NCBI RefSeq assembly: GCF_041521385.1 | Contig: NZ_CP168006.1 | Location: 2,848,295-2,912,294, forward strand | Origin: Alcaligenes faecalis | GTDB lineage: Bacteria > Pseudomonadota > Gammaproteobacteria > Burkholderiales > Burkholderiaceae_B | Reading direction: 5' to 3' | DNA: 64,000 nucleotides | Shown here: positions 1 through 64,000 of the stretch, one piece after another | Numbering within the stretch: the stretch's first letter is position 1 | Layout of the letters: each line of letters opens with the position of its first letter | The notes under the pieces: generated by a model | The model's input: the letters and a program-made list of their open reading frames with translations, nothing else | The model's database searches: none | What the model was told of the DNA's origin: nothing | Program-made: the position numbers and the translations under genes

Positions 1-481
1 GGCGGTGCAGTTGGCGATCCAGTGCTGTCATCAAGACGGCGTGCAGGGCGGCCACGGTGCTCAGTCCATAGGCGACCAAGGCAATCATCAAGTGGAGGCG
101 CAGCCATTCATTGCCGACATGGTTGACGATATGGCCTTTGGGAAAGGCCATGGCCAGCAGGCTGACGATTGTAGCTGCAGGCAGTAGAATGAGCAGCAGG
201 CTGTCCAGACGCAGATACAGGCTTTGAAACCAGAACACCACCATGCCCAGCCAGATTGCCGCCGACAGGGCCAACGCCCAGCTCAGATGTAGCCCTTGGG
301 GCAGTACAATCGTCAGCAGCAGGCCCGCCCCATGCACAATGATGGCGCAGAGCAAAGCCACCCGGCTGGGGGCGTTCAGTACGGTTCGGGTGCTGCCGCG
401 AGTCAACGGACGCCATAGCGAGATCGACAGCACGATGTACGCCAGTGCGGCGAGCAAGTGAAATACAATACTTGCAGACAT
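1..481 (-). CDS. Cytochrome c assembly (CcsA/YpjD-like) membrane protein, 3' end cut by the window
   Basis: The frame is open from an ATG at 481 to the window edge, giving about 160 residues with no stop, so only the N-terminal part is present. The translation begins MSASIVFHLLAALAYIV and is almost entirely hydrophobic, with five or more membrane segments (roughly residues 3-20, 40-60, 66-85, 92-110 and 125-150). The pattern MIALVAYGLSTVAALHAV matches the CcsA/CcmC-type haem-handling core used by YpjD proteins. In many betaproteobacteria this gene sits divergently upstream of ffh, as it does here with about 100 bp between. Family assignment rests on hydrophobic pattern and position. The tryptophan-rich haem-binding part would lie beyond the edge and cannot be checked. 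Confidence 0.75.
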   Translation of the reverse strand, partial: MSASIVFHLLAALAYIVLSISLWRPLTRGSTRTVLNAPSRVALLCAIIVHGAGLLLTIVLPQGLHLSWALALSAAIWLGMVVFWFQSLYLRLDSLLLILLPAATIVSLLAMAFPKGHIVNHVGNEWLRLHLMIALVAYGLSTVAALHAVLMTALDRQLHR

Positions 482-584
482 AAGTCCCGGATTTCCTGAA
501 AAACGGTACGGGGCGTACCTCAAGTGGCCATTTTATTCTTATTCGTAGACCACACGATAACCTAGTTTAAGCGAACCCAGTCCT

Positions 585-2009
585 ATGTTTGAAAATCTGA
601 CCCAGCGTATGTCGCGTGTGGTGAAAACCATGCGCGGACAGGCTCGTCTGACCGAATCCAATACTCAGGAGATGTTGAGGGAAGTGCGTCTGGCGCTGCT
701 GGAGGCGGACGTGGCCTTGCCTGTCGTGCGTGATTTTGTTGCACGGGTTAAAGAAAAAGCACTTGGCGTTGAAGTGGCCGACAGTTTGAACCCCGGTCAG
801 GCGCTGGTGGGGGTTGTTCACCAGGAACTGACCAATCTGATGGGGGCAGACCTGGGTGATGACGCCAGCGAGCTGTCCCTGGCGGCGCAGCCACCGGCTA
901 TTATTCTGATGGCGGGCTTGCAAGGGGCGGGTAAAACCACCACCACCGGCAAGCTGGCCAAATGGCTGAGTGAAGGCGGTCATGCTCAGCATGGTCGTAA
1001 AACGGGCAAGAAAAAAGTGCTGGTGGTCAGTGCTGACGTCTATCGTCCCGCCGCTATCGAGCAGTTGAAAACCGTTGCTGCTCAAGTGGGCGTGGAGTTC
1101 CTGCCCTCCGACCCCAGCCAGAAACCGGCCGACATTGCCCGCAATGCCCTGGACCACGCCAAGCGCCATCACTTTGATGTGCTGATTGTCGATACGGCCG
1201 GTCGCCTGGGTATTGATGAAGAAATGATGCGCGAGATTCGCGCCCTGTACGACCTGCTGAATCCCATCGAAACCCTGTTCGTGGTGGACGCCATGCAGGG
1301 TCAGGATGCGGTGAACGTCGCCAAAGCTTTTGCAGACGCTTTGCCATTGACCGGTGTGGTACTGACCAAGCTGGATGGTGATGCACGTGGTGGTGCCGCC
1401 TTGTCGGTGCGCCATGTCACTGGCAAACCGTTGAAGTTTGTGGGTGTGTCGGAAAAACTGGATGGTCTGGAGCCATTTCACCCCGAGCGTATGGCTCAGC
1501 GCGTGTTGGGCATGGGGGACATTGTTTCTCTGGTTGAACAAGCCCAGCGCAATATCGACATTGCCGATGCGCAAAAGATTACTGACAAGATCAAGGCGGG
1601 CGACAAGTTCGACTTGAACGACTTTCGGGACCAGTTGCAGCAAGTCAAGAAGTTGGGTGATATGGGTTCTTTGTTGGAAAAACTGCCTGCGCAGTTCTCC
1701 CAGGCGGCGTCCCAGTTGCAAGGCGGCCAGGCTGAACAGCAGTTGCGTCGTACTGAAGGCATCTTGAACTCCATGACGCCGGCCGAGCGCGCCAAGCCTG
1801 AATTATTGAAGGCCTCGCGCAAGCGTCGTATTGCGGCGGGTTCGGGTGTGCCGGTGCAAGAGGTTAACCGCTTGCTAAATCAGTTCGAGCAAATGCAAGG
1901 CATGATGAAGCAGATGAAAAAAGGCGGCATGGCCAAAATGATGCGCGGCCTGGGCGGTATGGGTGCCTTGAAAGGTCTGGCTGGTAAAGGCTTCAAGGGC
2001 TTTCGCTAA
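585..2009 (+). CDS. ffh: Signal recognition particle protein Ffh (SRP54 GTPase)
   Basis: This is the protein subunit of the signal recognition particle, which binds 4.5S RNA and the signal sequences of nascent inner-membrane proteins and delivers ribosomes to FtsY. The 474 residues are of normal family length. The N domain covers about 1-95. The GTPase domain has the P-loop GLQGAGKTT at 111-119, DVYRPAA at 151-157, DTAGR at 203-207 and a TKLDGDARGG motif. The C-terminal M domain is methionine-rich (FEQMQGMMKQMKKGG) and basic, as needed for signal-peptide and RNA binding. It is transcribed away from the CcsA-like gene and is followed by a strong terminator. No close alternative start competes with the ATG at 585. 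Confidence 0.98.
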   Translation: MFENLTQRMSRVVKTMRGQARLTESNTQEMLREVRLALLEADVALPVVRDFVARVKEKALGVEVADSLNPGQALVGVVHQELTNLMGADLGDDASELSLAAQPPAIILMAGLQGAGKTTTTGKLAKWLSEGGHAQHGRKTGKKKVLVVSADVYRPAAIEQLKTVAAQVGVEFLPSDPSQKPADIARNALDHAKRHHFDVLIVDTAGRLGIDEEMMREIRALYDLLNPIETLFVVDAMQGQDAVNVAKAFADALPLTGVVLTKLDGDARGGAALSVRHVTGKPLKFVGVSEKLDGLEPFHPERMAQRVLGMGDIVSLVEQAQRNIDIADAQKITDKIKAGDKFDLNDFRDQLQQVKKLGDMGSLLEKLPAQFSQAASQLQGGQAEQQLRRTEGILNSMTPAERAKPELLKASRKRRIAAGSGVPVQEVNRLLNQFEQMQGMMKQMKKGGMAKMMRGLGGMGALKGLAGKGFKGFR

Positions 2010-2091
2010 GCAGCAAGTTGATTCTGACCCGGATGAACGGAGTCTGGCTGCAGCATTACAAGCTGACCAGATGACAAACGTGCTTCATGGA

Positions 2092-2135
2092 CAGTCCCCC
2101 GAAAGTTGGATTCAGATCCAACCTTCGGGGGACTG
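2092..2135 (+). terminator. Rho-independent terminator of ffh
   Basis: A 20-bp stem with one mismatch (left arm 2092-2111, starting CAGTCCCCC; right arm 2116-2135, ending GGGGGACTG) closes a 4-nt loop. A T-rich stretch follows on the plus strand. It lies 83 bp after the ffh stop. Confidence 0.85.
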
Positions 2136-2179
2136 TTTATTTGGGCTGGATTTTTTGTTTGCCTATGATGCTGATCGCT

Positions 2180-2926
2180 TTAGGTGCCCAGTGCAGGCAA
2201 GGAAAGATTCCAACCTAACTCTGCATTCAGGAACCATAGCTCCTGACGGGTCTGGAAGCTTGCACCCGCATTAATACGGGCCAGTAGTTGATCTTCATAG
2301 GCGGCTGGAATCTGTACTGCTCTTTCTATACTGGGTAGAGATTGGTAGTGCTTGTAGACGTCCAGCAAGGTATTGGCGACCTTCCCCGTGCGGTTGTACT
2401 CATCCTCCATTTTTTTGCAGAGTATCCGTCGTTGGACTTGGTCTTGGGCATTGGATTCGATCCAGGCTGCACGCCGTTCATTCACGGTAAAGGTGCTGCT
2501 TTCATCGTAGGCAATCAGGGCTAGTTGTTCCTGGCTCAAGCCCTTGAAAGGGTTGGGTTTGTTGGGGGCATTGAGAAAGGCAGTGGCTTGTCGTGCCCGG
2601 GCTAGATGTGCAGGATCCTCTGTATCAGGGACCTGCGCATCATGGACTTTTTTGTGGTCATAGTAGCTGTCACTCGTAAAAACCTTTAAAAGCGTTTGGC
2701 CTTTTTGGGCCAGCTCCTGACGAGTCAGATTGGCTTCCCGTTCAGCAGATCGCTGTGCCGCCTCGCTGAGCTGTTGGGCAAGCGAGGAAACGCTGACGTT
2801 GCTCGTTTTATTTACCCCGGCTTCAGGCGGTGCGTCAGGGGTAGGGGATGATTGTTTCAACGAGGTATTCGCAGGCCAATTAGCGATCACTTCAGGCACT
2901 GGGTTCAGTTGATTCAGAGTATTCAT
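2180..2926 (-). CDS. Unrecognised 248-residue soluble protein
   Basis: I do not recognise the function. The chosen start is the ATG at 2926 (MNTLNQLNPVPE). The frame can be read from a TTG at 2986, directly after the preceding gene's stop, but the first 20 residues then look non-natural. The first ~45 residues are rich in Pro, Ser, Thr and Asn and probably disordered. The rest is polar and helix-prone (LAQQLSEAAQRSAEREANL, then NPFKGLSQEQLALIAYDES, then VNERRAAW), with one cysteine and no signal peptide or membrane segment. It is just downstream of the secreted 146-residue gene on the same strand, so the two are probably co-transcribed. The disordered start plus charged helical body could suit an exported or effector-like protein, but nothing here proves that. 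Confidence 0.6.
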   Translation of the reverse strand: MNTLNQLNPVPEVIANWPANTSLKQSSPTPDAPPEAGVNKTSNVSVSSLAQQLSEAAQRSAEREANLTRQELAQKGQTLLKVFTSDSYYDHKKVHDAQVPDTEDPAHLARARQATAFLNAPNKPNPFKGLSQEQLALIAYDESSTFTVNERRAAWIESNAQDQVQRRILCKKMEDEYNRTGKVANTLLDVYKHYQSLPSIERAVQIPAAYEDQLLARINAGASFQTRQELWFLNAELGWNLSLPALGT

Positions 2927-2986
2927 AGTGGCGTGCTGTGGAGAAGGGGGGCTACGCCACTGGGGATGAAGCGTAGCAAGGGTCAA

Positions 2987-3427
2987 TCAACGCATCGTGA
3001 ATTCGACGCTCCAGGCTTTGGTGACGGCATTAATGGATGTAATGTTGGCGGTGCAAATTGCGCCTCCAGAGGGAGTGGCGTCTACCGTATGAGGTTTAAG
3101 CCCGGAGGAAGGGGGGACATCTCTATAGACGGTGTAAAACTTGCAGGTTTTATTGCCAATGATGTAGTGGGCTGAAGCGAAGTTGGTATTGCTTAGGCCG
3201 GTTTGAACTTGAAAGGTATCGGATGTACCTGGAGTCACCACTGCTTTAGGTTTAGGAGATGCATAGAGGTAAGTGTTGGAGTCATTGACAGAGATGATGG
3301 TGTGATGAGCATCTTTATCGCTCAGGTTCTTGAAGGTAACTGTCACTAAGGGGCCGGCATAAGCCGCCATGCTGCTAAGCATGACTACAGTTCCAACAAG
3401 GGCACGTAAAGATGTTTTGGCAAGCAT
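2987..3427 (-). CDS. Unrecognised small secreted protein with signal peptide
   Basis: The 146-residue product starts MLAKTSLRALVGTVVMLSSMAAYA followed by GP, a clear Sec signal peptide with an AYA cleavage site near residue 24. The mature ~122 residues are beta-strand-like (LVTVTFKNLSDKDAHHTIISV) with two cysteines (KTCKF and AICTA) that could form a disulphide in the periplasm or outside the cell. I do not recognise the family. The pattern of a beta-rich domain with a disulphide resembles small secreted beta-sandwich proteins. A 530-bp AT-rich region upstream would hold its promoter. It is followed by the unrecognised 248-residue gene, the likely operon partner. Confidence 0.65.
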   Translation of the reverse strand: MLAKTSLRALVGTVVMLSSMAAYAGPLVTVTFKNLSDKDAHHTIISVNDSNTYLYASPKPKAVVTPGTSDTFQVQTGLSNTNFASAHYIIGNKTCKFYTVYRDVPPSSGLKPHTVDATPSGGAICTANITSINAVTKAWSVEFTMR

Positions 3428-3860
3428 GGGTCGATCTCCTGGTTTGATTGAGGTAAGTAGACCGACAAATCTTGATTAAGGCAGCGAGACTTTATTGAGC
3501 GATATATGTGTTTTTATTCTGGGTATGGCGGAGTTTGCTACGTTTTTGTTCTTTTACTCGTATCGGTATTTCAAGGTTCCAGTCGATTTTGCGGTTACTA
3601 AATGGAATAAAAGTAACTTTACTATACAAATGTCGTGGTTTGTCTGAAATTTATTATTTATCAAATGCTTAGCTTGCTAATCGTATTTTGTAGGAAATGT
3701 AGCCAAGGCAAAAAAAGTGAAATGGGATGTTTTGGAATAGTGGGCGAGACAAGTTGGAGGGTCTGTTGCCTTGCGATGGCACGCTGCACTTTTACGGAAC
3801 CCGTTGCGAGTAAGTTTGCCATGTAGTCTTAATGCAGTTTTGTCAGCAGATCTTTGTGCA
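3428..3860. other. AT-rich intergenic region without recognised gene
   Basis: This stretch is markedly AT-richer than its surroundings, especially 3480-3700. Short open frames on both strands have no domain character and no good ribosome-binding sites. It most likely carries the promoter of the secreted-protein gene that starts at 3427. The base composition, with two unrecognised genes beside it, suggests a recently acquired segment. Confidence 0.5.
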
Positions 3861-3897
3861 AATGAAAAACGCCCGATGCATGGCATCGGGCGTTTCA
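3861..3897. terminator. Bidirectional terminator after kbp
   Basis: A long perfect-looking stem (AACGCCCGATGC pairing with GCATCGGGCGTT, three-base loop) is flanked by A-rich and T-rich ends, so it can work in both directions. It lies 63 bp downstream of the kbp stop on the minus strand. Confidence 0.8.
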
Positions 3898-3960
3898 TTT
3901 TGGCTGGGCCGTGATCCCATAGGTTTGGCACCTAGGGATAATGGCCTGCAGATTCGGGTT

Positions 3961-4404
3961 TTACAGCGCCGGAATACGCAGTACCTGACCGGGGTAGATC
4001 TTGTCAGGATGGCTGAGCATAGGCTGATTCGCTTCAAAGATAACGGTGTATTTTGCACCGTTTGCCTTGCCGTAGTGGGTTTCAGCAATTTTCCAGAGGG
4101 TGTCGCCTTTCTGTACGGTGTACATGGTGGCTTGGGCGGAAGGCTGAGCAACGCTGAGCTGGTTGTCGACTTGGGAGACACCCAGGGTGTTGCCCAGAGC
4201 CAGCACAATTTTTTCAGCTTGTTCGGTGGAGGCAGCCTGGCCGCTAACCGTGACTTTATCGCCATCAACCGCCAGATTCAGATCGTCGGCGGAAAGTTGG
4301 TGTTTAGCCAGTTCTTTCTGGAGTTCGTCTGCTGTCGCTGCTTTGGCTTCGTTGGCACCAAAGAGTTTTTCGCCGACATCTTTAAGAAAACTGAATACGC
4401 CCAT
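3961..4404 (-). CDS. kbp: BON-LysM potassium-binding protein Kbp (YgaU)
   Basis: The 147-residue protein has the same architecture and near-identical end motifs as E. coli Kbp/YgaU. The N-terminus is MGVFSFLKDVGEKLFG, a BON domain covers about 28-90, and a C-terminal LysM domain (YTVQKGDTLWKIAETHYG at about 95-112) ends in HPDKIYPGQVLRIPAL. The E. coli homologue is a cytoplasmic K+ sensor that needs K+ to fold. No signal peptide is seen here either, so the LysM domain is probably not a cell-wall anchor. An AGGAG Shine-Dalgarno sequence supports the ATG at 4404. It is followed by a bidirectional terminator. Confidence 0.92.
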   Translation of the reverse strand: MGVFSFLKDVGEKLFGANEAKAATADELQKELAKHQLSADDLNLAVDGDKVTVSGQAASTEQAEKIVLALGNTLGVSQVDNQLSVAQPSAQATMYTVQKGDTLWKIAETHYGKANGAKYTVIFEANQPMLSHPDKIYPGQVLRIPAL

Positions 4405-4534
4405 CGCTTTGCTCCTGAAGTTAGGGTTCCATGGCTGCCTGCGTGATGGCAGGCGAGACGGCTCATTATGACCTCATTTTTGGCCATAAAGTCGTACTGG
4501 AATGTCAGCAATTGTGCATTTTAAAGGGTGAGTA

Positions 4535-4735
4535 TCAGCCGCCACCGACGGCAACCACGATCTCGATGGTGTCGCCTTCTTTAATGAAGGTGCTGGCGTG
4601 CTGGCTTTTGGGTACGATGTCGCCATTCAACTCTACGGCAATGCGCTTGTTTTCGTAACCCAGTTCGATAATCAGCGTGCCAACCGTGTCAGAGTTTGCC
4701 AGAGTCTTGCTTTGGCCGTTCAGGGTAATGTTCAT
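4535..4735 (-). CDS. thiS: Sulfur carrier protein ThiS
   Basis: The 66-residue product has the beta-grasp ubiquitin-like fold pattern and the obligatory C-terminal diglycine (VVAVGGG). ThiF adenylates this end, which then carries the sulfur used by ThiG to build the thiazole ring of thiamine. Its length is typical of ThiS. The partner gene thiG, which commonly follows, is absent: upstream is a prolyl aminopeptidase and downstream is kbp. MoaD, another diglycine carrier, is the main alternative, but the sequence MNITLNGQSKTLANSDTVGTLI is ThiS-like. Confidence 0.88.
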   Translation of the reverse strand: MNITLNGQSKTLANSDTVGTLIIELGYENKRIAVELNGDIVPKSQHASTFIKEGDTIEIVVAVGGG

Positions 4736-4777
4736 TCTTGTCTCTGGATAGGGTTCGGGCAGTGCCCGATGAGTGAT

Positions 4778-6489
<1,712 letters not shown>

Positions 6490-6691
6490 GGTTGTGGCGC
6501 GGGCATCAGGAATGGCTCGCGTATTAGCTAAAAGCGGGAAAGTTCTATTGTAGTGAGTCTTGCCACTGAATTCATGGGGAGGTGCGTGAAAAAGATAGGG
6601 CGGGAACCACGCATCAAGAAAAGATCGCGCTATAATTTTCGCTTCCCTATTCGCGGGATCGTTCGCTTTTAACGCGGACCTCTCCAACAGG

Positions 6692-6765
6692 GCGGGTGTA
6701 GTTTAATGGTAAAACTGATGCTTCCCAAGCATCCGTCGTGGGTTCGATTCCCATCACCCGCTCCA
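6692..6765 (+). tRNA. tRNA-Gly, anticodon CCC, CCA end encoded
   Basis: A complete cloverleaf can be folded. The acceptor GCGGGTG pairs with CACCCGC, the anticodon stem GATGC/GCATC closes the loop TTCCCAA (anticodon CCC at 6724-6726), and the T arm contains GGTTCGATTCC. The discriminator T is followed by genomic CCA at 6763-6765. A TATAAT at 6631-6636 is a plausible -10 element. The gene borders the HipBA patch, but no duplicated 3' end was found that would mark an attachment site. Confidence 0.96.
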
Positions 6766-6958
6766 CGCTCCTCATTCAATGTGGTCTGGCGGTTTCCATA
6801 GTTGTTTGAATTTAAAGGTTTTGTACCTTTTGGATTCCGCCGAGCATCATGTCAAGCCACCGATTGTCACCGCAAACAAGTCGTTTTTTGCGGTTGAGAG
6901 CAGTTCCGTATCGCGCATAGGAGCGAGAGAGAATAGGGATGCCCAAAAAGGGAAAAGG

Positions 6959-6990
6959 CGCCTCTCCTGTGTTAAGCAGACGGGGAGGCG
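6959..6990 (-). terminator. Terminator of hipBA
   Basis: On the minus strand, a 9-bp stem (CGCCTCCCC with GGAGAGGCG, one mismatch) is followed by a pyrimidine-rich tail. It lies just after the hipA stop at 7002. Confidence 0.65.
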
Positions 6991-7001
6991 ATGGGCTCTG
7001 T

Positions 7002-8273
7002 TCAAGCATCAGCAATTCGAAAGGCTTCCGCCATTCGATCTTGTTCGCGTGCCGGTAGCCCTAGTCCTTTGGCCATAGTTCTCCATTGGCGAACGATTCC
7101 TTGGAACTTTGCAATGATTTCATCGGCCTTGTTTAGATCCAAGCGAAAGTACGCTGCGACTTCGCGAGCGAGCTCCAGATCTAGCGCGTTGTCCACTTCT
7201 GTGATGTTGAGCTTCAGGCCGTCTCCAACGGGCACCGGGTTCATGTCGTAGGCTTCAGAGAGTCGCCAACCCGTTCCTGGTACAAGGATAAATCCGTGGT
7301 TGCGTAAGTGATCGTCTGTGTTCGATACGAGGATGTTGAATACGATTCGTGACCATAGCTCGCGGAGGTCGATGTTGGTCTGGGAGCCATGCCTGATAAG
7401 GACTTCAGCCAGCTCCAGATAGCTGACTCCGGTCGACGCATCATCACCATCGCTGTGACCGGTCATGGTCATTGCTGAGGCAAAGTGCAGGCGTCGCCCT
7501 TCATCAGTGCGATCAAATCGCCGCACCATGAAGCAGTGGTAGTCACTCGCAAATCTTCGCGCTTCAGCGGCCACGACATTCAGCCCACAACCGACCGCCA
7601 AGGCATTGACGACCATCTCCCATCCACCGACGTCATAGTCATCGTGAGAGCTCGGAAACTTGGCGATGTACAAGTGTCCCTGTTCATCAGCCACGCTTGC
7701 CTTAGGCCTGGCACCTCCTAGGGAGCCACCGGGGGCGATCAACATTCTGAGCCATTTTTGGCCTGTTTGAGCCTCGTTGTTTGGATCTTCTTCCAGCGCC
7801 CGACTCGCCTGTTCCAGAGCTCGAATCTCGGCAAAAGGTGGGGCTGCCAGTCCAACCGTATCATCGAGAAATTCGCCTTGATCTTCTCGCTTGTAGCGCA
7901 AGGCTCCCACGCGGTAGAGATCGTGCACGCCAAGCAGGTAGTCCGTTTCATACAGTCGAGTCCCAGCAGGCTGGATACCTGCACGAATATCCCGTGCGAG
8001 GCGACGGTCCATAAGCAAACGGCCCCATCGATCAGGACTGGAGTCAGAGAACACGCCGAACCTGTCCTGGGGCGCGGTAGGATACTGGGGCCCTTCGAAC
8101 TGGAAAATCCTTGGGTCAAGAACCAGTTGGCCAATGACGGGGTCTGCAAGTGCTGCGGGATCGTACTGAAATTCAAACGTCTCGTGCGCACGTGTCCTGC
8201 GGGAGTTTAGAACACCTACTCGCTGAGGTTGAGGCAGGCCGTCCCAATCTGCATACACTCCGATCATCGTCAT
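7002..8273 (-). CDS. hipA: HipA-type serine/threonine kinase toxin
   Basis: HipA toxins are kinases that phosphorylate glutamyl-tRNA synthetase or other targets and cause growth arrest; HipB neutralises and represses them. The 423 residues carry the HipA N-terminal subdomain, the ejectable loop-like segment [11 protein letters not shown], the ATP-contacting Lys in YIAKFPS, the catalytic [16 protein letters not shown] block with its conserved Asp and His-Asn, and the metal-binding LSEAYDMNP motif. All key kinase residues appear intact. The ATG overlaps the upstream antitoxin stop by four bases (ATGA), the usual antitoxin-first layout. The target cannot be inferred. Confidence 0.93.
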
Positions 8274-8821
8274 TTTGTGTCATCCTCTTTTCGCTGCTTA
8301 GGAGAGGGTTCCAAGAGAGACGCCAGACTTTTGGATGTAGTTCGAGAGTTCCTCGCAGAGGGGTGGGGCGAGTCGGCATAGATACCGTTGTCCGGCTCAT
8401 TCATTCGGTTGCTTGCACTGTTTATGCTCTTCTTGGGAGTAGGTGACTTGTCGATTACCTTTCCTGCTGGAGATCTGCCCACTCTCTCGTTCCAAGTCGT
8501 TTGGGGAGGGACGGATGGTGATGTGGTGCTCGGCCGTAAAAGGCGTGAGTCCTGAAGTCGACGGCCAAGCTCGTCGTCAGCACCCAGCATGGCGAGGTCT
8601 TTTTCAATGCCGAGGACTTGCATGACGGAAAGGTAGGCACCTATCGTTACGCCCGGCCCCCCGGACTCAAGGGAGCGTAGCGTCATCGGCGACATTCCGG
8701 CGCGCTCTGCCATTTGCTTGGCGGTGATTTTGCGGCGCAAGCGTGCAAGTTTGAGCCGCTCACCAAATTCAGCGAGTCGCTTCTGGGTCGTCGGCATAAG
8801 GGGAGCGGTCTTTTTTGCCAT
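8270..8821 (-). CDS. hipB: HipB-like XRE antitoxin with long C-terminal tail
   Basis: An XRE helix-turn-helix occupies about residues 16-80 ([23 protein letters not shown] then [11 protein letters not shown]). The protein is 183 residues, about twice the length of classic HipB. The extra ~90 residues are Ser/Pro/Thr/Arg-rich (for example [13 protein letters not shown]) and look disordered. The gene is first in the hip operon and overlaps hipA by four bases. Four matching 11-bp operator arms lie just upstream, the first ending two bases before the start codon. An ATG at 8797 is an alternative start. The HipB role is inferred from position, HTH and overlap. Confidence 0.88.
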
Positions 8822-8822
8822 A

Positions 8823-8978
8823 GTGCTAGTATTCCTGCGTTTCTAGACTGGGTTAGCCATAATATTAGCATTCAATCCCTTTGTTTTTATTGTTTTAAAG
8901 CCATTTGTTAATACTGGGTTTGCATAAAAATGCTAATATTTTGGATAAATTACTGTTTTTGTGAAAAAATATTAGCAC
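8823..8978 (-). promoter_or_regulatory. Four-arm operator region of hipBA
   Basis: Four near-identical 11-mers occur: GTGCTAGTATT at 8823-8833, AATATTAGCAT at 8861-8871, ATGCTAATATT at 8930-8940 and AATATTAGCAC at 8968-8978. They form two convergent inverted pairs, each with exactly 38 bp between arm starts and 27 bp between arms. The first arm abuts the hipB initiation region. The second contains TAATAT, which could serve as a -10 element. This is most simply read as the autoregulatory operator of the HipA-HipB complex. Confidence 0.75.
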
Positions 8979-8998
8979 TTCTTGTTGGGGGAATGTCG

Positions 8999-9355
8999 CT
9001 AGCGTTGATTCGTTTCCAGTTGTGGATACGCCTGTTTCAACTTCCCGGATACGTGCCAGCCGCTTTCTTTCAAAGAGCGAATGACCCGAGTGGTGTCTTG
9101 ATCAGAGATTTCAAGTATTTCTTTCAGCCTTTCCTGGGCTTGTTGAAAGATCACCAGAATGTGGGCTTCTTCGGCCATTTCATCATGGATGTTGTGTGTC
9201 ACGTCTTGCACGGTGTGCAGCACATGCTCCGTCAAATCACGATAGCCTTAGGCGAATTGTGCGTCGGTATAGTCATCGAAAATAAAATTGTGCTGGGTGC
9301 CATCTTCATAGGTCGTCGGCTTGCCAACGTGATAAGAGCTTGCGTAATGTCCCAT
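8999..9355 (-). pseudogene. Possible interrupted small gene with one in-frame TAA
   Basis: Two open stretches are in the same frame. One is a 35-residue segment (9355-9248, starting MGHYASSYHVGKPTTYEDG). After a TAA it is followed by a 78-residue segment (starting at a TTG at 9235, containing EMAEEAHILVIFQQAQERL and EISDQDTTRVIRSL). Joined through the stop they would make a 118-residue protein. A plus-strand frame over the same bases has no protein character. Either one gene was broken by a nonsense change, or the second part is translated from the TTG, with TAAGG about 10 nt upstream as a Shine-Dalgarno sequence. I do not recognise the family. Confidence 0.35.
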
Positions 9356-9513
9356 AAACGGGCGTGAAAACAGTAATTTCGTACGTTTTAGAATCCTAAA
9401 AAGAACGTGAATATAGTAATAAAACTAGGATTTTGTTGAAAATGATAAAAACCAAGTTTGGCTTGGGTCTTACCCAGTTTGCTTGAGCTCTCTCCCATGG
9501 CACTATACCCAGC

Positions 9514-10551
9514 ATGCAAGAAGATCTTTTCGGCGATGCCATTGCTCAGCCACCCGCTTCAAAGCCCGCCGCTCCCTCCCGACGCAAAATCACCAAAGTC
9601 AGCCTTGCTGCTTCCGCGCTGGAGCTAAGCGATCTGGCGACCCAGCTTCCTGAAACCCTGCGTTTCGGTGTCTCCACCTGGTCCTACCCCGGTTGGGAAG
9701 GCTTGATCTGGGATGGCGAGTACGAGTCGAGCATCTTGTCCAAGCACGGTCTGGAGGCCTATCACCAGCATCCTTTGATGCGTACAGTCTGTGTCGATCG
9801 CAGCTTCTGGCGTCCTTTGACGGTCACACAGTATTCCGCCTACGCCGCACAGGTGGATGAGGATTTCCGCTTCGTTGTGAAATGCCCGTCCATGATTACG
9901 GATGCGCAAGTTCGTGATGAGCAGGGCAAGGTGCGTAAGTCGAATCCGGACTTTTTGGATATTCGTCTGGCTGTAGAGCAGTTTGTGCAGCCTGCGGTCG
10001 AGGGTTTGCGTGACAAGCTGGGCGTGCTGGTCTTCCAGTTAAGCCCACTGTCCTGGGGCTGGTTGAACCGCCCGGCAGAGATGTTCGACAAATTGGGGCA
10101 GATGCTGGCGGCGGCGCGTGAGGCTTTGCCGCAGGGTTCACAAGTGGTGCTTGCGGTAGAAGTCCGAGATCCGGAGCTGCTGACCCAAAGTCTTGTCGAT
10201 ACGCTCAAGGCCAATGGCGCGACGTTTTGCTTGGGCCTGCACGGCAAGATGCCGCCGATTGAGGAGCAATTGCCTGTATTGCGCGCCTTGTGGCCGGGGC
10301 CCTTGGTGTGTCGCTGGAACCTGAACCGGGAGTTTGGTGCTTACGGCTATGCGGATGCTCAAAAAAAGCATACTCCCTTCGATGCCATCGTCAGCGAGGA
10401 CTTGCATACTCGCACGGTGCTGGCCCGCACAATTCGCGGAATTACGGGGGCGGGGCAGGCGGCATATGTGACGATCAGCAATGATGCGGAAGGCTGCGCG
10501 CCGCTCTCCATACAGCGGCTAGCGCAACGGATTGTGGTGCAAGAAAAGTAA
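9514..10551 (+). CDS. DUF72 family protein (YecE-like)
   Basis: The 345-residue protein matches the DUF72/YecE family, a TIM-barrel-like fold of unknown biochemical role. Family marks are RFGVSTWSYPGWEGLIW at about 51-67, RTVCVDRSFWRPLT with the tyrosine and Phe motifs that follow, FRFVVKCPSMITD, LGVLVFQLSPLSW and a late RWNLNREFGAYGY block. The first ~45 residues are low-complexity (Ala, Pro, Ser, Lys) and form an extension to the usual start. It appears to be a single-gene unit. Confidence 0.88.
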   Translation: MQEDLFGDAIAQPPASKPAAPSRRKITKVSLAASALELSDLATQLPETLRFGVSTWSYPGWEGLIWDGEYESSILSKHGLEAYHQHPLMRTVCVDRSFWRPLTVTQYSAYAAQVDEDFRFVVKCPSMITDAQVRDEQGKVRKSNPDFLDIRLAVEQFVQPAVEGLRDKLGVLVFQLSPLSWGWLNRPAEMFDKLGQMLAAAREALPQGSQVVLAVEVRDPELLTQSLVDTLKANGATFCLGLHGKMPPIEEQLPVLRALWPGPLVCRWNLNREFGAYGYADAQKKHTPFDAIVSEDLHTRTVLARTIRGITGAGQAAYVTISNDAEGCAPLSIQRLAQRIVVQEK

Positions 10552-10689
10552 AACGGGTCTTGTGCATGGGTCCCTAAAACCGGACAGTTCACACAGTGCA
10601 TGTTGTGGCTTGTGACGGCCTGGGGGCTTGAGTGAAAAGGATCTGTGGCGTATGGACCGTGTCTTTGCTACCAGGCTTATTTAGAAAAT

Positions 10690-10751
10690 GTAAGGTTTGC
10701 TTTACTTATTGACAGGTGTTGTTGACTTATTTAAAGTCAGGTTTACTTTAC
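10690..10751 (+). promoter_or_regulatory. Promoter flanked by two XRE-type operator copies
   Basis: Two related 16-mers occur, GTAAGGTTTGCTTTAC at 10690-10705 and GTCAGGTTTACTTTAC at 10736-10751, 46 bp apart. Between them are TTGACA at 10709-10714 and TAAAGT at 10732-10737 with 17-bp spacing, a good sigma-70 arrangement. The sites precede the membrane-protein/XRE pair, and the XRE protein is the likely ligand, implying autoregulation. Confidence 0.6.
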
Positions 10752-10767
10752 ATTCAGGTGCTCAAAC

Positions 10768-11178
10768 ATGCTCACCAGCAGCCATTCCTCTTCTGTGCCA
10801 TCAGCAGGCCGCCGCTATCTGATTCGCACTTTGCTCTTTATGGGCGCGTATATCCTGGTCAATGCCGTGACCATTGTGGGGCTGTTCGACAGCCTGCTTG
10901 GTCGGCCTGTTGGTTGGCTGATAGCCATTGCGGTCGCCTTGCCGGTTGCCGGACAAGTGTGGGCCACCTTGCGCTTGATGGCGCACAGCGATGAGTTCGT
11001 GCGGGTGATTGTGGCCAAGTGCTTTGTGCTGGCTTCGGGAGCGACACTGACCTTGTGGACAGCCTGGGGCTTTGGGGAAACGTACGCGGCAGCCCCCCAT
11101 ATTCCTGCCTGGCTGATTTACCCCTTCTTTTGGGCTGTCTTCGCCCTGGTTTCACCCTTTGTCCGGACTAGCGATTAA
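10768..11178 (+). CDS. Four-helix membrane protein partner of an XRE regulator
   Basis: The 136-residue product has four hydrophobic segments (about 19-40, 46-66, 79-98 and 110-130) and a short polar N-terminus. I do not recognise a catalytic or transport motif. Its stop TAA at 11176-11178 is immediately followed by the ATG of a small XRE regulator, so the two genes are translationally linked. Such membrane-protein plus YozG-like XRE pairs are common in bacteria, but their job is unknown. The membrane protein may sense something and the regulator may control the pair through the two operator copies upstream. Confidence 0.8.
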   Translation: MLTSSHSSSVPSAGRRYLIRTLLFMGAYILVNAVTIVGLFDSLLGRPVGWLIAIAVALPVAGQVWATLRLMAHSDEFVRVIVAKCFVLASGATLTLWTAWGFGETYAAAPHIPAWLIYPFFWAVFALVSPFVRTSD

Positions 11179-11382
11179 ATGAAAAACCGATTGCGTGTAT
11201 TGCGGGCCGAGGCGAACTGGACGCAGGCAGATTTGGCAGAGCGTTTGGGTGTATCCCGGCAGGCGGTCAATGCGTTGGAAACGGGTAAACATGCACCGTC
11301 CCTGGATCTGGCCTTCAAGATCAGTGTCGTGTTCGAACAGGCCGTAGAAGAGATTTTCGAGAACCCATATCGGGAGTCCTGA
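11179..11382 (+). CDS. Small XRE-family transcriptional regulator (YozG-like)
   Basis: The 67-residue protein is almost only a helix-turn-helix domain: QADLAERLGVSRQAVNALETGKHAPSLDLA has the classic spacing, including the recognition helix SRQAVNALE. It ends VEEIFENPYRES, typical of the short YozG/Cro-like regulators. It starts directly at the stop of the membrane-protein gene. It probably binds the 16-bp repeats at 10690 and 10736. Confidence 0.9.
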   Translation: MKNRLRVLRAEANWTQADLAERLGVSRQAVNALETGKHAPSLDLAFKISVVFEQAVEEIFENPYRES

Positions 11383-11521
11383 CCCTGAACGGGGACTGCG
11401 CCTTGGATGGCACTGCGGTTTGCTGATCCCTTTTGGGCATTAACCAGCGGGTGTCGAAAAGAGCCCGTGTTCAGGCCCGTCAGATCACTGCTTCGGGCTT
11501 GAACATGGACTGAATTTCGTC

Positions 11522-12295
11522 TTACTTGGTGGTGTAACCACCGTTGATCAGAATGGTTTGGCCGGTAATCCACCAGCCATCGCTGACCAGATGACGGATA
11601 AAGGGCACCACATCCTCAATGTCTGTCAGCCCGGTCTTGGAGTAGGGGGACAGGGCGGCAGCCGTCTTGTGATAGGCCACGGCATCCTCCCCCTCGGCTG
11701 GATAGAAGAAGGGCGTATCCATCGGACCAGGGCCGACTGCCGTGACGGAAATACCGCGTGCGCCATATTCTTTGGCGGCAGCGCGGGTGTAGTGTTCTAC
11801 CGGCGCTTTGGTGCCCGCATAAGCGGCGTAAAACGGGGTGAAAGCCCCCAACAGGGACGTGACCAGGGTGCAGACTTTGCCATTGTCCTGCACGTGCTTG
11901 CCGGCTTCTTTAAGGAAGAAAAAAGCGGTTTTGGAGTTGATGTCGCTCATCTGCTCGTACTCGGCTTCGCTGACTTCGGTCAGTGATTTTTTCAATACTT
12001 TGCCCACCGTGTTGATGGCGATATCGGGACGGCCAATTGCAGCGACCGTATCGTTAAACAGTTTTTCCATGGCACTGGCCGAGCGCAAGTCAGCCTGGAA
12101 GGCGATGGCTTGTGTACCAGTTGCCTGGATGGCTTTGACGGTGGCGTCGGCTTCCGCTTTGGAGTTGTCGCTGTTGTAGTGGATGGCAATGGCGCGCGCC
12201 CCTTGTTCTGCCAGGTCGCGGGCGATCAGGCCACCCAGATTCTTTGCCCCGCCTGCAATCAGAACGGTTTTACCTTTGATGCTGTGCTTTGCCAT
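11522..12295 (-). CDS. SDR-family NAD(P)-dependent oxidoreductase
   Basis: The 257-residue protein is a classical short-chain dehydrogenase/reductase. It has a Rossmann start with an atypical glycine motif (IAGGAKNLGG at 13-22, where TGxxxGIG is usual), NTVG at about 95-98 in place of NNAG, catalytic Ser147, and YAGTK at 159-163 supplying Tyr159 and Lys163. PGPM and the WITGQTILINGGY end are standard for the family. The substrate cannot be told. A LysR gene is divergently transcribed 190 bp away and is the likely regulator. Confidence 0.92.
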   Translation of the reverse strand: MAKHSIKGKTVLIAGGAKNLGGLIARDLAEQGARAIAIHYNSDNSKAEADATVKAIQATGTQAIAFQADLRSASAMEKLFNDTVAAIGRPDIAINTVGKVLKKSLTEVSEAEYEQMSDINSKTAFFFLKEAGKHVQDNGKVCTLVTSLLGAFTPFYAAYAGTKAPVEHYTRAAAKEYGARGISVTAVGPGPMDTPFFYPAEGEDAVAYHKTAAALSPYSKTGLTDIEDVVPFIRHLVSDGWWITGQTILINGGYTTK

Positions 12296-12394
12296 GATGA
12301 CTCCTTGCTAGTGTGGGCTGCGGGCTGCAAGCCATTTCGTTTTCCCATGATATAAGTCGCCGAAATTGTTTAAATCATCCAGTTCTGACATCAT

Positions 12395-12414
12395 TTGTTT
12401 GAAAAACCGAACAA
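12395..12414. promoter_or_regulatory. LysR-type inverted repeat between SDR and LysR genes
   Basis: TTGTT at 12395-12399 and AACAA at 12410-12414 form an inverted pair containing a T-N11-A core, the usual LysR recognition pattern. It lies in the divergent promoter region. Confidence 0.4.
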
Positions 12415-12488
12415 TAGTCGTCGCTGCTTGAGCAGACTCGGGTTGATTGTTCAACCTGCGCGTTGCGGCCGCTTATCTGGAGAAGGCC

Positions 12489-13388
12489 ATGGACCGCATT
12501 GACCTGTTTCGCATCTTTACGCGGGTCGTGGAGTGCGCCAATTTCACTCGCGCGGCCGATACCTTGGGTATGCCGCGCTCTTCCGTGTCGGCGGCCATTC
12601 AGGAGCTGGAGGGTCGGGTCGGGGCTCGTCTGTTGAATCGCACCACGCGCAAAGTGACAGTCACGCAAGATGGTGCGGCGTTTTATGAACGTTGCCTGCG
12701 CGTGATTGCCGATGTGCAGGAAACCGAGAACCTGTTTCGCCAAGCCAGTGTCGGGCCAATCGGCACGATCAAGGTGGATGTGCCAGGGCGAGTAGGACGC
12801 TTGATTGTGGCGCCTGCACTGCCGCAGTTTTTGGCGCGTTACCCGTATGTTCATGTGCATTTGGGCGTGACAGACCGCGAGGTGAATTTGATTGAGGAGC
12901 AGGTGGATTGTGTGCTGCGGGTGGGGCCATTAAGTGATTCGGGCCTGATCGCCAGAACGATGGGCAGCCTACCTTTGATCAATGTGGCCAGTCCCGCTTA
13001 TCTAGCCCGCCATGGCATGCCCCAGACACCTGCGGACCTGGAAAACCATCAAGTGGTACGTTATGCCTCGCCCACCAGCGAACGTGTGGCTCCTTGGGAA
13101 TGGATGGAGCAGGACAAGCGTCAGGTGCTGGACCTACCAGGTCGCGTGACTGTGAACAATGCCGAAGCGTATATTGCTTGTTGTTTGTCCGGCTTGGGCT
13201 TGATTCAGATCCCTGCCTACGATGTGCAGTCGCACTTGCAGGCAGGTGAATTGGTAGAAGTCCTGCCGGATTACCGTGCTGCGCCTATGCCCATGTCCTT
13301 GCTGTATTTGCATCGCCAACACTTGTCGCGCCGCTTCCAGGTGTTTGCGGATTGGCTGGAAACCTTGCTGCGTCATTCAGCCTTGTAG
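12489..13388 (+). CDS. LysR-family regulator divergent from the SDR gene
   Basis: The ATG at 12489 with GGAGAAGG just upstream gives a 299-residue LysR protein; an upstream start at 12447 would add 14 unlikely residues. The winged helix (LFRIFTRVVECANFTRAADTLGMPRSS) opens the protein, and the substrate-binding domain runs from about 90 to the end (GTIKVDVPGRVGRLIVAP). It belongs to the CrgA/PtxR-like branch often found beside oxidoreductases. The adjacent SDR gene is the likely target. Confidence 0.92.
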   Translation: MDRIDLFRIFTRVVECANFTRAADTLGMPRSSVSAAIQELEGRVGARLLNRTTRKVTVTQDGAAFYERCLRVIADVQETENLFRQASVGPIGTIKVDVPGRVGRLIVAPALPQFLARYPYVHVHLGVTDREVNLIEEQVDCVLRVGPLSDSGLIARTMGSLPLINVASPAYLARHGMPQTPADLENHQVVRYASPTSERVAPWEWMEQDKRQVLDLPGRVTVNNAEAYIACCLSGLGLIQIPAYDVQSHLQAGELVEVLPDYRAAPMPMSLLYLHRQHLSRRFQVFADWLETLLRHSAL

Positions 13389-13418
13389 TGTAGAGCAATG
13401 GGCAGCAAGGGAAAGCCG

Positions 13419-14558
13419 TCAAGGGTAAAACAGCAGCAGCCCAAACACCGCAAATACCATCAGGTGCATATAACCTTGAATGGGAGAGGTTCGCTTGCCG
13501 CTAAAGCTCAAGATACTGAGCAGTGCTGTGATCAGAAACAGCACGATTTCTGTATTGCTGATGCCCATGATCACTTGTTTGCCGGTAATCAGGCCAATCA
13601 TCAGCACTACCGGCACTGTCAGCCCCACGGTAGAGACGAAGGCGCCTAGACACAGATTGATGGCCCGCTGCATCTCATTGTTCATGGCCGCCTTGATGGC
13701 GGTAATGGACTCCGGGGTGAACACGATAATCGCGATCAGCACTCCGCCGACAGCAACGGGGGCGCCCGAAGCGGCGATACCATAGTCCGTCACAATGGCC
13801 AGATCATGCGCCAGCAGGACGATAGGCAAGATCAGGGCGATCAGCACCAGGCTGCGTATCAGCATGGCGCGGGTCGCTTGAGGATCACGCGGTGCGGGTG
13901 CCGCATCTTCAGCGTTCTGCACTGCCTGGTTGGGCTGTACATAGTCATGACGGTGGCTGCCCATTTGCAGATACAGGAAGAGGGCATAAACGAGACCTGT
14001 CAGCACCGCAATGCCGATGGCCTGGGTCGTACTGAACTCGCCTGCCGTGCTGGTGTAGTTGGGCAGAATCAGGCCCACACTGGTCAGCAAGACAATCATG
14101 GACAAGTAGGTGTTGGTGCCTTGGCGGTTGAACTCCTGGTCGCCATTGCGTGCTGCGCCGGCAATCAGACACAGGCCGGTGATCAGGTTCAGGATGATCA
14201 TCATTACGGCGTAGATCGAGTCCCGACCTATGGTGGGAAAGTCGCCTGGCCCCAGCAGGACCGAGGCAATCAGGATGACTTCGATCAGCACAATGGACAG
14301 GGTCAGGATCAGGGTGCCGTAAGGCTCGCCCAGTTGATGGGCCAGGTGGTCGGCTTCGCGCACCACGCCAAACGAGGCTGCCAGAATGGTGACGAATAGC
14401 ACCAGAAAGACGATGGCCGCCGTGGTGCCGTTCAAGGAATCTCCCAGCCATTGCCCGCCAAAAACCATGAAGAGCACAACAATGGACCAGGAACCGAACA
14501 AGCGTAGCCAGGTGATGGGAGGAATAAGTGGGGTTGAGGGTGGTGCAGGGTGGGCCAT
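13419..14558 (-). CDS. chaA: ChaA-type calcium/sodium:proton antiporter
   Basis: The 379-residue inner-membrane protein has about eleven membrane segments and the two inverted CaCA repeats: GEPYGTLILTLSIVLIEV at about 77-94 and the later VVFTPES-type stretch (IVFTPESITAIKAAMNN). The acidic residues in both alpha repeats are present. E. coli ChaA exports Na+, Ca2+ and K+ at alkaline pH. A central hydrophilic loop at about 210-235 (NAEDAAPAPRDPQATRA) separates the halves, as usual. It converges with the LysR gene, with only 30 bp between. Confidence 0.9.
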   Translation of the reverse strand: MAHPAPPSTPLIPPITWLRLFGSWSIVVLFMVFGGQWLGDSLNGTTAAIVFLVLFVTILAASFGVVREADHLAHQLGEPYGTLILTLSIVLIEVILIASVLLGPGDFPTIGRDSIYAVMMIILNLITGLCLIAGAARNGDQEFNRQGTNTYLSMIVLLTSVGLILPNYTSTAGEFSTTQAIGIAVLTGLVYALFLYLQMGSHRHDYVQPNQAVQNAEDAAPAPRDPQATRAMLIRSLVLIALILPIVLLAHDLAIVTDYGIAASGAPVAVGGVLIAIIVFTPESITAIKAAMNNEMQRAINLCLGAFVSTVGLTVPVVLMIGLITGKQVIMGISNTEIVLFLITALLSILSFSGKRTSPIQGYMHLMVFAVFGLLLFYP

Positions 14559-14607
14559 CGTGGATACTCCGCCAAAGAGCTAGGGCCGTCCCTGTACTGA
14601 AAAAGCA

Positions 14608-14627
14608 GATCCAGGTCGTCCTGGATC
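14608..14627 (-). terminator. Terminator-like hairpin upstream of chaA
   Basis: An 8-bp perfect stem (GATCCAGG/CCTGGATC, loop TCGT) is followed on the minus strand by TGCTTTTTC. It sits 50 bp before the chaA start, so it may end upstream transcription or act as an attenuator in the chaA leader. A second AT-rich inverted repeat lies next to it. Confidence 0.4.
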
Positions 14628-14868
14628 CGTTTTGAATTGAACAATTCAAGTCGCCACGATTTTATCACCTGGGCCTCCAGTGGCAAGTGTGGCCTGCCCG
14701 CAACTGGATTTTTTGTGGCGGGGAGCCATCTTTTTCTGTATTCAGGCAAGATGCTGCGGGGAAAGGGCGAACTCTTCTAATTATCTTGCTGACATGACGT
14801 TCAAGCAGTGTTCATTGTCAGGGGCTGCTTGCCGGTACCCAATGCCTGCATCCATGTTGGGTCGCTAT
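14628..14868. other. Intergenic region before chaA, no gene seen
   Basis: The stretch between the regulator gene stop and the chaA leader contains no open frame with protein character. It should hold the chaA promoter. No riboswitch consensus was recognised. Confidence 0.5.
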
Positions 14869-15798
14869 TTATGGCGGACACCAACCTGATGAAAAAACAG
14901 GCGGCCCCATGGAGCGGATACAAGCCGCGTTTTCTGTATAGGGTTTGTTCTTTTCAATAGCCTGCCTGAATTTCCCAGGGGCCACACCTGCATAGGTTTT
15001 GAATGCGGTAGAGAAATTGGCGGGACTGGAGAATCCTAAATCAGTTGCAATGACATCAATTTTCAAGGCTGTGGTTTTCAGCAGATACTCGGCCCGATAC
15101 ATACGCTGCAATCGGATGTAGCTGCTGACACTTAAGCCAAAGTTGCGCTGAAATATATTCATGATTTTTCGCCGTGAAATCTTGAACATATCGCACAGTT
15201 CTTTCTGGCTGGGGGGCGAGCCCAGATTGGCATCGATCGTCTTCTGAATAGCGTGGATCAGCATGCTGGTTTCAGCGGTCGTACTTGAGTGCTGGCTTTG
15301 TATCTTTCCTGAAACCATGGCTGGCAGTATTTTTTTTGGGCAACGCAAAGGGACGTTGATGCGCTCTTTGACCTCGTCGAGGACGTACGGATTGCCAATG
15401 TAGTCAACCGCCCCTGCTTTTAAAAAAGAGACACATTCCTCACTGCTGCCGTCCATGTTTGAATCCAGGATGATGAGGGGGATTTGGGCCGTGGCTTTTA
15501 ATCCTTGCAGCATATGGGTTAAGGACAAAGCATCTATTCCCGTCAATTGCTTATCCACCAGGATAAGTTCCGGTAAGGTTAATTGGGCCTTGGTATATCC
15601 TTGCACCCCATCGGCAGCAACAGAAACTCGAAAAGCACCCGCCAGCAGGGCCTGAAGAAGTTGTTCGTGCTGGCGAGTGTTATTGGAGATCAGCAGAATC
15701 CTGATTTTTTGATCTGGCTGATACTTTATAGTGGCGTATTTGTTCAATATAAAGCCCCGCGCCCTTCTTCTGACGAAGACGGCTACCTTTACTGGCAT
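14869..15798 (-). CDS. Receiver-like plus AraC DNA-binding regulator
   Basis: The 309-residue protein has a response-regulator fold at about 30-150 followed by an AraC/XylS double helix-turn-helix at about 180-285 (LCDMFKISRRKIMNIFQRNFG and DVIATDLGFSSPANFSTAFKTYAGVAPGKFR in two parts). The receiver looks degenerate. The acidic pair is replaced (LLISNNTRQ), the switch lysine is Asn (DYIGNPY for the usual DYITKPF), while a central Asp (ILVDKQL) remains. It may therefore not be phosphorylated conventionally. No sensor kinase gene is adjacent. The start is the ATG at 15798; the first ~28 residues are basic and uncertain. Confidence 0.8.
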   Translation of the reverse strand: MPVKVAVFVRRRARGFILNKYATIKYQPDQKIRILLISNNTRQHEQLLQALLAGAFRVSVAADGVQGYTKAQLTLPELILVDKQLTGIDALSLTHMLQGLKATAQIPLIILDSNMDGSSEECVSFLKAGAVDYIGNPYVLDEVKERINVPLRCPKKILPAMVSGKIQSQHSSTTAETSMLIHAIQKTIDANLGSPPSQKELCDMFKISRRKIMNIFQRNFGLSVSSYIRLQRMYRAEYLLKTTALKIDVIATDLGFSSPANFSTAFKTYAGVAPGKFRQAIEKNKPYTENAACIRSMGPPVFSSGWCPP

Positions 15799-16358
15799 TG
15801 CTCAAGTAGCCAATTTCTTCAGAATACAGACTCAATGAATAGATAAAATCTATCGATATGATTCGTACGGCAGACATAACATTCTGTATCAGTGGAAAAA
15901 GTAAATTTTCAAAATTGCTCATTGCATTTCATTTTTGGCAGGCGGCATGCCCAAAGCCCTAAACCTGTGCCATAAGCGGGACTCAACAGTCCAACCTTAG
16001 GAATGCTACGCTGGCGTATCGGTGAATTTTTTTGCTGGGAGAAGGCGTGATTCTACGGCGTTTACCTCTGAATCAAAGATCATGTCCAGACAGGGTCGCC
16101 GCGGTTTTGCCCGCATGCGTGTGCATCTGGAGAGGGGCTGTCGGGGGAGTGTGCGACGTTCTTTTTATGAAGATTCGTAGATGCAGGGAGCACAGTCCGA
16201 GACAAGTCGTTTATGGGCCGTTTTTTTGTTGAATGTTGATCAGGTTTAGACGGTCAGCTTATGTGAATTGTTATTCTTTTTAGAGCAATGTTGGTGTGAA
16301 CCGTTTGAATGATTTTTACGGGTCTAGGGTGGGGCTTGAGCCTGCTGACAACGCTGCC
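15799..16358. other. Intergenic region without recognised gene
   Basis: About 560 bp separate the AraC-type regulator start from the next terminator. A minus-strand frame starting at 15922 (MSNFENLLFPLIQNVMSAV) overlaps the regulator's 5' end out of frame. No frame here shows a recognisable domain. It presumably holds the regulator promoter. Confidence 0.4.
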
Positions 16359-16405
16359 AACAAGAGGGGCGGGGCAAGGCTTTTCTTCCCTGTCCCGCCC
16401 TTGTT
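16359..16405 (-). terminator. Terminator of the aldolase-transporter-isomerase operon
   Basis: A GC-rich imperfect stem (AACAAGAGGGGCGGG against CCCGCCCTTGTT) with A/T flanks lies 36 bp after the isomerase stop. It could work in both directions. Confidence 0.65.
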
Positions 16406-16440
16406 TTAACAGCAGCCTGGCTACGTGCCAGGTACTTGGT

Positions 16441-17049
16441 TCAAGCCGGAGCAGTGTGCCTGGTGATGGCCTGGTCCAGCATGTCCAGTCTGTCCTGGCC
16501 CCAGAACAGTTCACCCTGGTACACATAGGAGGGTGAACCGAAAACACCGGCTGCAATGGCCTCCTCAGTGTGGACTTGATACTGCGCCTGCATCAGCGGT
16601 GCTTGCTCAAGCCAGTAGTCTGCATCGAGTTGGTGAGCCTGCAAAATTCCGCTCAGTAGCACAGGGTCGGCAATATTTTGATCCTCGCACCATTGCGCTC
16701 GCAAAATGGCTTTGTATAAATCCAGTACTGGCAAGCCTGCCTGATTGAGGGCGATCACCAGCGTGGAGGCCAGCGTGGCGTCTGGACACATGAAGCGTGG
16801 TGTGGGATTGACGTGTATGCCCAGCTTGTGACACCAGCGCCGCAATTCTGTAATGCGATAAGCCTGCCGTTCGGGTGAGCGTTGTCCCAACAGAACACCG
16901 CCGGTACGGGCATAGACCTGCGGCAAGTCCACGGGTTTGTAATGGATCGGGACGTTTTGCTGGCGGGCGATCGCCTCTAGCCGGTCGGCCCCCAGGTAAG
17001 CCCAGTCTGAATTCATCCAGAAGTAGTAGTCAATACCGGGCGTGTTCAT
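16441..17049 (-). CDS. 2-hydroxychromene-2-carboxylate isomerase-like (DsbA-fold) protein
   Basis: The 202-residue protein has the kappa-GST/DsbA thioredoxin fold of the HCCA isomerase family. It opens IDYYFWMNSDWAYLG with Ser14 at the position that activates glutathione, and ends with the family motif GVFGSPSYVYQGELFWGQDRLDML at about 167-190. The CxxC of true DsbA proteins is absent. These enzymes use glutathione to isomerise aromatic breakdown intermediates, but many members have unknown substrates. Its ATG overlaps the transporter stop by four bases, so it is the last gene of the operon and probably acts on an imported compound. Confidence 0.85.
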   Translation of the reverse strand: MNTPGIDYYFWMNSDWAYLGADRLEAIARQQNVPIHYKPVDLPQVYARTGGVLLGQRSPERQAYRITELRRWCHKLGIHVNPTPRFMCPDATLASTLVIALNQAGLPVLDLYKAILRAQWCEDQNIADPVLLSGILQAHQLDADYWLEQAPLMQAQYQVHTEEAIAAGVFGSPSYVYQGELFWGQDRLDMLDQAITRHTAPA

Positions 17050-18374
17050 GTGCGGACCTTTCGGTTGGATAGGGCGGGAAGAGAAAAATGCGTAGGGCCG
17101 TGCATGAACCAGGTACTGGCAAAGGCAATCAGACCCAGCCCGCTCAGGTACCAGACGATGTAGTCGGGTTGGCCATCGCCATAGGCCAGCAAGGAGGTCG
17201 CGACCAGGGGAGCTAGACCGCCACCGATGGCACCGGAGACCTGCACGGCAATGGAGATGCCGCTGTAACGCACTTCAGGTGGGAATTGCGTGGAAAACAG
17301 GCCACCTTGCGGGCCATACAGTGCGGCATAGACCAACCCAATCGCAATCACCAAAGCCAGGGTGATGGTCTTGGAGTCCAGGCTGCCCAGCATGGAAAAG
17401 AAGGTGGAAGAGAACGCCAGCATGCAGATGGTGCCTGCCATGAAAACCCATTTGAAGCCGATTCGGTCGCCCAATACGCCAAACAGGGGCATGGTGAACA
17501 GAGCCGCAACGGCGCCCCAGACGGTGGCATCCAGCATGACGCTGCGCTCCACCCCCAAGGTCGTGGTGGCGTAGGCCAGGGCAAAGGTCACCACCGTGTA
17601 GAACCAGGTCACTTCCGCCAGACGGCCCCCCACGACCAGCAGAACTTCACGCGGGTAATGACGCAGGACTTCCAGGGCGGGGATCGGAACCTGCTTGCCC
17701 TTTTGACTCATCTGCTCGAAGTCGGGGGACTCGGCCACTTTGGCGCGTATCCACCAGCCCACCAGGAGCAAGACAACACTGGCCAGAAAGGGCAGACGCC
17801 AGCCCCAGGACAGCATGTCTTCTTCGGGCAGGCTGGCGACGGCTCCCATAGCCAGAGAAGACAGGATCAGGCCGGGGGCAACCCCCGTTTGCGGCAAGCT
17901 GCCGAAAAAGCCTTTCTTGCCTTCCGGGGCATGTTCAACCGCCATCAGCACGGCGCCGCCCCATTCGCCGCCTACCGCAATGCCTTGTAGAAAACGCATC
18001 AGAACCAGCAGTACAGCGGCCCAGTAGCCAATGCTTTCATAAGAGGGGATCAGGCCAATCAGGATGGTGGGAATGCCCATTAGAAAGAGCGTGATCAGCA
18101 GCATGGATTTTCGGCCCAGCTTGTCGCCGAAATGGCCGAAAACAAATCCTCCCAAGGGGCGGGCGAAAAAGCCCACGGAGTAGGTGGCAAAAGCCGCCAG
18201 CGTGCCCGTGATCGGGTCAAAGGCGGGGAAAAAGATTTTGTTGAAAATCAGTGCGGCAGCGGTGCCGTACAGGAAAAAGTCATACCACTCTATGGTGGTT
18301 CCCATCATGCTGGCCAAGCCAGCGGTAACGTACTGGCGCGACGAACGCGCCTGTCCATGGTTAGGCATCGTCAT
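17046..18374 (-). CDS. MFS transporter of the metabolite:H+ symporter (MHS) family
   Basis: The 442-residue protein has twelve membrane segments and MHS-family marks. These are TTIEWYDFFLYGTAAAL at about 26-42, the loop 2-3 motif GHFGDKLGRKSML, RFLQGIAVGGEWGGA at about 127-141, and the second-half repeat GVLGDRIGFKW. MHS proteins import organic acids such as shikimate, citrate, ketoglutarate or proline with protons. AGGAGG lies just upstream of the ATG. It stands between a class II aldolase and an HCCA-type isomerase gene, so it likely imports their substrate, perhaps an aromatic or sugar acid. Confidence 0.9.
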   Translation of the reverse strand: MTMPNHGQARSSRQYVTAGLASMMGTTIEWYDFFLYGTAAALIFNKIFFPAFDPITGTLAAFATYSVGFFARPLGGFVFGHFGDKLGRKSMLLITLFLMGIPTILIGLIPSYESIGYWAAVLLVLMRFLQGIAVGGEWGGAVLMAVEHAPEGKKGFFGSLPQTGVAPGLILSSLAMGAVASLPEEDMLSWGWRLPFLASVVLLLVGWWIRAKVAESPDFEQMSQKGKQVPIPALEVLRHYPREVLLVVGGRLAEVTWFYTVVTFALAYATTTLGVERSVMLDATVWGAVAALFTMPLFGVLGDRIGFKWVFMAGTICMLAFSSTFFSMLGSLDSKTITLALVIAIGLVYAALYGPQGGLFSTQFPPEVRYSGISIAVQVSGAIGGGLAPLVATSLLAYGDGQPDYIVWYLSGLGLIAFASTWFMHGPTHFSLPALSNRKVRT

Positions 18375-18413
18375 AGCGACCTCCTGGTGGAAGCTGGATA
18401 TTGGGTATGGGCG

Positions 18414-19199
18414 TCAGCGAGTTTTAGTTAAGGGCGCAATGCCTTGGGTCTGACGGGACCAGTAGTCAAAGGTTGCGTTCACAATGGAGGGCTTGAGCAG
18501 ATAGTCGTGTGCTTCGGCCGCCAGGGTATCGTCCACTGGGGTCAGTGGGCCAAAAGCCGCTTGTGCGCGTACTTGCAGGCGTGCAGCGCGCTCCAGGTAC
18601 ACGGATAGGTAGGTCGCCTCCTGACAGCTCTTGCCTGCGGTCAGGTAACCGTGGTGAGCCAGAATAATGGCACGCTTGTCACCCAGCGCCTTGGAAATAA
18701 TGACACCTTCCTGGTCGGCAATGGGCACACCAGGCCATTCGCCCAGAAATGCACAGTCATTGTGCAGGGGGGTCATGTCCATTTGCGAAATCACCAATGG
18801 CTGGCGGGCGGTGGCCAATACCGTGGCCCAAGGCGAGTGTGTGTGGATGATGGAATTGACATCAGGGCGAGCTTCGTAGACCCACAGGTGAAAGCGGGTG
18901 GCTGGGTTGGCCATGCCTTCGCCGTTAAGGGTATTCAAGTCGCGGTCCACTTCAATGAAGTCTTCGGGGGTGGCCTCGTCAAAACCCAAACCGAAACGCA
19001 AGGTCCAGTATGCGCCGGGGCGCTCGGAACGGACGCTGATCTGGCCGGCCAAACCCGCTTCCTGTTCGGTCATGGCCAGAATACGACAGGCGAATGCCAG
19101 GGTTTCGCGGGTGTCGCGTTGTACTTGCTGCAGATGAGTGGCCATGTCTTTGGTGGCGCGCTCATCAAAATAGGATTTGTCTCTGAGTGGGGTATCCAT
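18414..19199 (-). CDS. Class II aldolase/adducin family protein
   Basis: The 261-residue protein matches the AraD/FucA-like class II family. Metal-ligand histidines appear in IIHTHSPWAT (about 119-128) and LAHHGYLTAG (about 177-186), and an acidic residue (Glu/Asp in DMTPLHND) is in the usual place. Members cleave or epimerise hydroxyacids and sugar phosphates, or decarboxylate or hydrate related substrates. AAGGAGACA precedes the ATG. It is the first gene of an operon with an MHS transporter and an isomerase, and lies about 60 bp downstream of a perfect FNR-type palindrome. Confidence 0.88.
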   Translation of the reverse strand: MDTPLRDKSYFDERATKDMATHLQQVQRDTRETLAFACRILAMTEQEAGLAGQISVRSERPGAYWTLRFGLGFDEATPEDFIEVDRDLNTLNGEGMANPATRFHLWVYEARPDVNSIIHTHSPWATVLATARQPLVISQMDMTPLHNDCAFLGEWPGVPIADQEGVIISKALGDKRAIILAHHGYLTAGKSCQEATYLSVYLERAARLQVRAQAAFGPLTPVDDTLAAEAHDYLLKPSIVNATFDYWSRQTQGIAPLTKTR

Positions 19200-19258
19200 G
19201 TGATATGTCTCCTTGGTATGCTTCGCCGATCCTTGTGCCGACGATGGGATTCATTGTC

Positions 19259-19272
19259 TTGATTTAAATCAA
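19259..19272 (-). promoter_or_regulatory. Perfect FNR/ANR-type box before the aldolase operon
   Basis: TTGATTTAAATCAA matches the FNR consensus TTGAT-N4-ATCAA in every position and is fully palindromic. Its centre is 66 bp upstream of the aldolase ATG. A class II site at -41.5 would place transcription start near 19224, leaving a 25-nt leader with AAGGAG. Confidence 0.75.
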
Positions 19273-19306
19273 TAGGAGCTATGTTCGGTGGCTCATAGCT
19301 CCTATT
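19271..19306. repeat. 13-bp perfect inverted repeat next to the FNR box
   Basis: AATAGGAGCTATG (19271-19283) and CATAGCTCCTATT (19294-19306) enclose a 10-nt spacer and share two bases with the FNR-type box. There is no T-run, so it may be a second operator or an RNA hairpin ending transcripts from the GNAT-dUTPase side. Confidence 0.6.
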
Positions 19307-19575
19307 CCATTTGCTCGCAAGACAGTGTCACCCATGCAAACCCGGTTCAGATGCCGGGCAGGGAGACAATCAGGGGCCGGGTTTAGCTTTGGCGCCAGCG
19401 AGATCGTTCGCGGCGTCGAGAGCGGGACCAGGGGTGTTGCACCTTATGCGGTTGTGGCCGGGGATCGGGTGGATGTCGCGTGTCATTGCTTTCCACGGGA
19501 TTGGAGTCCGGTTTTGGCGAGTCCAGAAAGACAGTAGTGGAACAATCGCAATCGAGGTACATGGACAGTCCTTTG
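19307..19575. other. Intergenic stretch after the GNAT-dUTPase gene
   Basis: No convincing gene is seen. Open frames here, including a long plus-strand frame running into the next gene from 19311, have no domain character and Arg/Cys-rich translations typical of antisense frames. Confidence 0.5.
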
Positions 19576-20985
19576 TCAACGTGAAGAAAGGGGAGGCGGT
19601 ACGCAGGCTCCGTTCTGGGCCTGTGTGTCTCCCGAAAAAAACGTGTCGTAGCTGTCTTGCAGGGCATGCAGGATCAATTCGGGGTAGTTGTCGTGCTCGG
19701 CAGGCAGGCGTAGTTGCAACTGCGCCAGGTGTTCGTTGTCTTGCTGTTCACCCCACTGCTTGTGATAGCGGCCATGCTGATAGCCGCGCAACTGGCGCAA
19801 GCGGTTCAGGGCGTTTTTGCCCGCGTACGCGTGGAAGAGCGTATCCAGTGTCAGACCGCAAAGACCGGCCAGTTGGGCAAAGCCGCGGAAATCAAACTGA
19901 CGTGTTTCCAGCACACGCAAGGTAAAGCGTTCCAGAGCCGTCATGATGGCCGTAGAGTCGCTGGCGGCGGCCGGTGCGTGCTGGAGCTGATCCAGTGCGG
20001 TGGCGGCCTCTTGTTCGCGCAGTGCATCGTTGGCTCGCAGTACATCGCACAGACCAAAATGCAGGATGTCGATCAGCTCTAGTTGTAGTTGCGGCAGATT
20101 GCGCTCGCAATGCTGCCACCACTTCCAATCCAGGTAATTGGCCAGTTCAGCACACTCCACCCAAATTGCCCGGTAGTAGTCCTGTTTGGCCACTCGCCAG
20201 TTCGGATCAATCAACTGGTTCAGCTCGGTTTGCAGGGCCAGCATTTGCTTTAGGCGGCGGGCCCCAGGACCGGCAGGAGGGACAGTGAGCTGTTGCCCTA
20301 AGCGGTGTTTTTGGCGGCCTTGCTCATCAAAATTCTCGGGGGCCAGCCAGGCCTGGAAACTCGCTTTCAGGGCAGGCCATTCCTTGTCGGTAATTGAGAA
20401 CCAGGCTGTGTCGCGTGAGCGACCCTTGTACACCATTGCCTGACGGAAACTGCCTTCGTAACGGAAACCCAGTCGTCGTGCCGCCGCTTGTGAGGGTGCA
20501 TTGTGTGTGTCGCACTTCCATTCGTAGCGACGGTAGCCCAGTCCATCAATCGCATACGCCATCAACAAGTAGTGGGCTTCGGTGGCCATACGGGTTTGTT
20601 TCAGAGCGGGTGACCAGGCGACAAAGCCTACTTCGATGCAGCCGTTTTGTGGGTCGATCCGCATCAGGGACAAGGTACCCAGCGCGCGTCCTGTGGTTTG
20701 TTCGACGACAGCGTAGTGCACGGCGTTGCTGGCCTGGCTGATGGCCTGCAGGTGCCGGTCGAACTGCGCGCGGTTGGTAAAGGGGTCTACAGATAGGTAA
20801 GTCCAGTCGCGGCCATCACTGGCGCTACTGTAAGCCTCGTACAGGCTGTCACCGTGTTGCGCCGGACTGACCGCCTCCAGTCGGCAGTACTTGCCGTGCA
20901 GAACGCAGCGTGCTGGCTGAGGGCGGGCCTGCCAATGAGGGAGTGAGGGGCCAATAGGCTGGTGATACGCGTTCAACTGAACCAT
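19576..20985 (-). CDS. GNAT acetyltransferase fused to an all-alpha dUTPase (dUTPase_2)
   Basis: The ATG at 20985 gives 469 residues; a TTG at 21021 would add twelve. Residues ~25-205 form a GNAT acetyltransferase of the ribosomal-protein N-acetylase-like type (DWTYLSVDPF, GTLSLMRIDP, IEVGFVAWSP, then NAPSQAAARRLGF). After a Pro/Gly linker, ~245-460 match the dimeric all-alpha dUTP pyrophosphatase family. The Mg-binding ECAE (277-280) and ELID (303-306) fit the ExxE-(12-28)-ExxD rule, with the WKWW region between and GKNALNRLRQLRGYQHG (389-405) in the place of the late family motif. The second half would hydrolyse dUTP to dUMP; the substrate of the first half is unknown. No break or frameshift separates the halves. 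Confidence 0.85.
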   Translation of the reverse strand: MVQLNAYHQPIGPSLPHWQARPQPARCVLHGKYCRLEAVSPAQHGDSLYEAYSSASDGRDWTYLSVDPFTNRAQFDRHLQAISQASNAVHYAVVEQTTGRALGTLSLMRIDPQNGCIEVGFVAWSPALKQTRMATEAHYLLMAYAIDGLGYRRYEWKCDTHNAPSQAAARRLGFRYEGSFRQAMVYKGRSRDTAWFSITDKEWPALKASFQAWLAPENFDEQGRQKHRLGQQLTVPPAGPGARRLKQMLALQTELNQLIDPNWRVAKQDYYRAIWVECAELANYLDWKWWQHCERNLPQLQLELIDILHFGLCDVLRANDALREQEAATALDQLQHAPAAASDSTAIMTALERFTLRVLETRQFDFRGFAQLAGLCGLTLDTLFHAYAGKNALNRLRQLRGYQHGRYHKQWGEQQDNEHLAQLQLRLPAEHDNYPELILHALQDSYDTFFSGDTQAQNGACVPPPLSSR

Positions 20986-21296
20986 AGGTGTCTTCAATAG
21001 AAAACGCTCCAGACATGCCAATCCGTGGCAGAGCTGGAGGCGGGAAAGGGGGTGTGAGGCTGGGAGACAAGAGGCGTCTTGCTAGGCCACTAATTGATTC
21101 TATTGAGCAAGTGGCAGGTTGCAGCAATCCGCTTTTTCGCTTGTTTCCAGACCACATTAGGAAGGTGGCATTGAAACGCGACGGAGCCCGTGTTGGCGGG
21201 CCTTGGCTTGGGATTTGAACGGCAGACAACACTATCCTGCGTACTAAGCACAGACGATGTGCTGTCGGCTGGGCCGACCAAAGAGGCAGGCAGTAA
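20986..21296. other. Intergenic region between GNAT-dUTPase and yncE
   Basis: It should carry the promoter of the GNAT-dUTPase gene. A GTTCAAATCCC on the minus strand resembles a tRNA T-loop, but no cloverleaf forms around it. No gene is seen. Confidence 0.5.
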
Positions 21297-21330
21297 AAAA
21301 GCCGAGCTACTTGGCGAGTAGTCTCGGCTT
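21297..21330 (-). terminator. Terminator of yncE
   Basis: On the minus strand, AAGCCGAG and CTCGGCTT close a stem extended by ACTAC/GTAG pairing, followed by six T. It lies 25 bp after the yncE stop. Confidence 0.85.
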
Positions 21331-21354
21331 GGTATCTGGCTTGACGCCAGAGAC

Positions 21355-22524
21355 TTAGAGCTGATTGAGATTCAGACGCAGAACGCTGTCTTTGGCACCT
21401 TTCAGGTAGTGCGGGCTTTTGTCGCCATGTGGAATCTTGATGGTCACAAAAGCAGTCTGGCCGTCAGCACTGAGCGTGATGCTGTTAGGGTGGACAGGGG
21501 CGCTAATACGGTGTTTTACAGCCAGGGTATCGGCATCCAGAATAGTTACCGAACCAGTACCGGCTGGTGTTTCGCGATCCACTCCACGGTTGGTGGCGAT
21601 CAGCTCTTTACGGGCGTCGTTGTACACGATGTCCAGCAGACCCAAGCCGACTTCAACTGTGTTCTCCACGTTGCCGGAGGTCGTGTCAAAGACGTAAATC
21701 TTGCCGGTGTTGGCGTCAGCACCAAACAGCTTCTTGCCATCTGCGCTCAGAGCGATGTTTACGAAGAAGTGACGGGAGTCCTCTCGTTTGTCGCTTTTCG
21801 CATCGCCAGTCGTGAAGCGTTGTTCGATAGTGCCTGTAGCCGGGTTGATGACCGCAATTTCATCCTTGCCACCGTGGCCCACGAACAGGCGCTTGGTATT
21901 GGCATCATACGCTGCACCGGTAGGCCACAGGCCTACCTTGTCGATGTTGTGCAGGATGCGGCCCTGGGCACCATCCACAATCCAGACGCGGCCACCTTCA
22001 GAGGGGTTGGTCACGAAGATGCGGTTGTCTTGCTCGTCAATAACGACTTTGCGGGTATGTTCCCAGCCGTCCTTGCCTTCTTTCTGGCCCAACTGAATCA
22101 GTTGTTTGACGGTGCCGTTCAGGCTGTTGATCGCCAGCAGCGAGCCGTCCAGGGTGTTACCTACGTACAAAGTATGCGTTTTCTGGTTCAGGCCCAGCGC
22201 AAAAGCACGGCGTGGCAACTGGATTCGCTGCGACTCACGCAGCGTGTCCTGGTCTAAAACGTGCAGAAAGCCGGCCGCGCGGTCTTCAAACAAGGGCGTG
22301 GCGGCAACGAACAATTGCTTGCTGTCCTTGGCGGCCAGAATTTCGTAGGCTCCATCAATGGTGTCTTGACGGAACGTGACCTGTGCCTGAGGAGCCGTTG
22401 TAGTGAAAGACGATGTTTGGCCCACTTGTTGCGATTGCGGTGTGGTCTGGCATGCACTGAGCAGCAAGGCACCCACGACGGAGGCAACAATCATTTTCAA
22501 AGAGGCAGGGCGGGACGCAATCAT
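21355..22524 (-). CDS. yncE: YncE-like beta-propeller lipoprotein
   Basis: The 389-residue protein begins with a lipoprotein signal (GALLLSACQ, lipobox Cys25), so it should be acylated and membrane-anchored in the periplasm. The rest is a seven-bladed YVTN/YncE-type propeller with repeated strands such as LFVAATPLFEDRAAGFLHVLD, LYVGNTLDGSLLAIN, IFVTNPSEGGRVWIVD, LFVGHGGKDEIAVIN and LFGADANTGKIYVFD. E. coli YncE is secreted and iron-regulated and binds DNA; it is not a lipoprotein. A Fur-like box lies 20 bp upstream of the start, which fits iron control. Its physiological role is not established. Confidence 0.88.
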   Translation of the reverse strand: MIASRPASLKMIVASVVGALLLSACQTTPQSQQVGQTSSFTTTAPQAQVTFRQDTIDGAYEILAAKDSKQLFVAATPLFEDRAAGFLHVLDQDTLRESQRIQLPRRAFALGLNQKTHTLYVGNTLDGSLLAINSLNGTVKQLIQLGQKEGKDGWEHTRKVVIDEQDNRIFVTNPSEGGRVWIVDGAQGRILHNIDKVGLWPTGAAYDANTKRLFVGHGGKDEIAVINPATGTIEQRFTTGDAKSDKREDSRHFFVNIALSADGKKLFGADANTGKIYVFDTTSGNVENTVEVGLGLLDIVYNDARKELIATNRGVDRETPAGTGSVTILDADTLAVKHRISAPVHPNSITLSADGQTAFVTIKIPHGDKSPHYLKGAKDSVLRLNLNQL

Positions 22525-22543
22525 GTATTTCCTTTGTGATTCA

Positions 22544-22562
22544 ATAAATGAGAATCGTTACT
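22544..22562 (-). promoter_or_regulatory. Fur-like box before yncE
   Basis: The sequence around AATGAGAATCGTTACT resembles the Fur consensus core AATGATAATCATTATC (12 of 16 positions). It lies 20 bp upstream of the yncE start, where a repressor would block initiation. Confidence 0.6.
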
Positions 22563-22655
22563 ATAACTGCTCTGTTTTATAAACTTTTCTGACCTGCCTG
22601 TCTATGTAAATGCGTAGAACCCTGCTTGATCGCAGGGTTTTGAATGGCGTTTGTT

Positions 22656-23129
22656 TTAGTCTTGGTTGGAGCCTTGTCCAAAACGGGCTTGCCAGGCTTC
22701 ATACACTTTGCGTTTGTCAGGCAAAGGCAGGTGTTCCATTTTTACGCCCTGCGTACCAAAGTCCTGCTGCATTTTTCGGTAGAAGGATTCGGTGGACCAA
22801 CCAAAAGGCTCGCCTTCTTTATCGTCGGCGCAATACACCACGCGCTCTACGCCCGAGGCGATCATGGCGGCCATGCACATGGGGCAGGGGATACCACTGG
22901 CATACATGGTGCTGCCAGCATGGCTGCTGTTTTGTACGGCCTGGCTGGCGGTACGCAGAGCCTGAATTTCGGCGTGTGCGGTGGGGTCATGGGCAATGTA
23001 GGTCTCATTTACCCCCTCGGCCAGAACCTGGCCGTCACGCACCAGCACTGCACCAAAGGGCTGGCCGCCGCGGGCGACATTCTCTTCTGCAATCTGGATG
23101 GCGCGTAGTAGATAGTGTTTATCGTTCAT
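22656..23129 (-). CDS. Guanine deaminase-like nucleoside/base deaminase
   Basis: The ATG at 23129 (MNDKHYLLRAIQ) with GGAG upstream gives 156 residues, the normal size; the frame is open to 23297 but the extra part crosses a terminator. It is a cytidine-deaminase-fold enzyme with zinc ligands in HAEIQAL (His52, catalytic Glu54) and PCPMC (Cys82, Cys85). The C-terminal segment EPFGWSTESFYRKMQQDFG resembles bacterial guanine deaminase GuaD rather than TadA. It would turn guanine into xanthine. Its position after the AllE gene supports purine catabolism. tRNA adenosine deaminase is the alternative. Confidence 0.82.
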   Translation of the reverse strand: MNDKHYLLRAIQIAEENVARGGQPFGAVLVRDGQVLAEGVNETYIAHDPTAHAEIQALRTASQAVQNSSHAGSTMYASGIPCPMCMAAMIASGVERVVYCADDKEGEPFGWSTESFYRKMQQDFGTQGVKMEHLPLPDKRKVYEAWQARFGQGSNQD

Positions 23130-23261
23130 GTTTTTCTCCTGGAGAGCAGCAAGGTTGGAATGAGTCTTGAAACCAGCGTCTCTCTTTGTGCCTTGTGGGA
23201 TACCTGCGGGTAAAGGCGGCATCAGGGGGACGCGTTCTGGTTTGGCGTATTGGTAATGCAA

Positions 23262-23288
23262 AACAGCCGCTGACGGGCAGCGGCTGTT
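23262..23288 (-). terminator. Terminator of allE
   Basis: An 11-bp perfect stem (AACAGCCGCTG with CAGCGGCTGTT, 5-nt loop) is followed on the minus strand by TTTTGC. It lies 16 bp after the allE stop, so the deaminase gene needs its own promoter. Confidence 0.8.
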
Positions 23289-23303
23289 CTGTTTCATGCC
23301 CTA

Positions 23304-24140
23304 TTAGCGATTGCCGCCAATGGTCAGGTTTGCATGACGGTTTACGTCTTTGTACAGCAAGTAGCGGAAACGGCTAGGACCGCCCGCGTAACAAGCCTGT
23401 GGGCAGAAGGCGCGCAGCCACATGAAGTCACCGGCTTCCACTTCAACCCAGTCCTGGTTCAGGCGGTAAACGGCTTTACCTTCCAGAACGTACAGGCCGT
23501 GTTCCATCACGTGTGTTTCAGCGAAGGGGATTACGCCACCGGGTTCAAAGTTCACGATGTTCACGTGCATGTCGTGACGCAGGTCAGACATGTCAGTGAA
23601 ACGGGTGGTGCTCCACCGGCCTTCGGTGTCAGGCATAACACCCGGTGTCACGTCTTTTTCGTTGGTTACAAAGGCTTCAGGGGCATCCAGGCCTTCCACA
23701 CGCTGGTAGCGTTTGCGAATCCAGTGGAAGTTGGCCAGCTCGCCCGTGCGGTTGTGCAAGGTCCAATTGGTGGAAGGAGGAATAAAGGCATAGCCGCCTT
23801 CTTCCATGATGTGCTTGGTGCCTTCCAGCACCAGTTCCAGTTGGCCCTTGACGACAAAAATCACGCCTTCGGCTTCGGGATCGGACTCAGGATGGTCGCT
23901 GCCACCCTGTGGGCCTACTTCCATGATGTATTGGGAAAAGGTCTCGGCAAAGCCGGACAGAGGACGTGCCAATACCCACAAACGGGTATTTTCCCAACCG
24001 GGCAGGAAGCTGGTCACGATGTCTTGCAGCACGCCTTTGGGCAGTACGGCATAGGCCTCGGTGAACATGGCGCGATCCGTCAGCAATTGAGTCTGAGGAG
24101 GATGGCCACCGGGAGGGGCGTAGTAATTGACTTTGGACAT
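23304..24140 (-). CDS. allE: (S)-ureidoglycine aminohydrolase, bicupin AllE
   Basis: AllE converts ureidoglycine to ureidoglycolate and ammonia in allantoin breakdown. The ~278-residue protein has two cupin domains. The first spans about 60-150 (GVIFVVKGQLELVLEG then GGYAFIPPSTNWTLHN). The second spans about 180-270, with the Mn-binding set in HDMHVNIVNFEPGGVIPFAETHVMEHGLYVLEGKAVYRL, where His, Glu and the late Gln-rich segment align with AllE. GGGA before the ATG at 24140 favours that start over one at 24152. A LysR gene is divergently transcribed. Neighbouring purine genes support the call. Confidence 0.92.
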   Translation of the reverse strand: MSKVNYYAPPGGHPPQTQLLTDRAMFTEAYAVLPKGVLQDIVTSFLPGWENTRLWVLARPLSGFAETFSQYIMEVGPQGGSDHPESDPEAEGVIFVVKGQLELVLEGTKHIMEEGGYAFIPPSTNWTLHNRTGELANFHWIRKRYQRVEGLDAPEAFVTNEKDVTPGVMPDTEGRWSTTRFTDMSDLRHDMHVNIVNFEPGGVIPFAETHVMEHGLYVLEGKAVYRLNQDWVEVEAGDFMWLRAFCPQACYAGGPSRFRYLLYKDVNRHANLTIGGNR

Positions 24141-24636
24141 GTTGATTCCCATTGAAATTCAGTAAGGAAAAATCCGTCGAACGGCACGGCGCAATCCCGG
24201 CGGCTGGGGCAAGGCACAGGCGGGACGTCGTTGTAATGCGCGGGACCAATACACCTTAACGATTGCTGGTGATATTTACAAATTAAATGTATAAATCTCT
24301 AGTATTTGTTTTTTGAATAATCGAGATGTAGGTGTGGATCGACCGACGGATGGGGTCCAGGTCAGCAAGGGCAATGACGTGGGGGCTGGTAGTAGCGAGT
24401 TTGAGCAACAGTGAGGGTGCTGGTGCCAGTGGTGAGTGCGAGAACGCTTGAGAATGCCTGTATTTGTGTTGTGGTTGATTCATGTTATGGCTGGACTTGG
24501 AGCAGCCGTTGATTCAAATGCAGATCCATCCACAGTGGTCTACGGCGTAGCTCCTTGTCTGTGATGCAGGGTTAATGCCAAGGCTTTGAGCAGGGTTTGT
24601 CTTCGCCCAGGCGGATTTCAGAAGGGTTTTGAATAT
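24141..24636. promoter_or_regulatory. Divergent control region of allE and its LysR gene
   Basis: Nearly 500 bp separate the two genes. An AT-rich core (24270-24320) contains ACAAAT at 24278-24283 and ATTTGT at 24304-24309 in inverted orientation, a possible LysR site with promoters on both strands. No gene was recognised in the rest. Confidence 0.4.
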
Positions 24637-25539
24637 ATGGATCATCAACTATCAAGCAGTCCCAGCCTGAACCGGCCTTTGTACGACCTGGACCTGTTGT
24701 TGGCTTTGTTGACGGTGGTCGATTGCGGCAGCTTTACGGCAGCCGCCACACGTTTGCATTCCACCCAGTCCACGATCAGCCAGAAAGTGCGACGCCTGGA
24801 AGAACTGGCTGGGCTGCGTTTGCTGGACCGGGCCAGCCGGGGAGTCAGTACAACCGAGGCGGGGCAGACCCTGTTGGGTTACGCCCGCCAGATGCTGGCC
24901 TTGAATAATCAGTTGTCAGAAGCCTTGTCGGGTTCTTTGGTGACCATCTCGGTACGACTGGGTGTGCCAGAGGACTTTACCAACGGTCAGACCATGCGGG
25001 TTCTGGCGGGTTTTAATCGGCGCTTTCCGCAGGTTCGGTTGGAAGTCAGTAGCGGTTTGAGTAGTGATTTGCTGGCCGCTTATGATCAGGGGGAACTGGA
25101 CCTGGTGTTGGTCAAACAGCGTCACAACGCCCGTGAGGCGGTGGCCTGCTTACCCGAGCAGACCGCCTGGGTGGATAGCGCCACTGATCCAGTTTTTCAT
25201 TTGGACCCTATCCCGTTGGTGACCTTCCCGCGCCGTGGCGTTTATCGAGAGGAAATCATCAGTGCAGTGGAGTCCTTGGGGCGACGTTGGCGTATCAGTT
25301 TTACCAGCTCCAGTTTGAGCGGTATTCAGGGGGCGGTGGCAGACGGGATGGGTATCAGCTTGCTGCCACGACGTGCGGTGCGGGCTGATCATATTGAACT
25401 GGGGCAAGCGCAAGGCCTGCCCCGTATTGATGCTTTTGAACTGGCGATTTTGCATAGGCCTCATGCCAATGAGATGGTGACGGCCTTGTCTCGTGTGCTG
25501 GTAGAAATGTTGGCCCCCGAGAGTGAGCGCCGCGTTTGA
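24637..25539 (+). CDS. LysR-family regulator divergent from allE
   Basis: The ATG at 24637, with AGAAGGG upstream, gives 300 residues. The winged helix (LLLALLTVVDCGSFTAAATRLHSTQSTISQ) starts after a 15-residue leader, and the effector domain follows from about 100 (VRLGVPEDFTNGQTMRVLAGF). It resembles the regulators that control purine and ureide genes, and AllE is the probable target. The frame is also open from 24586 but without protein character. Confidence 0.92.
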   Translation: MDHQLSSSPSLNRPLYDLDLLLALLTVVDCGSFTAAATRLHSTQSTISQKVRRLEELAGLRLLDRASRGVSTTEAGQTLLGYARQMLALNNQLSEALSGSLVTISVRLGVPEDFTNGQTMRVLAGFNRRFPQVRLEVSSGLSSDLLAAYDQGELDLVLVKQRHNAREAVACLPEQTAWVDSATDPVFHLDPIPLVTFPRRGVYREEIISAVESLGRRWRISFTSSSLSGIQGAVADGMGISLLPRRAVRADHIELGQAQGLPRIDAFELAILHRPHANEMVTALSRVLVEMLAPESERRV

Positions 25540-25584
25540 CACCTTAGCGTTCTGCCTGCGAGAGTGGCAAAGACGCGTCAGGCT

Positions 25585-26481
25585 TTAGTGCTTTGGCGTG
25601 ACCGGATCAAAGTGCGTCATGACATCCAGCACGGGCTCTTCGGCCATCACACGCGCCCGTGCAGCCACGGCAATCTCGTGCCCCTGGGCTATGGTCAGCC
25701 TGCTATCCATTTCCAGGTCTACTTCTACCCAGATCATGTCGCCCAATTTGCGGGTGCGCAGTTGGTGTATCCCTTCCACACCGGGAGTCTCGAGCAAGAG
25801 CTTGGCAATGCGCTCTTCAGTTTCTTGATCGACCGCTTTATCTGTCAGGTCGTGGAAGGCGCCTATCGCAAACTTCCAGCCTGTGCGCAGAATCATCAAG
25901 CCAACCATGCTGGCGGCCAAGGGGTCACCCAAGGGCAAGCCTGCCAAGTTCGCCATGACTCCGACACTGACAACCAGGGAGGATGCGGCATCCGAGCGGG
26001 CATGCCAGGCATTGGCAGCCAGCATGGTCGAGCGTAACCGTTTTGCTACACGCAACATGTAGCGAAACAGGAGTTCTTTGCTACAGAGTGCAGTCAAGGC
26101 AATGGCCAATGCAATGGGGTGTACAGCCTCGATGCTGCTGGGGTCGCGCAGGGCAGAGACGGCATTCCACAACATACCTGCTCCCACAGCCAGCAAAAGG
26201 CCTCCAATGGCCAAGGTGGCGGCCGTTTCGTAGCGCAAATGACCGTAGGGATGGTCTGCGTCCGGGCCTTGGCGGCTATGGCGGTTGGCAATCAGCACTA
26301 CAAAATCTGACAGCAGATCAGACAAAGAGTGAATGGCGTCGGCAATCAGGGCTTGAGAATGGGCGAACAGGCCCACCATAATTTGCAGCATGCTCAGCCC
26401 GATATTGACAAGGACGCTGACCCAGGTGGAGCGTTGAGCGCCACGGTGCCGGTCCAGATCAGAAGGGGTAATGTTTTTCAT
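25585..26481 (-). CDS. Cation diffusion facilitator (metal exporter)
   Basis: The ATG at 26481 (MKNITPSDLDRHRG) gives 298 residues, the usual CDF length; an upstream extension to 26628 is rejected. There are six membrane segments (for example STWVSVLVNIGLSMLQ), the metal-site motif ALIADAIHSLSDLLSDF at about 45-61, a His/Asp loop (HSRQGPDADHPYGHLRYE), and a second site in ANAWHARSDAASS. A cytoplasmic domain follows (DLEMDSRLTIAQGHEIA). Zn2+, Fe2+ or Mn2+ could be the substrate. It shares a convergent end with the LysR gene. Confidence 0.92.
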   Translation of the reverse strand: MKNITPSDLDRHRGAQRSTWVSVLVNIGLSMLQIMVGLFAHSQALIADAIHSLSDLLSDFVVLIANRHSRQGPDADHPYGHLRYETAATLAIGGLLLAVGAGMLWNAVSALRDPSSIEAVHPIALAIALTALCSKELLFRYMLRVAKRLRSTMLAANAWHARSDAASSLVVSVGVMANLAGLPLGDPLAASMVGLMILRTGWKFAIGAFHDLTDKAVDQETEERIAKLLLETPGVEGIHQLRTRKLGDMIWVEVDLEMDSRLTIAQGHEIAVAARARVMAEEPVLDVMTHFDPVTPKH

Positions 26482-26630
26482 GCCAAACGGTCCTTGCAAG
26501 CAAAGCAGCAGGCTGTGTATCAATACAGCAGTTTCAAGATAAAGAGTGTATCGGCTTTCCTGGGCTGCGGGGCGCTGAAAGGGGCTTGGCAGGCTGTTTT
26601 GAGCCTTTTCTTGGGTACAGGTAGGCAAAA

Positions 26631-26654
26631 AAGCCTCGCTTTTGAGCGAGGCTT
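26631..26654 (-). terminator. Terminator of metG
   Basis: AAGCCTCGCT and AGCGAGGCTT form a 10-bp stem followed by TTTTTT on the minus strand. It lies 22 bp after the metG stop. Confidence 0.9.
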
Positions 26655-26676
26655 TCGGGCGTATCAGGAATGCGTC

Positions 26677-28746
26677 TTAATTGATGCGCATGCCTGGCTG
26701 GGCGCCAGGGAACGGTTCCAGAATATAGATGCCTGGATCGACTGCATCATCAGCATGGCTCGCGGCAAGAACCATGCCTTCTGATACGCCAAAGCGCATC
26801 TTGCGAGGAGCCAGGTTAGCCACCAGAACGGTCAGCTTGCCGATCAGGTCGTCGGGTTGGTAAGCCGACTTGATGCCGGAGAACACTTGGCGCAAACGGC
26901 CTTCGCCAGCGTCCAGGCTCAGGCGCAGTAGCTTGTCCGACCCTTCTACGGCTTCGCAGCTCACAATCTTGGCAATACGCAGATCAACCTTGATGAAGTC
27001 TTTGATATCGATGGTGTCGGCAATCGCTTCGCCACCGGGCAGTACGACAGGAGCGGGTGGGGGGGCCAGCAGTTCGTCCACCATGGCGCTGTCTACCCGT
27101 TGCATCAGGTGTTTGAATGGAGCGATGTGATCAGGCAAGGCGGCCACGTCGTCCCAGACAAAGCCGCGGTCCAGACCGAACAGTTCGCGGGCAACGCGAT
27201 CAGTCAGGGTAGGCAAAATGGCGGTCAGCATGACGGACAGGCCCTTGAAGCCAGCCAGGGTGCGCGAGCAAATGTCTTGCAGCGCGTTTTTCTGGGCTTG
27301 CTCGGCGGTCGCAATGCCTTTGGCCATGACCCAGGGCTGGGCGGTGTCGAAAGCCTGGTTGATGATGTCGGCCTGGGCCATGATCTGGCGCACGGCACGG
27401 CCGTACTCGCGGCTTTCCAGATCGGCGCGGACTTTCTCGGCAACTTCCTTGAGCTGGTTTTGCAGCTCGGAAGTGTCGCCCTGGTAAGCCAGCTTGCCAT
27501 CAAAGTGCTTGCTGATGAAGTTGGCTGCACGGCTGGCGATGTTGACGTACTTGCCGATCAGGTCGCTGTTGACGCGGGCAATGAAGTCGTCCGGGTTGAA
27601 GTCCATGTCCTCAACGTGCGAGTTTAGCTTGGCGGCCATGTAATAGCGCATCCATTCTGCGTCCATGCCCAGTTCCAGGTAGCGCAGGGGCGAAATGCCG
27701 GTGCCACGGCTCTTGGACATTTTTTCGCCGCTAACGGTGATGAAACCGTGCACGTTCAATGCGTCAGGCACTTTACGACCGGAGAACTTCAGCATGGCAG
27801 GCCAGAACAGGGCGTGGAAGTACACGATGTCCTTGCCGATAAAGTGGACTTGCTCGGTGCTGCCTTCCGGATCCAGCAAGGCATCAAAGTCCAGACCGGC
27901 CTTGACGCAATAGGCTTTCAAGGAAGCCAGGTAGCCCACAGGCGCGTCCAGCCAGACGTAGAAGTACTTGCCGGGCGCATCCGGGATCGGGATACCGTAG
28001 TAAGGTTCGTCGCGGGAAATATCCCAGTCGTTCAGGGACGCTTCGGCCCCTTCGCCTGTACCCAGCCATTCGCGGGTTTTGCCCAGCACTTCCGATTGCA
28101 GACGTGGCTTGCCCTGGGCATTTTTGCCCGTGGTCCACTCTTGCAGGAAGGCGACACAGCGCGGGTCGGACAAACGGAAGAAGAAGTGTTCCGAGGTCTT
28201 TAACACCGGACGCGCGTTGGTCAGGGTGGAGTAGGGCTCGATCAGCTCGGTAGGTGCGTAGACAGCACTACAGACTTCGCAACTGTCGCCATACTGGTCC
28301 TTGGCATGACACTTGGGACATTCGCCCTTGATGTAACGATCGGGCAGGAACATGCCTTTGACCGGATCGTAGAACTGTTCGATGGTGCGGGTATCAATAA
28401 AGCCGGCGCTCTTTAGCGTGCGGTAGATATCCTGGGCCAGCTCGACGTTCTCTGGCGAGTCCGTGCGGTGCCAGTGGTCGAATTTGATGTTAAAGCCGTT
28501 CAGGTAAGTGGGGCGTTCGGCCGCGATCTTGTCGACCAGTTGAGCGGGGGTAATGCCCGCACTTTCGGCTTTGAGCATGATGGGGGCGCCATGGGCGTCA
28601 TCTGCTCCAACGAAATGAACGGTATGTCCCGACATTCGCATGGACCGAACCCAGATGTCGGCCTGGATATATTCCATGATGTGGCCGATGTGAAACGAGC
28701 CGTTGGCGTACGGCAGGGCGGTCGTAACAAATATCGTTCGTGACAT
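26677..28746 (-). CDS. metG: Methionyl-tRNA synthetase
   Basis: The 689-residue protein is a complete bacterial MetRS. Signature motifs are HIGH at 19-22 ([13 protein letters not shown]) and KMSKS at 342-346. A four-cysteine zinc knuckle ([17 protein letters not shown]) lies near 143-159. A C-terminal EMAP/Arc1p-like tRNA-binding domain occupies roughly the last 110 residues ([19 protein letters not shown] and [11 protein letters not shown]). It charges tRNA-Met in the cytoplasm. A strong terminator follows. Confidence 0.98.
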
Positions 28747-28873
28747 GACTTAACAAAATAAAAGAGAAAGGGAACAAGGATTCTACGGTCTATTGCACAC
28801 TTGTGCTGAGCCAGACAGAGGAATGTCCACGGACAAGTTGCTGATGGGTCATTGCGAATGATACAAATGCACA

Positions 28874-28901
28874 CACCCTGAGCCTGTGACGACTCAGGGT
28901 G
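28874..28901 (-). terminator. Weak hairpin after the small membrane-protein gene
   Basis: CACCCTGAG and CTCAGGGTG form a 9-bp stem with a 10-nt loop. The T-rich tail is poor. It lies about 65 bp after the minus-strand gene that ends at 28966. Confidence 0.45.
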
Positions 28902-28965
28902 TTCGGGGGGCAATACCTAATCAGCGTTGCTGTGCATCAACTGCGTGGCGCACAGTCAAGAACTG

Positions 28966-29223
28966 TTAAGGAATCTCGCGCATCTCGATGTCGGTGACAT
29001 CACGCGAACGTGGTGCTGTCGACTGTTTGCTGGCAGCGGCAGGGCGGCGGCGCTGGTCCCAATAGGCTTTGACGCCAAAAGGACGGCCACTAATACGCGC
29101 CACAATGTATAAAATGCCGATCGCAATAGCAGTGGAAACCATGAAGATAAACGCCATGATTGCACCGAAAATTGTCAGCAAGACAAAGAGGGCTGTGCGG
29201 ATAATCTGGTTAAATGTGTTCAT
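28966..29223 (-). CDS. Small two-helix membrane protein of unknown function
   Basis: The 85-residue protein has two hydrophobic stretches (about 8-30 and 31-43), an Arg-rich segment (YWDQRRRPAAASKQ) and a polar tail. The N-terminus MNTFNQIIRTALFVLL fits an inner-membrane protein with its C-terminus in the cytoplasm. I do not recognise a family. Its position divergent from apbC is the only context clue, and it sits alone with its own terminator-like hairpin. Confidence 0.7.
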   Translation of the reverse strand: MNTFNQIIRTALFVLLTIFGAIMAFIFMVSTAIAIGILYIVARISGRPFGVKAYWDQRRRPAAASKQSTAPRSRDVTDIEMREIP

Positions 29224-29325
29224 AGGGTTAGTATGACATCATAAGTGTAAAAAAATTCCCCTTGAACCGCTAAATTTCTGGTTTAAAGGTATGGTGATGT
29301 TTCTTTATATCAAGGTTTTGGATAA

Positions 29326-30411
29326 ATGACAGTGAGTTCCGAGCGCGTGTTGCAAGCCCTGGAGAGTGTGACCGATCCCAACACGTTAAAGAAGTTATCG
29401 GTCGATGCGGGTCGATGCGAACTGAGCATGGATCAGAACCAGGTTGAGCTGACGTTGCATCTGCCCTATACAGCGTATGACATTCAGGGGCAACTGCGCG
29501 AACGTATCGAGCAAGCCTTGGCGGGCGTGGGTGCCACTCTGTCCAAGCTGCATCTGAGTCCTCGTATTGGTATACATGCCGTGCAGGAAGGCTTGCGCCC
29601 CATGCCCAATATTCGCAACATTATTGCGGTGTCCTCGGGCAAGGGCGGGGTCGGCAAAAGTACGACTTCGGTGAACCTGGCCTTGGCCTTGCATATGCAG
29701 GGTGCGCGTGTCGGTTTGCTGGATGCGGATATTTACGGTCCTAGTGTGCCCACTATGCTGGGCCTGCACGAGCGTCCGCGCAGTGCTGACGGCAAGATGA
29801 TGGAGCCGCTGATTGGCCACGGTCTGCAAGCGAACTCGATTGGTTTCTTGTTGGATGAGGACGCTCCCGCAATCTGGCGCGGTCCGATGGCCACCCAGGC
29901 GCTGACACAGTTGCTTACACAAACGCGTTGGGACAATCTGGACTATTTGATCATCGACATGCCCCCAGGCACGGGTGATATTGCCTTGACTCTGTCGCAG
30001 AAAGTTCCATTGACGGGGGCCGTCATTGTGACTACCCCTCAGGATCTGGCCCTGATCGACGCCAAGCGTGGCCTTAATATGTTCCAGAAGGTCAATGTGC
30101 CTGTCTTGGGTATTGTGGAAAACATGTCGGTTCACATTTGCTCGAATTGTGGTCATGCCGACCCGGTCTTTGGCCAGCATGGTGGTCGCGATATGGCCAG
30201 TCAGTTCAACGTGCCTTGGCTGGGTGCCCTGCCGTTGGCAATGAGCATTCGGGCTCAAACCGACTCTGGTACCCCGACGGTGATTGCCAGCGCAGACAGT
30301 CCCGAGGCCCGCCTGTATCACGAGATTGCCAATCGCGTTTCGGCTAACTTGTCGCAACTTCCTCCAGACACGTCGGGGCAGCGCCCCAAGGTTGTTCCTC
30401 GTCCTCTTTGA
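29326..30411 (+). CDS. apbC: Mrp/ApbC iron-sulfur cluster carrier ATPase
   Basis: The 361-residue protein has an N-terminal MIP18-like domain (1-90, DPNTLKKLSVDAG) and a deviant Walker A GKGGVGKST at 105-113. The MRP signature (DADIYGPSVPTMLG) follows, and a CxxC (Cys272-Cys275, HICSNCGH) binds the bridging 4Fe-4S cluster. It transfers iron-sulfur clusters to apo-proteins in the cytoplasm. It starts a block with tamA and tamB, with 6 bp to tamA, a close packing that suggests co-transcription. Confidence 0.96.
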   Translation: MTVSSERVLQALESVTDPNTLKKLSVDAGRCELSMDQNQVELTLHLPYTAYDIQGQLRERIEQALAGVGATLSKLHLSPRIGIHAVQEGLRPMPNIRNIIAVSSGKGGVGKSTTSVNLALALHMQGARVGLLDADIYGPSVPTMLGLHERPRSADGKMMEPLIGHGLQANSIGFLLDEDAPAIWRGPMATQALTQLLTQTRWDNLDYLIIDMPPGTGDIALTLSQKVPLTGAVIVTTPQDLALIDAKRGLNMFQKVNVPVLGIVENMSVHICSNCGHADPVFGQHGGRDMASQFNVPWLGALPLAMSIRAQTDSGTPTVIASADSPEARLYHEIANRVSANLSQLPPDTSGQRPKVVPRPL

Positions 30412-30417
30412 GTACGT

Positions 30418-32196
30418 ATGCGCAAATCCGGCTTTTGCCTGTTGTTTTCGATAGTTCTGAGCCCTGCAGTATGGGCTCAGTCTTCCGTTCCTGATGTCAT
30501 TATTGATCCGGGGGGCGTGCCCCCCCAGGCGCTGAAAGAAATTCAGCGCGCGGTCAGTGCCATTACACGTTTGGCGGAGGATCAGGACTTGGGAGAGGTC
30601 TCGCGCCTGCGACGCCGGGCTCATGATGCGACCGTCTCCGCCTTGCAGACTCAGGGTTATTTTGACTCTGTGGTCACGCTGGAGGTGGGCGAGGATTCCA
30701 GCGGTGAATATTGGGACATCATTATTCAGCCGGGTGAAATCACGCGCGTACGAGACATTGCCCTGGACTTCAAAGGCAAGATTCAGGAGCCGGAGTACCA
30801 GGTGCGTCTGGAAGGAATCAAAGCCAGCTTTCCCCTGAAAGCGGAGGATCCTTTTTTAAATTCAGTCTGGTCGTCGGCCAAGGCGGATTTGCTGGAAAGT
30901 GTGCAGCGTCAGGACTTTTACTACGCTCGTTACATCGAGACGCGGGCGACGGTGCTGGCGGACGAAGGCGTGGCTGACCTGTCCCTGAAAGTGGATAGTG
31001 GGCCGCGGGTTCGCATGGGGCCGCTGGAAACCACTGGCCTGAAGCGGGTTCCCCAGTCCTTGATCGACCGTTATGTGCGTTACACACCAGGCGACCCTTA
31101 CGATCAGGACAAGTTGGACGAGTGGCAGCAATCATTGGCTGCCACCACTTTCTTTCGGGGCGCCTTTGTCACCCTGGATGAAGAGGCCGGCAGCAAGAAA
31201 GAACTTCCTGATGGTGATGTAGAACTGCCAGTGCATGTGCGGGTAACAGAGGCGCCGTCTAAACAGTTCACCGGCTCTTTGGGTTTTGACAGCGACCACG
31301 GAGCGCGTGTTGAAGCCTTGTATCGAAAGAATATTGTGTTTGGCCTGCCTGTCTGGTCCGAGGCCGGTATCGGGGTGGATAAAAACCGCCAGAGGGCGTT
31401 TTATGACATCCATTTGCCACCCACGATTCGCGGCTACAAGAACAGTTTTGGCGTTTTGTACGATCGTTCCGACGTTGAAGGTCTGGATACGGAGCGAGTG
31501 GCTTTGGGCTGGAAGCTGCGTCAGGAACGAAAGGCGGCGGGCACTAGCCGCGTAGAGTATGAAACGGAGTGGGGTTTGCTGGGGGCCTGGGATAAGACCA
31601 AGATTTCTGGTCTGCCAACGCGTGAAACCCCTTCAGCCATTGCAACCTGGCAGTGGTTGCGTCGCGATGTGGACAAGAAATACGACCCACGTGAAGGCAA
31701 TTTGATTGATTTTGGTGTTGGTGCTGGTGTCACCCTGGATCGGGGTGAAAGGTTTTACCGCAGCAATTTGCGACTCCAGCAATGGTGGCCGGTTGGAGAT
31801 TGGGACGTCTTGTCCGTACGTGGTGAAATCGGCAAAGTGTGGGGGATGACGGATCGGACGCCGCCTGATTTTGGCTATCGCACCGGGGGCGCGCGCAGTA
31901 TCCGGGGCTATAAGTATCAAAGTATTGGTCTTGGGCGCAGCGATGCTGTGGTGGGGGCTCCGGCCATGGCGGTGGCCAGCGTGGAGTACACGCATTTTTT
32001 CACCAGCACATACGGTATGCGTGCCTTTGTGGATGTGGGCGATGCCGCGTCCAGTTTTGGTGATATGGACTTGGCGTGGGGTTACGGTTTGGGCGCAGTG
32101 GTCCGAACCCCTGCCGGGCCTTTTAATCTTGATCTGGCCTATGGTCAGCGGGATAAACGCTTACGTTTAAGTTTCTCTTTGGGAATCGCATTTTAA
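30418..32196 (+). CDS. tamA: Omp85-family outer membrane protein TamA
   Basis: TamA works with TamB in the assembly of autotransporters and other outer-membrane proteins. The 592 residues start with a signal peptide (cleavage near VWA-QS at ~20). POTRA-type domains span about 25-270 (e.g. GYFDSVVTLEVGEDS, then SQLIDRY-like YVRYTPGDPYDQDKLD). A C-terminal 16-stranded barrel begins near 280 (KQFTGSLGFDSDHGARVEALYR) and includes the FGVLYDRSDVEG and GGARSIRGYKYQ motifs (RGY of the lid lock). The stop overlaps the tamB start by one base. Confidence 0.93.
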   Translation: MRKSGFCLLFSIVLSPAVWAQSSVPDVIIDPGGVPPQALKEIQRAVSAITRLAEDQDLGEVSRLRRRAHDATVSALQTQGYFDSVVTLEVGEDSSGEYWDIIIQPGEITRVRDIALDFKGKIQEPEYQVRLEGIKASFPLKAEDPFLNSVWSSAKADLLESVQRQDFYYARYIETRATVLADEGVADLSLKVDSGPRVRMGPLETTGLKRVPQSLIDRYVRYTPGDPYDQDKLDEWQQSLAATTFFRGAFVTLDEEAGSKKELPDGDVELPVHVRVTEAPSKQFTGSLGFDSDHGARVEALYRKNIVFGLPVWSEAGIGVDKNRQRAFYDIHLPPTIRGYKNSFGVLYDRSDVEGLDTERVALGWKLRQERKAAGTSRVEYETEWGLLGAWDKTKISGLPTRETPSAIATWQWLRRDVDKKYDPREGNLIDFGVGAGVTLDRGERFYRSNLRLQQWWPVGDWDVLSVRGEIGKVWGMTDRTPPDFGYRTGGARSIRGYKYQSIGLGRSDAVVGAPAMAVASVEYTHFFTSTYGMRAFVDVGDAASSFGDMDLAWGYGLGAVVRTPAGPFNLDLAYGQRDKRLRLSFSLGIAF

Positions 32197-35100
32197 TGGC
32201 TTGGCTTCGGCGCTGGTTCCGATATTTCGCATTGTGGGGTATCCCCTTTGTGGTGGTGGCCCTGCTGCTTGTTTGCGGCTTTGTGTATTGGGTGCTGGCC
32301 AGCCAGGCCGGTACGAGCTGGGCTCTGCGCACGGCTTTGCCCTACGCGCAGGGCAGTGCCCAAGGCGTGCGCGGGACGATCTGGGATGGCTTGAGTATCG
32401 ACCACCTCGTGCTGGCCCTGCCTGACACCCACGTAGATATCGAACGTTTGCGTCTACAGGCTAACTGGAAAGAGCTATGGGAGCGTCGCTTGCATGTGGT
32501 GGAGCTCAGCGCCCATAAAGTGGATGTGGCCTTGACATCCTCGGACGAGCCCAAATCCGACGAACCCTTCAAAATGCCCGAGCTGCCCATCAGCATTGCC
32601 GTGGACAAGCTGGCCTTGGGGCAGTTCTTGTTGACGCAAGATGGCACTCCCTTGCCGGTCGCGATTGCAGATTTGTCCTCGGCACTGGCTTTGGATTCCG
32701 GCAGTGCACAACTGCGGCTGTACGATTTGATGGTGGCCAATGAGTCCATTCGCGCTGGCTTTCAAGGCGAAGTGGCGTTGGATGGTCTGGAAGCGCCTTA
32801 CCCGGCCCGAGCTGATATTCAAATCATTGCACGTGGTTTGACGGCGGATTCACCGATTTGCGCGAAGCAGTATCTGCCTGCCTATGCGGAGCAGTCGAAG
32901 TCCGGAAAACCCGCCGCGAAGGCAGTAGCCGACCCGTCCAAAACAACCAGCGTTGCTGACACGGTTAAGACCTCTGCCAAGGCGGCTGCAGCTTCCGCTG
33001 CTGAGAAAACTGACAATCGAACAGCAGAAAAATCATCAGAAACAACGTCGGAAAAAGCAGCAGAACAACACGCCGAACCTGCACAGGCCGTATTGACGCA
33101 GCAAGGCCAATCTGAGGCCAGCGAACAGAGTCGTGCGATTTCTTCCAGCCAATCTGTCGATCAGCCTGTAGATGCTCATGGTGTCGCCGGAGTCATCAGT
33201 TCCGAGCCTGGGGGCAGTACGGGTCTTGCCGAGGAAGAACGTATCCAGAAGCCGGTTGCTGTTCCTGAGCCCGAGCCTTTGCCCGATTGTGTGGTCAACG
33301 CGCAAATCACTTTGAATGGCTCTTTGGAACAAGCCACCTTGCTGCTCAATGGTCATGGTCAGGGCTATAGCCTGGATGCCAGCGCAGAGTTGAGCCCGTT
33401 GGATTCCGTGCCCGTGCGTCAGGCCAAGCTGGCCGTGAAACTGCCGGACGAGTCCTCGCTGGATGCCGATTTTGCCTGGGATGCCACGCAGGAAGGCGTA
33501 CATGTCCAAGACCATTTCAAAGGTCAGTTCCGTAGCAGCAAACTGGATCTGCACGCCTTGCTGGGCGATGTGCTGCCAGACGCCTTGATCAATACCCAAG
33601 GCCAGTTTGATGTGGTCTTGGCAGATAAAGAGCAGTTGCTCTCCGCCAACGTAGACGTACAACTTTTGCAAGGCAGCCGCTGGAACAAACAGACTGCAAT
33701 CGGCCAGATCAAGGCAAAAGCCTCTGCACCGGCTCAGCCAGGCCAGCCGGATTGGTGGCGTCAGTTAAGTGTTTCGGATGTGCTCACCGATATGAAGATT
33801 GGTGATAACCAGGTGCAGTTGAAAGGTGGCTTTGGCATGTCTGGCAAGGCCGAGCTGGATTTGCTGGCGAAGGTTCCTCGTGCTGAGCAACTGTGGCCTG
33901 GTTTGGAATTGGGCAAGGTTTTGGCAGAAGGGCAGTTGCGTGGCGATATCGCTCATCACACTTTGCAGTTGAAAGGCCAATACGACTTGGGCGGCACGGC
34001 CAAGGGGCAACTGGGCCAAGGTTTGGCCGAGGCGGATCTGGCACTGGAAGGTGGTTGGCACTTTGCCGATCAGGGCAAGGCTGCCTATTGGGATGGCAAG
34101 GTAAGCCGTTTGGTGGCCGACCATGCCGGATTGATCGTTCGTTTGCAGTCGGCACTGCCTGTGCGCTTTACCGATGCTTTGCGGGCGCCAGAGCCTCCGG
34201 CTCAAGTTGCCACAGCAGCGGCCAAGGACCAAACCACGGTTGACCGTGATGCAGCGGCCCCATCCTCTTCGGCAGAGGCCACTACGCCAGCGACTGCACA
34301 GACGACGACTACGTCTGCTACAGCGACAGCAGAGCCAGCGAAGGCACAGGCGGGTGCTCCCGAAAACACAGCCGATAAAACTGTAAACGCTCCCAAGGTA
34401 CCTGAGCCATTGGCCCCCTGGTCGGTACGAGTCGGTGCTGGTACTTTGAGCACGACGGTTGATGGTGAGCCCTGGATCAATCTGCGCCACCAGGAGTCTA
34501 GTTACCAACCTGACCACTGGGCCAGCCGCGGCGAGTTGCTGGATCTGGTCTTGTCCGAACCTCGCATCGCGCGTTTGTTGCGTAAAGTTGGCGTAGAAGG
34601 AAACGCTGACAAGGCCAAGGGTGGCGTCAAGATTGCCAAGAACAAGAAAACGCAGCCGCCTGAAATTGATATCAAAGCTCGTTGGGATCTGAAGTTCAAT
34701 GGCGCCTTGGCGGGGCAGGTGCGTGTAGACCGTGTCGCGGGGGATGTTCAGGTTCTTGCCGAACCCCCCATGTCTCTGGGTCTGGAGGATCTGAGCATCG
34801 TCATTGATGCGAAACCTACCTCAGGTACCACCAGCCGGCTGGAGGCCCAGTTGGATTTGCGTACCAAGGAAATGGGCTACCTGACTGCCAAGGCACAAAC
34901 ACCCATTCACGGGCTGGCTCTGGATGAGAACGATCGCAAAACGGTCAGCATTCAAGCTGATATTGATGATTTGAGCTGGACGAGCCTGTTTTTGGGCGAT
35001 GCCATGGAGCTGGGTGGTCGCTTGAATGCGGACGTGAGTATTGATGTGGGCGCGAAATGGGCCTGGACCAGCCGCGGTACGGTTACTGGCCGCGAGTTGC

Positions 35101-36311
35101 GCTTTACTCGCCTGGACGACGGTATCCGTCTCATTGACGGGCAGTTGGATGCCAGTTTTGACGACGATATTTTCCGGCTGGATTCGTTGACCTTCCCGGC
35201 CCGTCCACGGGTAGAACCGCAAGAGTGGCGTACGGCCACCTGGTTGAAAGAAAGTCCGGAGGCCAAAGATGGCAAGCTGACGGTTTCCGGGCAGTGGAAT
35301 CTGAGTACTCAGCAAGGGGCATTTGGCGTCGATATTTTCCGTTTCCCTATTTTGCAACGCTCTGACCGTTACGCCATGATGTCCGGCAATATCAATCTGG
35401 ACATGGAACTGCCCCGTATTGCGATTACCGGTAAGGTGGTGGCCGACGCAGGATGGTTCAATCTGGATATGTTGGGCGGCATTCCCACGGTAGACAGCGA
35501 CGTGGTGATTGTGCGGGCGGGTGATGAACCTGCCGCCGAGCCATCTCAGGCAGCCACTGATATGAGTATGGATATTGAGGTGGATTTGGGCCCACGCTTT
35601 TATCTAACTGGGTATGGCGTGAACTCTGGCCTGGTTGGCAATCTGCGGATCACGATGGCGGGTGGCAAGTTAACTGGCATGGGCGCCTTGCGCACTCGTG
35701 GTGGACGTATCGAGCTGTATGGACAGAAACTCTTGCTCAAGCGCGGTACGGTGACCTTTCAGGGCGATATCACCTCGCCGATTCTGGATATTGAAGCTGT
35801 GCGCACCGGTCTGGCGGTAGAGGCAGGCGTTAAGGTGATTGGTACGGCGCGCAGACCCCGAATCGATTTGGTGTCTTATCCGGAAGTCAGTGAAGTTGAA
35901 AAATTGTCTTGGCTCCTGCTGGGACACGGACCGGATGATTCCGGTGGCGATATGGCCTTGCTGCTTAGCGTGGGTACCTCTTTCCTGGGTGATGGCGAAC
36001 CCTTCTACCGCAAGTTCGGTATTGATGAAGTTGCCATGCGCTCGGGTGACCTGGGCAGTGCCGGTAGCATTTTGCCGGTGGAAAGTGTGGTCAAATCCCT
36101 GAACAGTGGCACCAGCAATGAAGAGCGCAAGTTCATTGCGATTACCAAGGCCTTGACGGCCGATTTTTCGGTCAGCCTGGAGCAGGCCATGGCCGATACC
36201 GGCACGGTAGGTCGAGCCAGCTACCGTCTGGCGCGGGGCCTGACCGCTGAGCTCAGCGCGGGTACGGTAAACGGTCTGGCCCTGATTTACCGCTGGTTCT
36301 CCAAGGATTGA
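32196..36311 (+). CDS. tamB: TamB translocation and assembly module protein
   Basis: The 1,371-residue protein has one N-terminal membrane anchor (13-34) and a long periplasmic beta-helical (AsmA-like) body ending in the conserved DUF490 C-terminus (about 1030-1371, with VKVIGTARRPRIDLVSYPEVSEVEKLSWLLLGHG). TamB bridges to TamA and is linked to lipid or protein movement to the outer membrane. Two low-complexity Ala/Ser/Glu/Gln/Thr inserts are unusual: about 220-360 (with AAASAAEKTDNRTAEKSS-type sequence) and about 670-730 (TTPATAQTTTTSATATAEP). The ATG overlaps the tamA stop (TAATG). Confidence 0.93.
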   Translation: MAWLRRWFRYFALWGIPFVVVALLLVCGFVYWVLASQAGTSWALRTALPYAQGSAQGVRGTIWDGLSIDHLVLALPDTHVDIERLRLQANWKELWERRLHVVELSAHKVDVALTSSDEPKSDEPFKMPELPISIAVDKLALGQFLLTQDGTPLPVAIADLSSALALDSGSAQLRLYDLMVANESIRAGFQGEVALDGLEAPYPARADIQIIARGLTADSPICAKQYLPAYAEQSKSGKPAAKAVADPSKTTSVADTVKTSAKAAAASAAEKTDNRTAEKSSETTSEKAAEQHAEPAQAVLTQQGQSEASEQSRAISSSQSVDQPVDAHGVAGVISSEPGGSTGLAEEERIQKPVAVPEPEPLPDCVVNAQITLNGSLEQATLLLNGHGQGYSLDASAELSPLDSVPVRQAKLAVKLPDESSLDADFAWDATQEGVHVQDHFKGQFRSSKLDLHALLGDVLPDALINTQGQFDVVLADKEQLLSANVDVQLLQGSRWNKQTAIGQIKAKASAPAQPGQPDWWRQLSVSDVLTDMKIGDNQVQLKGGFGMSGKAELDLLAKVPRAEQLWPGLELGKVLAEGQLRGDIAHHTLQLKGQYDLGGTAKGQLGQGLAEADLALEGGWHFADQGKAAYWDGKVSRLVADHAGLIVRLQSALPVRFTDALRAPEPPAQVATAAAKDQTTVDRDAAAPSSSAEATTPATAQTTTTSATATAEPAKAQAGAPENTADKTVNAPKVPEPLAPWSVRVGAGTLSTTVDGEPWINLRHQESSYQPDHWASRGELLDLVLSEPRIARLLRKVGVEGNADKAKGGVKIAKNKKTQPPEIDIKARWDLKFNGALAGQVRVDRVAGDVQVLAEPPMSLGLEDLSIVIDAKPTSGTTSRLEAQLDLRTKEMGYLTAKAQTPIHGLALDENDRKTVSIQADIDDLSWTSLFLGDAMELGGRLNADVSIDVGAKWAWTSRGTVTGRELRFTRLDDGIRLIDGQLDASFDDDIFRLDSLTFPARPRVEPQEWRTATWLKESPEAKDGKLTVSGQWNLSTQQGAFGVDIFRFPILQRSDRYAMMSGNINLDMELPRIAITGKVVADAGWFNLDMLGGIPTVDSDVVIVRAGDEPAAEPSQAATDMSMDIEVDLGPRFYLTGYGVNSGLVGNLRITMAGGKLTGMGALRTRGGRIELYGQKLLLKRGTVTFQGDITSPILDIEAVRTGLAVEAGVKVIGTARRPRIDLVSYPEVSEVEKLSWLLLGHGPDDSGGDMALLLSVGTSFLGDGEPFYRKFGIDEVAMRSGDLGSAGSILPVESVVKSLNSGTSNEERKFIAITKALTADFSVSLEQAMADTGTVGRASYRLARGLTAELSAGTVNGLALIYRWFSKD

Positions 36312-36315
36312 TGCA

Positions 36316-36380
36316 GGCTGCCCGGCTGCAAACGGGCAGCCAATTGTGGTGCAAATGACATATTTGCGCCGCAATTGGCT
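36316..36380 (+). repeat. Two overlapping alternative hairpins between tamB and dcd
   Basis: One hairpin (GGCTGCCCG at 36316-36324, CGGGCAGCC at 36333-36341) uses bases 36338-36341 also needed by a second longer hairpin. That second stem has arms 36338-36356 and 36362-36380, 19 nt each with two G-U wobbles and a 5-nt loop. The two are mutually exclusive. Neither is followed by a T-run. They lie just before the dcd leader and could mark the end of tamB transcription or a regulated region. Confidence 0.5.
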
Positions 36381-36438
36381 TGTGTGTGCCTCTAAACGAT
36401 AAAATAACCGGTTACTGATTTAAGGCGGCTAATTTCTT

Positions 36439-37002
36439 ATGAGTATCAAAAGCGACCGTTGGATTCGGCGGGCTGCTGCCCAAGGCATGATTGAGCCTTT
36501 CGAGCCAGGCCAAGTGCGCAATGTAGACGGACAACGTATCGTCAGCTACGGCACCAGCAGCTATGGCTACGATGTGCGTTGTGCCAACGAATTCAAGATT
36601 TTCACCAATATCAACTCGACCATCGTGGATCCCAAGGCCTTCGATGAAAAATCCTTTGTGGATTTTGTCGGGGACGTGTGCATTATTCCGCCCAATTCTT
36701 TCGCGCTGGCTCGCACGGTCGAGTACTTTCGTATTCCCCGCAGTGTGTTGACCATGTGTCTGGGCAAAAGCACCTATGCCCGTTGCGGCATCATCGTGAA
36801 CGTGACCCCGCTGGAACCCGAATGGGAAGGCCATGTCACCTTGGAGTTTTCCAACACCACTCCGCTGCCAGCCAAGATTTATGCGGGCGAAGGGTGTGCA
36901 CAAATGCTGTTCTTTGAAAGCGATGAAGTGTGCGAAGTGTCGTACCGCGATCGTGGCGGCAAATATCAGGGTCAACAGGGCGTTACCTTGCCCCGTACCT
37001 AG
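36439..37002 (+). CDS. dcd: dCTP deaminase Dcd
   Basis: Dcd deaminates dCTP to dUTP on the way to dTMP. The 187 residues match the family, with [18 protein letters not shown] at about 38-55, the [29 protein letters not shown] block (91-119) that holds the active-site Ser-Arg motif, and the [18 protein letters not shown] segment with the catalytic Glu. A -10-like TAAAAT lies at 36400-36405. dUTP produced here would need a dUTPase: the fused dUTPase at 19.6 kb and ThyA at 42 kb are in the same window. Confidence 0.97.
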
Positions 37003-37011
37003 GAGTTCTGG

Positions 37012-39285
37012 ATGAAGTTTCGTTTTCCCATCGTCATCATCGACGAAGACTACCGTTCCGAAAATACGTCGGGCCTGGGCATTCGAGCCCTGGCCTCGGC
37101 GATAGAGGCCGAAGGCGTAGAGGTTCTCGGGGTCACCAGCTATGGTGACCTTAGTTCTTTTGCGCAACAGCAAAGCCGCGCGAGCGCCTTCATTTTGTCG
37201 ATTGATGATGAGGAATTCGATGTGGATTCCCCAGAGGACGTCGCCAACGCGATCAAGAACCTGCGCTCCTTTATTGGCGAGCTGCGGTTCCGCAACGAGG
37301 ACATCCCCATCTATCTGTACGGCGAGACACGCACCTCGCAGCATATCCCCAACGATATTTTGCGCGAGCTGCACGGTTTCATTCACATGTTCGAGGACAC
37401 GCCTGAGTTCGTGGCGCGTCACATCATCCGTGAAGCCCGCTCTTATCTGGAAAGCCTGGCACCGCCGTTTTTCCGCGAACTGGTCAAATACGCGTCTGAC
37501 GGGTCTTATTCCTGGCACTGTCCTGGGCACTCGGGTGGCGTAGCTTTCCTGAAAAGCCCGGTTGGCCAGATGTTTCACCAGTTTTTTGGTGAAAACATGC
37601 TGCGTGCCGACGTCTGTAATGCGGTCGATGAGCTGGGGCAGTTGCTGGATCATACCGGCCCGGTCGCTGAGGCCGAGCGCAACGCGGCTCGTATCTTCCA
37701 TGCCGACCATTGCTTTTTCGTCACCAATGGCACGTCCACCTCCAACAAGATCGTCTGGCATGCGAATGTGGCCAATAACGATGTGGTGGTGGTGGACCGT
37801 AACTGCCACAAGTCGATTCTGCACGCCATTACCATGACAGGCGCTATTCCGGTGTTTCTGCGTCCAACCCGCAACCACTTGGGTATTATTGGCCCCATCC
37901 CGCAAGAAGAATTTTTGCCGGAGAATATTGCGCGCAAGATCGAGGCCAATCCCTTTGCCAGCAAGGCCAAAAACAAGAAACCCCGTATTCTGACGCTGAC
38001 GCAAAGTACGTACGACGGCGTGATCTATAACGTGGAAATGATCAAGGAAACGCTGGACTCCAAGATCTCTACGCTGCACTTTGATGAGGCCTGGTTGCCA
38101 CATGCGGCTTTCCACGACTTCTATCACGATATGCATGCCATTGGTGCGGATCGTCCGCGTACCAAAGACACCATGATTTACGCCACGCACTCCACACACA
38201 AAATGTTGGCTGGTTTGTCGCAGGCGTCCCAGATTACGGTGCAGGATGCGGAAAACCGCCCCTTGGACCGCAACGTGTTCAACGAAGCGTATTTGATGCA
38301 CACCAGCACCAGTCCGCAGTATGCGATTATTGCATCCTGTGATGTGGCTGCGGCCATGATGGAGCCGCCCGGCGGCACGGCACTGGTCGAAGAAAGCATT
38401 TGCGAGGCCATGGACTTCCGTCGCGCCATGCGCAAGGTGTCCAAGGAATACGGCGAGAACGACTGGTGGTTCAAGGTTTGGGGCCCGGATAATCTGCCTG
38501 AAGAGGGTATAGGCCAGCGCGAGGACTGGATTTTGCGCTCCGATGCGGAATGGCACGGTTTTGGCAAGTTGTCGACCAACTTCAATATGCTGGACCCGGT
38601 CAAAGCCACGGTCGTGACACCTGGTCTGGATATTTCCGGCACCTTTGCCGAGCAGGGCATCCCGGCTGCCCTGGTGTCCAAATATCTGGCTGAGCACGGT
38701 GTGGTGGTCGAGAAAACCGGCTTGTATTCCTTCTTTATTCTGTTCACCATTGGCATCACCAAAGGCCGCTGGAATACCTTGCTGACCGCCTTGCAGCAGT
38801 TCAAGGACGATTACGACCGCAACCAACCCATGTGGCGCATCTTGCCGGACTTCTGCAAAACCCAGCCTACGTACGAGCGCATGGGCTTGCGAGACCTGTG
38901 TCAGCAGATTCACCAGGCTTACCGCAAGTACGATCTGGCCCGCTTGACGACCGAGGTGTACCTGAGCGACATGGTTCCCGCTCTGAAGCCTTCGGATGCC
39001 TATGCCAAGATGGCGCACGGCGATATCGAGCGCGTGGGCATTGACGAACTGGAAGGCCGTGTGACGGGTGTCTTGCTGACGCCTTACCCGCCCGGTATTC
39101 CCTTGCTGATTCCTGGCGAACGCTTTAACTCGCGCATTGTGGAGTATCTGCAATTTGCGCGCGAGTTCAATGCCCGCTTCCCTGGCTTTGAAACCTATGT
39201 GCATGGACTGGCGCAGGATATTGGCCCCGATGGACTGCCACGCTACTACGTAGACTGTGTGCTTGAGTCTGAAACCAACGAGTAA
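37012..39285 (+). CDS. Ornithine/lysine/arginine decarboxylase, PLP-dependent
   Basis: The 757-residue fold-type I decarboxylase has a response-regulator-like N-terminal wing (1-130), a PLP core with the lysine in THSTHKMLAGLSQ (Lys397), the HFDEAWLPHAAF segment that contacts the cofactor, and a C-terminal domain (PLLIPGERF). Its size matches the biodegradative arginine, lysine and ornithine decarboxylases, which consume protons and form polyamines. The substrate cannot be decided here. AGGAGTTCTGG before the ATG and a 9-bp gap to dcd suggest co-transcription. Confidence 0.93.
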   Translation: MKFRFPIVIIDEDYRSENTSGLGIRALASAIEAEGVEVLGVTSYGDLSSFAQQQSRASAFILSIDDEEFDVDSPEDVANAIKNLRSFIGELRFRNEDIPIYLYGETRTSQHIPNDILRELHGFIHMFEDTPEFVARHIIREARSYLESLAPPFFRELVKYASDGSYSWHCPGHSGGVAFLKSPVGQMFHQFFGENMLRADVCNAVDELGQLLDHTGPVAEAERNAARIFHADHCFFVTNGTSTSNKIVWHANVANNDVVVVDRNCHKSILHAITMTGAIPVFLRPTRNHLGIIGPIPQEEFLPENIARKIEANPFASKAKNKKPRILTLTQSTYDGVIYNVEMIKETLDSKISTLHFDEAWLPHAAFHDFYHDMHAIGADRPRTKDTMIYATHSTHKMLAGLSQASQITVQDAENRPLDRNVFNEAYLMHTSTSPQYAIIASCDVAAAMMEPPGGTALVEESICEAMDFRRAMRKVSKEYGENDWWFKVWGPDNLPEEGIGQREDWILRSDAEWHGFGKLSTNFNMLDPVKATVVTPGLDISGTFAEQGIPAALVSKYLAEHGVVVEKTGLYSFFILFTIGITKGRWNTLLTALQQFKDDYDRNQPMWRILPDFCKTQPTYERMGLRDLCQQIHQAYRKYDLARLTTEVYLSDMVPALKPSDAYAKMAHGDIERVGIDELEGRVTGVLLTPYPPGIPLLIPGERFNSRIVEYLQFAREFNARFPGFETYVHGLAQDIGPDGLPRYYVDCVLESETNE

Positions 39286-39291
39286 ACCCGC

Positions 39292-40521
39292 GTGATCCCT
39301 TTTTTTGATGTTGCCGTCATCGGCGCAGGTGCGGCCGGTATGATGGCTGCCAGTATCGCAGGCCAGCGCGGCCTGCGAGTGGTATTGATTGATCACGCTG
39401 AAAAGCTGGCCGAGAAAATCCGTATTTCCGGTGGAGGGCGCTGTAACTTCACCAATACGGGTACTTCGCCAGAGAATTTTCTGTCCAAAAACCCGCATTT
39501 TTGCCGTTCGGCCTTGGCGAGCTATACCCCTCAGGATTTTCTGGAACTGGTGCGAGAGTACCGCATCGGTTTTCATGAAAAGCACAAAGGCCAGTTGTTC
39601 TGTGATGACTCCAGCGAGTCCATCATCCAGATGCTGCGTCAGGAGTGTCTGAAAGGCCAGGTGTCCTGGCGCATGCCCTGTTCGGTGCAGTCCATTGGCC
39701 GTACCGAAGAAGGTTTTGTGCTGCGAACCAGTCAGGGCGATTTGAATGCCTTGCAGGTGGTGATTGCCACAGGTGGCATGGCGATTCCACAACTCGGTTC
39801 CACGGACTACGCTTTGCGTGTAGCGCGTCACTTTGGTTTGAAAGTGATTGAACCACATCCGGCTCTGGTGCCTTTGACCTTTGATGGCCGGGACTGGAAA
39901 CCATTCTCTGCCTTGAGCGGCATGGCTTTGGAGGTGGAAGTCAGTACCGGGCAGGGTAAGCAGCGCCAAGCCTTTTTGGAAGATTTGCTGTTCACGCATC
40001 GAGGCCTGTCCGGGCCGGGTATCTTGCAGATTTCCAGCTACTGGCAGTCAGGCCAGAGCATTGGTGTGGACTTGGCTCCCGGTCAGGATATCGCGCAGCA
40101 ATTATTGGATTTGAAGGCGGGTAGCCGCCAGCAGTTGCTCACTGTCTTGTCGACCTTGTGGCCACGTCGTCTGGTCGAGCAATGGCTGGATACCTCGGAC
40201 TTGTTGCCCAAAGGTGTCGGGCAGCAGCGTTTGGCCGATCTGCCTGATCGCGTATTGCGCGCGGTGGGACAGGTCATCAATGCCTGGGAGTTGAAACCCA
40301 GTGGCACCGCAGGCTATAAAAAGGCGGAAGTGATGAGTGGCGGCGTGGATACACGCGAACTGAATCAGAAAAGCATGGAAGCGCGTAAAGTACCTGGCTT
40401 GTTTTTTATTGGCGAAGCGGTGGATGTCACCGGCTGGCTGGGTGGATATAACTTTCAATGGGCTTGGGCGTCCGCGGCAGCGTGCGCACGCGCATTGAAG
40501 GTGCAAGCAGGTCAGAGCTAG
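39292..40521 (+). CDS. BaiN/HI0933-family FAD-dependent oxidoreductase
   Basis: The 409-residue flavoprotein starts at a GTG (39292) six bases after the decarboxylase stop. It has the dinucleotide-binding GAGAAGMMAA near residue 12, the family motif RISGGGRCNFTN at about 44-55, and a C-terminal GEAVDVTGWLGGYNFQWAWASG-like stretch (GGYNFQWA). Members include BaiN, with an FAD two-domain fold, and many unassigned proteins. It is last in the dcd-decarboxylase group. Confidence 0.9.
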   Translation: MIPFFDVAVIGAGAAGMMAASIAGQRGLRVVLIDHAEKLAEKIRISGGGRCNFTNTGTSPENFLSKNPHFCRSALASYTPQDFLELVREYRIGFHEKHKGQLFCDDSSESIIQMLRQECLKGQVSWRMPCSVQSIGRTEEGFVLRTSQGDLNALQVVIATGGMAIPQLGSTDYALRVARHFGLKVIEPHPALVPLTFDGRDWKPFSALSGMALEVEVSTGQGKQRQAFLEDLLFTHRGLSGPGILQISSYWQSGQSIGVDLAPGQDIAQQLLDLKAGSRQQLLTVLSTLWPRRLVEQWLDTSDLLPKGVGQQRLADLPDRVLRAVGQVINAWELKPSGTAGYKKAEVMSGGVDTRELNQKSMEARKVPGLFFIGEAVDVTGWLGGYNFQWAWASAAACARALKVQAGQS

Positions 40522-40607
40522 GTAAACGAGTGGAAGCGGCAAGTTGCAGTCTTTGCGGTCGCTTTTGAAATCAACAGGATTGTGGGCTGGTTTGTCAGGG
40601 AGGCGAT

Positions 40608-40982
40608 ATGCAACTGCCAGGAGATAGAAAGTACGTAGTAAGTCACGAGTGGGCCAAGGATGAAGACGGTATTGTGCTGGTTGGCATTACCGACTTTGCT
40701 CAGGACCAATTGGGTGATTTGGTGTTTGTGGGGGATTTCACTCCTGGTACCCGTTTGGCTGCAGGTGCAACAGCGGGTGTGGTTGAATCGGTCAAGGCCG
40801 CTTCCGACATTTATGCACCTGTGGCGGGCGAGCTGGTGGAATTCAATCAGGCTTTATCCGATGCCCCACACCTGATTAACGAAGCCCCGTTTGATACCTG
40901 GATTTTCAAGCTTAAGGCTGATAATCCGGCTGATTTGCAAGGTTTGCTGGATGGTCCTGCTTATGCAGCGGTGGCCGAGTAA
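40608..40982 (+). CDS. gcvH: Glycine cleavage system H protein
   Basis: The 124-residue protein is a lipoyl carrier. The lipoylated lysine is Lys63 in ESVKAASD, flanked by the standard HEWAKDEDGIVLVGITDFAQDQLG start. It carries the aminomethyl group between GcvP and GcvT. Neither partner gene is adjacent, and no glycine riboswitch fits in the 86 bp upstream. AGGGAGGCG before the ATG is a good Shine-Dalgarno. A strong terminator ends the unit. Confidence 0.95.
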   Translation: MQLPGDRKYVVSHEWAKDEDGIVLVGITDFAQDQLGDLVFVGDFTPGTRLAAGATAGVVESVKAASDIYAPVAGELVEFNQALSDAPHLINEAPFDTWIFKLKADNPADLQGLLDGPAYAAVAE

Positions 40983-41045
40983 GTTCAGATATTGAGCTAG
41001 CAGGAGTGCGCATTGACTTTGCCTGATCCAGGCGGGTCGATCGTA

Positions 41046-41084
41046 AAAAAGGCCTGAATCCGTGAAATCGGATTCAGGCTTTTT
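41046..41084. terminator. Bidirectional terminator after gcvH
   Basis: GCCTGAATCCG (41052-41062) and CGGATTCAGGC (41069-41079) form an 11-bp stem, with A-run before and TTTTT after. It serves gcvH on the plus strand and could serve the minus strand too. Confidence 0.9.
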
Positions 41085-41334
41085 ATTTGGCTTCGAGCGT
41101 AAGCTTTTGGGCTTTGGGCAGGGTCGGGTGGCTGCGTGATGCAAGTCGCCGGGCTTCTGCTGGAGAGCCTGAGGCTCAGTCCACTGTCGGGGCTCAGTTT
41201 TCCTTGCTGTTGATCTCTGTGCCGATAGAGTGCCGGCTTTGTTCACTATCAAAGCGCAGGCCTTGGCTCATTGGCGTAGAGCTGGTTTGCCGCAGGGCAG
41301 GTAAACCCAGGCCCCCAGTAGTTTCGCGGCTCTC
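41085..41334. other. Intergenic stretch without a gene
   Basis: About 250 bp between the gcvH terminator and the folA stop contain no convincing gene; open frames are Arg/Ser-rich with no domains. Confidence 0.5.
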
Positions 41335-41832
41335 TTAACGACTACGACGGCGATAGGTCACATAGTCGTAAGTGAAGCTATTTTCCTCGGGCTGGGGCAG
41401 ACGTTCTACTTCCTGCCATTGGCCAACGGGTAGCTCTGGAAAGAAGGTGTCGCCGTCCACATCAGCCTTGATCTCGGTTGCGATCAGTTCCTGCGCCATA
41501 GGCAGGGCCAGACGGAAAAGCTGTTCGCCACCAATCACGCAAGCTGTCTCAAAGCCAGGGCAAGCGGCCAGGGCGTCGTCCAGATTGCTGAACACCTGTG
41601 CACCCTCTGCCTGGTAATCCGCATTGCGGCTGATAACCAGATTTGGACGGCCAGGCAAAGGACGGCCCAGCGACTCCCAGGTCTTGCGGCCCATGATGAT
41701 GGGCAAACCCATGGTCACGCGCTTGAAGTGCTGCAAGTCGGAAGGCAGGCGCCAGGGCAGGTCGTTGTCCTTGCCTATGCAGCGATTGGCCGCATAGGCA
41801 ACGACCAGACGAATAAAAGGGGTGGAACTCAT
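41335..41832 (-). CDS. folA: Dihydrofolate reductase FolA
   Basis: FolA reduces dihydrofolate with NADPH. The 165 residues have [25 protein letters not shown] at about 14-38 (Asp and Trp of the substrate site), the NADPH-binding [23 protein letters not shown] and the C-terminal [14 protein letters not shown]. Its ATG overlaps the thyA stop by four bases, so the two are coupled: ThyA generates dihydrofolate that FolA recycles. Confidence 0.97.
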
Positions 41833-42629
41833 ACGGCAACAGGCGCCTTGATATGGGGGTGAGGATCGTAGTCGGTGATTTCGAAGTCTTCGTACTCGTA
41901 ATCAAACAGACTGGCGGGTTTGCGCTTGATCGTCAGCGTGGGGTAGGGGCGTGGTTCACGCGACAACTGCAACTCGGCCTGCTCGAAGTGATTGGAGTAC
42001 AGGTGGCAGTCGCCGCCTGTCCAGATGAAATCACCCACCTCCAGGTCACACTGTTGCGCCACCATGTGGGTTAGCAAGGCGTAGCTGGCGATATTGAAGG
42101 GCACACCCAGGAAAATATCCGCACTGCGCTGGTAGAGCTGGCAGGATAGCTTGCCGTTGGCCACATAAAATTGGAACAGGGCGTGGCAAGGGGGCAGAGC
42201 CATCTGGCCCACATCCGCCACATTCCAGGCCGAGACGATCAGGCGACGTGAGTCGGGATTCTTGCGAATCTGCTCCACCAACTGGCTGATCTGGTCGATG
42301 TGACGACCGTCGGGGGTCGGCCAGGAGCGCCATTGCACGCCATAGACCGGGCCCAGATTGCCGTCCTTGTCGGCCCATTCGTCCCAGATGGAGACGCCGC
42401 GCTCTTGCAGCCAGCGCACATTGGACTCACCACGCAAAAACCACAGCAACTCAATAAAGATGCTGCGGGTATGCAGTTTCTTGGTGGTGATCAGCGGGAA
42501 ACCCTGCGACAGATCGAAGCGCATTTGGTGACCAAATACCGAGTTCGTGCCGGTACCTGTGCGGTCACCTTTGGGAGTGCCTTGGGTGTAGACCAGGCGC
42601 AGCAGGTCTTCGTAGGGATAGAGGGACAT
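41829..42629 (-). CDS. thyA: Thymidylate synthase ThyA
   Basis: The ATG at 42629 gives 266 residues, the E. coli-like size; a longer frame to 42737 is a shadow of the next gene. ThyA methylates dUMP with methylenetetrahydrofolate. Signature motifs are [19 protein letters not shown] near 22-40 and the nucleophile Cys148 in [12 protein letters not shown], with [19 protein letters not shown]. Coupled by ATGA to folA. Confidence 0.98.
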
Positions 42630-42639
42630 GTGTGTGGCC

Positions 42640-43062
42640 TCAGGCTTGCTGAATGTCGACGGAGTAGGTGATTTCGGCAGTTTTGCCCAACATGGCCGAC
42701 GCCGAGCAGTACTTGTCGTGCGACAGTTGTACGGCACGCTCCACCGCTGCTTGGGGGAGGTCCTTGCCAGTCACCACAAAGGTGAAGTGGATCTTGGTGA
42801 AAACCTTGGGGTCGGTGTCGGCGCGTTCGGCCGTCAGTTTCACTTGGCAGCCGGTAATAGCGTGACGCCCGCGTTTTAGAATCAGCACCACATCGTACGC
42901 AGCACAACCACCGGCACCGGTCAGCAGCATTTCCATGGGCCGTGGGGCCAGATTATTACCACCACCTTCAGGGGCGCCGTCCATGGCTGTCACATGACCA
43001 CTGCCGGTACGGGCAACAAACAGCATTCCTTCTGTGCCGCCCCAGTCGATTGTGCATTCCAT
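42640..43062 (-). CDS. OsmC/YhfA-family protein
   Basis: The ATG at 43062 (MECTIDWGG) with AAGGAATT upstream gives 140 residues. It fits the OsmC/Ohr superfamily of small thiol-dependent peroxide-reducing proteins of the YhfA branch: the family cysteine in [17 protein letters not shown] (about 50-66) and a second cysteine near 117 (KYCSASAML). It lies 10 bp upstream of thyA and may be co-transcribed with thyA-folA. A detoxifying role is inferred from the family. Confidence 0.88.
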
Positions 43063-43655
43063 CTGAATTCCTTTGTGTGCAGTGCGAGCCAAGGCTCGTC
43101 AGTAGATTGATAGCCGTGATTGTACTTTTTGATGGGGGCTGTGTCGCGCCTGGATGGAAACCAGGGTTAGCGTGATTTGACGCGGATTTTTGCAGTTTTA
43201 TGGCTAATTTGAATATGAGGCCTGAATGTGGGCCTTGTTACTGCTTAGGGCATCTGACTGTGGTGGGTGCTGTGCCTGTATAAGGAATTCTATATAGATA
43301 AATCAGAGTAGAACCGTAGCTTTTGTAAGATTTAGACTGGTTTTGTTTATTGTCCTAGGATAAACTTCTGCTCGGTACACGGCATTTTGAAACAGATATG
43401 TCACAGGGGTTTACCCTCGCCTATAATGGCTGTCGCCCGTATACCAAAAAATGTCGTGCTCGTATTTGTTCTGTCTCAATAAACCTTGCTTTCAGTGGGG
43501 GCTTTATTCAGGCGTAACAGACGGGTGTTTTAACATGACGGCTCTCGCGACCTAGGCAGTCGCAGATTTTTTGCGTCCATGCTCTTTTGATCTGCGACGC
43601 GTCAAGGTGCCGCCGAGCTGCTTGGCAGCTTCACATTAACCAGGCCTGGATCATT
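43063..43655. promoter_or_regulatory. Promoter region of the oxidase operon
   Basis: About 590 bp with no gene lie between the divergent osmC and ccoN genes. TATAAT at 43422-43427 is the best -10 element on the plus strand, leaving a leader of about 220 bases. No consensus FNR box (TTGAT-N4-ATCAA) was found, although such a site often controls cbb3 oxidase genes. Confidence 0.45.
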
Positions 43656-45311
43656 GTGAATACCGTTTCAATACTGCTACTAGCTTTCATATTGTCCGTT
43701 ACAGGACTCTTTGTTTTCATCTGGTCGTTACGTCGTAACTTCTTTGACCACAGTCCCGCTGCTTCGCGTGAGATCTTCTCCAAAGGCGAAATCGGGCAGG
43801 TAGATGACCCTTCCGCCACCCCCGAACAACGTCAGGCACTTCAAGAAGAAATGGGTCGCAAGACAATTTCTGCTGAGGATCGTCAGGCGCTGAGCGTGGA
43901 GCTGGCAGAGCGCGTGGAAGCCGACCGCTCCTCCGCTAAGGTCACGTTCATTTTGCTGGCCTGTTCGGTCTTTTGGCTGCTGTTTGCCTCGACGGCAGGT
44001 CTGATCAGCTCGATCAAGCTGCACGATCCCGAATTTCTGACGCAGCACGCCTGGATGACTTTCGGGCGCATGCGTACGTTGCACCTGAACGGTGTGGCGT
44101 ATGGTTGGGCTCCAATGGCCGCTTTCGGGGTCGCCATGTGGATGCTGCCTCGTTTGCTCAAGACTCCCCTGATCGGTGCGCGTTATGCCATCACGGGCGG
44201 GATCTTGTGGAATATTGGTCTGGCTATCGGTCTGACATGTATCGCGATGGGTATCACCGACGGTATGGAATGGCTGGAAATGCCTTGGCAGGTTGATATC
44301 CTGATGGTGATCGGTGGTGCCCTGGCTGCCTTGCCATTGGTCTTCACCTTGCAAAACCGTCGTGCTCACCACCTGTATGTCTCGGTGTGGTACATGGGCG
44401 CCGCCCTGTTCTGGTTCCCCATTTTGTTCCTGGTTGGTAACCTGCCTGCCGTACACGTGGGTGTTGAGCAAGCAACCATGAACTGGTGGTTTGGCCACAA
44501 CGTGCTGGGTCTGTTCTACACCCCTATGGCTCTGGCTTCGGTGTACTACTTCCTGCCCAAGATCATTGGTCAGCCTATCAGTTCCTACAACCTGTCTCTG
44601 GTGGGTTTCTGGGGTCTGGCATTTTTCTACGGTCAGGTTGGTGGTCACCACCTGGTTGGGGGTCCCGTGCCGCAGTGGATGATTACGCTGTCTATTGTGC
44701 AAAGCATGATGATGATCATCCCTGTGCTGGCGTTCTCGATCAACCAGCACTACACCATGAAGGGGCACTTCCGGACCCTGATTCATTCGCCTACCCTGCG
44801 CTTTATCGTGCTGGGCGGCATGATGTACACCGTCAGTTCGATTCAAGGTTCCTTTGAAGCGCTGCGCAGCATCAACACGATTACCCACTTCACGCACTTC
44901 ACGGTTGCCCATGCCCACATCGGCTTGTACGGCTTCTTTACCATCGTGATGTTCGGTGCCATCTACTACGTGATGCCACGCGTGCTGTCCTGGGAATGGC
45001 CTTACCCCAAACTGATCTCCCTGCACTTCTGGCTGGTTGTGATTGGTTTCTCCATTTACGCCATCGGCCTGAGCATTGGTGGCTGGCTGCAAGGTTTGGC
45101 CATGCTCGATCCGGCTAAAGCCTTCATGGAGTCGGTGTTTGTCACGATGCCTTACCTGAAGTCGCGCTCGATTGGTGGTGGTTTGATGACGTTGGGTCAC
45201 CTTGTGTTTGCCTTCCACTTTGTGGCAATGGCTTTGCGCTATGGCAGCCGTCGTATTGGTCCAGCCCTGTTTCACCAGCGCTCGGCAACTCGCAATGTAG
45301 TGGAGGCATGA
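43656..45311 (+). CDS. ccoN: cbb3-type oxidase catalytic subunit CcoN with CcoS-like N-terminal extension
   Basis: The haem-copper core has the low-spin His143 (RMRTLHLNG), CuB His281 (WFGHNVLG) with His331-His332 (GGHHL), the cross-linked-Tyr position Tyr325 (FFYGQVGGHH) and the haem ligands His419 and His421 (TVAHAHIG). These match CcoN, not NorB. The GTG at 43656 is the likely start (551 residues). Before the core, residues 1-90 form one membrane helix plus a charged linker. The segment FIWSLRRNFFDHSPAASREIF resembles the small assembly protein CcoS (FFWAV..GQFDD..PA), normally separate. The fusion is inferred from that resemblance. It heads an operon with ccoO and ccoP-like genes. Confidence 0.82.
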   Translation: MNTVSILLLAFILSVTGLFVFIWSLRRNFFDHSPAASREIFSKGEIGQVDDPSATPEQRQALQEEMGRKTISAEDRQALSVELAERVEADRSSAKVTFILLACSVFWLLFASTAGLISSIKLHDPEFLTQHAWMTFGRMRTLHLNGVAYGWAPMAAFGVAMWMLPRLLKTPLIGARYAITGGILWNIGLAIGLTCIAMGITDGMEWLEMPWQVDILMVIGGALAALPLVFTLQNRRAHHLYVSVWYMGAALFWFPILFLVGNLPAVHVGVEQATMNWWFGHNVLGLFYTPMALASVYYFLPKIIGQPISSYNLSLVGFWGLAFFYGQVGGHHLVGGPVPQWMITLSIVQSMMMIIPVLAFSINQHYTMKGHFRTLIHSPTLRFIVLGGMMYTVSSIQGSFEALRSINTITHFTHFTVAHAHIGLYGFFTIVMFGAIYYVMPRVLSWEWPYPKLISLHFWLVVIGFSIYAIGLSIGGWLQGLAMLDPAKAFMESVFVTMPYLKSRSIGGGLMTLGHLVFAFHFVAMALRYGSRRIGPALFHQRSATRNVVEA

Positions 45312-45318
45312 TTTAGTC

Positions 45319-45909
45319 ATGGAAAGCGAATACAAACTATTGGGCGGCGCCATGGTGACGCTGGCCCTGGCCACATCGGCTCTGGTCGTTGTCCCTTACC
45401 TGCAGGTTAAAAGAGTGGAGCCCTCTCCAGGGCTCAAGCCTTACACCGAGGTAGAACTGCGCGGCCGTCAGGAATACATCGACATGGGCTGTGTTTACTG
45501 TCACTCGCAGCAGCCGCGCAGCCAGAACCAGGCTCCCGACTTCCAGCGTGGCTGGGGTCGTGCTTCAGTGGCAGGCGACTACTATTACGACACCCCTCAT
45601 TTGCTCGGCACCATGCGTACCGGCCCTGACTTGCTCAATATTGGCGCACGTCAGCCTAGCGTGGACTGGCACCTGGGTCACTTGTATCAGCCTCGTGCTT
45701 ACACCCCTGGCAGCAATATGCCTTCTTACCCCTTCATGTTCGAGCTCAAGGACAAGGCAGAGGAAGGCGATAAGGTTGTCAATTTGCCCGGCGAGTTCGC
45801 ACCTGAGGGCAAGGTGGTTGTGGCCAAGCAAGAGGCCCTGGACCTGGTTCAATACCTGTTGGCGCTGGATCGTACGTATCCCGTATCGCCAGCCAGTGTT
45901 ATCAAATAA
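45319..45909 (+). CDS. ccoO: cbb3 oxidase monohaem cytochrome c subunit CcoO
   Basis: The 196-residue protein has an N-terminal membrane anchor (10-28) and a CxxCH haem site (Cys58, Cys61, His62 in CVYCHSQQPR), followed by CcoO marks (DYYYDTPHLLGTMRTGPDLLNIGARQ and the Met/loop region). It accepts electrons for CcoN in the periplasm. The start is 7 bp after ccoN, with GGAGG 12 bases before the ATG. A GC-rich hairpin separates it from the next gene. Confidence 0.95.
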   Translation: MESEYKLLGGAMVTLALATSALVVVPYLQVKRVEPSPGLKPYTEVELRGRQEYIDMGCVYCHSQQPRSQNQAPDFQRGWGRASVAGDYYYDTPHLLGTMRTGPDLLNIGARQPSVDWHLGHLYQPRAYTPGSNMPSYPFMFELKDKAEEGDKVVNLPGEFAPEGKVVVAKQEALDLVQYLLALDRTYPVSPASVIK

Positions 45910-45929
45910 ACAGGCATTGTTGAGCTAGC

Positions 45930-45950
45930 GCGCCCCGCAGGGCGGGGCGC
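45930..45950 (+). repeat. Intercistronic hairpin between ccoO and ccoP-like gene
   Basis: GCGCCCCGC and GCGGGGCGC (45930-45950) form a 9-bp GC stem with a 3-nt loop. It lacks a T-run and lies 14 bp before the next start, so it may slow exonucleases or balance subunit levels. Confidence 0.5.
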
Positions 45951-45964
45951 CTCGGAGAATTAGA

Positions 45965-46552
45965 ATGAGCGACAATCGTAAGTATGAAGCACAGCTGCGT
46001 GAGCATGCCGATCCGGAAGAGAATGCAGCGCCGATCCCTTGGGTGGTTCTGCTGATCATTGCAGGTTTGTTCCTGTGGGGCATTTACTATATTTTCAGCA
46101 GCGACCTGAGCCATGATTCAACCGTGGGCGACAACCGTATCGTTGCCGACTTCGAATTGCCAGAAGGCGCGGTAGATGGTCAGCAATTGTTCGTAGCCCA
46201 GTGTGCCGCCTGTCACCAGGCAACGGGCGCAGGTGTTCCTGGCGTATTCCCTCCACTGGTCGGTTCCGAGTGGGTGCTGCGCAAACCAGAAGTCTTGGTC
46301 CAGATCATGCTGCATGGTGTGACCGGTGAACTTACCGTCAAGGGTAATAAGTACAATGGTGCAATGCCTGAGTTCCGCGAGAAGTTCAACGACGAGGAAA
46401 TGACGGCCGTTGTTAATTACCTGCGTACAGAATTGGGTGGCAATAGCGCCGATCCTGTAGACGTGGCCTTTGTCAAAGCCGAACGTGAAAAAACAGCTGA
46501 TAAAACCGACGCCTGGAACGGGGATGCCGACTTGGCTCCCATGGAAGAGTAG
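45965..46552 (+). CDS. ccoP: Monohaem CcoP-like cytochrome c subunit
   Basis: The 195-residue protein has one membrane segment (25-46) and a single CxxCH (Cys80, Cys83, His84 in CAACHQATGAG) with a probable axial Met134 (NGAMPEF). True CcoP (about 300 residues) carries two haems and FixP-like domains. Here only one haem domain is present, so this is a reduced form and the symbol is by position and resemblance. The last ~40 residues are polar. It likely delivers electrons to CcoO/CcoN. Confidence 0.82.
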   Translation: MSDNRKYEAQLREHADPEENAAPIPWVVLLIIAGLFLWGIYYIFSSDLSHDSTVGDNRIVADFELPEGAVDGQQLFVAQCAACHQATGAGVPGVFPPLVGSEWVLRKPEVLVQIMLHGVTGELTVKGNKYNGAMPEFREKFNDEEMTAVVNYLRTELGGNSADPVDVAFVKAEREKTADKTDAWNGDADLAPMEE

Positions 46553-46573
46553 GACTGCAATGATGGGCCAGCG

Positions 46574-47209
46574 ATGAGACTGTTTATAAGTATTCTCCTG
46601 GTTTTTGCCCTGGGTATTGGGGCTCTGGCCCATCTGACGCAAGGGTTTACTGCCCTGACCGCCGAGACGGCCCGTCGCAATGATGTCGCCGCTTCGCCGC
46701 GTCTGATTTCCGATGTCGACGTACTGCTCCCGGCCGGGGGCAGTACTCAGCTAAGTTCCCTGCTGCAAAATGATGGTCGCATCACCATCGTCAATTTCAT
46801 CTATACCCGCTGCGTCACGCTATGTCTGGCGATGGGCTCGGAGTATCAGCAACTGCAAAAAGCCATTGTGGACGAAGGCTTGCAGGATCGTATCCGCCTG
46901 CTGAGCATTAGTTTCGATCCCACCGATTCGCCTGATCACCTGCGCCGCTACAGCAAAACCATGAAGGCCAATTCGGACGTCTGGCAATTTGTCACCATGA
47001 TGCCTGGCGAACAGCGCCAGCGTGTGCTGGATGATTTTGGCATTATCGTGATTCCCGCCCCTTTTGATGAGTACGAGCACAACGCGGCCTATCACGTCGT
47101 TAGCCCCGAACCGCGACTGGGGCGTATCGTGGATTATGGTGAGCCTATGCTGGCCCTGGCCTACGCCAAACGGGCCTTAGAGGACCTGAACAAGACGGAG
47201 GGACCGTAA
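46574..47209 (+). CDS. SCO1/SenC-family copper chaperone
   Basis: The 211-residue protein has an N-terminal membrane anchor and a thioredoxin-like domain with the CxxxC motif (Cys80, Cys84 in RCVTLC) and the third copper ligand His174 (AAYHVVSPEP). Sco proteins load copper in haem-copper oxidases, most often the CuA site; CcoN has only CuB, so the role here is likely CuB assembly or redox protection. The stop overlaps the next start (TAATG). Confidence 0.9.
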   Translation: MRLFISILLVFALGIGALAHLTQGFTALTAETARRNDVAASPRLISDVDVLLPAGGSTQLSSLLQNDGRITIVNFIYTRCVTLCLAMGSEYQQLQKAIVDEGLQDRIRLLSISFDPTDSPDHLRRYSKTMKANSDVWQFVTMMPGEQRQRVLDDFGIIVIPAPFDEYEHNAAYHVVSPEPRLGRIVDYGEPMLALAYAKRALEDLNKTEGP

Positions 47210-47844
47210 TGTCGTTGAAACGTGTTGTTGCACCCTCTACGGTACGTCCCTATTTAGGTAGCGCGCTGGCCTTGCTGGCTGCCGTGCTGTTTGCGTGTGC
47301 TGCGTTTTGGGATCGTCCTCTGACGGTCTCCATGAGCTTGCACATGCTGGTGCACATACCACTGCTGGTGCTTTCGGGCGTTGCCCTGCAGCTAGCCTTG
47401 CGCTATCAGGGGGTAGGCCGCTCACCCGCCATGCAGGCCTTGCTGCGCCCTTATTACGCCCTGAATGAATATGGTTTGCCCGGCCTGATCCTGGTCAGTT
47501 TTGCGGCGGCTTACTGGATGGTTCCCAAGGCGCTGGATGATGTTCTGGTATCGCCTTCGATGGCCACTGCCAAATATATTGGCCTAGTGCTGATGGGCAT
47601 GTTGTTTATGGAGTCCTGGCGACGTGCCCACCTGGTGTTTCGCCTGTTTTTCTTTGGCAACTTCAGTTGGATGATGGCCATTGTGGGTTTGCTGTATTAC
47701 GACAATCCGGTTCGGCTCTGTAATTTCTATCTACAGTCCGACCAAGAGATTGCCGGCATAGGCTTGGTTATCATGGCTTGTGTGCTGCCATTGCTGTGGC
47801 TCTTGTCCGAGAGCAAGGCCGTGATTGCCTTTTTGCGGCAATAA
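47209..47844 (+). CDS. CtaG-like six-helix membrane protein
   Basis: The 211-residue protein has six membrane segments. SLHMLVHIPLLVLSG resembles the caa3-CtaG family, and so does DQEIAGIGLVIM near the C-terminus. CtaG-type proteins help assemble the copper site of terminal oxidases. It is translationally coupled to the Sco gene (TAATG) in the oxidase operon, which supports an assembly role. The family call is from short motifs and is tentative. Confidence 0.65.
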   Translation: MSLKRVVAPSTVRPYLGSALALLAAVLFACAAFWDRPLTVSMSLHMLVHIPLLVLSGVALQLALRYQGVGRSPAMQALLRPYYALNEYGLPGLILVSFAAAYWMVPKALDDVLVSPSMATAKYIGLVLMGMLFMESWRRAHLVFRLFFFGNFSWMMAIVGLLYYDNPVRLCNFYLQSDQEIAGIGLVIMACVLPLLWLLSESKAVIAFLRQ

Positions 47845-47871
47845 TACCCATTTTGTTTTGCAGGTGTCCTC

Positions 47872-48540
47872 ATGAGCCATACCGTTTCCAACAGCGATAC
47901 CCGTCTGTACCGGCGCAACAGCTTTTTCGACCAGATTCTGAGCGAGACGAATCGGGCTTTGGAAGTATTAGGGCGTTCGGCACGGGCGTCGCGCCCGAAT
48001 CCCGCTGGCAAGGAAGTGTCCGAGATCACGGCTGACGAAGCCCGTCATGCAGCAGGTTTGATGCGTGTGAATCATGTGGGCGAGATTTGCGCCCAAGCCT
48101 TGTACCGTAGCCAGGCCATGCTGTGCAAAGACCCGCAGGCAACGGAAGTGCTGTTGCAAGCCGCCCAGGAAGAAGTCGACCACCTGGCCTGGTGCGATGA
48201 TCGTCTGCGTGAACTGGACAGCCGTCCCAGCGTGTTCAACCCCTTGTGGTATGCGGGTTCTTTCGCCTTGGGTTTGCTCGCCAGCCGCGCAGGGGTCCCG
48301 TATAACCTGGGCTTTATGGCCGAGACTGAGCGTCAGGTTGAAGAGCACCTGGAAAGCCATCTGGAGTCCTTGCCAGCCACCGATAATCGTTCGCGCCGCA
48401 TCGTAGAGAAAATGCGTGATGACGAAATTGAGCATCGTCGTACGGCAGAAAATCATGGTGCAGCCGGTTTGCCGCCTCCGGTAAAAACCTTGATGCGCAT
48501 GATGTCCAAGGTGATGACGACCACGGCTTATCGCTTGTAA
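47872..48540 (+). CDS. coq7: Coq7 di-iron ubiquinone hydroxylase
   Basis: Coq7 hydroxylates demethoxyubiquinol in ubiquinone synthesis. The 222 residues carry the di-iron ligands in NHVGE (67-71), EEVDH (100-104) and a late EIEH (in RDDEIEHRRTAE). The membrane-associated helix LWYAGSFALGLLASRAG is typical. AGGTGTCC lies before the ATG. It sits after the oxidase operon, 27 bp from the CtaG-like gene, so it may be co-transcribed. Confidence 0.95.
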   Translation: MSHTVSNSDTRLYRRNSFFDQILSETNRALEVLGRSARASRPNPAGKEVSEITADEARHAAGLMRVNHVGEICAQALYRSQAMLCKDPQATEVLLQAAQEEVDHLAWCDDRLRELDSRPSVFNPLWYAGSFALGLLASRAGVPYNLGFMAETERQVEEHLESHLESLPATDNRSRRIVEKMRDDEIEHRRTAENHGAAGLPPPVKTLMRMMSKVMTTTAYRL

Positions 48541-48594
48541 AAGCAGTTTTCGAGCCAAGTCGCTTGTGCTTGAGCGTCGATATCTCATGGATAC

Positions 48595-48635
48595 GACAAG
48601 CAAAACGGGTCAGTTACTGGCCCGTTTTGCTTGTC
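48595..48635 (+). terminator. Terminator of the oxidase-coq7 unit
   Basis: A perfect 15-bp stem (GACAAGCAAAACGGG with CCCGTTTTGCTTGTC, 11-nt loop) lies 54 bp after the coq7 stop. The A/T-rich bases inside the arms can act as the tail in either direction. Confidence 0.75.
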
Positions 48636-48880
48636 AGGCTTAGGGCTTATTTGGCGTCCTAGGGTTAACGACTAGATACCTGGCAGAGAATTTACGTTAG
48701 GAAATTGATGCATTAATGCGACAAGATGCACGTCTAAGGGTTTTCCACGGTATTTATCTTGCATTGCACCATTTTTGTAGGTAGACTTTAGTTATTGGAT
48801 GTTGAAAAGAAAGCGGGAAATAAGCAAAAGCACAAGCGTAATAACCCTTAGCTTTCTGGCTCGATACTTTATCTGGTAGC
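48636..48880. other. Intergenic region, no protein gene
   Basis: No frame with protein character is present. It lies between the coq7 terminator and the orphan terminator, so it may contain the promoter of the candidate RNA. A GATACT at 48863-48868 is a weak -10 candidate. Confidence 0.4.
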
Positions 48881-48959
48881 CCAACTTGCCACGATTGTCT
48901 CCTCCACCCTCCTCCTTTGGTGGATTTGCCCGAGATCTTTAGATCTCGGGTTTTTTTTT
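48881..48959 (+). ncRNA. Candidate small RNA with anti-Shine-Dalgarno loop
   Basis: A strong orphan terminator at 48929-48950 (CCCGAGATCT/AGATCTCGGG stem) is followed by nine T, yet no plus-strand gene precedes it after the coq7 terminator. Upstream, CCACC (48904-48908) and GGTGG (48919-48923) enclose the loop CTCCTCCTTT, the complement of AAAGGAGGAG. A second CTCCTCC lies just before. This architecture resembles trans-acting RNAs with CCUCC loops that bind ribosome-binding sites. The 5' end is not defined. Inference from structure only. Confidence 0.5.
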
Positions 48960-49100
48960 GTGCGCGCCCAATGCGCATGGCCAATTTTTTCTTGAAAGTC
49001 AGTGTTTGCATGGCTTACCGCCTTTTTCGCTCTCTTTTTTGTTAAGCGAGGGCATGCAGGGCTTGTGTTGCGATCATGGTTTTATGGCCAGAATGCAAAA

Positions 49101-49132
49101 AACCTTGCCCATCGTGGATGATGGACAAGGTT
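49101..49132 (-). terminator. Terminator of pyk
   Basis: AACCTTGTCCATC pairs with GATGGGCAAGGTT on the minus strand (one mismatch), followed by TTTTTT. Plus strand also has seven T, so it may serve both sides. It lies 26 bp after the pyk stop. Confidence 0.9.
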
Positions 49133-49157
49133 TTTTTATTGCTGCTATCGAGCGTGT

Positions 49158-50579
49158 TTACTTTTGTGGAACAGTGGCCACATGTAGCAAGTTGGTGCGA
49201 CCGCTGGTGCCAAAGGGAACACCGGCAATCATCACGATGGTGTCACCGGCCTGAGCAAATTCATGCTGCGCTGCCATATCGGTAGCGTGGTCGATCATCT
49301 CGCCCAGATCGCTGACGTCCTCGCAAGGCACGGCATGCACCCCCCAGGCCAAGGTCAGACGACGTGCGGTTTCCACACGGGGTGTCAGTGCCAGGATAGG
49401 GGCGATGGGCCGTTCGCGGCTGGCGCGCAAGGCGCTAAAACCGGTCGTGGTGTAGGCTACGTTCGTTGCTGGTTCCAGAATGCTGGCTACACGACGCAGG
49501 GCGCAGCAGATCGCGTCTGCGGTGTTGGCTTCGGCGGTGCTGTGGTTGGCTTCCAGAATGGTACGCCAGCTAGGATCGTTTTCAATTTCCTTGATGATAC
49601 TGTCCATAATGGACACCGCTTCCAGCGGAAATTGGCCTGCGGCCGACTCGGCAGACAGCATGACGGCGTCGGCACCCGAGTAAATGGCAGTGGCTACGTC
49701 TGAGGCTTCAGCACGTGTAGGCACGGGCGAGGTAATCATGGATTCCAGCATCTGTGTAGCGACAACCACCGGACGGCCTGCCGCACGGGCAGTACGCACG
49801 ATTTGACGTTGCAACACAGGCACGCGCTGGGGTGGGACTTCCACGCCCAGATCGCCACGTGCCACCATCACGCCATCACACAACTGGACGATTTCTTCCA
49901 GGTGCTCCAGCGCCTGCGGTTTCTCCAGCTTGGCCATGATCCAGGCCTTGTCGCCGATCAGCTCGCGGGCTTCGCGAATGTCGCCAGGACGCTGCACAAA
50001 GGACAGCGCAACCCAATCCACGCCCAATTCCAGTCCAAACTTCAGATCGACCAGGTCCTTTTCGGTCAAGGGCGAAATAGGCAGTACCACGCCGGGTACG
50101 TTCACGCCCTTGCGATCGGACAGGGGGCCGCCAACCAAGACGGTGGTTTCTGCAAAATCCGGACCAAAGCTGTCCACACGCAGACGCAGCTTGCCGTCAT
50201 CCAGCAATAGATCTGTTCCATCTTCCAGAGCAGCGAAGATTTCGGGGTGCGGCAGGTAGGCACGCTGGCTGCTCCCCTCGGCGGGGTCTAGATCCAGGCG
50301 GAATTTCTGGCCGGTTTCCAATGTCACGCGGCCATTTTGCATGTTGCCAACGCGCAGCTTGGGCCCTTGCAGGTCCATCAGAATACCGATACTGCGACCG
50401 GTTTCTTTTTCAATCTGACGAATGGTGTGATAGCGCGCGGCATGGTCTTCATGTGTGCCGTGGCTGAAGTTCAGGCGGAACACATCAGCGCCGGCCTCGA
50501 ACAATTCACGAATGCGTTCTGGCGTAGAACTGGCAGGACCCAGCGTAGCCAGAATGCGGGAATGACGTTGACGTTTCAT
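49158..50579 (-). CDS. pyk: Pyruvate kinase
   Basis: Pyruvate kinase makes pyruvate and ATP from phosphoenolpyruvate. The 473 residues have the opening ILATLGPASSTPERIRELFEAGADVFRLNFSHG (motif for the active-site Arg and Asn), the metal-binding EKPQALEHLEE and MVARGDLGVEVP segments, and the conserved QMLESMITSPVPTRAE. It is the last gene in a glycerate-type operon, which fits the final step from 2-phosphoglycerate towards pyruvate after enolase. Confidence 0.97.
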   Translation of the reverse strand: MKRQRHSRILATLGPASSTPERIRELFEAGADVFRLNFSHGTHEDHAARYHTIRQIEKETGRSIGILMDLQGPKLRVGNMQNGRVTLETGQKFRLDLDPAEGSSQRAYLPHPEIFAALEDGTDLLLDDGKLRLRVDSFGPDFAETTVLVGGPLSDRKGVNVPGVVLPISPLTEKDLVDLKFGLELGVDWVALSFVQRPGDIREARELIGDKAWIMAKLEKPQALEHLEEIVQLCDGVMVARGDLGVEVPPQRVPVLQRQIVRTARAAGRPVVVATQMLESMITSPVPTRAEASDVATAIYSGADAVMLSAESAAGQFPLEAVSIMDSIIKEIENDPSWRTILEANHSTAEANTADAICCALRRVASILEPATNVAYTTTGFSALRASRERPIAPILALTPRVETARRLTLAWGVHAVPCEDVSDLGEMIDHATDMAAQHEFAQAGDTIVMIAGVPFGTSGRTNLLHVATVPQK

Positions 50580-50608
50580 GGGTTGTTGTCCTTAGGGGGA
50601 TCGATAGC

Positions 50609-51007
50609 TCAAAGAGCAGCGATACCGGCGCGGGCGATCTGAGCGTCTTCAGGTGCTTTCACGCCGGACACGCCGACGGCACCAATGACTTGACCGTCCA
50701 CCACAATCGGCTCGCCGCCTTCCAGTGGTGTGATGGGCATGGACAGAGCGGCAAAGCGACCATTGTTGACCATGTCTTCAAATACCTTGCTGGGCTTGCC
50801 GCCGCCGAGCACGCATGTGTGTGCCTTGGCGGGAGCAACCTGGGCGCTCATCAAGGGAGCGCCGTCCATACGCTGCATCCAGAGCGCATGACCGCCCGCA
50901 TCGCAAATAGCGATACTGACAGCCCAGTTGTTCTTCAGTGCTTCTTGCTCGGCAGCGGCAGCAATTTTTTTAACATCGGCCAGGGTCAGTACTTTTGTGT
51001 CTCTCAT
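50609..51007 (-). CDS. GlcG/HbpS-family protein
   Basis: The ATG at 51007 (MRDTKVLTLADVKKI) gives 132 residues; an upstream frame to 51061 is rejected. The protein matches the GlcG/HbpS (haem-degrading or haem-binding) family, with DAGGHALWMQRMDGAPLMSA at about 35-54, AKAHTCVL at about 60-67, and the closing GGEPIVVDGQVIGAVGVSG. Such genes often lie in glycolate and glyoxylate operons, as here between ttuD and pyk. Its enzymatic role is unknown. Confidence 0.88.
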   Translation of the reverse strand: MRDTKVLTLADVKKIAAAAEQEALKNNWAVSIAICDAGGHALWMQRMDGAPLMSAQVAPAKAHTCVLGGGKPSKVFEDMVNNGRFAALSMPITPLEGGEPIVVDGQVIGAVGVSGVKAPEDAQIARAGIAAL

Positions 51008-51029
51008 GTCCAATCCTTTATGAAAAGCG

Positions 51030-52307
51030 TTAATCGCTAGGGGGTAAAACCAAAATGGCACGGAAATCGTTGACGTTGGTCAGGGTAGGACCCGTAACCA
51101 AAGCGTCATCCAAGGCTTCAAAGAAGCCATGACCATCATTATTGTCCAGACTGGACCTTGGGCGTATACCTTGTTGCCAGGCACGCTCCAATGTGTCCGG
51201 ACCGCAGAAGGCTCCGGCAATTTCTTCCTGGCCATCCACACCGTCGGTATCGCCTGCCAAACCGTAGATACCGGGTGCCCCGTTCAAGGCAATGGCAGTG
51301 GACAGCAGAAACTCCACATTGCGACCTCCTCGGCCCTGGCCGCGTAAGGTTACAGTGGTTTCCCCGCCCGAGAGCAGCACGCAGGGAGCCTGGGCGGGCT
51401 GCTCATGCTGGGCCACGCTCAAGGCGATACCGGCCATGACTTTGCCGACATCGCGGGCTTCGCCTTCGATGCTGTCGCCCAGCAGGACAGGACGCACGCC
51501 ACAGGCTTGGGCGACACGAGCAGCAGCTTGCAGGGCCAGTTGGGGTGTGGCGACCAGATGGGTAGTGACATGAGCCAGGCGTGGATCATCGGGTTTGATG
51601 GTTTCGCCATCGCCGCTCTCCAGCAGGGCACGGGCTGCGGCAGGAATGTCGATGCCGTAGCGGGTGATGATTTCCAGAGCTTGTGCACACGTGGTGGGAT
51701 CGGCCACCGTGGGGCCAGAAGCGATGTCCATGGGCTTGTCGCCGGGAACATCGGAAATCAGCAGGTTCAGGACACGGGCAGGGGCGCAAGCCGCTGCCAG
51801 ACGGCCACCTTTGATGGCAGACAGGTGACGACGCACCGTGTTCATCTCACCAATCGAGGCACCCGATTTCAGCAGCGCCTTATTGATGGCTTGTTTGTCG
51901 GCCAGGGTGATGCCTTCTCCGGCCAAGGGCAGCAGAGACGAGCCGCCACCGGAAATCAGACAAATCACCAGATCGTCCTCGTTCAGATCGTTGACCGTGC
52001 GCAAAATTTCGCGAGCCGCGTCTTCGCCGGCCTGGTCGGGCACAGGGTGGGACGCTTCCAGAATCTTGATGTGATCACAAGGCACGCCGTAGCCATAGCG
52101 GGTGACGACCACGCCGCTGATGGGGCCTTTGTCCCAGTGGCGCTCTAGGGCCTGGGCCATTGCTGCCGATGCCTTGCCTGCACCGATCACAATGGTGCGG
52201 CCTTTGGGAGCCTCGGGCAAATAAGGGGGAATGCAATGCTCAGGCTGAGCCGCGTTGACGGCAGCTTGAAACATTTTGCTGAGTAAGTCTTGTGGCTCGA
52301 TCTTCAT
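51030..52307 (-). CDS. ttuD: Glycerate kinase (TtuD/MOFRL type)
   Basis: The 425 residues match the GckA/TtuD glycerate 2-kinase family: IVIGAGKASAAMAQALE near 39-55, the glycine-rich ISGGGSSLLPL, and MNTVRRHLSAIKGGRLA, then the C-terminal MOFRL domain (LLSGGETTVTLRGQGRGGRNVEF). It phosphorylates glycerate made by GlxR to 2-phosphoglycerate. It lies after the glxR terminator and is followed by glcG-like and pyk genes. Confidence 0.95.
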   Translation of the reverse strand: MKIEPQDLLSKMFQAAVNAAQPEHCIPPYLPEAPKGRTIVIGAGKASAAMAQALERHWDKGPISGVVVTRYGYGVPCDHIKILEASHPVPDQAGEDAAREILRTVNDLNEDDLVICLISGGGSSLLPLAGEGITLADKQAINKALLKSGASIGEMNTVRRHLSAIKGGRLAAACAPARVLNLLISDVPGDKPMDIASGPTVADPTTCAQALEIITRYGIDIPAAARALLESGDGETIKPDDPRLAHVTTHLVATPQLALQAAARVAQACGVRPVLLGDSIEGEARDVGKVMAGIALSVAQHEQPAQAPCVLLSGGETTVTLRGQGRGGRNVEFLLSTAIALNGAPGIYGLAGDTDGVDGQEEIAGAFCGPDTLERAWQQGIRPRSSLDNNDGHGFFEALDDALVTGPTLTNVNDFRAILVLPPSD

Positions 52308-52432
52308 GGGTCAATCCTAATGCAGAGCGATGGCAACAAACCATCTTACTGCGCTACAACACAGCTTTAGATCCCCACTTTGACTTGCTGCCCCGAGAGG
52401 CTGTGTGCTGTTGGGGATATCTGGCGCTCAAA

Positions 52433-52452
52433 AAGCGGGCCGCAGCCCGCTT
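52433..52452 (-). terminator. Terminator after glxR
   Basis: AAGCGGGC (52433-52440) and GCCCGCTT (52445-52452) form an 8-bp stem with a CGCA loop, then TTTTTG on the minus strand. It separates gcl-hyi-glxR from ttuD-glcG-pyk, which would need their own promoter or read-through. Confidence 0.8.
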
Positions 52453-52524
52453 GCTGGATGCCCTTGTCGTGCTGGTTTGATGCAGAGCAGAATCAGACTA
52501 GATGGGAGCATCCTTGAACCGATC

Positions 52525-53409
52525 TTATTGACCAATCTCGTAGTTGGCCATGATTTCCAGGGCACGGACCATGGCGGAGTGATCTTGGGCTGCGCCACCG
52601 TGAGCGGCGCAGGTATTGAACAGTTCCTGGGCCGTTGCGGTGTTGGGCAGAGCCACGCCCAGTTGACGTGCGGTGCTCAGGGCCAGGTTCAGGTCTTTCT
52701 GGTGCAGTTCGATGCGAAAGCCTGGATCAAAAGTACGTTTGACCATGCGCTCACCGTGTACTTCCAGAATGCGCGAGTTGGCAAAACCGCCCATCAGCGC
52801 CTCACGAACCTTGCCCGCATCGGCACCGGCCTTGGAGGCCAGCAACAGGGCTTCGCCCACGGCTTCAATGGTCAAAGCCACAATGATCTGGTTGGCTACC
52901 TTGGTGATTTGACCGTCGCCGTAGCCGCCGACCAGGGTGATGTTTTTGCCCATTAGTTCAAATAGCGGCTTGACCGTGTCAAAGGCCTCTTGTTTGCCGC
53001 CAACCATGATGGTCAGTGAGCCGGCCTTGGCACCGACTTCACCGCCCGACACAGGCGCGTCCAGGTATTCGCAGCCCAGCTTGACGATGCGCTCGGCAAA
53101 GTCTTTGGTGGCCACGGGGGAAATGGAGCTCATATCCACCACGATCTTGCCGGCGCTCAGACCAGCGGCCACGCCGTGTTCACCGAATAGTGCATCTTCC
53201 ACGTGAGGGGTGTCAGGCACCATGGTGATGATGATGTCTGCCTGACGGGTGACTTCGGCGCCGTTCTCGCAAACCGTAGCGCCAGCTTCCTTAACGCTTT
53301 GGGGGAAGTTGCCACGAGTGTAGGCAAACAGTTCATGACCACCCTTGATCAGGTTGACGGCCATGGGGGCGCCCATGATGCCCAAACCAATAAAACCGAT
53401 TTTAGCCAT
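52525..53409 (-). CDS. glxR: Tartronate semialdehyde reductase GlxR
   Basis: The 294-residue beta-hydroxyacid dehydrogenase reduces tartronate semialdehyde to glycerate. Motifs are IGFIGLGIMGAPMAVNLIKGG (NAD(P)-binding, in two parts), the substrate-binding DAPVSGGEVGAKAGSL near 122-137 and catalytic Lys in GDGQITKVANQI. It follows hyi by 39 bp in the gcl operon. Confidence 0.95.
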   Translation of the reverse strand: MAKIGFIGLGIMGAPMAVNLIKGGHELFAYTRGNFPQSVKEAGATVCENGAEVTRQADIIITMVPDTPHVEDALFGEHGVAAGLSAGKIVVDMSSISPVATKDFAERIVKLGCEYLDAPVSGGEVGAKAGSLTIMVGGKQEAFDTVKPLFELMGKNITLVGGYGDGQITKVANQIIVALTIEAVGEALLLASKAGADAGKVREALMGGFANSRILEVHGERMVKRTFDPGFRIELHQKDLNLALSTARQLGVALPNTATAQELFNTCAAHGGAAQDHSAMVRALEIMANYEIGQ

Positions 53410-53448
53410 TGTGTAATCTCCTAATAATTATCTGCAGGTATTCGACGA

Positions 53449-54237
53449 TCAGGCGGTGACTTCAGTCAGTTCAGTCATCCAGCCCAGGCCATCCTTGGTT
53501 ATGCCAGCGGGTTTGTACTCGCCGCCGATCCAGCCTTGGTAGCCAAGGCTGTCGATGTACTTGAACAGCCAGGCGTAGTTGATCTCGCCTGTGCCTGGTT
53601 CGTTGCGGCCTGGGTTATCCGCGATCTGGATGTGTGCAATCTTGTCCAAGTGTTTTTTCATGGTGGCGGCCAGCTCGCCTTCCATGCGCTGGGCGTGGTA
53701 GACGTCGTACTGGATGAACAGATTGTCTGAACCCACGTCCTGCAACAGGGCCGCGGCCTGTTCAGTGCGGTTCAGGTAGAAGCCTGGAATGTCAAAGGTG
53801 TTGATGGGTTCAACCAGCAGGCGCAGGCCGGCATCTTTCAGCTTGGCGGCAGCAAACTGCAGATTGCTGACCAAGGTCTTGTGAGCCAGTTCACGGTCTG
53901 CGCCTTCGGCCAGCTTGCCCGCCAGGCAGTTGACTTGCTGGCAGCCCAGCGCGGTGGCGTATTCAATGGCACGGTCTACGCCATCCTGGAATTCACCCAC
54001 GCGCTCGGGCAGGATTGCAATGCCGCGCTCACCGCCGTCCCAGTCGCCCGCAGGCAGGTTGTGCAACACTTGGGCCAGGCTGTGTTCGTGCAGTTTGTCA
54101 ACCAGTTGCTGTTTGTCGTAGGCGTAGGGGAACAGGTACTCCACTCCCTTGAAACCGGCTGCGGCCGCTGCCTGGAAGCGATCCAGGAAGTCGTGCTCGT
54201 TAAACAGCATGGTCAGGTTGGCGGCAAATTTTGGCAT
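53449..54237 (-). CDS. hyi: Hydroxypyruvate isomerase Hyi
   Basis: The 262-residue xylose-isomerase-like TIM barrel interconverts hydroxypyruvate and tartronate semialdehyde. Features are FAANLTMLFNEHDFLDRF at the start, LLVEPINTFDIPGFYL (metal-binding Glu), QYDVYHAQRMEGEL, HIQIADNPGRNEPGTGEINYAWLF, and WIGGEYKPAG. It lies between gcl and glxR. Confidence 0.96.
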   Translation of the reverse strand: MPKFAANLTMLFNEHDFLDRFQAAAAAGFKGVEYLFPYAYDKQQLVDKLHEHSLAQVLHNLPAGDWDGGERGIAILPERVGEFQDGVDRAIEYATALGCQQVNCLAGKLAEGADRELAHKTLVSNLQFAAAKLKDAGLRLLVEPINTFDIPGFYLNRTEQAAALLQDVGSDNLFIQYDVYHAQRMEGELAATMKKHLDKIAHIQIADNPGRNEPGTGEINYAWLFKYIDSLGYQGWIGGEYKPAGITKDGLGWMTELTEVTA

Positions 54238-54265
54238 AGTGCGACTCCGTTTTTTAAATCAGCAA

Positions 54266-56041
54266 TCAGTCCATCAGCGAGATGGCGGTGGGGGCGTCAA
54301 TACCCGCTTCGGCCAGGGACTCGAATTCCGTCACATTGTGCAATTCGGTGCCCATGGCAATGTTGGTGACGCGCTCCAGGATCAGTTCGATCACAACCGG
54401 CACGCTGAACTCTTTCATCCATGCACGAGCCTGTTCAATGGCCGGCTGGATGTCTTCGGGGTTGTGTACACGGATGGCCTTGCAACCCAGACCTTCCACC
54501 ACGGTGATGTGATCCACACCATAACCTTCGGTTTCAGGGGCGTTGATGTTGTCAAAGGCCAGTTGTACACAATAGTCCATCTCGAAGCCACGCTGTGCCT
54601 GACGGATCAGACCCAGGTAGGCGTTGTTGACCAGAATATGGATGTAAGGCAGCTTGAATTGCGCGCCTACGGCCAGCTCTTCAATCATGAACTGGAAGTC
54701 GTAGTCGCCCGAAATGGCCACCACTTCACGACCTGGGTCAGCGGCAACCACGCCCAGTGCGGCGGGAATGGTCCAGCCCAATGGGCCTGCCTGACCGCAA
54801 TTGATCCAGTGACGTGGCTTGTATACGTGCAGGAACTGGGCAGCAGCAATTTGCGACAGACCAATGGTGCTGACGTAGGTGGTGGAAGGGCCAAAGGCGC
54901 GGTTCATCTCTTCGTACACGCGCTGAGGCTTCAAGGGCACGTTGTCAAAGCTGGTCTTGCGCTGCAAGGTGGCCTTGCGTTTCTGGCAGTCGGCAACCCA
55001 GACGGCACGGTCGCGCAGCTTGCCGGCGGCCTTGTATTCTTTGGCCACTTCAATGAACAGCTTCAGTGCAGCGCCAGCGTCCGAGGCAATGCCCAGATCC
55101 GGGCCAAACACGCGACCGATCTGTGTGGGTTCGATATCCACGTGCACGAATTTGCGACCTTCGGTGTACACATCCACGGAGCCGGTGTGGCGGTTGGCCC
55201 AGCGGTTACCAATACCGAATACAAAGTCCGATGCCAGCAAGGTCTGGTTGCCGTAGCGGTGCGAGGTTTGCAGGCCGACCATGCCAGCCATCAATGGGTG
55301 ATCATCGGCCACGGTGCCCCAGCCCATCAGGGTTGGGACGACGGGCACGTTGACCAGCTCGGCAAACTCTTGCAGCAGCTCGGACGCGTTGGCGTTGATC
55401 ACGCCACCGCCGGAGACGATCAGCGGACGCTCCGATGCGTTCAGCAGTTCGATGGCTTTTTCAGCCTGGGCGCGAGTGGCGCTTGGCTTGTAGGCTTCCA
55501 GTGGCGAGTAGGTATCCAGATCGAATTCGATCTCGGCCATTTGTACGTCGATAGGCATATCGATCAGTACGGGACCGGGGCGGCCAGAGCGCATGAGGTG
55601 GAAAGCCTGTTGAAACACGCGCGGGATCAGATCGGGTTCGCGAACGGTTACGGCCCATTTGGTTACAGGCTTGGCAATGGATTCAATATCCACGGCCTGG
55701 AAGTCTTCCTTGTACAGACGCGAGCGGGGAGCCTGGCCGGTAATGCACAGAATGGGGATCGAGTCAGCCGATGCGGAGTACAGGCCGGTGATCATGTCTG
55801 TGCCAGCGGGGCCGGAAGTGCCAATGCACACGCCGATATTGCCGGGATTGGCACGGGTAAAACCTTCGGCCATGTGGGAAGCGCCTTCCACGTGGCGGGC
55901 GAGAATGTGATCAAAGCCGCCTTCTTTGCGCAGGGCAGAGTAGAAGGGGTTGATGGCGGCGCCGGGCACGCCAAATACGGTGCTCACGCCTTCTTTACGT
56001 AAAATTGCGGCGGCGGCGTCCACTGCTCTCATTCGAGCCAT
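54266..56041 (-). CDS. gcl: Glyoxylate carboligase Gcl
   Basis: Gcl condenses two glyoxylates into tartronate semialdehyde and CO2 using thiamine diphosphate. The 591 residues show the ThDP-enzyme architecture: the N-terminal pyrimidine domain ([20 protein letters not shown], with Val in place of the usual catalytic Glu), a central domain ([22 protein letters not shown]), and the ThDP-binding [31 protein letters not shown] region. It starts the gcl-hyi-glxR operon. A LysR gene diverges from it. Confidence 0.97.
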
Positions 56042-56079
56042 TGATATCTCCTAGATCATCGTTTGACGAAATTCACAAC

Positions 56080-56136
56080 TCGATAGTAAGGAGTGATAGC
56101 CCTGCCTAGAAATGGTGGTACGATTGTTTCTATCGA
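56080..56136. promoter_or_regulatory. Inverted TCGATAG/CTATCGA pair between gcl and LysR genes
   Basis: TCGATAG at 56080-56086 and CTATCGA at 56130-56136 are exact inverted copies 50 bp apart in the 110-bp divergent promoter; the second lies in the palindrome TATCGATA. They could be LysR regulatory and activation sites. Confidence 0.45.
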
Positions 56137-56151
56137 TACTTGGAGTATTGA

Positions 56152-57069
56152 ATGAGCCGTTATACCGAAATTAGAAGTTTTGCGCTGGTCGCGGAAAAAG
56201 GCAGTTTTGCGGCTGCTTCCGTGGTCGAAGGAGTCACCCCTGTGGTCATGGGCCGCCGCCTGGACGCGCTGGAGCAGCGCCTGGGTGTGCGCTTGATGCA
56301 CCGATCGACTCGCGGGTTGACATTGACCGATCTGGGCGAGCAGTTTCTGGAGCAGTGCAAACAAATTCTGAAGGACTTTGAGGAGGCCGAAGCCAGTATC
56401 AGCGCCCAGCGTAAAGTGGTGCGCGGACACCTGGTGGTATCGGCTCCAGCGGCTTTTGGGCGTCGTCATGTGGCACCCCATGCCTTGTCCTTTAAAAAAC
56501 GGTATCCCGAGTTGAAACTGTCTTTCAACTTCACCGACAGCGTGGTGGATCTGGTGCGCGAGGGCTATGACATGGCCTTGCGGATTGGCGAGGTTACGGA
56601 CCCCAACTATGTGGCGGTGCGCCTGTATCCGAACCGGCGTGTGGTGTGTGGTACGCCTGAGTATTTTGAGCGTCACGGTGTGCCGCGTGTGCCTGAAGAT
56701 CTGGCGCGTCATAATTGCTTGGCCTTCAACTTGCAGGGCGGGCAGCAACGCGGCTGGACCTTCTTGCGTGATGGTCGGCCCTTGGCGGTGCGGGTCGATG
56801 GTGATCTGGATTGCAATGACGGTGAATTGCTTTTTAACTGGGTCAAGCAAGGCTGGGGGATCGGTTGGCGTTCCACCTGGGAAATTCAACCAGAGCTCAA
56901 GCGGGGCGAGCTGGTGACGGTGCTCAACGAGTTCGAGATTCCCAGCTACGACATCCAGGCGGTGTATCAGCAGCAACGCTATTTACCGGCCAAGGTGCGG
57001 CGCTTTATTGATTATTTGCGCGCCATCTACAACACGCCGGGCTATTGGGATGGTGAGGTGCAGTTTTAA
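56152..57069 (+). CDS. LysR-family regulator of the gcl operon
   Basis: The 305-residue LysR protein has an N-terminal winged helix (IRSFALVAEKGSFAAASVVEG then VVMGRRLDALEQRLGVRL) and an effector domain. It is divergent from gcl, so regulation of glyoxylate use is the likely role. It is followed by a terminator. Confidence 0.92.
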   Translation: MSRYTEIRSFALVAEKGSFAAASVVEGVTPVVMGRRLDALEQRLGVRLMHRSTRGLTLTDLGEQFLEQCKQILKDFEEAEASISAQRKVVRGHLVVSAPAAFGRRHVAPHALSFKKRYPELKLSFNFTDSVVDLVREGYDMALRIGEVTDPNYVAVRLYPNRRVVCGTPEYFERHGVPRVPEDLARHNCLAFNLQGGQQRGWTFLRDGRPLAVRVDGDLDCNDGELLFNWVKQGWGIGWRSTWEIQPELKRGELVTVLNEFEIPSYDIQAVYQQQRYLPAKVRRFIDYLRAIYNTPGYWDGEVQF

Positions 57070-57150
57070 GCTTTCTGTACGCCTTATTGAGAAAGAACCG
57101 CTTTAAAGGCGCGGCTTCCAAAAGCAGGGCATTGATCCAGGTTTTGGAGG

Positions 57151-57176
57151 AGCCGCTCACAAAAGCGGTTTTTTTA
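57151..57176 (+). terminator. Terminator of the gcl regulator
   Basis: AGCCGCT and AGCGGTT form a short stem (one G-T pair) followed by T-run on the plus strand. Confidence 0.65.
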
Positions 57177-57189
57177 TGCGGCTGACTAC

Positions 57190-58065
57190 TTAGAAATGCC
57201 ATTCCACCTGTACCGTGGGTGCGCTGGTTTTGATGCCAGGCTTCAGGCTGCCGTCTGCTTTGTAGCGGTTGCCGAACTTGTTGTGCCAGTACTCGTAGCC
57301 AATCCCCACCCATAGGGTGTTTTTCTTGTCGAAGGCCACTTTCCCTACGTCGGCCATCAGAGAGGTGCGGACCAGGACTTCAGACTTGGTGCTGATGCCT
57401 GCATAGTCGTCACCCTTGGGGCCAACGAAGTTGGCAAAGCCCTGGAACTTCAATGGCACCGAACCCACATCGAAGGGTAGGTTCCAGTTCAGGCTGGCCA
57501 AAAACTGGGTATCGAAAGAGCGGCGGCTGTCGGGGCAGGCGGGCGCGCCCAAGCCACAGTGGTTCCACTCTTTACCCACCATCAGGCTCAGGTCCACAAA
57601 GCCGCGGGGGACATCAAATTTGAAGGTCGGGCCCAGCACCAGCAAACGCTTGCGTGGTGCAAAGGCGGTGTTCTTGGTGTTCAGGTCAAAGCCGGCTGTA
57701 ATGGCCACATCCTTTACTGGGCCAAAGCCCAGATCCTTGTCGAATACCTTGCCCATGGAGAGCTGGTGACGATAGGTGGCGTAGAACTCGGTAGCGCCAT
57801 TGCTGCCATTGCCGCTGGATGGATCGTAGCGATCCGATTGCAGAATATCCAGGTTAAAGAAGTTCTGTCCCAGGCTGTAGCCATTCACGTGAGTCAGGCT
57901 CAGGATGTGTTTCTGGATAGTCCGATCGTTCATCGGCTCGGTGTATTGCGTGCTGAAGCGGTAGCCTAAAAAGGTGTCGCTCCAGTCGGCTGCCAAGGCG
58001 GGGCTGGACAGCAGGGGGGCGGCCAGCAGGGCGCATGCCCAGCGAGCAGGGTGTGGGTGTTTCAT
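57190..58065 (-). CDS. Tsx-like outer-membrane nucleoside channel
   Basis: The 291-residue protein has a signal peptide (cleaved after SPALA near 25) and a beta-barrel pattern of alternating strands, with the Tsx-family start DWSDTFLGYRFSTQYTEP and end TVQVEWHF with terminal aromatic residue. Tsx porins pass nucleosides and related compounds. It stands beside the NCS2 purine permease, suggesting outer-membrane uptake for the same pathway. The family call is good; the exact substrate is inferred. Confidence 0.82.
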   Translation of the reverse strand: MKHPHPARWACALLAAPLLSSPALAADWSDTFLGYRFSTQYTEPMNDRTIQKHILSLTHVNGYSLGQNFFNLDILQSDRYDPSSGNGSNGATEFYATYRHQLSMGKVFDKDLGFGPVKDVAITAGFDLNTKNTAFAPRKRLLVLGPTFKFDVPRGFVDLSLMVGKEWNHCGLGAPACPDSRRSFDTQFLASLNWNLPFDVGSVPLKFQGFANFVGPKGDDYAGISTKSEVLVRTSLMADVGKVAFDKKNTLWVGIGYEYWHNKFGNRYKADGSLKPGIKTSAPTVQVEWHF

Positions 58066-58217
58066 GGTGTCTCCTCTTTGAGTGGGCGCAAACAGGTCCC
58101 TGGGATCTGGTGTCCCTTATGGCCTGCGGCTTTAGTTTTCTGTGTGTGGGTACTACTGACCTTGCTTAGATTAATTATGGGCAGTCGATACTTTTATGAG
58201 GGTACTGCAGAAATTTA

Positions 58218-58249
58218 AATGGCCGCCCGTTTCAGGCTGGGCGGCCATT
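58218..58249 (-). terminator. Terminator of the purine permease gene
   Basis: AATGGCCGCCC and GGGCGGCCATT form an 11-bp stem, 10-nt loop, followed on the minus strand by an AT-rich tail. It is 12 bp after the permease stop. Confidence 0.75.
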
Positions 58250-58260
58250 CCAAAAGGGGA

Positions 58261-59745
58261 TTAGCCGTTTTGTGAGGCCAGGTGATTGCCGCTGTCTTCA
58301 GTCGCTTTCTGAGCGGTGGCCTGTTTGCGGGCCTGGGTAGCAGCGGTGGATTCAACGGTGTGACCTTGATCGGCGTACTTTTCCATGCCGTTGAAAAACA
58401 GGTTCAGCAAGATAGCGGATACAGCGGCGAGAAGGATTCCGCTATGCAACAAGGGAGCTAGCGCGGATGGCATCTTGTCCAGCAAGTGCTCGGCCACCAG
58501 GGGGATCATGCCAAAACCCAGGCTGATGGCCACGATGTAGGGGTTGTAAGGGTTACGGTTCAGGTTGGCCGACATCAGGATCTTGATGCCGGTAGCGGCC
58601 ACCATGCCAAACATCACAATGCCTGCACCGCCCAGCACATAGTTGGGGATGGACGCTACGATGAAAGCCATCTTGGGGAACAGACCCAGCATAATCAGGA
58701 AGGCGCCACCCATGACACATACCCAGCGGCTGCGTACACCGGTTACGCTGACCAGCCCCACGTTCTGTGAGAAAGAGCTGTGTGGGAAGGTGTTCATGAT
58801 GCCGCCGACCAGGGTGCCCAGGCCGTCGGTGCGCAAACCACGTACCAGTGCTTCACGGTCAGTCGGACGGCCGCAGATGGAGCCCAATGCCAGGAACATG
58901 CCCAGCGATTCAACCATGATCACCACCATGATCAGAGACAGCACAGCGGCTGCACCCAGCAAAGCCCAGCTAAAGGTGGGTACACCAAAGTGAAACGGGG
59001 TGACGACAGCAAACCAACTGGTCTGCTCCAGACCTTCAAAGGTGATGCGACCCATGGCCAAAGAGACGAAAAAACCGACCAGCAGGCCAATCAGCACCGC
59101 CACGTTTGCCAGGAACCCACGGGCAAACTTGGTGATCAGCAGGATGACGGTCAGCACCATCAGAGCGATGCCCAGGTTCTCCAGCGAACCGTATTCGGGG
59201 TTGGGCATGGAGATGCCGGTAGCTGGATCCGTGATGGTTGGAGCGCCGCCGCCAATCCAGTTCAGACCCACTCGCATCAGCGTGACGCCAATCACGGTAA
59301 TGATGATGCCGGTCACGACCGGGGGGAACAAACCCATCAGACGGCTAAATACCGGGGCAATCAGAATACTGAAGATACCGGCCAGAATGGTGGCGCCAAA
59401 AATACCGGGCAGGCCCAGTTGCGGGTCCAGGCCAATGGCGATCATGGGGCTGACCGCAGCAAAGGACACGCCCATCATGACGGGCAGTTTGATACCGAAC
59501 ATACCCAGGCCGCGAGCCTGAATGATGGTAATCAGGCCACAGCACAATAGGTCGGCATTAATCAGGAATGCGATCTGTTCTTTGGACAGGCCCAAGGCGG
59601 CGCCAATGATCAGGGGGACCGCAACGGCGCCCGCGTACATCACCATGACGTGCTGCAAACCAAGGGTTGCCAGGCGCCCCGTTGGTAGGCGTTCGTCTAC
59701 ACCGTCGCAAGCAGCAGGTGTGGACACTTCTGGGTTGGCGGACAT
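58261..59745 (-). CDS. NCS2 nucleobase:cation symporter (xanthine/urate type)
   Basis: The 494-residue protein has about 14 membrane segments and NCS2 marks: GLQHVMVMYAGAVAVPLIIG at about 29-48, the GVSFAAVSP segment, a central MVVIMVESLGMFLALG with the conserved Glu, and the NCS2 motif with SFSQNVGLVSVTGV. Members import xanthine, uric acid or uracil with a cation. Neighbouring allA, uraD and gcl genes favour xanthine or urate. It has its own promoter region. Confidence 0.9.
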   Translation of the reverse strand: MSANPEVSTPAACDGVDERLPTGRLATLGLQHVMVMYAGAVAVPLIIGAALGLSKEQIAFLINADLLCCGLITIIQARGLGMFGIKLPVMMGVSFAAVSPMIAIGLDPQLGLPGIFGATILAGIFSILIAPVFSRLMGLFPPVVTGIIITVIGVTLMRVGLNWIGGGAPTITDPATGISMPNPEYGSLENLGIALMVLTVILLITKFARGFLANVAVLIGLLVGFFVSLAMGRITFEGLEQTSWFAVVTPFHFGVPTFSWALLGAAAVLSLIMVVIMVESLGMFLALGSICGRPTDREALVRGLRTDGLGTLVGGIMNTFPHSSFSQNVGLVSVTGVRSRWVCVMGGAFLIMLGLFPKMAFIVASIPNYVLGGAGIVMFGMVAATGIKILMSANLNRNPYNPYIVAISLGFGMIPLVAEHLLDKMPSALAPLLHSGILLAAVSAILLNLFFNGMEKYADQGHTVESTAATQARKQATAQKATEDSGNHLASQNG

Positions 59746-60078
59746 CCGGGTCTCCTTATTAATACGTTATGCGCAGCCGATGCCTGGGCCGCGTAAGCAT
59801 AAAGTTATCGGATGGGCTGTATCGCTGGAAGGCAGTACGGCTTGATAAGTAGAATACGTAAAAGCGTATGGCAGGCCGATGCTGACAGGGAGGAAAGGAG
59901 ATAAGCCCGGTACATGGGGCTTGTGTTCAGGCCTGGGCTTAGCAGATTCCTGCTTTTTTCATGCGTTTTTCAGTGCTAGGGGTATTGCCCACCTAGCTCA
60001 TCCTGAAAATCTATGTTAATTGCCTCCAAACTACCTTTTTGTTCAGATCTGAAGGACTGCCAAGTATCTGATAGGTAT
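59746..60078. promoter_or_regulatory. Promoter region of the NCS2 permease with a GCGTAT-type repeat
   Basis: ATACG (59854-59858) and CGTAT (59865-59869) form an inverted pair about 110 bp upstream of the permease start. The same half-site appears, in opposite order, in the perfect LysR-type repeat upstream of uraD. No gene was seen. Confidence 0.4.
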
Positions 60079-60106
60079 AAAAAAAGCGGCTACCGGGCCG
60101 CTTTTT
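60079..60106 (-). terminator. Terminator of the uraD-allA-aldolase-tautomerase group
   Basis: AAAAAGCGGC and GCCGCTTTTT form a 10-bp stem with six-base loop, flanked by T-run on the minus strand. It is 12 bp after the tautomerase stop. Confidence 0.9.
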
Positions 60107-60118
60107 CATGGGTCTGAT

Positions 60119-60304
60119 TTACTTGTCCGACCACAGGACACCGGCCGTGGCCCAGTTGTCGCGTTTGATGTCGGTAAAGACCACATCAACCGCCTCCGGG
60201 CTACAGCCAAGCACGCGACAGGCTTCGTTGGTCAGGGCCTGAGCAAGCTCACGTTTGATTTCCACGGGACGGCCGTCGAATAGTTGTACGTTAATAGAAG
60301 GCAT
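60119..60304 (-). CDS. 4-oxalocrotonate tautomerase-family protein
   Basis: The 61-residue product has the length and start of the tautomerase superfamily, with catalytic Pro after the initiator Met (MPSINVQLFDGRPVEIKREL). The C-terminal segment (VVFTDIKRDNWATAGVLWSDK) matches 4-OT-like hexamer proteins. Substrate unknown. It is the last gene of the aldolase-allA unit, 27 bp from the aldolase, so a link to ureide or hydroxyacid metabolism is only by context. Confidence 0.85.
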   Translation of the reverse strand: MPSINVQLFDGRPVEIKRELAQALTNEACRVLGCSPEAVDVVFTDIKRDNWATAGVLWSDK

Positions 60305-60331
60305 AAAAGCTCCGTAGGGGTGGAAAAGGTG

Positions 60332-61123
60332 TTAGCGGCAGAAATCCGGTTCGCTCTGATGGATCTTGCGCAACAAGGCTGGCCATTCTAACAAGCCTTC
60401 TGGTTCGTCCCCTGGTAAAAGCTGACGATGTGTCAAATCCAGCACATCCGTTGGGGGCAGGTGCAGTTGCGGGCTGGCCGCCATGGCCGAGAGCTGAATG
60501 CGGCAGGCGCGCTCCAAGGTATCCATCAGCACATAGGCTTCGGCCACGGTACGACCACAGGTCAGAGCACCGTGATTGCGCAGGAGCAGTGCGGGGTGGT
60601 CGCCTAAGTGCTGGAGCAGGGCTTGCTGCTCGTCGGATGGAAAGGCCAGACCGGCATAGTCGTGATAGCCAATATCCTGCCAGAAACGCATGGCGTGTTG
60701 CGATAGAGGCAGCAATCCACAGGACAGGGCCGAGACCGCCATTGAGGCATCAGTATGTAAGTGGATGACACAGTGCGCATCCGCTCGGGCGCGGTGAACA
60801 GCGCCGTGAATGGCAAAACCGCTAGGGTTGGCACGACGGCCTGTGCCGTCCACGACCTGGCCCTGGGTATCAATCAAGAGCAGATTGGACGCGCAGATTT
60901 CATCAAAGCGCAAACCAAAGGGATTGATCAGGAAAATGTCGTCGTGGCCGGGCAGGCGCAGGGAAATATGAGTGTAGATGATATCGTCCCAGCCCTGACG
61001 GGCCGCCAGCCGGTAGGCAGCGGCCAGATTGACGCGGGCGCGCCAGTGTTCGGGATCAATATCTGCCGGACGATGGGCGTAAATGGCCGCTATATCCGGC
61101 GTGATAGGACAGGACTGGCTCAC
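60332..61123 (-). CDS. Class II aldolase/adducin family protein in the allA operon
   Basis: The 263-residue protein begins at a GTG that overlaps the allA stop (GTGA). It has the AraD/FucA-type metal histidines in IHLHTDASMAVSAL at about 119-132 and LLRNHGALTCGR at about 179-190, and the TSGSLS-like start DIIYTHISLRLPG of the family. A second, different class II aldolase lies at 18.4 kb. Its role in a purine-breakdown operon is not known; it may act on a hydroxyacid or aldehyde made from ureidoglycolate. Confidence 0.88.
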   Translation of the reverse strand: MSQSCPITPDIAAIYAHRPADIDPEHWRARVNLAAAYRLAARQGWDDIIYTHISLRLPGHDDIFLINPFGLRFDEICASNLLLIDTQGQVVDGTGRRANPSGFAIHGAVHRARADAHCVIHLHTDASMAVSALSCGLLPLSQHAMRFWQDIGYHDYAGLAFPSDEQQALLQHLGDHPALLLRNHGALTCGRTVAEAYVLMDTLERACRIQLSAMAASPQLHLPPTDVLDLTHRQLLPGDEPEGLLEWPALLRKIHQSEPDFCR

Positions 61124-61632
61124 GCTGCGGTGGTTTCCAGTTCCGCAATGATGGCTTTTTCTTCCAACTGGATCACGTCGCAGTTGTCGCCGGGGCCTTT
61201 GCGGTCAATCACGATGAAGTCGACCACTTGATTCAAGGCCATCAAGGGGTGGTGCCAAACGCCGGTTGCGTAGTTCACGCCCTGGTCGCCACGAGCCAGG
61301 AACAGGCGCAGATCGCTTGCCTTGGGCGTCGGGCCAGCGGGGGCCACAATGACCAGATAGGGTTGGCCGGACTGGGGAATGAAGGCCTGGCTACCTTTGG
61401 GATGACGCTCCATCATTTCCACGGTAAAGGGCAGGGTGCGCGGCTGACCACGGAAAATGGACACAATGGCGTGACCGTCTGCGCCCGGCTCGATCTTGGC
61501 CAGATCGTGGTAGCGCTCGGTGTTGCCTTCATTGATGGTGAAGTGCTCAACCGTGTCACAGGCCTCAATGACATCACCAAAAGGGGTGAAGGCTTCGGCT
61601 GTCAGGGTTTCCAACTTCAATGTGATTGTCAT
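61120..61632 (-). CDS. allA: Ureidoglycolate lyase AllA
   Basis: AllA cleaves ureidoglycolate to glyoxylate and urea. The ATG at 61632 (MTITLKLETLTAEAF) gives 170 residues, the family size; a frame to 61686 is rejected. Family motifs include FTPFGDVIE, MMERHPKGSQAFIP (cupin-like) and GVWHHPLMAL with the two His. It overlaps the downstream aldolase (GTGA). Its glyoxylate product would feed gcl. Confidence 0.95.
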   Translation of the reverse strand: MTITLKLETLTAEAFTPFGDVIEACDTVEHFTINEGNTERYHDLAKIEPGADGHAIVSIFRGQPRTLPFTVEMMERHPKGSQAFIPQSGQPYLVIVAPAGPTPKASDLRLFLARGDQGVNYATGVWHHPLMALNQVVDFIVIDRKGPGDNCDVIQLEEKAIIAELETTAA

Positions 61633-61777
61633 GGCAGAGGTCCTTGATAAGGCAGATCCGCGTGGGGCTGAAAGCAGCCGCGCCACGCAAGGTCAGAGCA
61701 AACAAAGGGCAGCGTGACCGCATGCTGGTGCTACCCCGTGAACGGGATGGGTCAACACGACCCGGCAGGCAGCCAAA

Positions 61778-62308
61778 TCAGGCTAACAGTGCATCCAGAC
61801 GGAAACGGGCAATCTTGGCGATTTCGGTCAGGCAAGCTTGAAACTCGGTGTCAGCATCGTTGTTCAAACGGGCTTCTACTGTATCCATGATTTGGTAACG
61901 GCTCAAACCTTTGACGGCAATCACGAAGGGGAAACCGAAACGCTCACGGTACAGGCCGTTCAGGCCACGTAGACGGGCCAGTTCTTCGGCCGAGCACTGA
62001 TCCAGGCCAGCGCCACGTTGTTCGCCTGTCGATGCGGCGGTCAGTGTCCCTTGCTCGGCTTCCTTGCCAGCCAGCTCGGGGTGGGCACAGATCAGGTTCT
62101 TTTGTTCTTCGTGTGATGCTTCTTGGACCACTTGCACCATGCAGGCGTGCAGTTGATCCACGCTGTCAAACGGACGCTGGTTCCAGCTACGCTCCGGGAC
62201 CCAGGGGGAGTGTTCAAAAATACCTTCGAGCTTGTTCACGAATTGGCTCTGATCCAGGCTGGAGAGTTCAGTGAGCGCCTGTGTGGTGGTAAGGGTTTGA
62301 GTGGTCAT
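61778..62308 (-). CDS. uraD: OHCU decarboxylase UraD
   Basis: UraD decarboxylates 2-oxo-4-hydroxy-4-carboxy-5-ureidoimidazoline to S-allantoin in urate breakdown. The 176 residues have the catalytic HPELAGK motif (His76), the SAEELARLRGLNGLYRERFGFPFVIAVKG block in two parts, and the IAKIARFRL end. It is 146 bp upstream of allA on the same strand. A LysR gene diverges from it. Confidence 0.95.
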   Translation of the reverse strand: MTTQTLTTTQALTELSSLDQSQFVNKLEGIFEHSPWVPERSWNQRPFDSVDQLHACMVQVVQEASHEEQKNLICAHPELAGKEAEQGTLTAASTGEQRGAGLDQCSAEELARLRGLNGLYRERFGFPFVIAVKGLSRYQIMDTVEARLNNDADTEFQACLTEIAKIARFRLDALLA

Positions 62309-62514
62309 GTGTCAGTCCGATTATCTAAGCGTCAATAGTGCGAGCCGAAGCGGCTCCAGGATCAGGCCTGGGAGCCCGTGTTATCAAGGGAAGTGGGTGG
62401 GCGTTTACACGGTCTGTTTGATGTATTCAAACCCTTATAAACCACCGCCTGTGGGCTATGATTTTCTTATATGGGACCAGTTTAAGTTTTCTGTTTATAA
62501 ATAAAATAGAATTA

Positions 62515-62535
62515 GGCGTATAAATGATATACGCC
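62515..62535. promoter_or_regulatory. Perfect LysR-type inverted repeat between uraD and LysR genes
   Basis: GGCGTATA at 62515-62522 and TATACGCC at 62528-62535 are exact inverted arms around a 5-base spacer, with the T-N11-A pattern of LysR sites. It lies about 207 bp before uraD and 64 bp before the LysR ATG, where it could control both. Confidence 0.75.
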
Positions 62536-62598
62536 ATCTCGTATTGTGCATGTATGTCATTATCATGCTGGAAAAAAGCATAAGAAGGAGAGAATAAG

Positions 62599-63555
62599 AT
62601 GGCCGCCCGACGTGGGGATAACCCGCTTGATACCTATCTCTTGAGGGTATTTTGCTTACTCGTTACCGAGCGCAGCGTCTCGCGTACCGCGTTCAAAATG
62701 AACCAGTCGCAGCCTGCTATCAGTGCGGCCTTACGACGCTTGCGTGACATTATTGGTGATCCTTTGTTGGTACGCGAAAAAGGGGGCATGGTGCCCACCG
62801 AGCGTGCCATTGGCCTGCTGGCTCACGCCAAAGGTGCCTTGGCCGAGATCGACTGTATGGTCAATGCGCCAGACAGTTTTGATCCCCAGGTCAGCCGCAG
62901 TGAGTTTCATATCGGAGCGCCGGACTATCTGGCGCCTGTCTTTATTGGCGGGGTGGTCGAGCGCCTGCGCCGAGAGGCACCGGGGGCGCGTTTGAATCTG
63001 CACTCTCTGGATGCCAGCTTCGATTTCGAGCGTTCTTTGGCGGAAGGCGATCTGGATATGGTCATTGGCAACTGGCCTGAACCGCCCGATCGCATGCACC
63101 TGTCCGTGTTGCTGGAAGATCAGATTGTCTGCCTGGTAGCGGCAACACACCCCTTGGCCCGCAAGGGTTTGACCATGGACGATTACGTGCGGGCGCGTCA
63201 TGTGGTGCCGATGCCATACTCCATCAACCAACGCGGTGTCATCGATACAACCTTGACGAGCTTGCGTATTCAACGCGATGAAAGTGTGGTGGTGCAGTCC
63301 TTTTCGGCAGCACCGTATTTGCTACAGAATACAGACCTGATTTTTACGACTTCACGTCATTTCGCCGAGTTCTATTGTCGATTGTTGCCTTTGGCGATTC
63401 TGGAGGCTCCGCTGGAGTTTCCGCCCATGCGCTTTTATCAGCTTTGGCATGAACGTAACCGGCATTCGCCCAGCCATCGCTGGTTGCGGCGGCTCCTGAC
63501 CGAGTGCGGGAATCAGTTGGCCGCGACAGAACCGTTGTCGCTACCCGATTCCTGA
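62599..63555 (+). CDS. LysR-family regulator divergent from uraD
   Basis: The 318-residue LysR protein starts at an ATG with AAGGAG upstream. The winged helix is DTYLLRVFCLLVTERSVSRTAFKM and QPAISAALRRLR; the effector domain runs from about 95 (HIGAPDYLAPVFIGG). It resembles NodD/PnbR-type members. The perfect inverted repeat in the shared promoter is its probable site and uraD-allA the probable target. Confidence 0.92.
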   Translation: MAARRGDNPLDTYLLRVFCLLVTERSVSRTAFKMNQSQPAISAALRRLRDIIGDPLLVREKGGMVPTERAIGLLAHAKGALAEIDCMVNAPDSFDPQVSRSEFHIGAPDYLAPVFIGGVVERLRREAPGARLNLHSLDASFDFERSLAEGDLDMVIGNWPEPPDRMHLSVLLEDQIVCLVAATHPLARKGLTMDDYVRARHVVPMPYSINQRGVIDTTLTSLRIQRDESVVVQSFSAAPYLLQNTDLIFTTSRHFAEFYCRLLPLAILEAPLEFPPMRFYQLWHERNRHSPSHRWLRRLLTECGNQLAATEPLSLPDS

Positions 63556-63740
63556 GCCTCCAAGCCCTAAAATACTTGCTTTCGGGCCCGTGCTCGGGCA
63601 AATTAGCGAGCTGCCCCTGCCTACACAAAAGTGATACGGAACTTGACGGAAATTGTTGCATTTAAAGCGACTGGTCACGGACACAAGCCGGAAGGCAGGT
63701 TAATAATGATGTAGTTCCTAACCTTGCAGGGTGTTTTGCG

Positions 63741-64000
63741 GTGTCTTTACCTCAGATGGGAGAGTCCCTAACTTGGTTGTATATCTGTGTCGTGGCTTTT
63801 ATGGTCGGTGGGCTTATTGTGGCCTCCGAACGTTGGCATGGCCGTCTGACCGGGGACAGCGACCTTAGTAAACCTCAAGCGTCCCATTCTCGTCCTACCC
63901 CGCGTGTGGGTGGGCTAGCGGTGGTGGCTGGCAGCTTGGCTGGCTTGCTGGTTCTGGGGCCCAGCAATATGACACTGACCTGGCTGTGGCCGGTCTTGTT
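63741..64000 (+). CDS. WecA/MraY-type glycosyl-phosphate transferase, 5' end only
   Basis: The reading frame begins at a GTG (63741) or an ATG (63756, MGESLTWLYICVVAFMVGG) and runs off the window. Residues include one membrane segment and the family motif HSRPTPRVGGLAVVAGSLAGL (about 50-70), typical of enzymes that move a sugar phosphate onto undecaprenyl phosphate for surface polysaccharides. The start remains uncertain and the catalytic part lies outside the window. Confidence 0.82.
   Translation, partial: MSLPQMGESLTWLYICVVAFMVGGLIVASERWHGRLTGDSDLSKPQASHSRPTPRVGGLAVVAGSLAGLLVLGPSNMTLTWLWPVL

Follow-up and report, generated by a model that had tools for sequence, protein, structure and literature searches.

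A five-gene operon in Alcaligenes faecalis predicted to encode a divergent C-family oxidase with a CcoS-like domain at the N-terminus of CcoN

The five-gene block and its surroundings

The window analyzed here is a stretch of 64,000 nucleotides of Alcaligenes faecalis DNA, and positions 43656-47844 within it encode CcoN, CcoO, a mono-haem CcoP-like cytochrome, a Sco protein and a CtaG-like membrane protein (Table 1), with an in-frame TTG at 43587 as a possible alternative start for CcoN. The first-pass annotation had treated the interval 43656..48540 as one operon, which holds for the five genes up to 47844 but not for coq7, a neighbor that lies inside this interval and outside the operon, and that is found downstream of the operon in 27 of the 80 related loci. 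As had been noted at that stage, the Sco and CtaG-like genes overlap by one base (47209), and none of ccoG, ccoH, ccoI and ccoS is found within the five-gene block. There is no space for ccoQ in the 55-base gap between ccoO and ccoP.

Table 1. Positions in the window of the five genes and of the N-terminal features of CcoN.
Feature	Position	Strand	Size or basis
ccoN-like, catalytic subunit with N-terminal CcoS-like domain	43656..45311	+	551 aa, GTG start
CcoS-like domain, residues 1-48 of CcoN	43656..43799	+	hhalign to CcoS; FixS matches in family
Linker, residues 49-72, from CcoS-like domain to first core helix	43800..43871	+	AlphaFold2
ccoO-like mono-haem cytochrome c subunit	45319..45909	+	196 aa; Pfam FixO 1.6e-34
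ccoP-like membrane-anchored mono-haem cytochrome c	45965..46552	+	195 aa; Cytochrom_C 1.3e-13
Sco-type copper chaperone with CxxxC	46574..47209	+	211 aa; SCO1-SenC 2.4e-09, 37.7 bits
CtaG-like integral membrane protein	47209..47844	+	211 aa; residue conservation among relatives

The five genes occur in the same order at 72 of the 80 related loci, with contig ends cutting six of the remaining eight; Noviherbaspirillum autotrophicum TSA66 (L096) is one carrier of the operon, and one locus (L147) has no adjacent Sco or CtaG-like gene in the 4788 bases in view. Beyond the operon, the only conserved neighbors at the related loci are lineage-local ones. With one mismatch allowed, no FNR box is found from 41252 to 48058, and hence none upstream of the operon, whereas the ordinary ccoN of the same genome has a perfect FNR box 76 bases upstream (L011:8069), a contrast in FNR control that is suggestive only (an equal number of hits was obtained in 40 of 200 shuffles).

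The catalytic core and its place in the C family

CcoN matches Pfam COX1 (2.6e-78) and its closest solved relative is the CcoN of P. stutzeri (5.1e-61 by sequence), with which the AlphaFold2 model (mean pLDDT 84; first core helix at residues 73-123) aligns with a TM-score of 0.88 by target length. Tyr325 and the histidines at the six ligand positions, which the first-pass annotation reported as kept, are invariant across a family set of 242 sequences, made up of 240 database proteins plus two paralogues, as are the paired residues E205 and E208, and the tyrosine is also retained in all 33 family rows of the tree described below. Position 397 is Gln in 207 and Glu in 35 of the 242 sequences, and a Glu-to-Gln exchange was accordingly rejected as a family-defining mark and is a tendency only.

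The COX1 fold, the haem and CuB histidines, the helix-VII tyrosine and a CcoO/FixO subunit, the features by which membership of the C family in the broad sense was judged, are all present. By the standards of a canonical CcoNOQP enzyme, however, a di-haem CcoP is missing, CcoN scores 250.9 bits on the equivalog TIGR00780 where the cut-off is 583, and its position is outside the ordinary CcoN clade. Sequence sources, where they name family members, mostly give plain cbb3 subunit I. In a tree of 71 chosen rows, which does not contain the qNOR-like gene of the same genome and for which the program warned of long branches meeting, the family (33 rows, support 100/99) falls outside ordinary cbb3 (23 rows, 100/100), and it is still apart (100/97 versus 100/100) in a reduced tree of 64 rows from which seven long or outgroup rows were removed. 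The five-gene layout is widely shared, but by members of the family's own clade rather than by ordinary cbb3 oxidases, so the refuting case named in the first-pass annotation, a CcoN core that falls among ordinary cbb3 oxidases of this layout, does not arise. We conclude from these comparisons that the operon encodes a divergent C-family subtype, as had been suggested, and the five-gene family is a deep branch inside the C family, a group set aside as more compact than the other families in PMC6431628.

A role in nitric oxide handling had also been raised. A C-family branch acting as a nitric oxide reductase or in NO detoxification would fit with a fold that is common to the C family and the NORs, cNOR being the next structural match after cbb3 (TM 0.81 by target length), and with the species names denitrificans, nitritireducens or nitroreducens of four named carriers. 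However, the tyrosine kept throughout the family is absent from the four cNOR-like rows, the helix-VI Glu of those rows is absent in this CcoN, and they branch far from the family in the tree. A linkage to denitrification was considered and rejected, with NosZ present in one of 11 carriers where ∼1.7 would be expected (31 of 200 genomes, E <= 1e-20). NO reduction by this enzyme is disfavored, the suggested role in nitric oxide handling is not supported, and we regard an NO-reducing or NO-detoxifying branch as very improbable.

The CcoS-like domain and the accessory proteins

In profile-profile comparisons (hhalign) of the N-terminal domain (residues 1-48 of this CcoN) with 18 CcoS sequences, the scores are 45.5-45.8 (probability 97, with 42-43 columns aligned). 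The first comparison used windows anchored on a tryptophan and lies far above 13 decoys. It was repeated unanchored, where the score is 45.5 and the highest of 100 shuffles reaches 21.9, with four of the 240 proteins left out of the anchored set and two out of the unanchored set, and the CcoS set omits four of 22 CcoS loci that are without a motif-bearing sequence, while L063 is a fragment. Pfam FixS matches 61 of 84 family members at E <= 0.1. This CcoN alone, however, falls below the cut-offs of both FixS (E 0.04; 14 bits versus 23.1) and TIGR00847 (14.9 bits versus 28.35), and the usual CcoS motif GQFDD is degraded. When the fused rows are searched with a model built from the 18 CcoS sequences, just 17 of the 31 score E <= 0.03. 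The paralogue L012 gives E 67 with that model and 24.8 bits, under the cut-off, with TIGR00847. The N-terminal profile matches all 31 fused rows, 16 of which were built into it, and none of 40 others.

The CcoS-like piece is a separate gene in two genomes of a related lineage (L193 and L194), where it overlaps the start of ccoN by 19 and 25 bases. This gene matches both the N-terminal and the CcoS profiles and in one genome exceeds the FixS cut-off (24.7 bits versus 23.1), and it occurs without a Sco or CtaG-like gene alongside. The fork that places the separate-gene form outside all of the fused rows has a support of 96/93, which drops to 80/58 in the 64-row tree. In this CcoN, AlphaFold2 predicts one helix at residues 3-26 (pLDDT 64-73) followed by an acidic-ending tail, and blocks of pLDDT 82-91 for residues 51-80, which cover most of the linker. 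The extra helix might instead have nothing to do with CcoS and be akin to TMH0 of R. capsulatus CcoN, which also has an extra N-terminal helix (residues 25-53, as given in PMC7876108), and the low FixS and TIGR00847 scores of the single protein are what this would lead one to expect. The margin over decoys and shuffles and the matches of the separate gene to both profiles and to FixS speak against it, and we give it hardly any credence; as a source of the extension TMH0 was rejected, given that the family profile matches the R. capsulatus chain only from residue 65 (profile position 82), past TMH0. The proposed CcoS resemblance of the N-terminal extension is thus borne out. It is weak for this protein alone and strong for the family, where the profile comparisons and the separate-gene counterpart establish homology.

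The CcoO-like subunit is present at 78 of the 80 loci and has one CxxCH in every case. As first annotated for the third subunit, the CcoP-like cytochrome also has a single CxxCH, both here and in 76 of 76 relatives, and it scores 40 bits on TIGR00782 (ccoP), below the cut-off of 180. The Sco protein is above the SCO1-SenC cut-off of 22.8 bits, and its CxxxC is kept in 74 of 74 relatives, one of which (L143) is out of place. Among 41 sequences of the CtaG-like protein M42, M46 and C171 are invariant and H45 is nearly so, and at E <= 0.1 14 of these match DUF1404 (best 3.8e-7) and five match Caa3_CtaG (best 3.8e-4). The CtaG-like protein of this operon has no match in Pfam, including PF09678, at E <= 0.1 (the only hit is DUF1404, E 0.87), and its predicted structure, all-helical with a pLDDT of 92, has no match in the PDB at E <= 0.001.

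Maturation and comparison with known systems

A second cbb3 set, which the first-pass annotation had proposed to look for, is present in the same genome as an ordinary ccoNO(Q)P with ccoG, ccoS and a FixH-like gene (the labels aa3, qNOR and ccoQ in this genome are read from translations and scores and are not family calls), and neither of the two paralogues there has a Sco or CtaG-like gene next to it. The order sample contains 11 family carriers (nine fused and two with the separate gene). In nine of these (seven fused, two separate) the genome additionally encodes ccoG and a further CcoS match that scores above the cut-off. In one genus the fused gene is found in four of 85 genomes and ccoG in none of the 85, and in those four, one of which is an assembly that is 80% complete, the N-terminus of CcoN is the only CcoS-like sequence (E <= 0.1). 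All four have the full five-gene operon, and in the two that were searched with COX1 no hit scored as ordinary CcoN does. As these carriers belong to one genus they may reflect a single event. A separate and unexpected observation is that second COX1 genes in G402, G404, G446 and G111 look cNOR-like; at the three such loci scanned (L197, L199 and L201) the neighbors include a mono-haem cytochrome, and a CbbQ/NirQ/NorQ ATPase also adjoins at L197 and L201.

We propose, with a probability of about 0.7, that the operon encodes a divergent C-family O2 reductase in which a CcoS-like function is provided in cis, probably with a copper route of its own through the Sco and CtaG-like proteins. O2 would be reduced at the haem b3-CuB-tyrosine site of CcoN, with electrons arriving via two mono-haem cytochromes, CcoO and the short CcoP, so that the predicted haems are b, b3 and two c. 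The helix of the fused CcoS homologue would lie beside the CcoN core with its N-terminus outside and its C-terminus inside (RR follows the helix), and the domain would do the job of the separate CcoS, enabling insertion of haem b/b3 and CuB into CcoN, while the operon's Sco and CtaG-like proteins, rather than the CcoI/CcoG/CcoS set, would supply copper from the periplasmic side. PMC8267372 cites CcoS as a requirement for haem b, haem b3 and CuB in the CcoN of R. capsulatus and reports that oxidase activity is almost absent when C. jejuni lacks CcoS, copper bringing about a partial rescue.

An own assembly route, as initially suggested, is circumstantially supported because the four carriers of one genus are without ccoG or another CcoS-like sequence. 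A cbb3-type oxidase that is matured by the ordinary ccoGHIS proteins, with a vestigial or purely structural N-terminal domain and accessory Sco and CtaG-like proteins, would be in keeping with the frequent co-occurrence of ccoG and a further CcoS in the order sample. Trans help is possible in the nine carriers concerned and in the A. faecalis genome itself, where the ordinary cbb3 set is present. It does not accord with the four ccoG-less carriers, with a domain in which FixS is still detectable in most members or with the preserved order of the sco and ctaG-like genes, and we consider it unlikely. Tentatively, and at slightly less than even odds, the cis arrangement that we favor may extend to a self-contained maturation, in which CcoS has become a permanent domain of CcoN and the Sco and DUF1404/CtaG-like proteins deliver the CuB copper, replacing CcoG/CcoI/CcoS. 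If so, each CcoS would serve as a local chaperone for a single CcoN rather than as a shared copper-export factor. A natural fusion implies that CcoS, a poorly understood helper, acts on CcoN itself with one copy per enzyme, and the fused form offers a natural route to its role, with a cassette in which the roles of CcoS and of the Sco/CtaG-like proteins can be examined apart from ccoGHI.

Among known systems, the cNOR and qNOR enzymes share the fold, and where the cNOR-like rows lack the tyrosine and have the helix-VI Glu the opposite is true of this CcoN. Sco1/SenC, Caa3_CtaG and DUF1404 proteins are resembled in having a CxxxC Sco and a membrane protein with conserved His and Met residues, some relatives of which match these models, but here they are part of a C-family operon and the CtaG-like protein itself matches neither DUF1404 nor Caa3_CtaG. 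With CcoS/FixS (PF03597, TIGR00847) the domain has in common one helix followed by basic residues, a conserved Ala-x-x-Ile and an acidic end, and it differs in being fused to CcoN, in its scores below the curated cut-offs for this member and in the degraded GQFDD. Like the cbb3 oxidases (CcoNOQP), the enzyme has the COX1 fold, the His ligands, the helix-VII tyrosine, a FixO-type mono-haem subunit and the paired Glu, whereas the 23 ordinary rows have Glu (P. stutzeri E323) where the family mostly has Gln, and the family is set apart by its own clade, the absence of CcoQ, a mono-haem CcoP-like subunit and a fused CcoS-like domain.

Gene content and distribution of the operon

The operon under study comprises five genes read in one direction in a host genome of 4.15 Mb on a single contig, and coq7, which follows it in 27 of 80 relatives (the best 80 of at least 580), was left out of it. 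The nearest named relatives are Alcaligenes, with the CcoN of A. faecalis AU14 being 99% identical to that of the window.

Features of the window and of other loci (positions are those of the window unless a locus, L, is named)
Feature	Position	Strand	Remark
ccoN	43656-45311	+	GTG start
ccoO	45319-45909	+	
cytochrome c gene (ccoP-like)	45965-46552	+	195 residues
sco	46574-47209	+	
ctaG-like gene	47209-47844	+	one-base overlap with sco
coq7	from 47872		downstream of ctaG-like gene; NF033656, 304 bits
Betaproteobacteria_toxic_sRNA (Rfam)	48896-48958	+	3' of coq7; 65.6 bits
Guanidine-II riboswitch	14581-14627	-	42.4 bits
FNR-type box, perfect, TTGATTTAAATCAA	19259-19272		same sequence at L011:9366, near ccoI-like gene
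ccoI-like gene, same genome	L011:8363-9349	-	near 388.4-389.3 kb
third paralogous oxidase operon, same genome	L013:9110-13286	+	
globin-like gene, other genome	L119:10253-10630		Pfam Bac_globin
CcoN-like gene and ccoO-ccoP fusion	L079:6529-9254		

A divergent subtype of C-family oxidase had been proposed from the sequence, and the phylogeny bears this out. In a 71-row tree the ordinary cbb3 CcoN (23 rows, 100/100) and a divergent CcoN family that includes the window protein (33 rows, 100/99) form separate long-stemmed clades, both of which stay when the long rows are removed (22 rows at 100/100 and 33 rows at 100/97, respectively). Outside both lies a further C-family lineage (L017-L043; mostly 468 aa, motif NMQGGFQQTRAINWY, tyrosine kept, no N-terminal extension) that is frequent in one of the families in the phylum sample. 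A 466-aa CcoN-like protein at L079, whose gene precedes one for a fused CcoO-CcoP protein bearing three CxxCH motifs, is a long branch near the divergent family.

At least 580 relatives were confirmed among 84,980 genomes (one per species), and the best 80 loci are, by their titles, mostly from Burkholderiales. Among these 80, ccoO is present in 78, ccoP in 76, sco in 74, each with CxxxC, and the ctaG-like gene in 73, and the complete ordered five-gene set is found in 72. The single haem motif noted in the 195-residue third subunit recurs in the relatives, with one CxxCH in 76 of 76 from these best 80 loci. Six of the eight incomplete loci reach a contig end within 520 bases of the last gene found; L143 has a Sco match out of place, and L147, a second copy in A. 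pakistanensis, has neither sco nor a ctaG-like gene in the next 4788 bases. The divergent family is patchy under even sampling, with 11 of 200 genomes positive in the order sample at E ≤ 1e-130 (nine fused, two separate) and 2 of 299 in the phylum sample at > 500 bits. One cluster of five loci (L119, L098, L109, L128 and L158) has a globin-like gene near the operon.

Catalytic core and likely activity

Window CcoN matches Pfam COX1 (2.6e-78), its closest solved structure by sequence is P. stutzeri CcoN (5.1e-61), and its AlphaFold2 model (mean pLDDT 84; alignment of 84 sequences) has cbb3 CcoN chains as best fold match (TM 0.88, against 0.81 for cNOR, both by target length). Tyr325 and the histidine ligands of haem and CuB are unchanged in all 242 family sequences (240 from databases and two paralogues). 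Position 397, aligned to residue 323 (Glu) of P. stutzeri CcoN, carries Gln in 207 of the 242 and Glu in the other 35, and its equivalent is Glu in 23 of 23 ordinary-clade rows. The likely activity is O2 reduction via two mono-haem cytochromes. Nitric oxide handling, which had been raised as a possible role, is disfavoured: the tyrosine is kept, the helix VI Glu of the four cNOR-like tree rows, which lack that tyrosine, is missing from the family, and both the tree placement and the lack of NosZ co-occurrence speak against NO reduction.

The CcoS-like N-terminus

The CcoS match is weak for the window protein by itself (FixS 14 bits, cut-off 23.1; TIGR00847 14.9, cut-off 28.35) but strong at the family level, and the proposed resemblance is upheld. 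FixS is matched by 61 of 84 family members at E ≤ 0.1 (best 2.4e-5), and apart from COX1 and FixS only a single model matches a single member. In profile-profile comparison with 18 CcoS sequences the N-terminus gives a probability of 96.8 and a score of 45.8 over 42 columns (45.5 without anchoring), against at most 23.2 for 13 decoy profiles drawn from this operon (nine segments of CcoN and parts of four partner proteins) and a maximum of 21.9 (mean 12.4, sd 3.3) for 100 shuffles in which columns were permuted separately inside the helix and inside the tail. The N-terminal profile matches all 31 fused rows of the tree at 35-86 bits, 16 of which had been used to build it and 15 had not, and none of the 40 other rows (≤ 1.7 bits). 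The extra N-terminal helix of R. capsulatus CcoN, called specific to that species in the available part of PMC7876108, was rejected as an equivalent, as the whole-family profile aligns that protein from chain residue 65 only.

Two genomes from a single genus (L193 and L194) have a CcoS-like protein as a product in its own right, encoded by a short frame that lies 5' of ccoN and shares 19 and 25 bases with it. The two proteins score, respectively, 24.7 (above the cut-off) and 19.2 bits against FixS, 20.1 and 16.2 against the CcoS profile, and 17.3 and 19.5 against the N-terminal profile. Their CcoN fall in the divergent family (100/99) and outside all 31 fused rows (96/93), a fork that drops to 80/58 once seven long or outgroup rows are removed. 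If this fork holds, neighbouring ccoS and ccoN genes followed by one fusion would be the simplest history.

Other oxidases of the genome and the assembly route

The window's genome has three copies of the divergent family. L012 (62-63% identity to the window copy) is ccoN-ccoO-ccoP, and L013 (46-49%) is ccoN-ccoO with two cytochrome genes after it, one di-haem and one of SoxA/TsdA type; no sco or ctaG-like gene is in view beside either copy. In the L013 operon the di-haem cytochrome is weakly PdsA-like and an apparent two-component system lies next to it, an arrangement that points to an oxidase supplied with electrons from sulfur compounds. Two further COX1 genes are taken for aa3 and qNOR. 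An ordinary cbb3 set was also found, with ccoN, ccoO, di-haem ccoP, ccoG, ccoS and a FixH-like gene. An FNR box is present at its ccoN whereas there is none near the window operon, which offers only a hint as to physiological role. Beside this ccoS lies the gene for a copper P-type ATPase resembling CcoI, some 328 aa long, that matches ATPase models in parts only, mainly the ends, with no DKTG in its translation; it seems to lack the phosphorylation/nucleotide-binding part.

Since ordinary ccoG, ccoS and FixH-like genes are in the same genome, help in trans is possible for the window oxidase, and 9 of the 11 order-sample carriers (seven fused, two separate) likewise have ccoG and another CcoS match above the cut-off. 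The other two, G404 and G446, have neither. In their genus ccoG is found in 0 of 85 genomes and the fused gene in four (G404, G446, G540 and G541, the last 80% complete), a fifth match (G596) being unfused at 31%. All four carriers, which represent one genus rather than four independent cases, have the complete five-gene operon, and nothing in them but the fused CcoN N-terminus is CcoS-like at E ≤ 0.1. A COX1 search of G404 and G446 gave no match in the ordinary CcoN range (G404 has one weaker match, 176 bits), and at E ≤ 1e-50 G540 and G541 have no match other than the fused gene. Because these carriers have the full operon without ccoG or other CcoS-like sequence, the better reading is an autonomous route, in which CcoS would act in cis and copper would come via Sco and the CtaG-like protein. 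The separate assembly route of the first-pass annotation gains circumstantial support from this one genus, while for the window's own genome trans help is possible.

In the CtaG-like protein M42, M46 and C171 are invariant and H45 nearly so (41 sequences). DUF1404 is matched by 14 and Caa3_CtaG by five of these sequences, but neither is matched by the window protein, whose confident predicted structure (pLDDT 92) resembles nothing in the PDB at E ≤ 0.001.

No CcoN-CcoS fusion or operon of this type appears as a topic in the titles and abstract openings of papers listed by searches of open-access literature, with subscription journals mostly outside, or is described in the available parts of PMC13253579, PMC10156729 and PMC8879329; PMC6431628, in its available part, does not take up the C family on the ground that it is compact. 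According to the accessible text of PMC8267372, Sco and CcoS matter for the cbb3 oxidase of C. jejuni, and in R. capsulatus CcoS is cited as required for CuB and for haems b and b3. Adjacency of CcoS and CcoN is not confined to the divergent family, since a table of PMC10156729 shows the two adjoining by locus number in K. stuttgartiensis.
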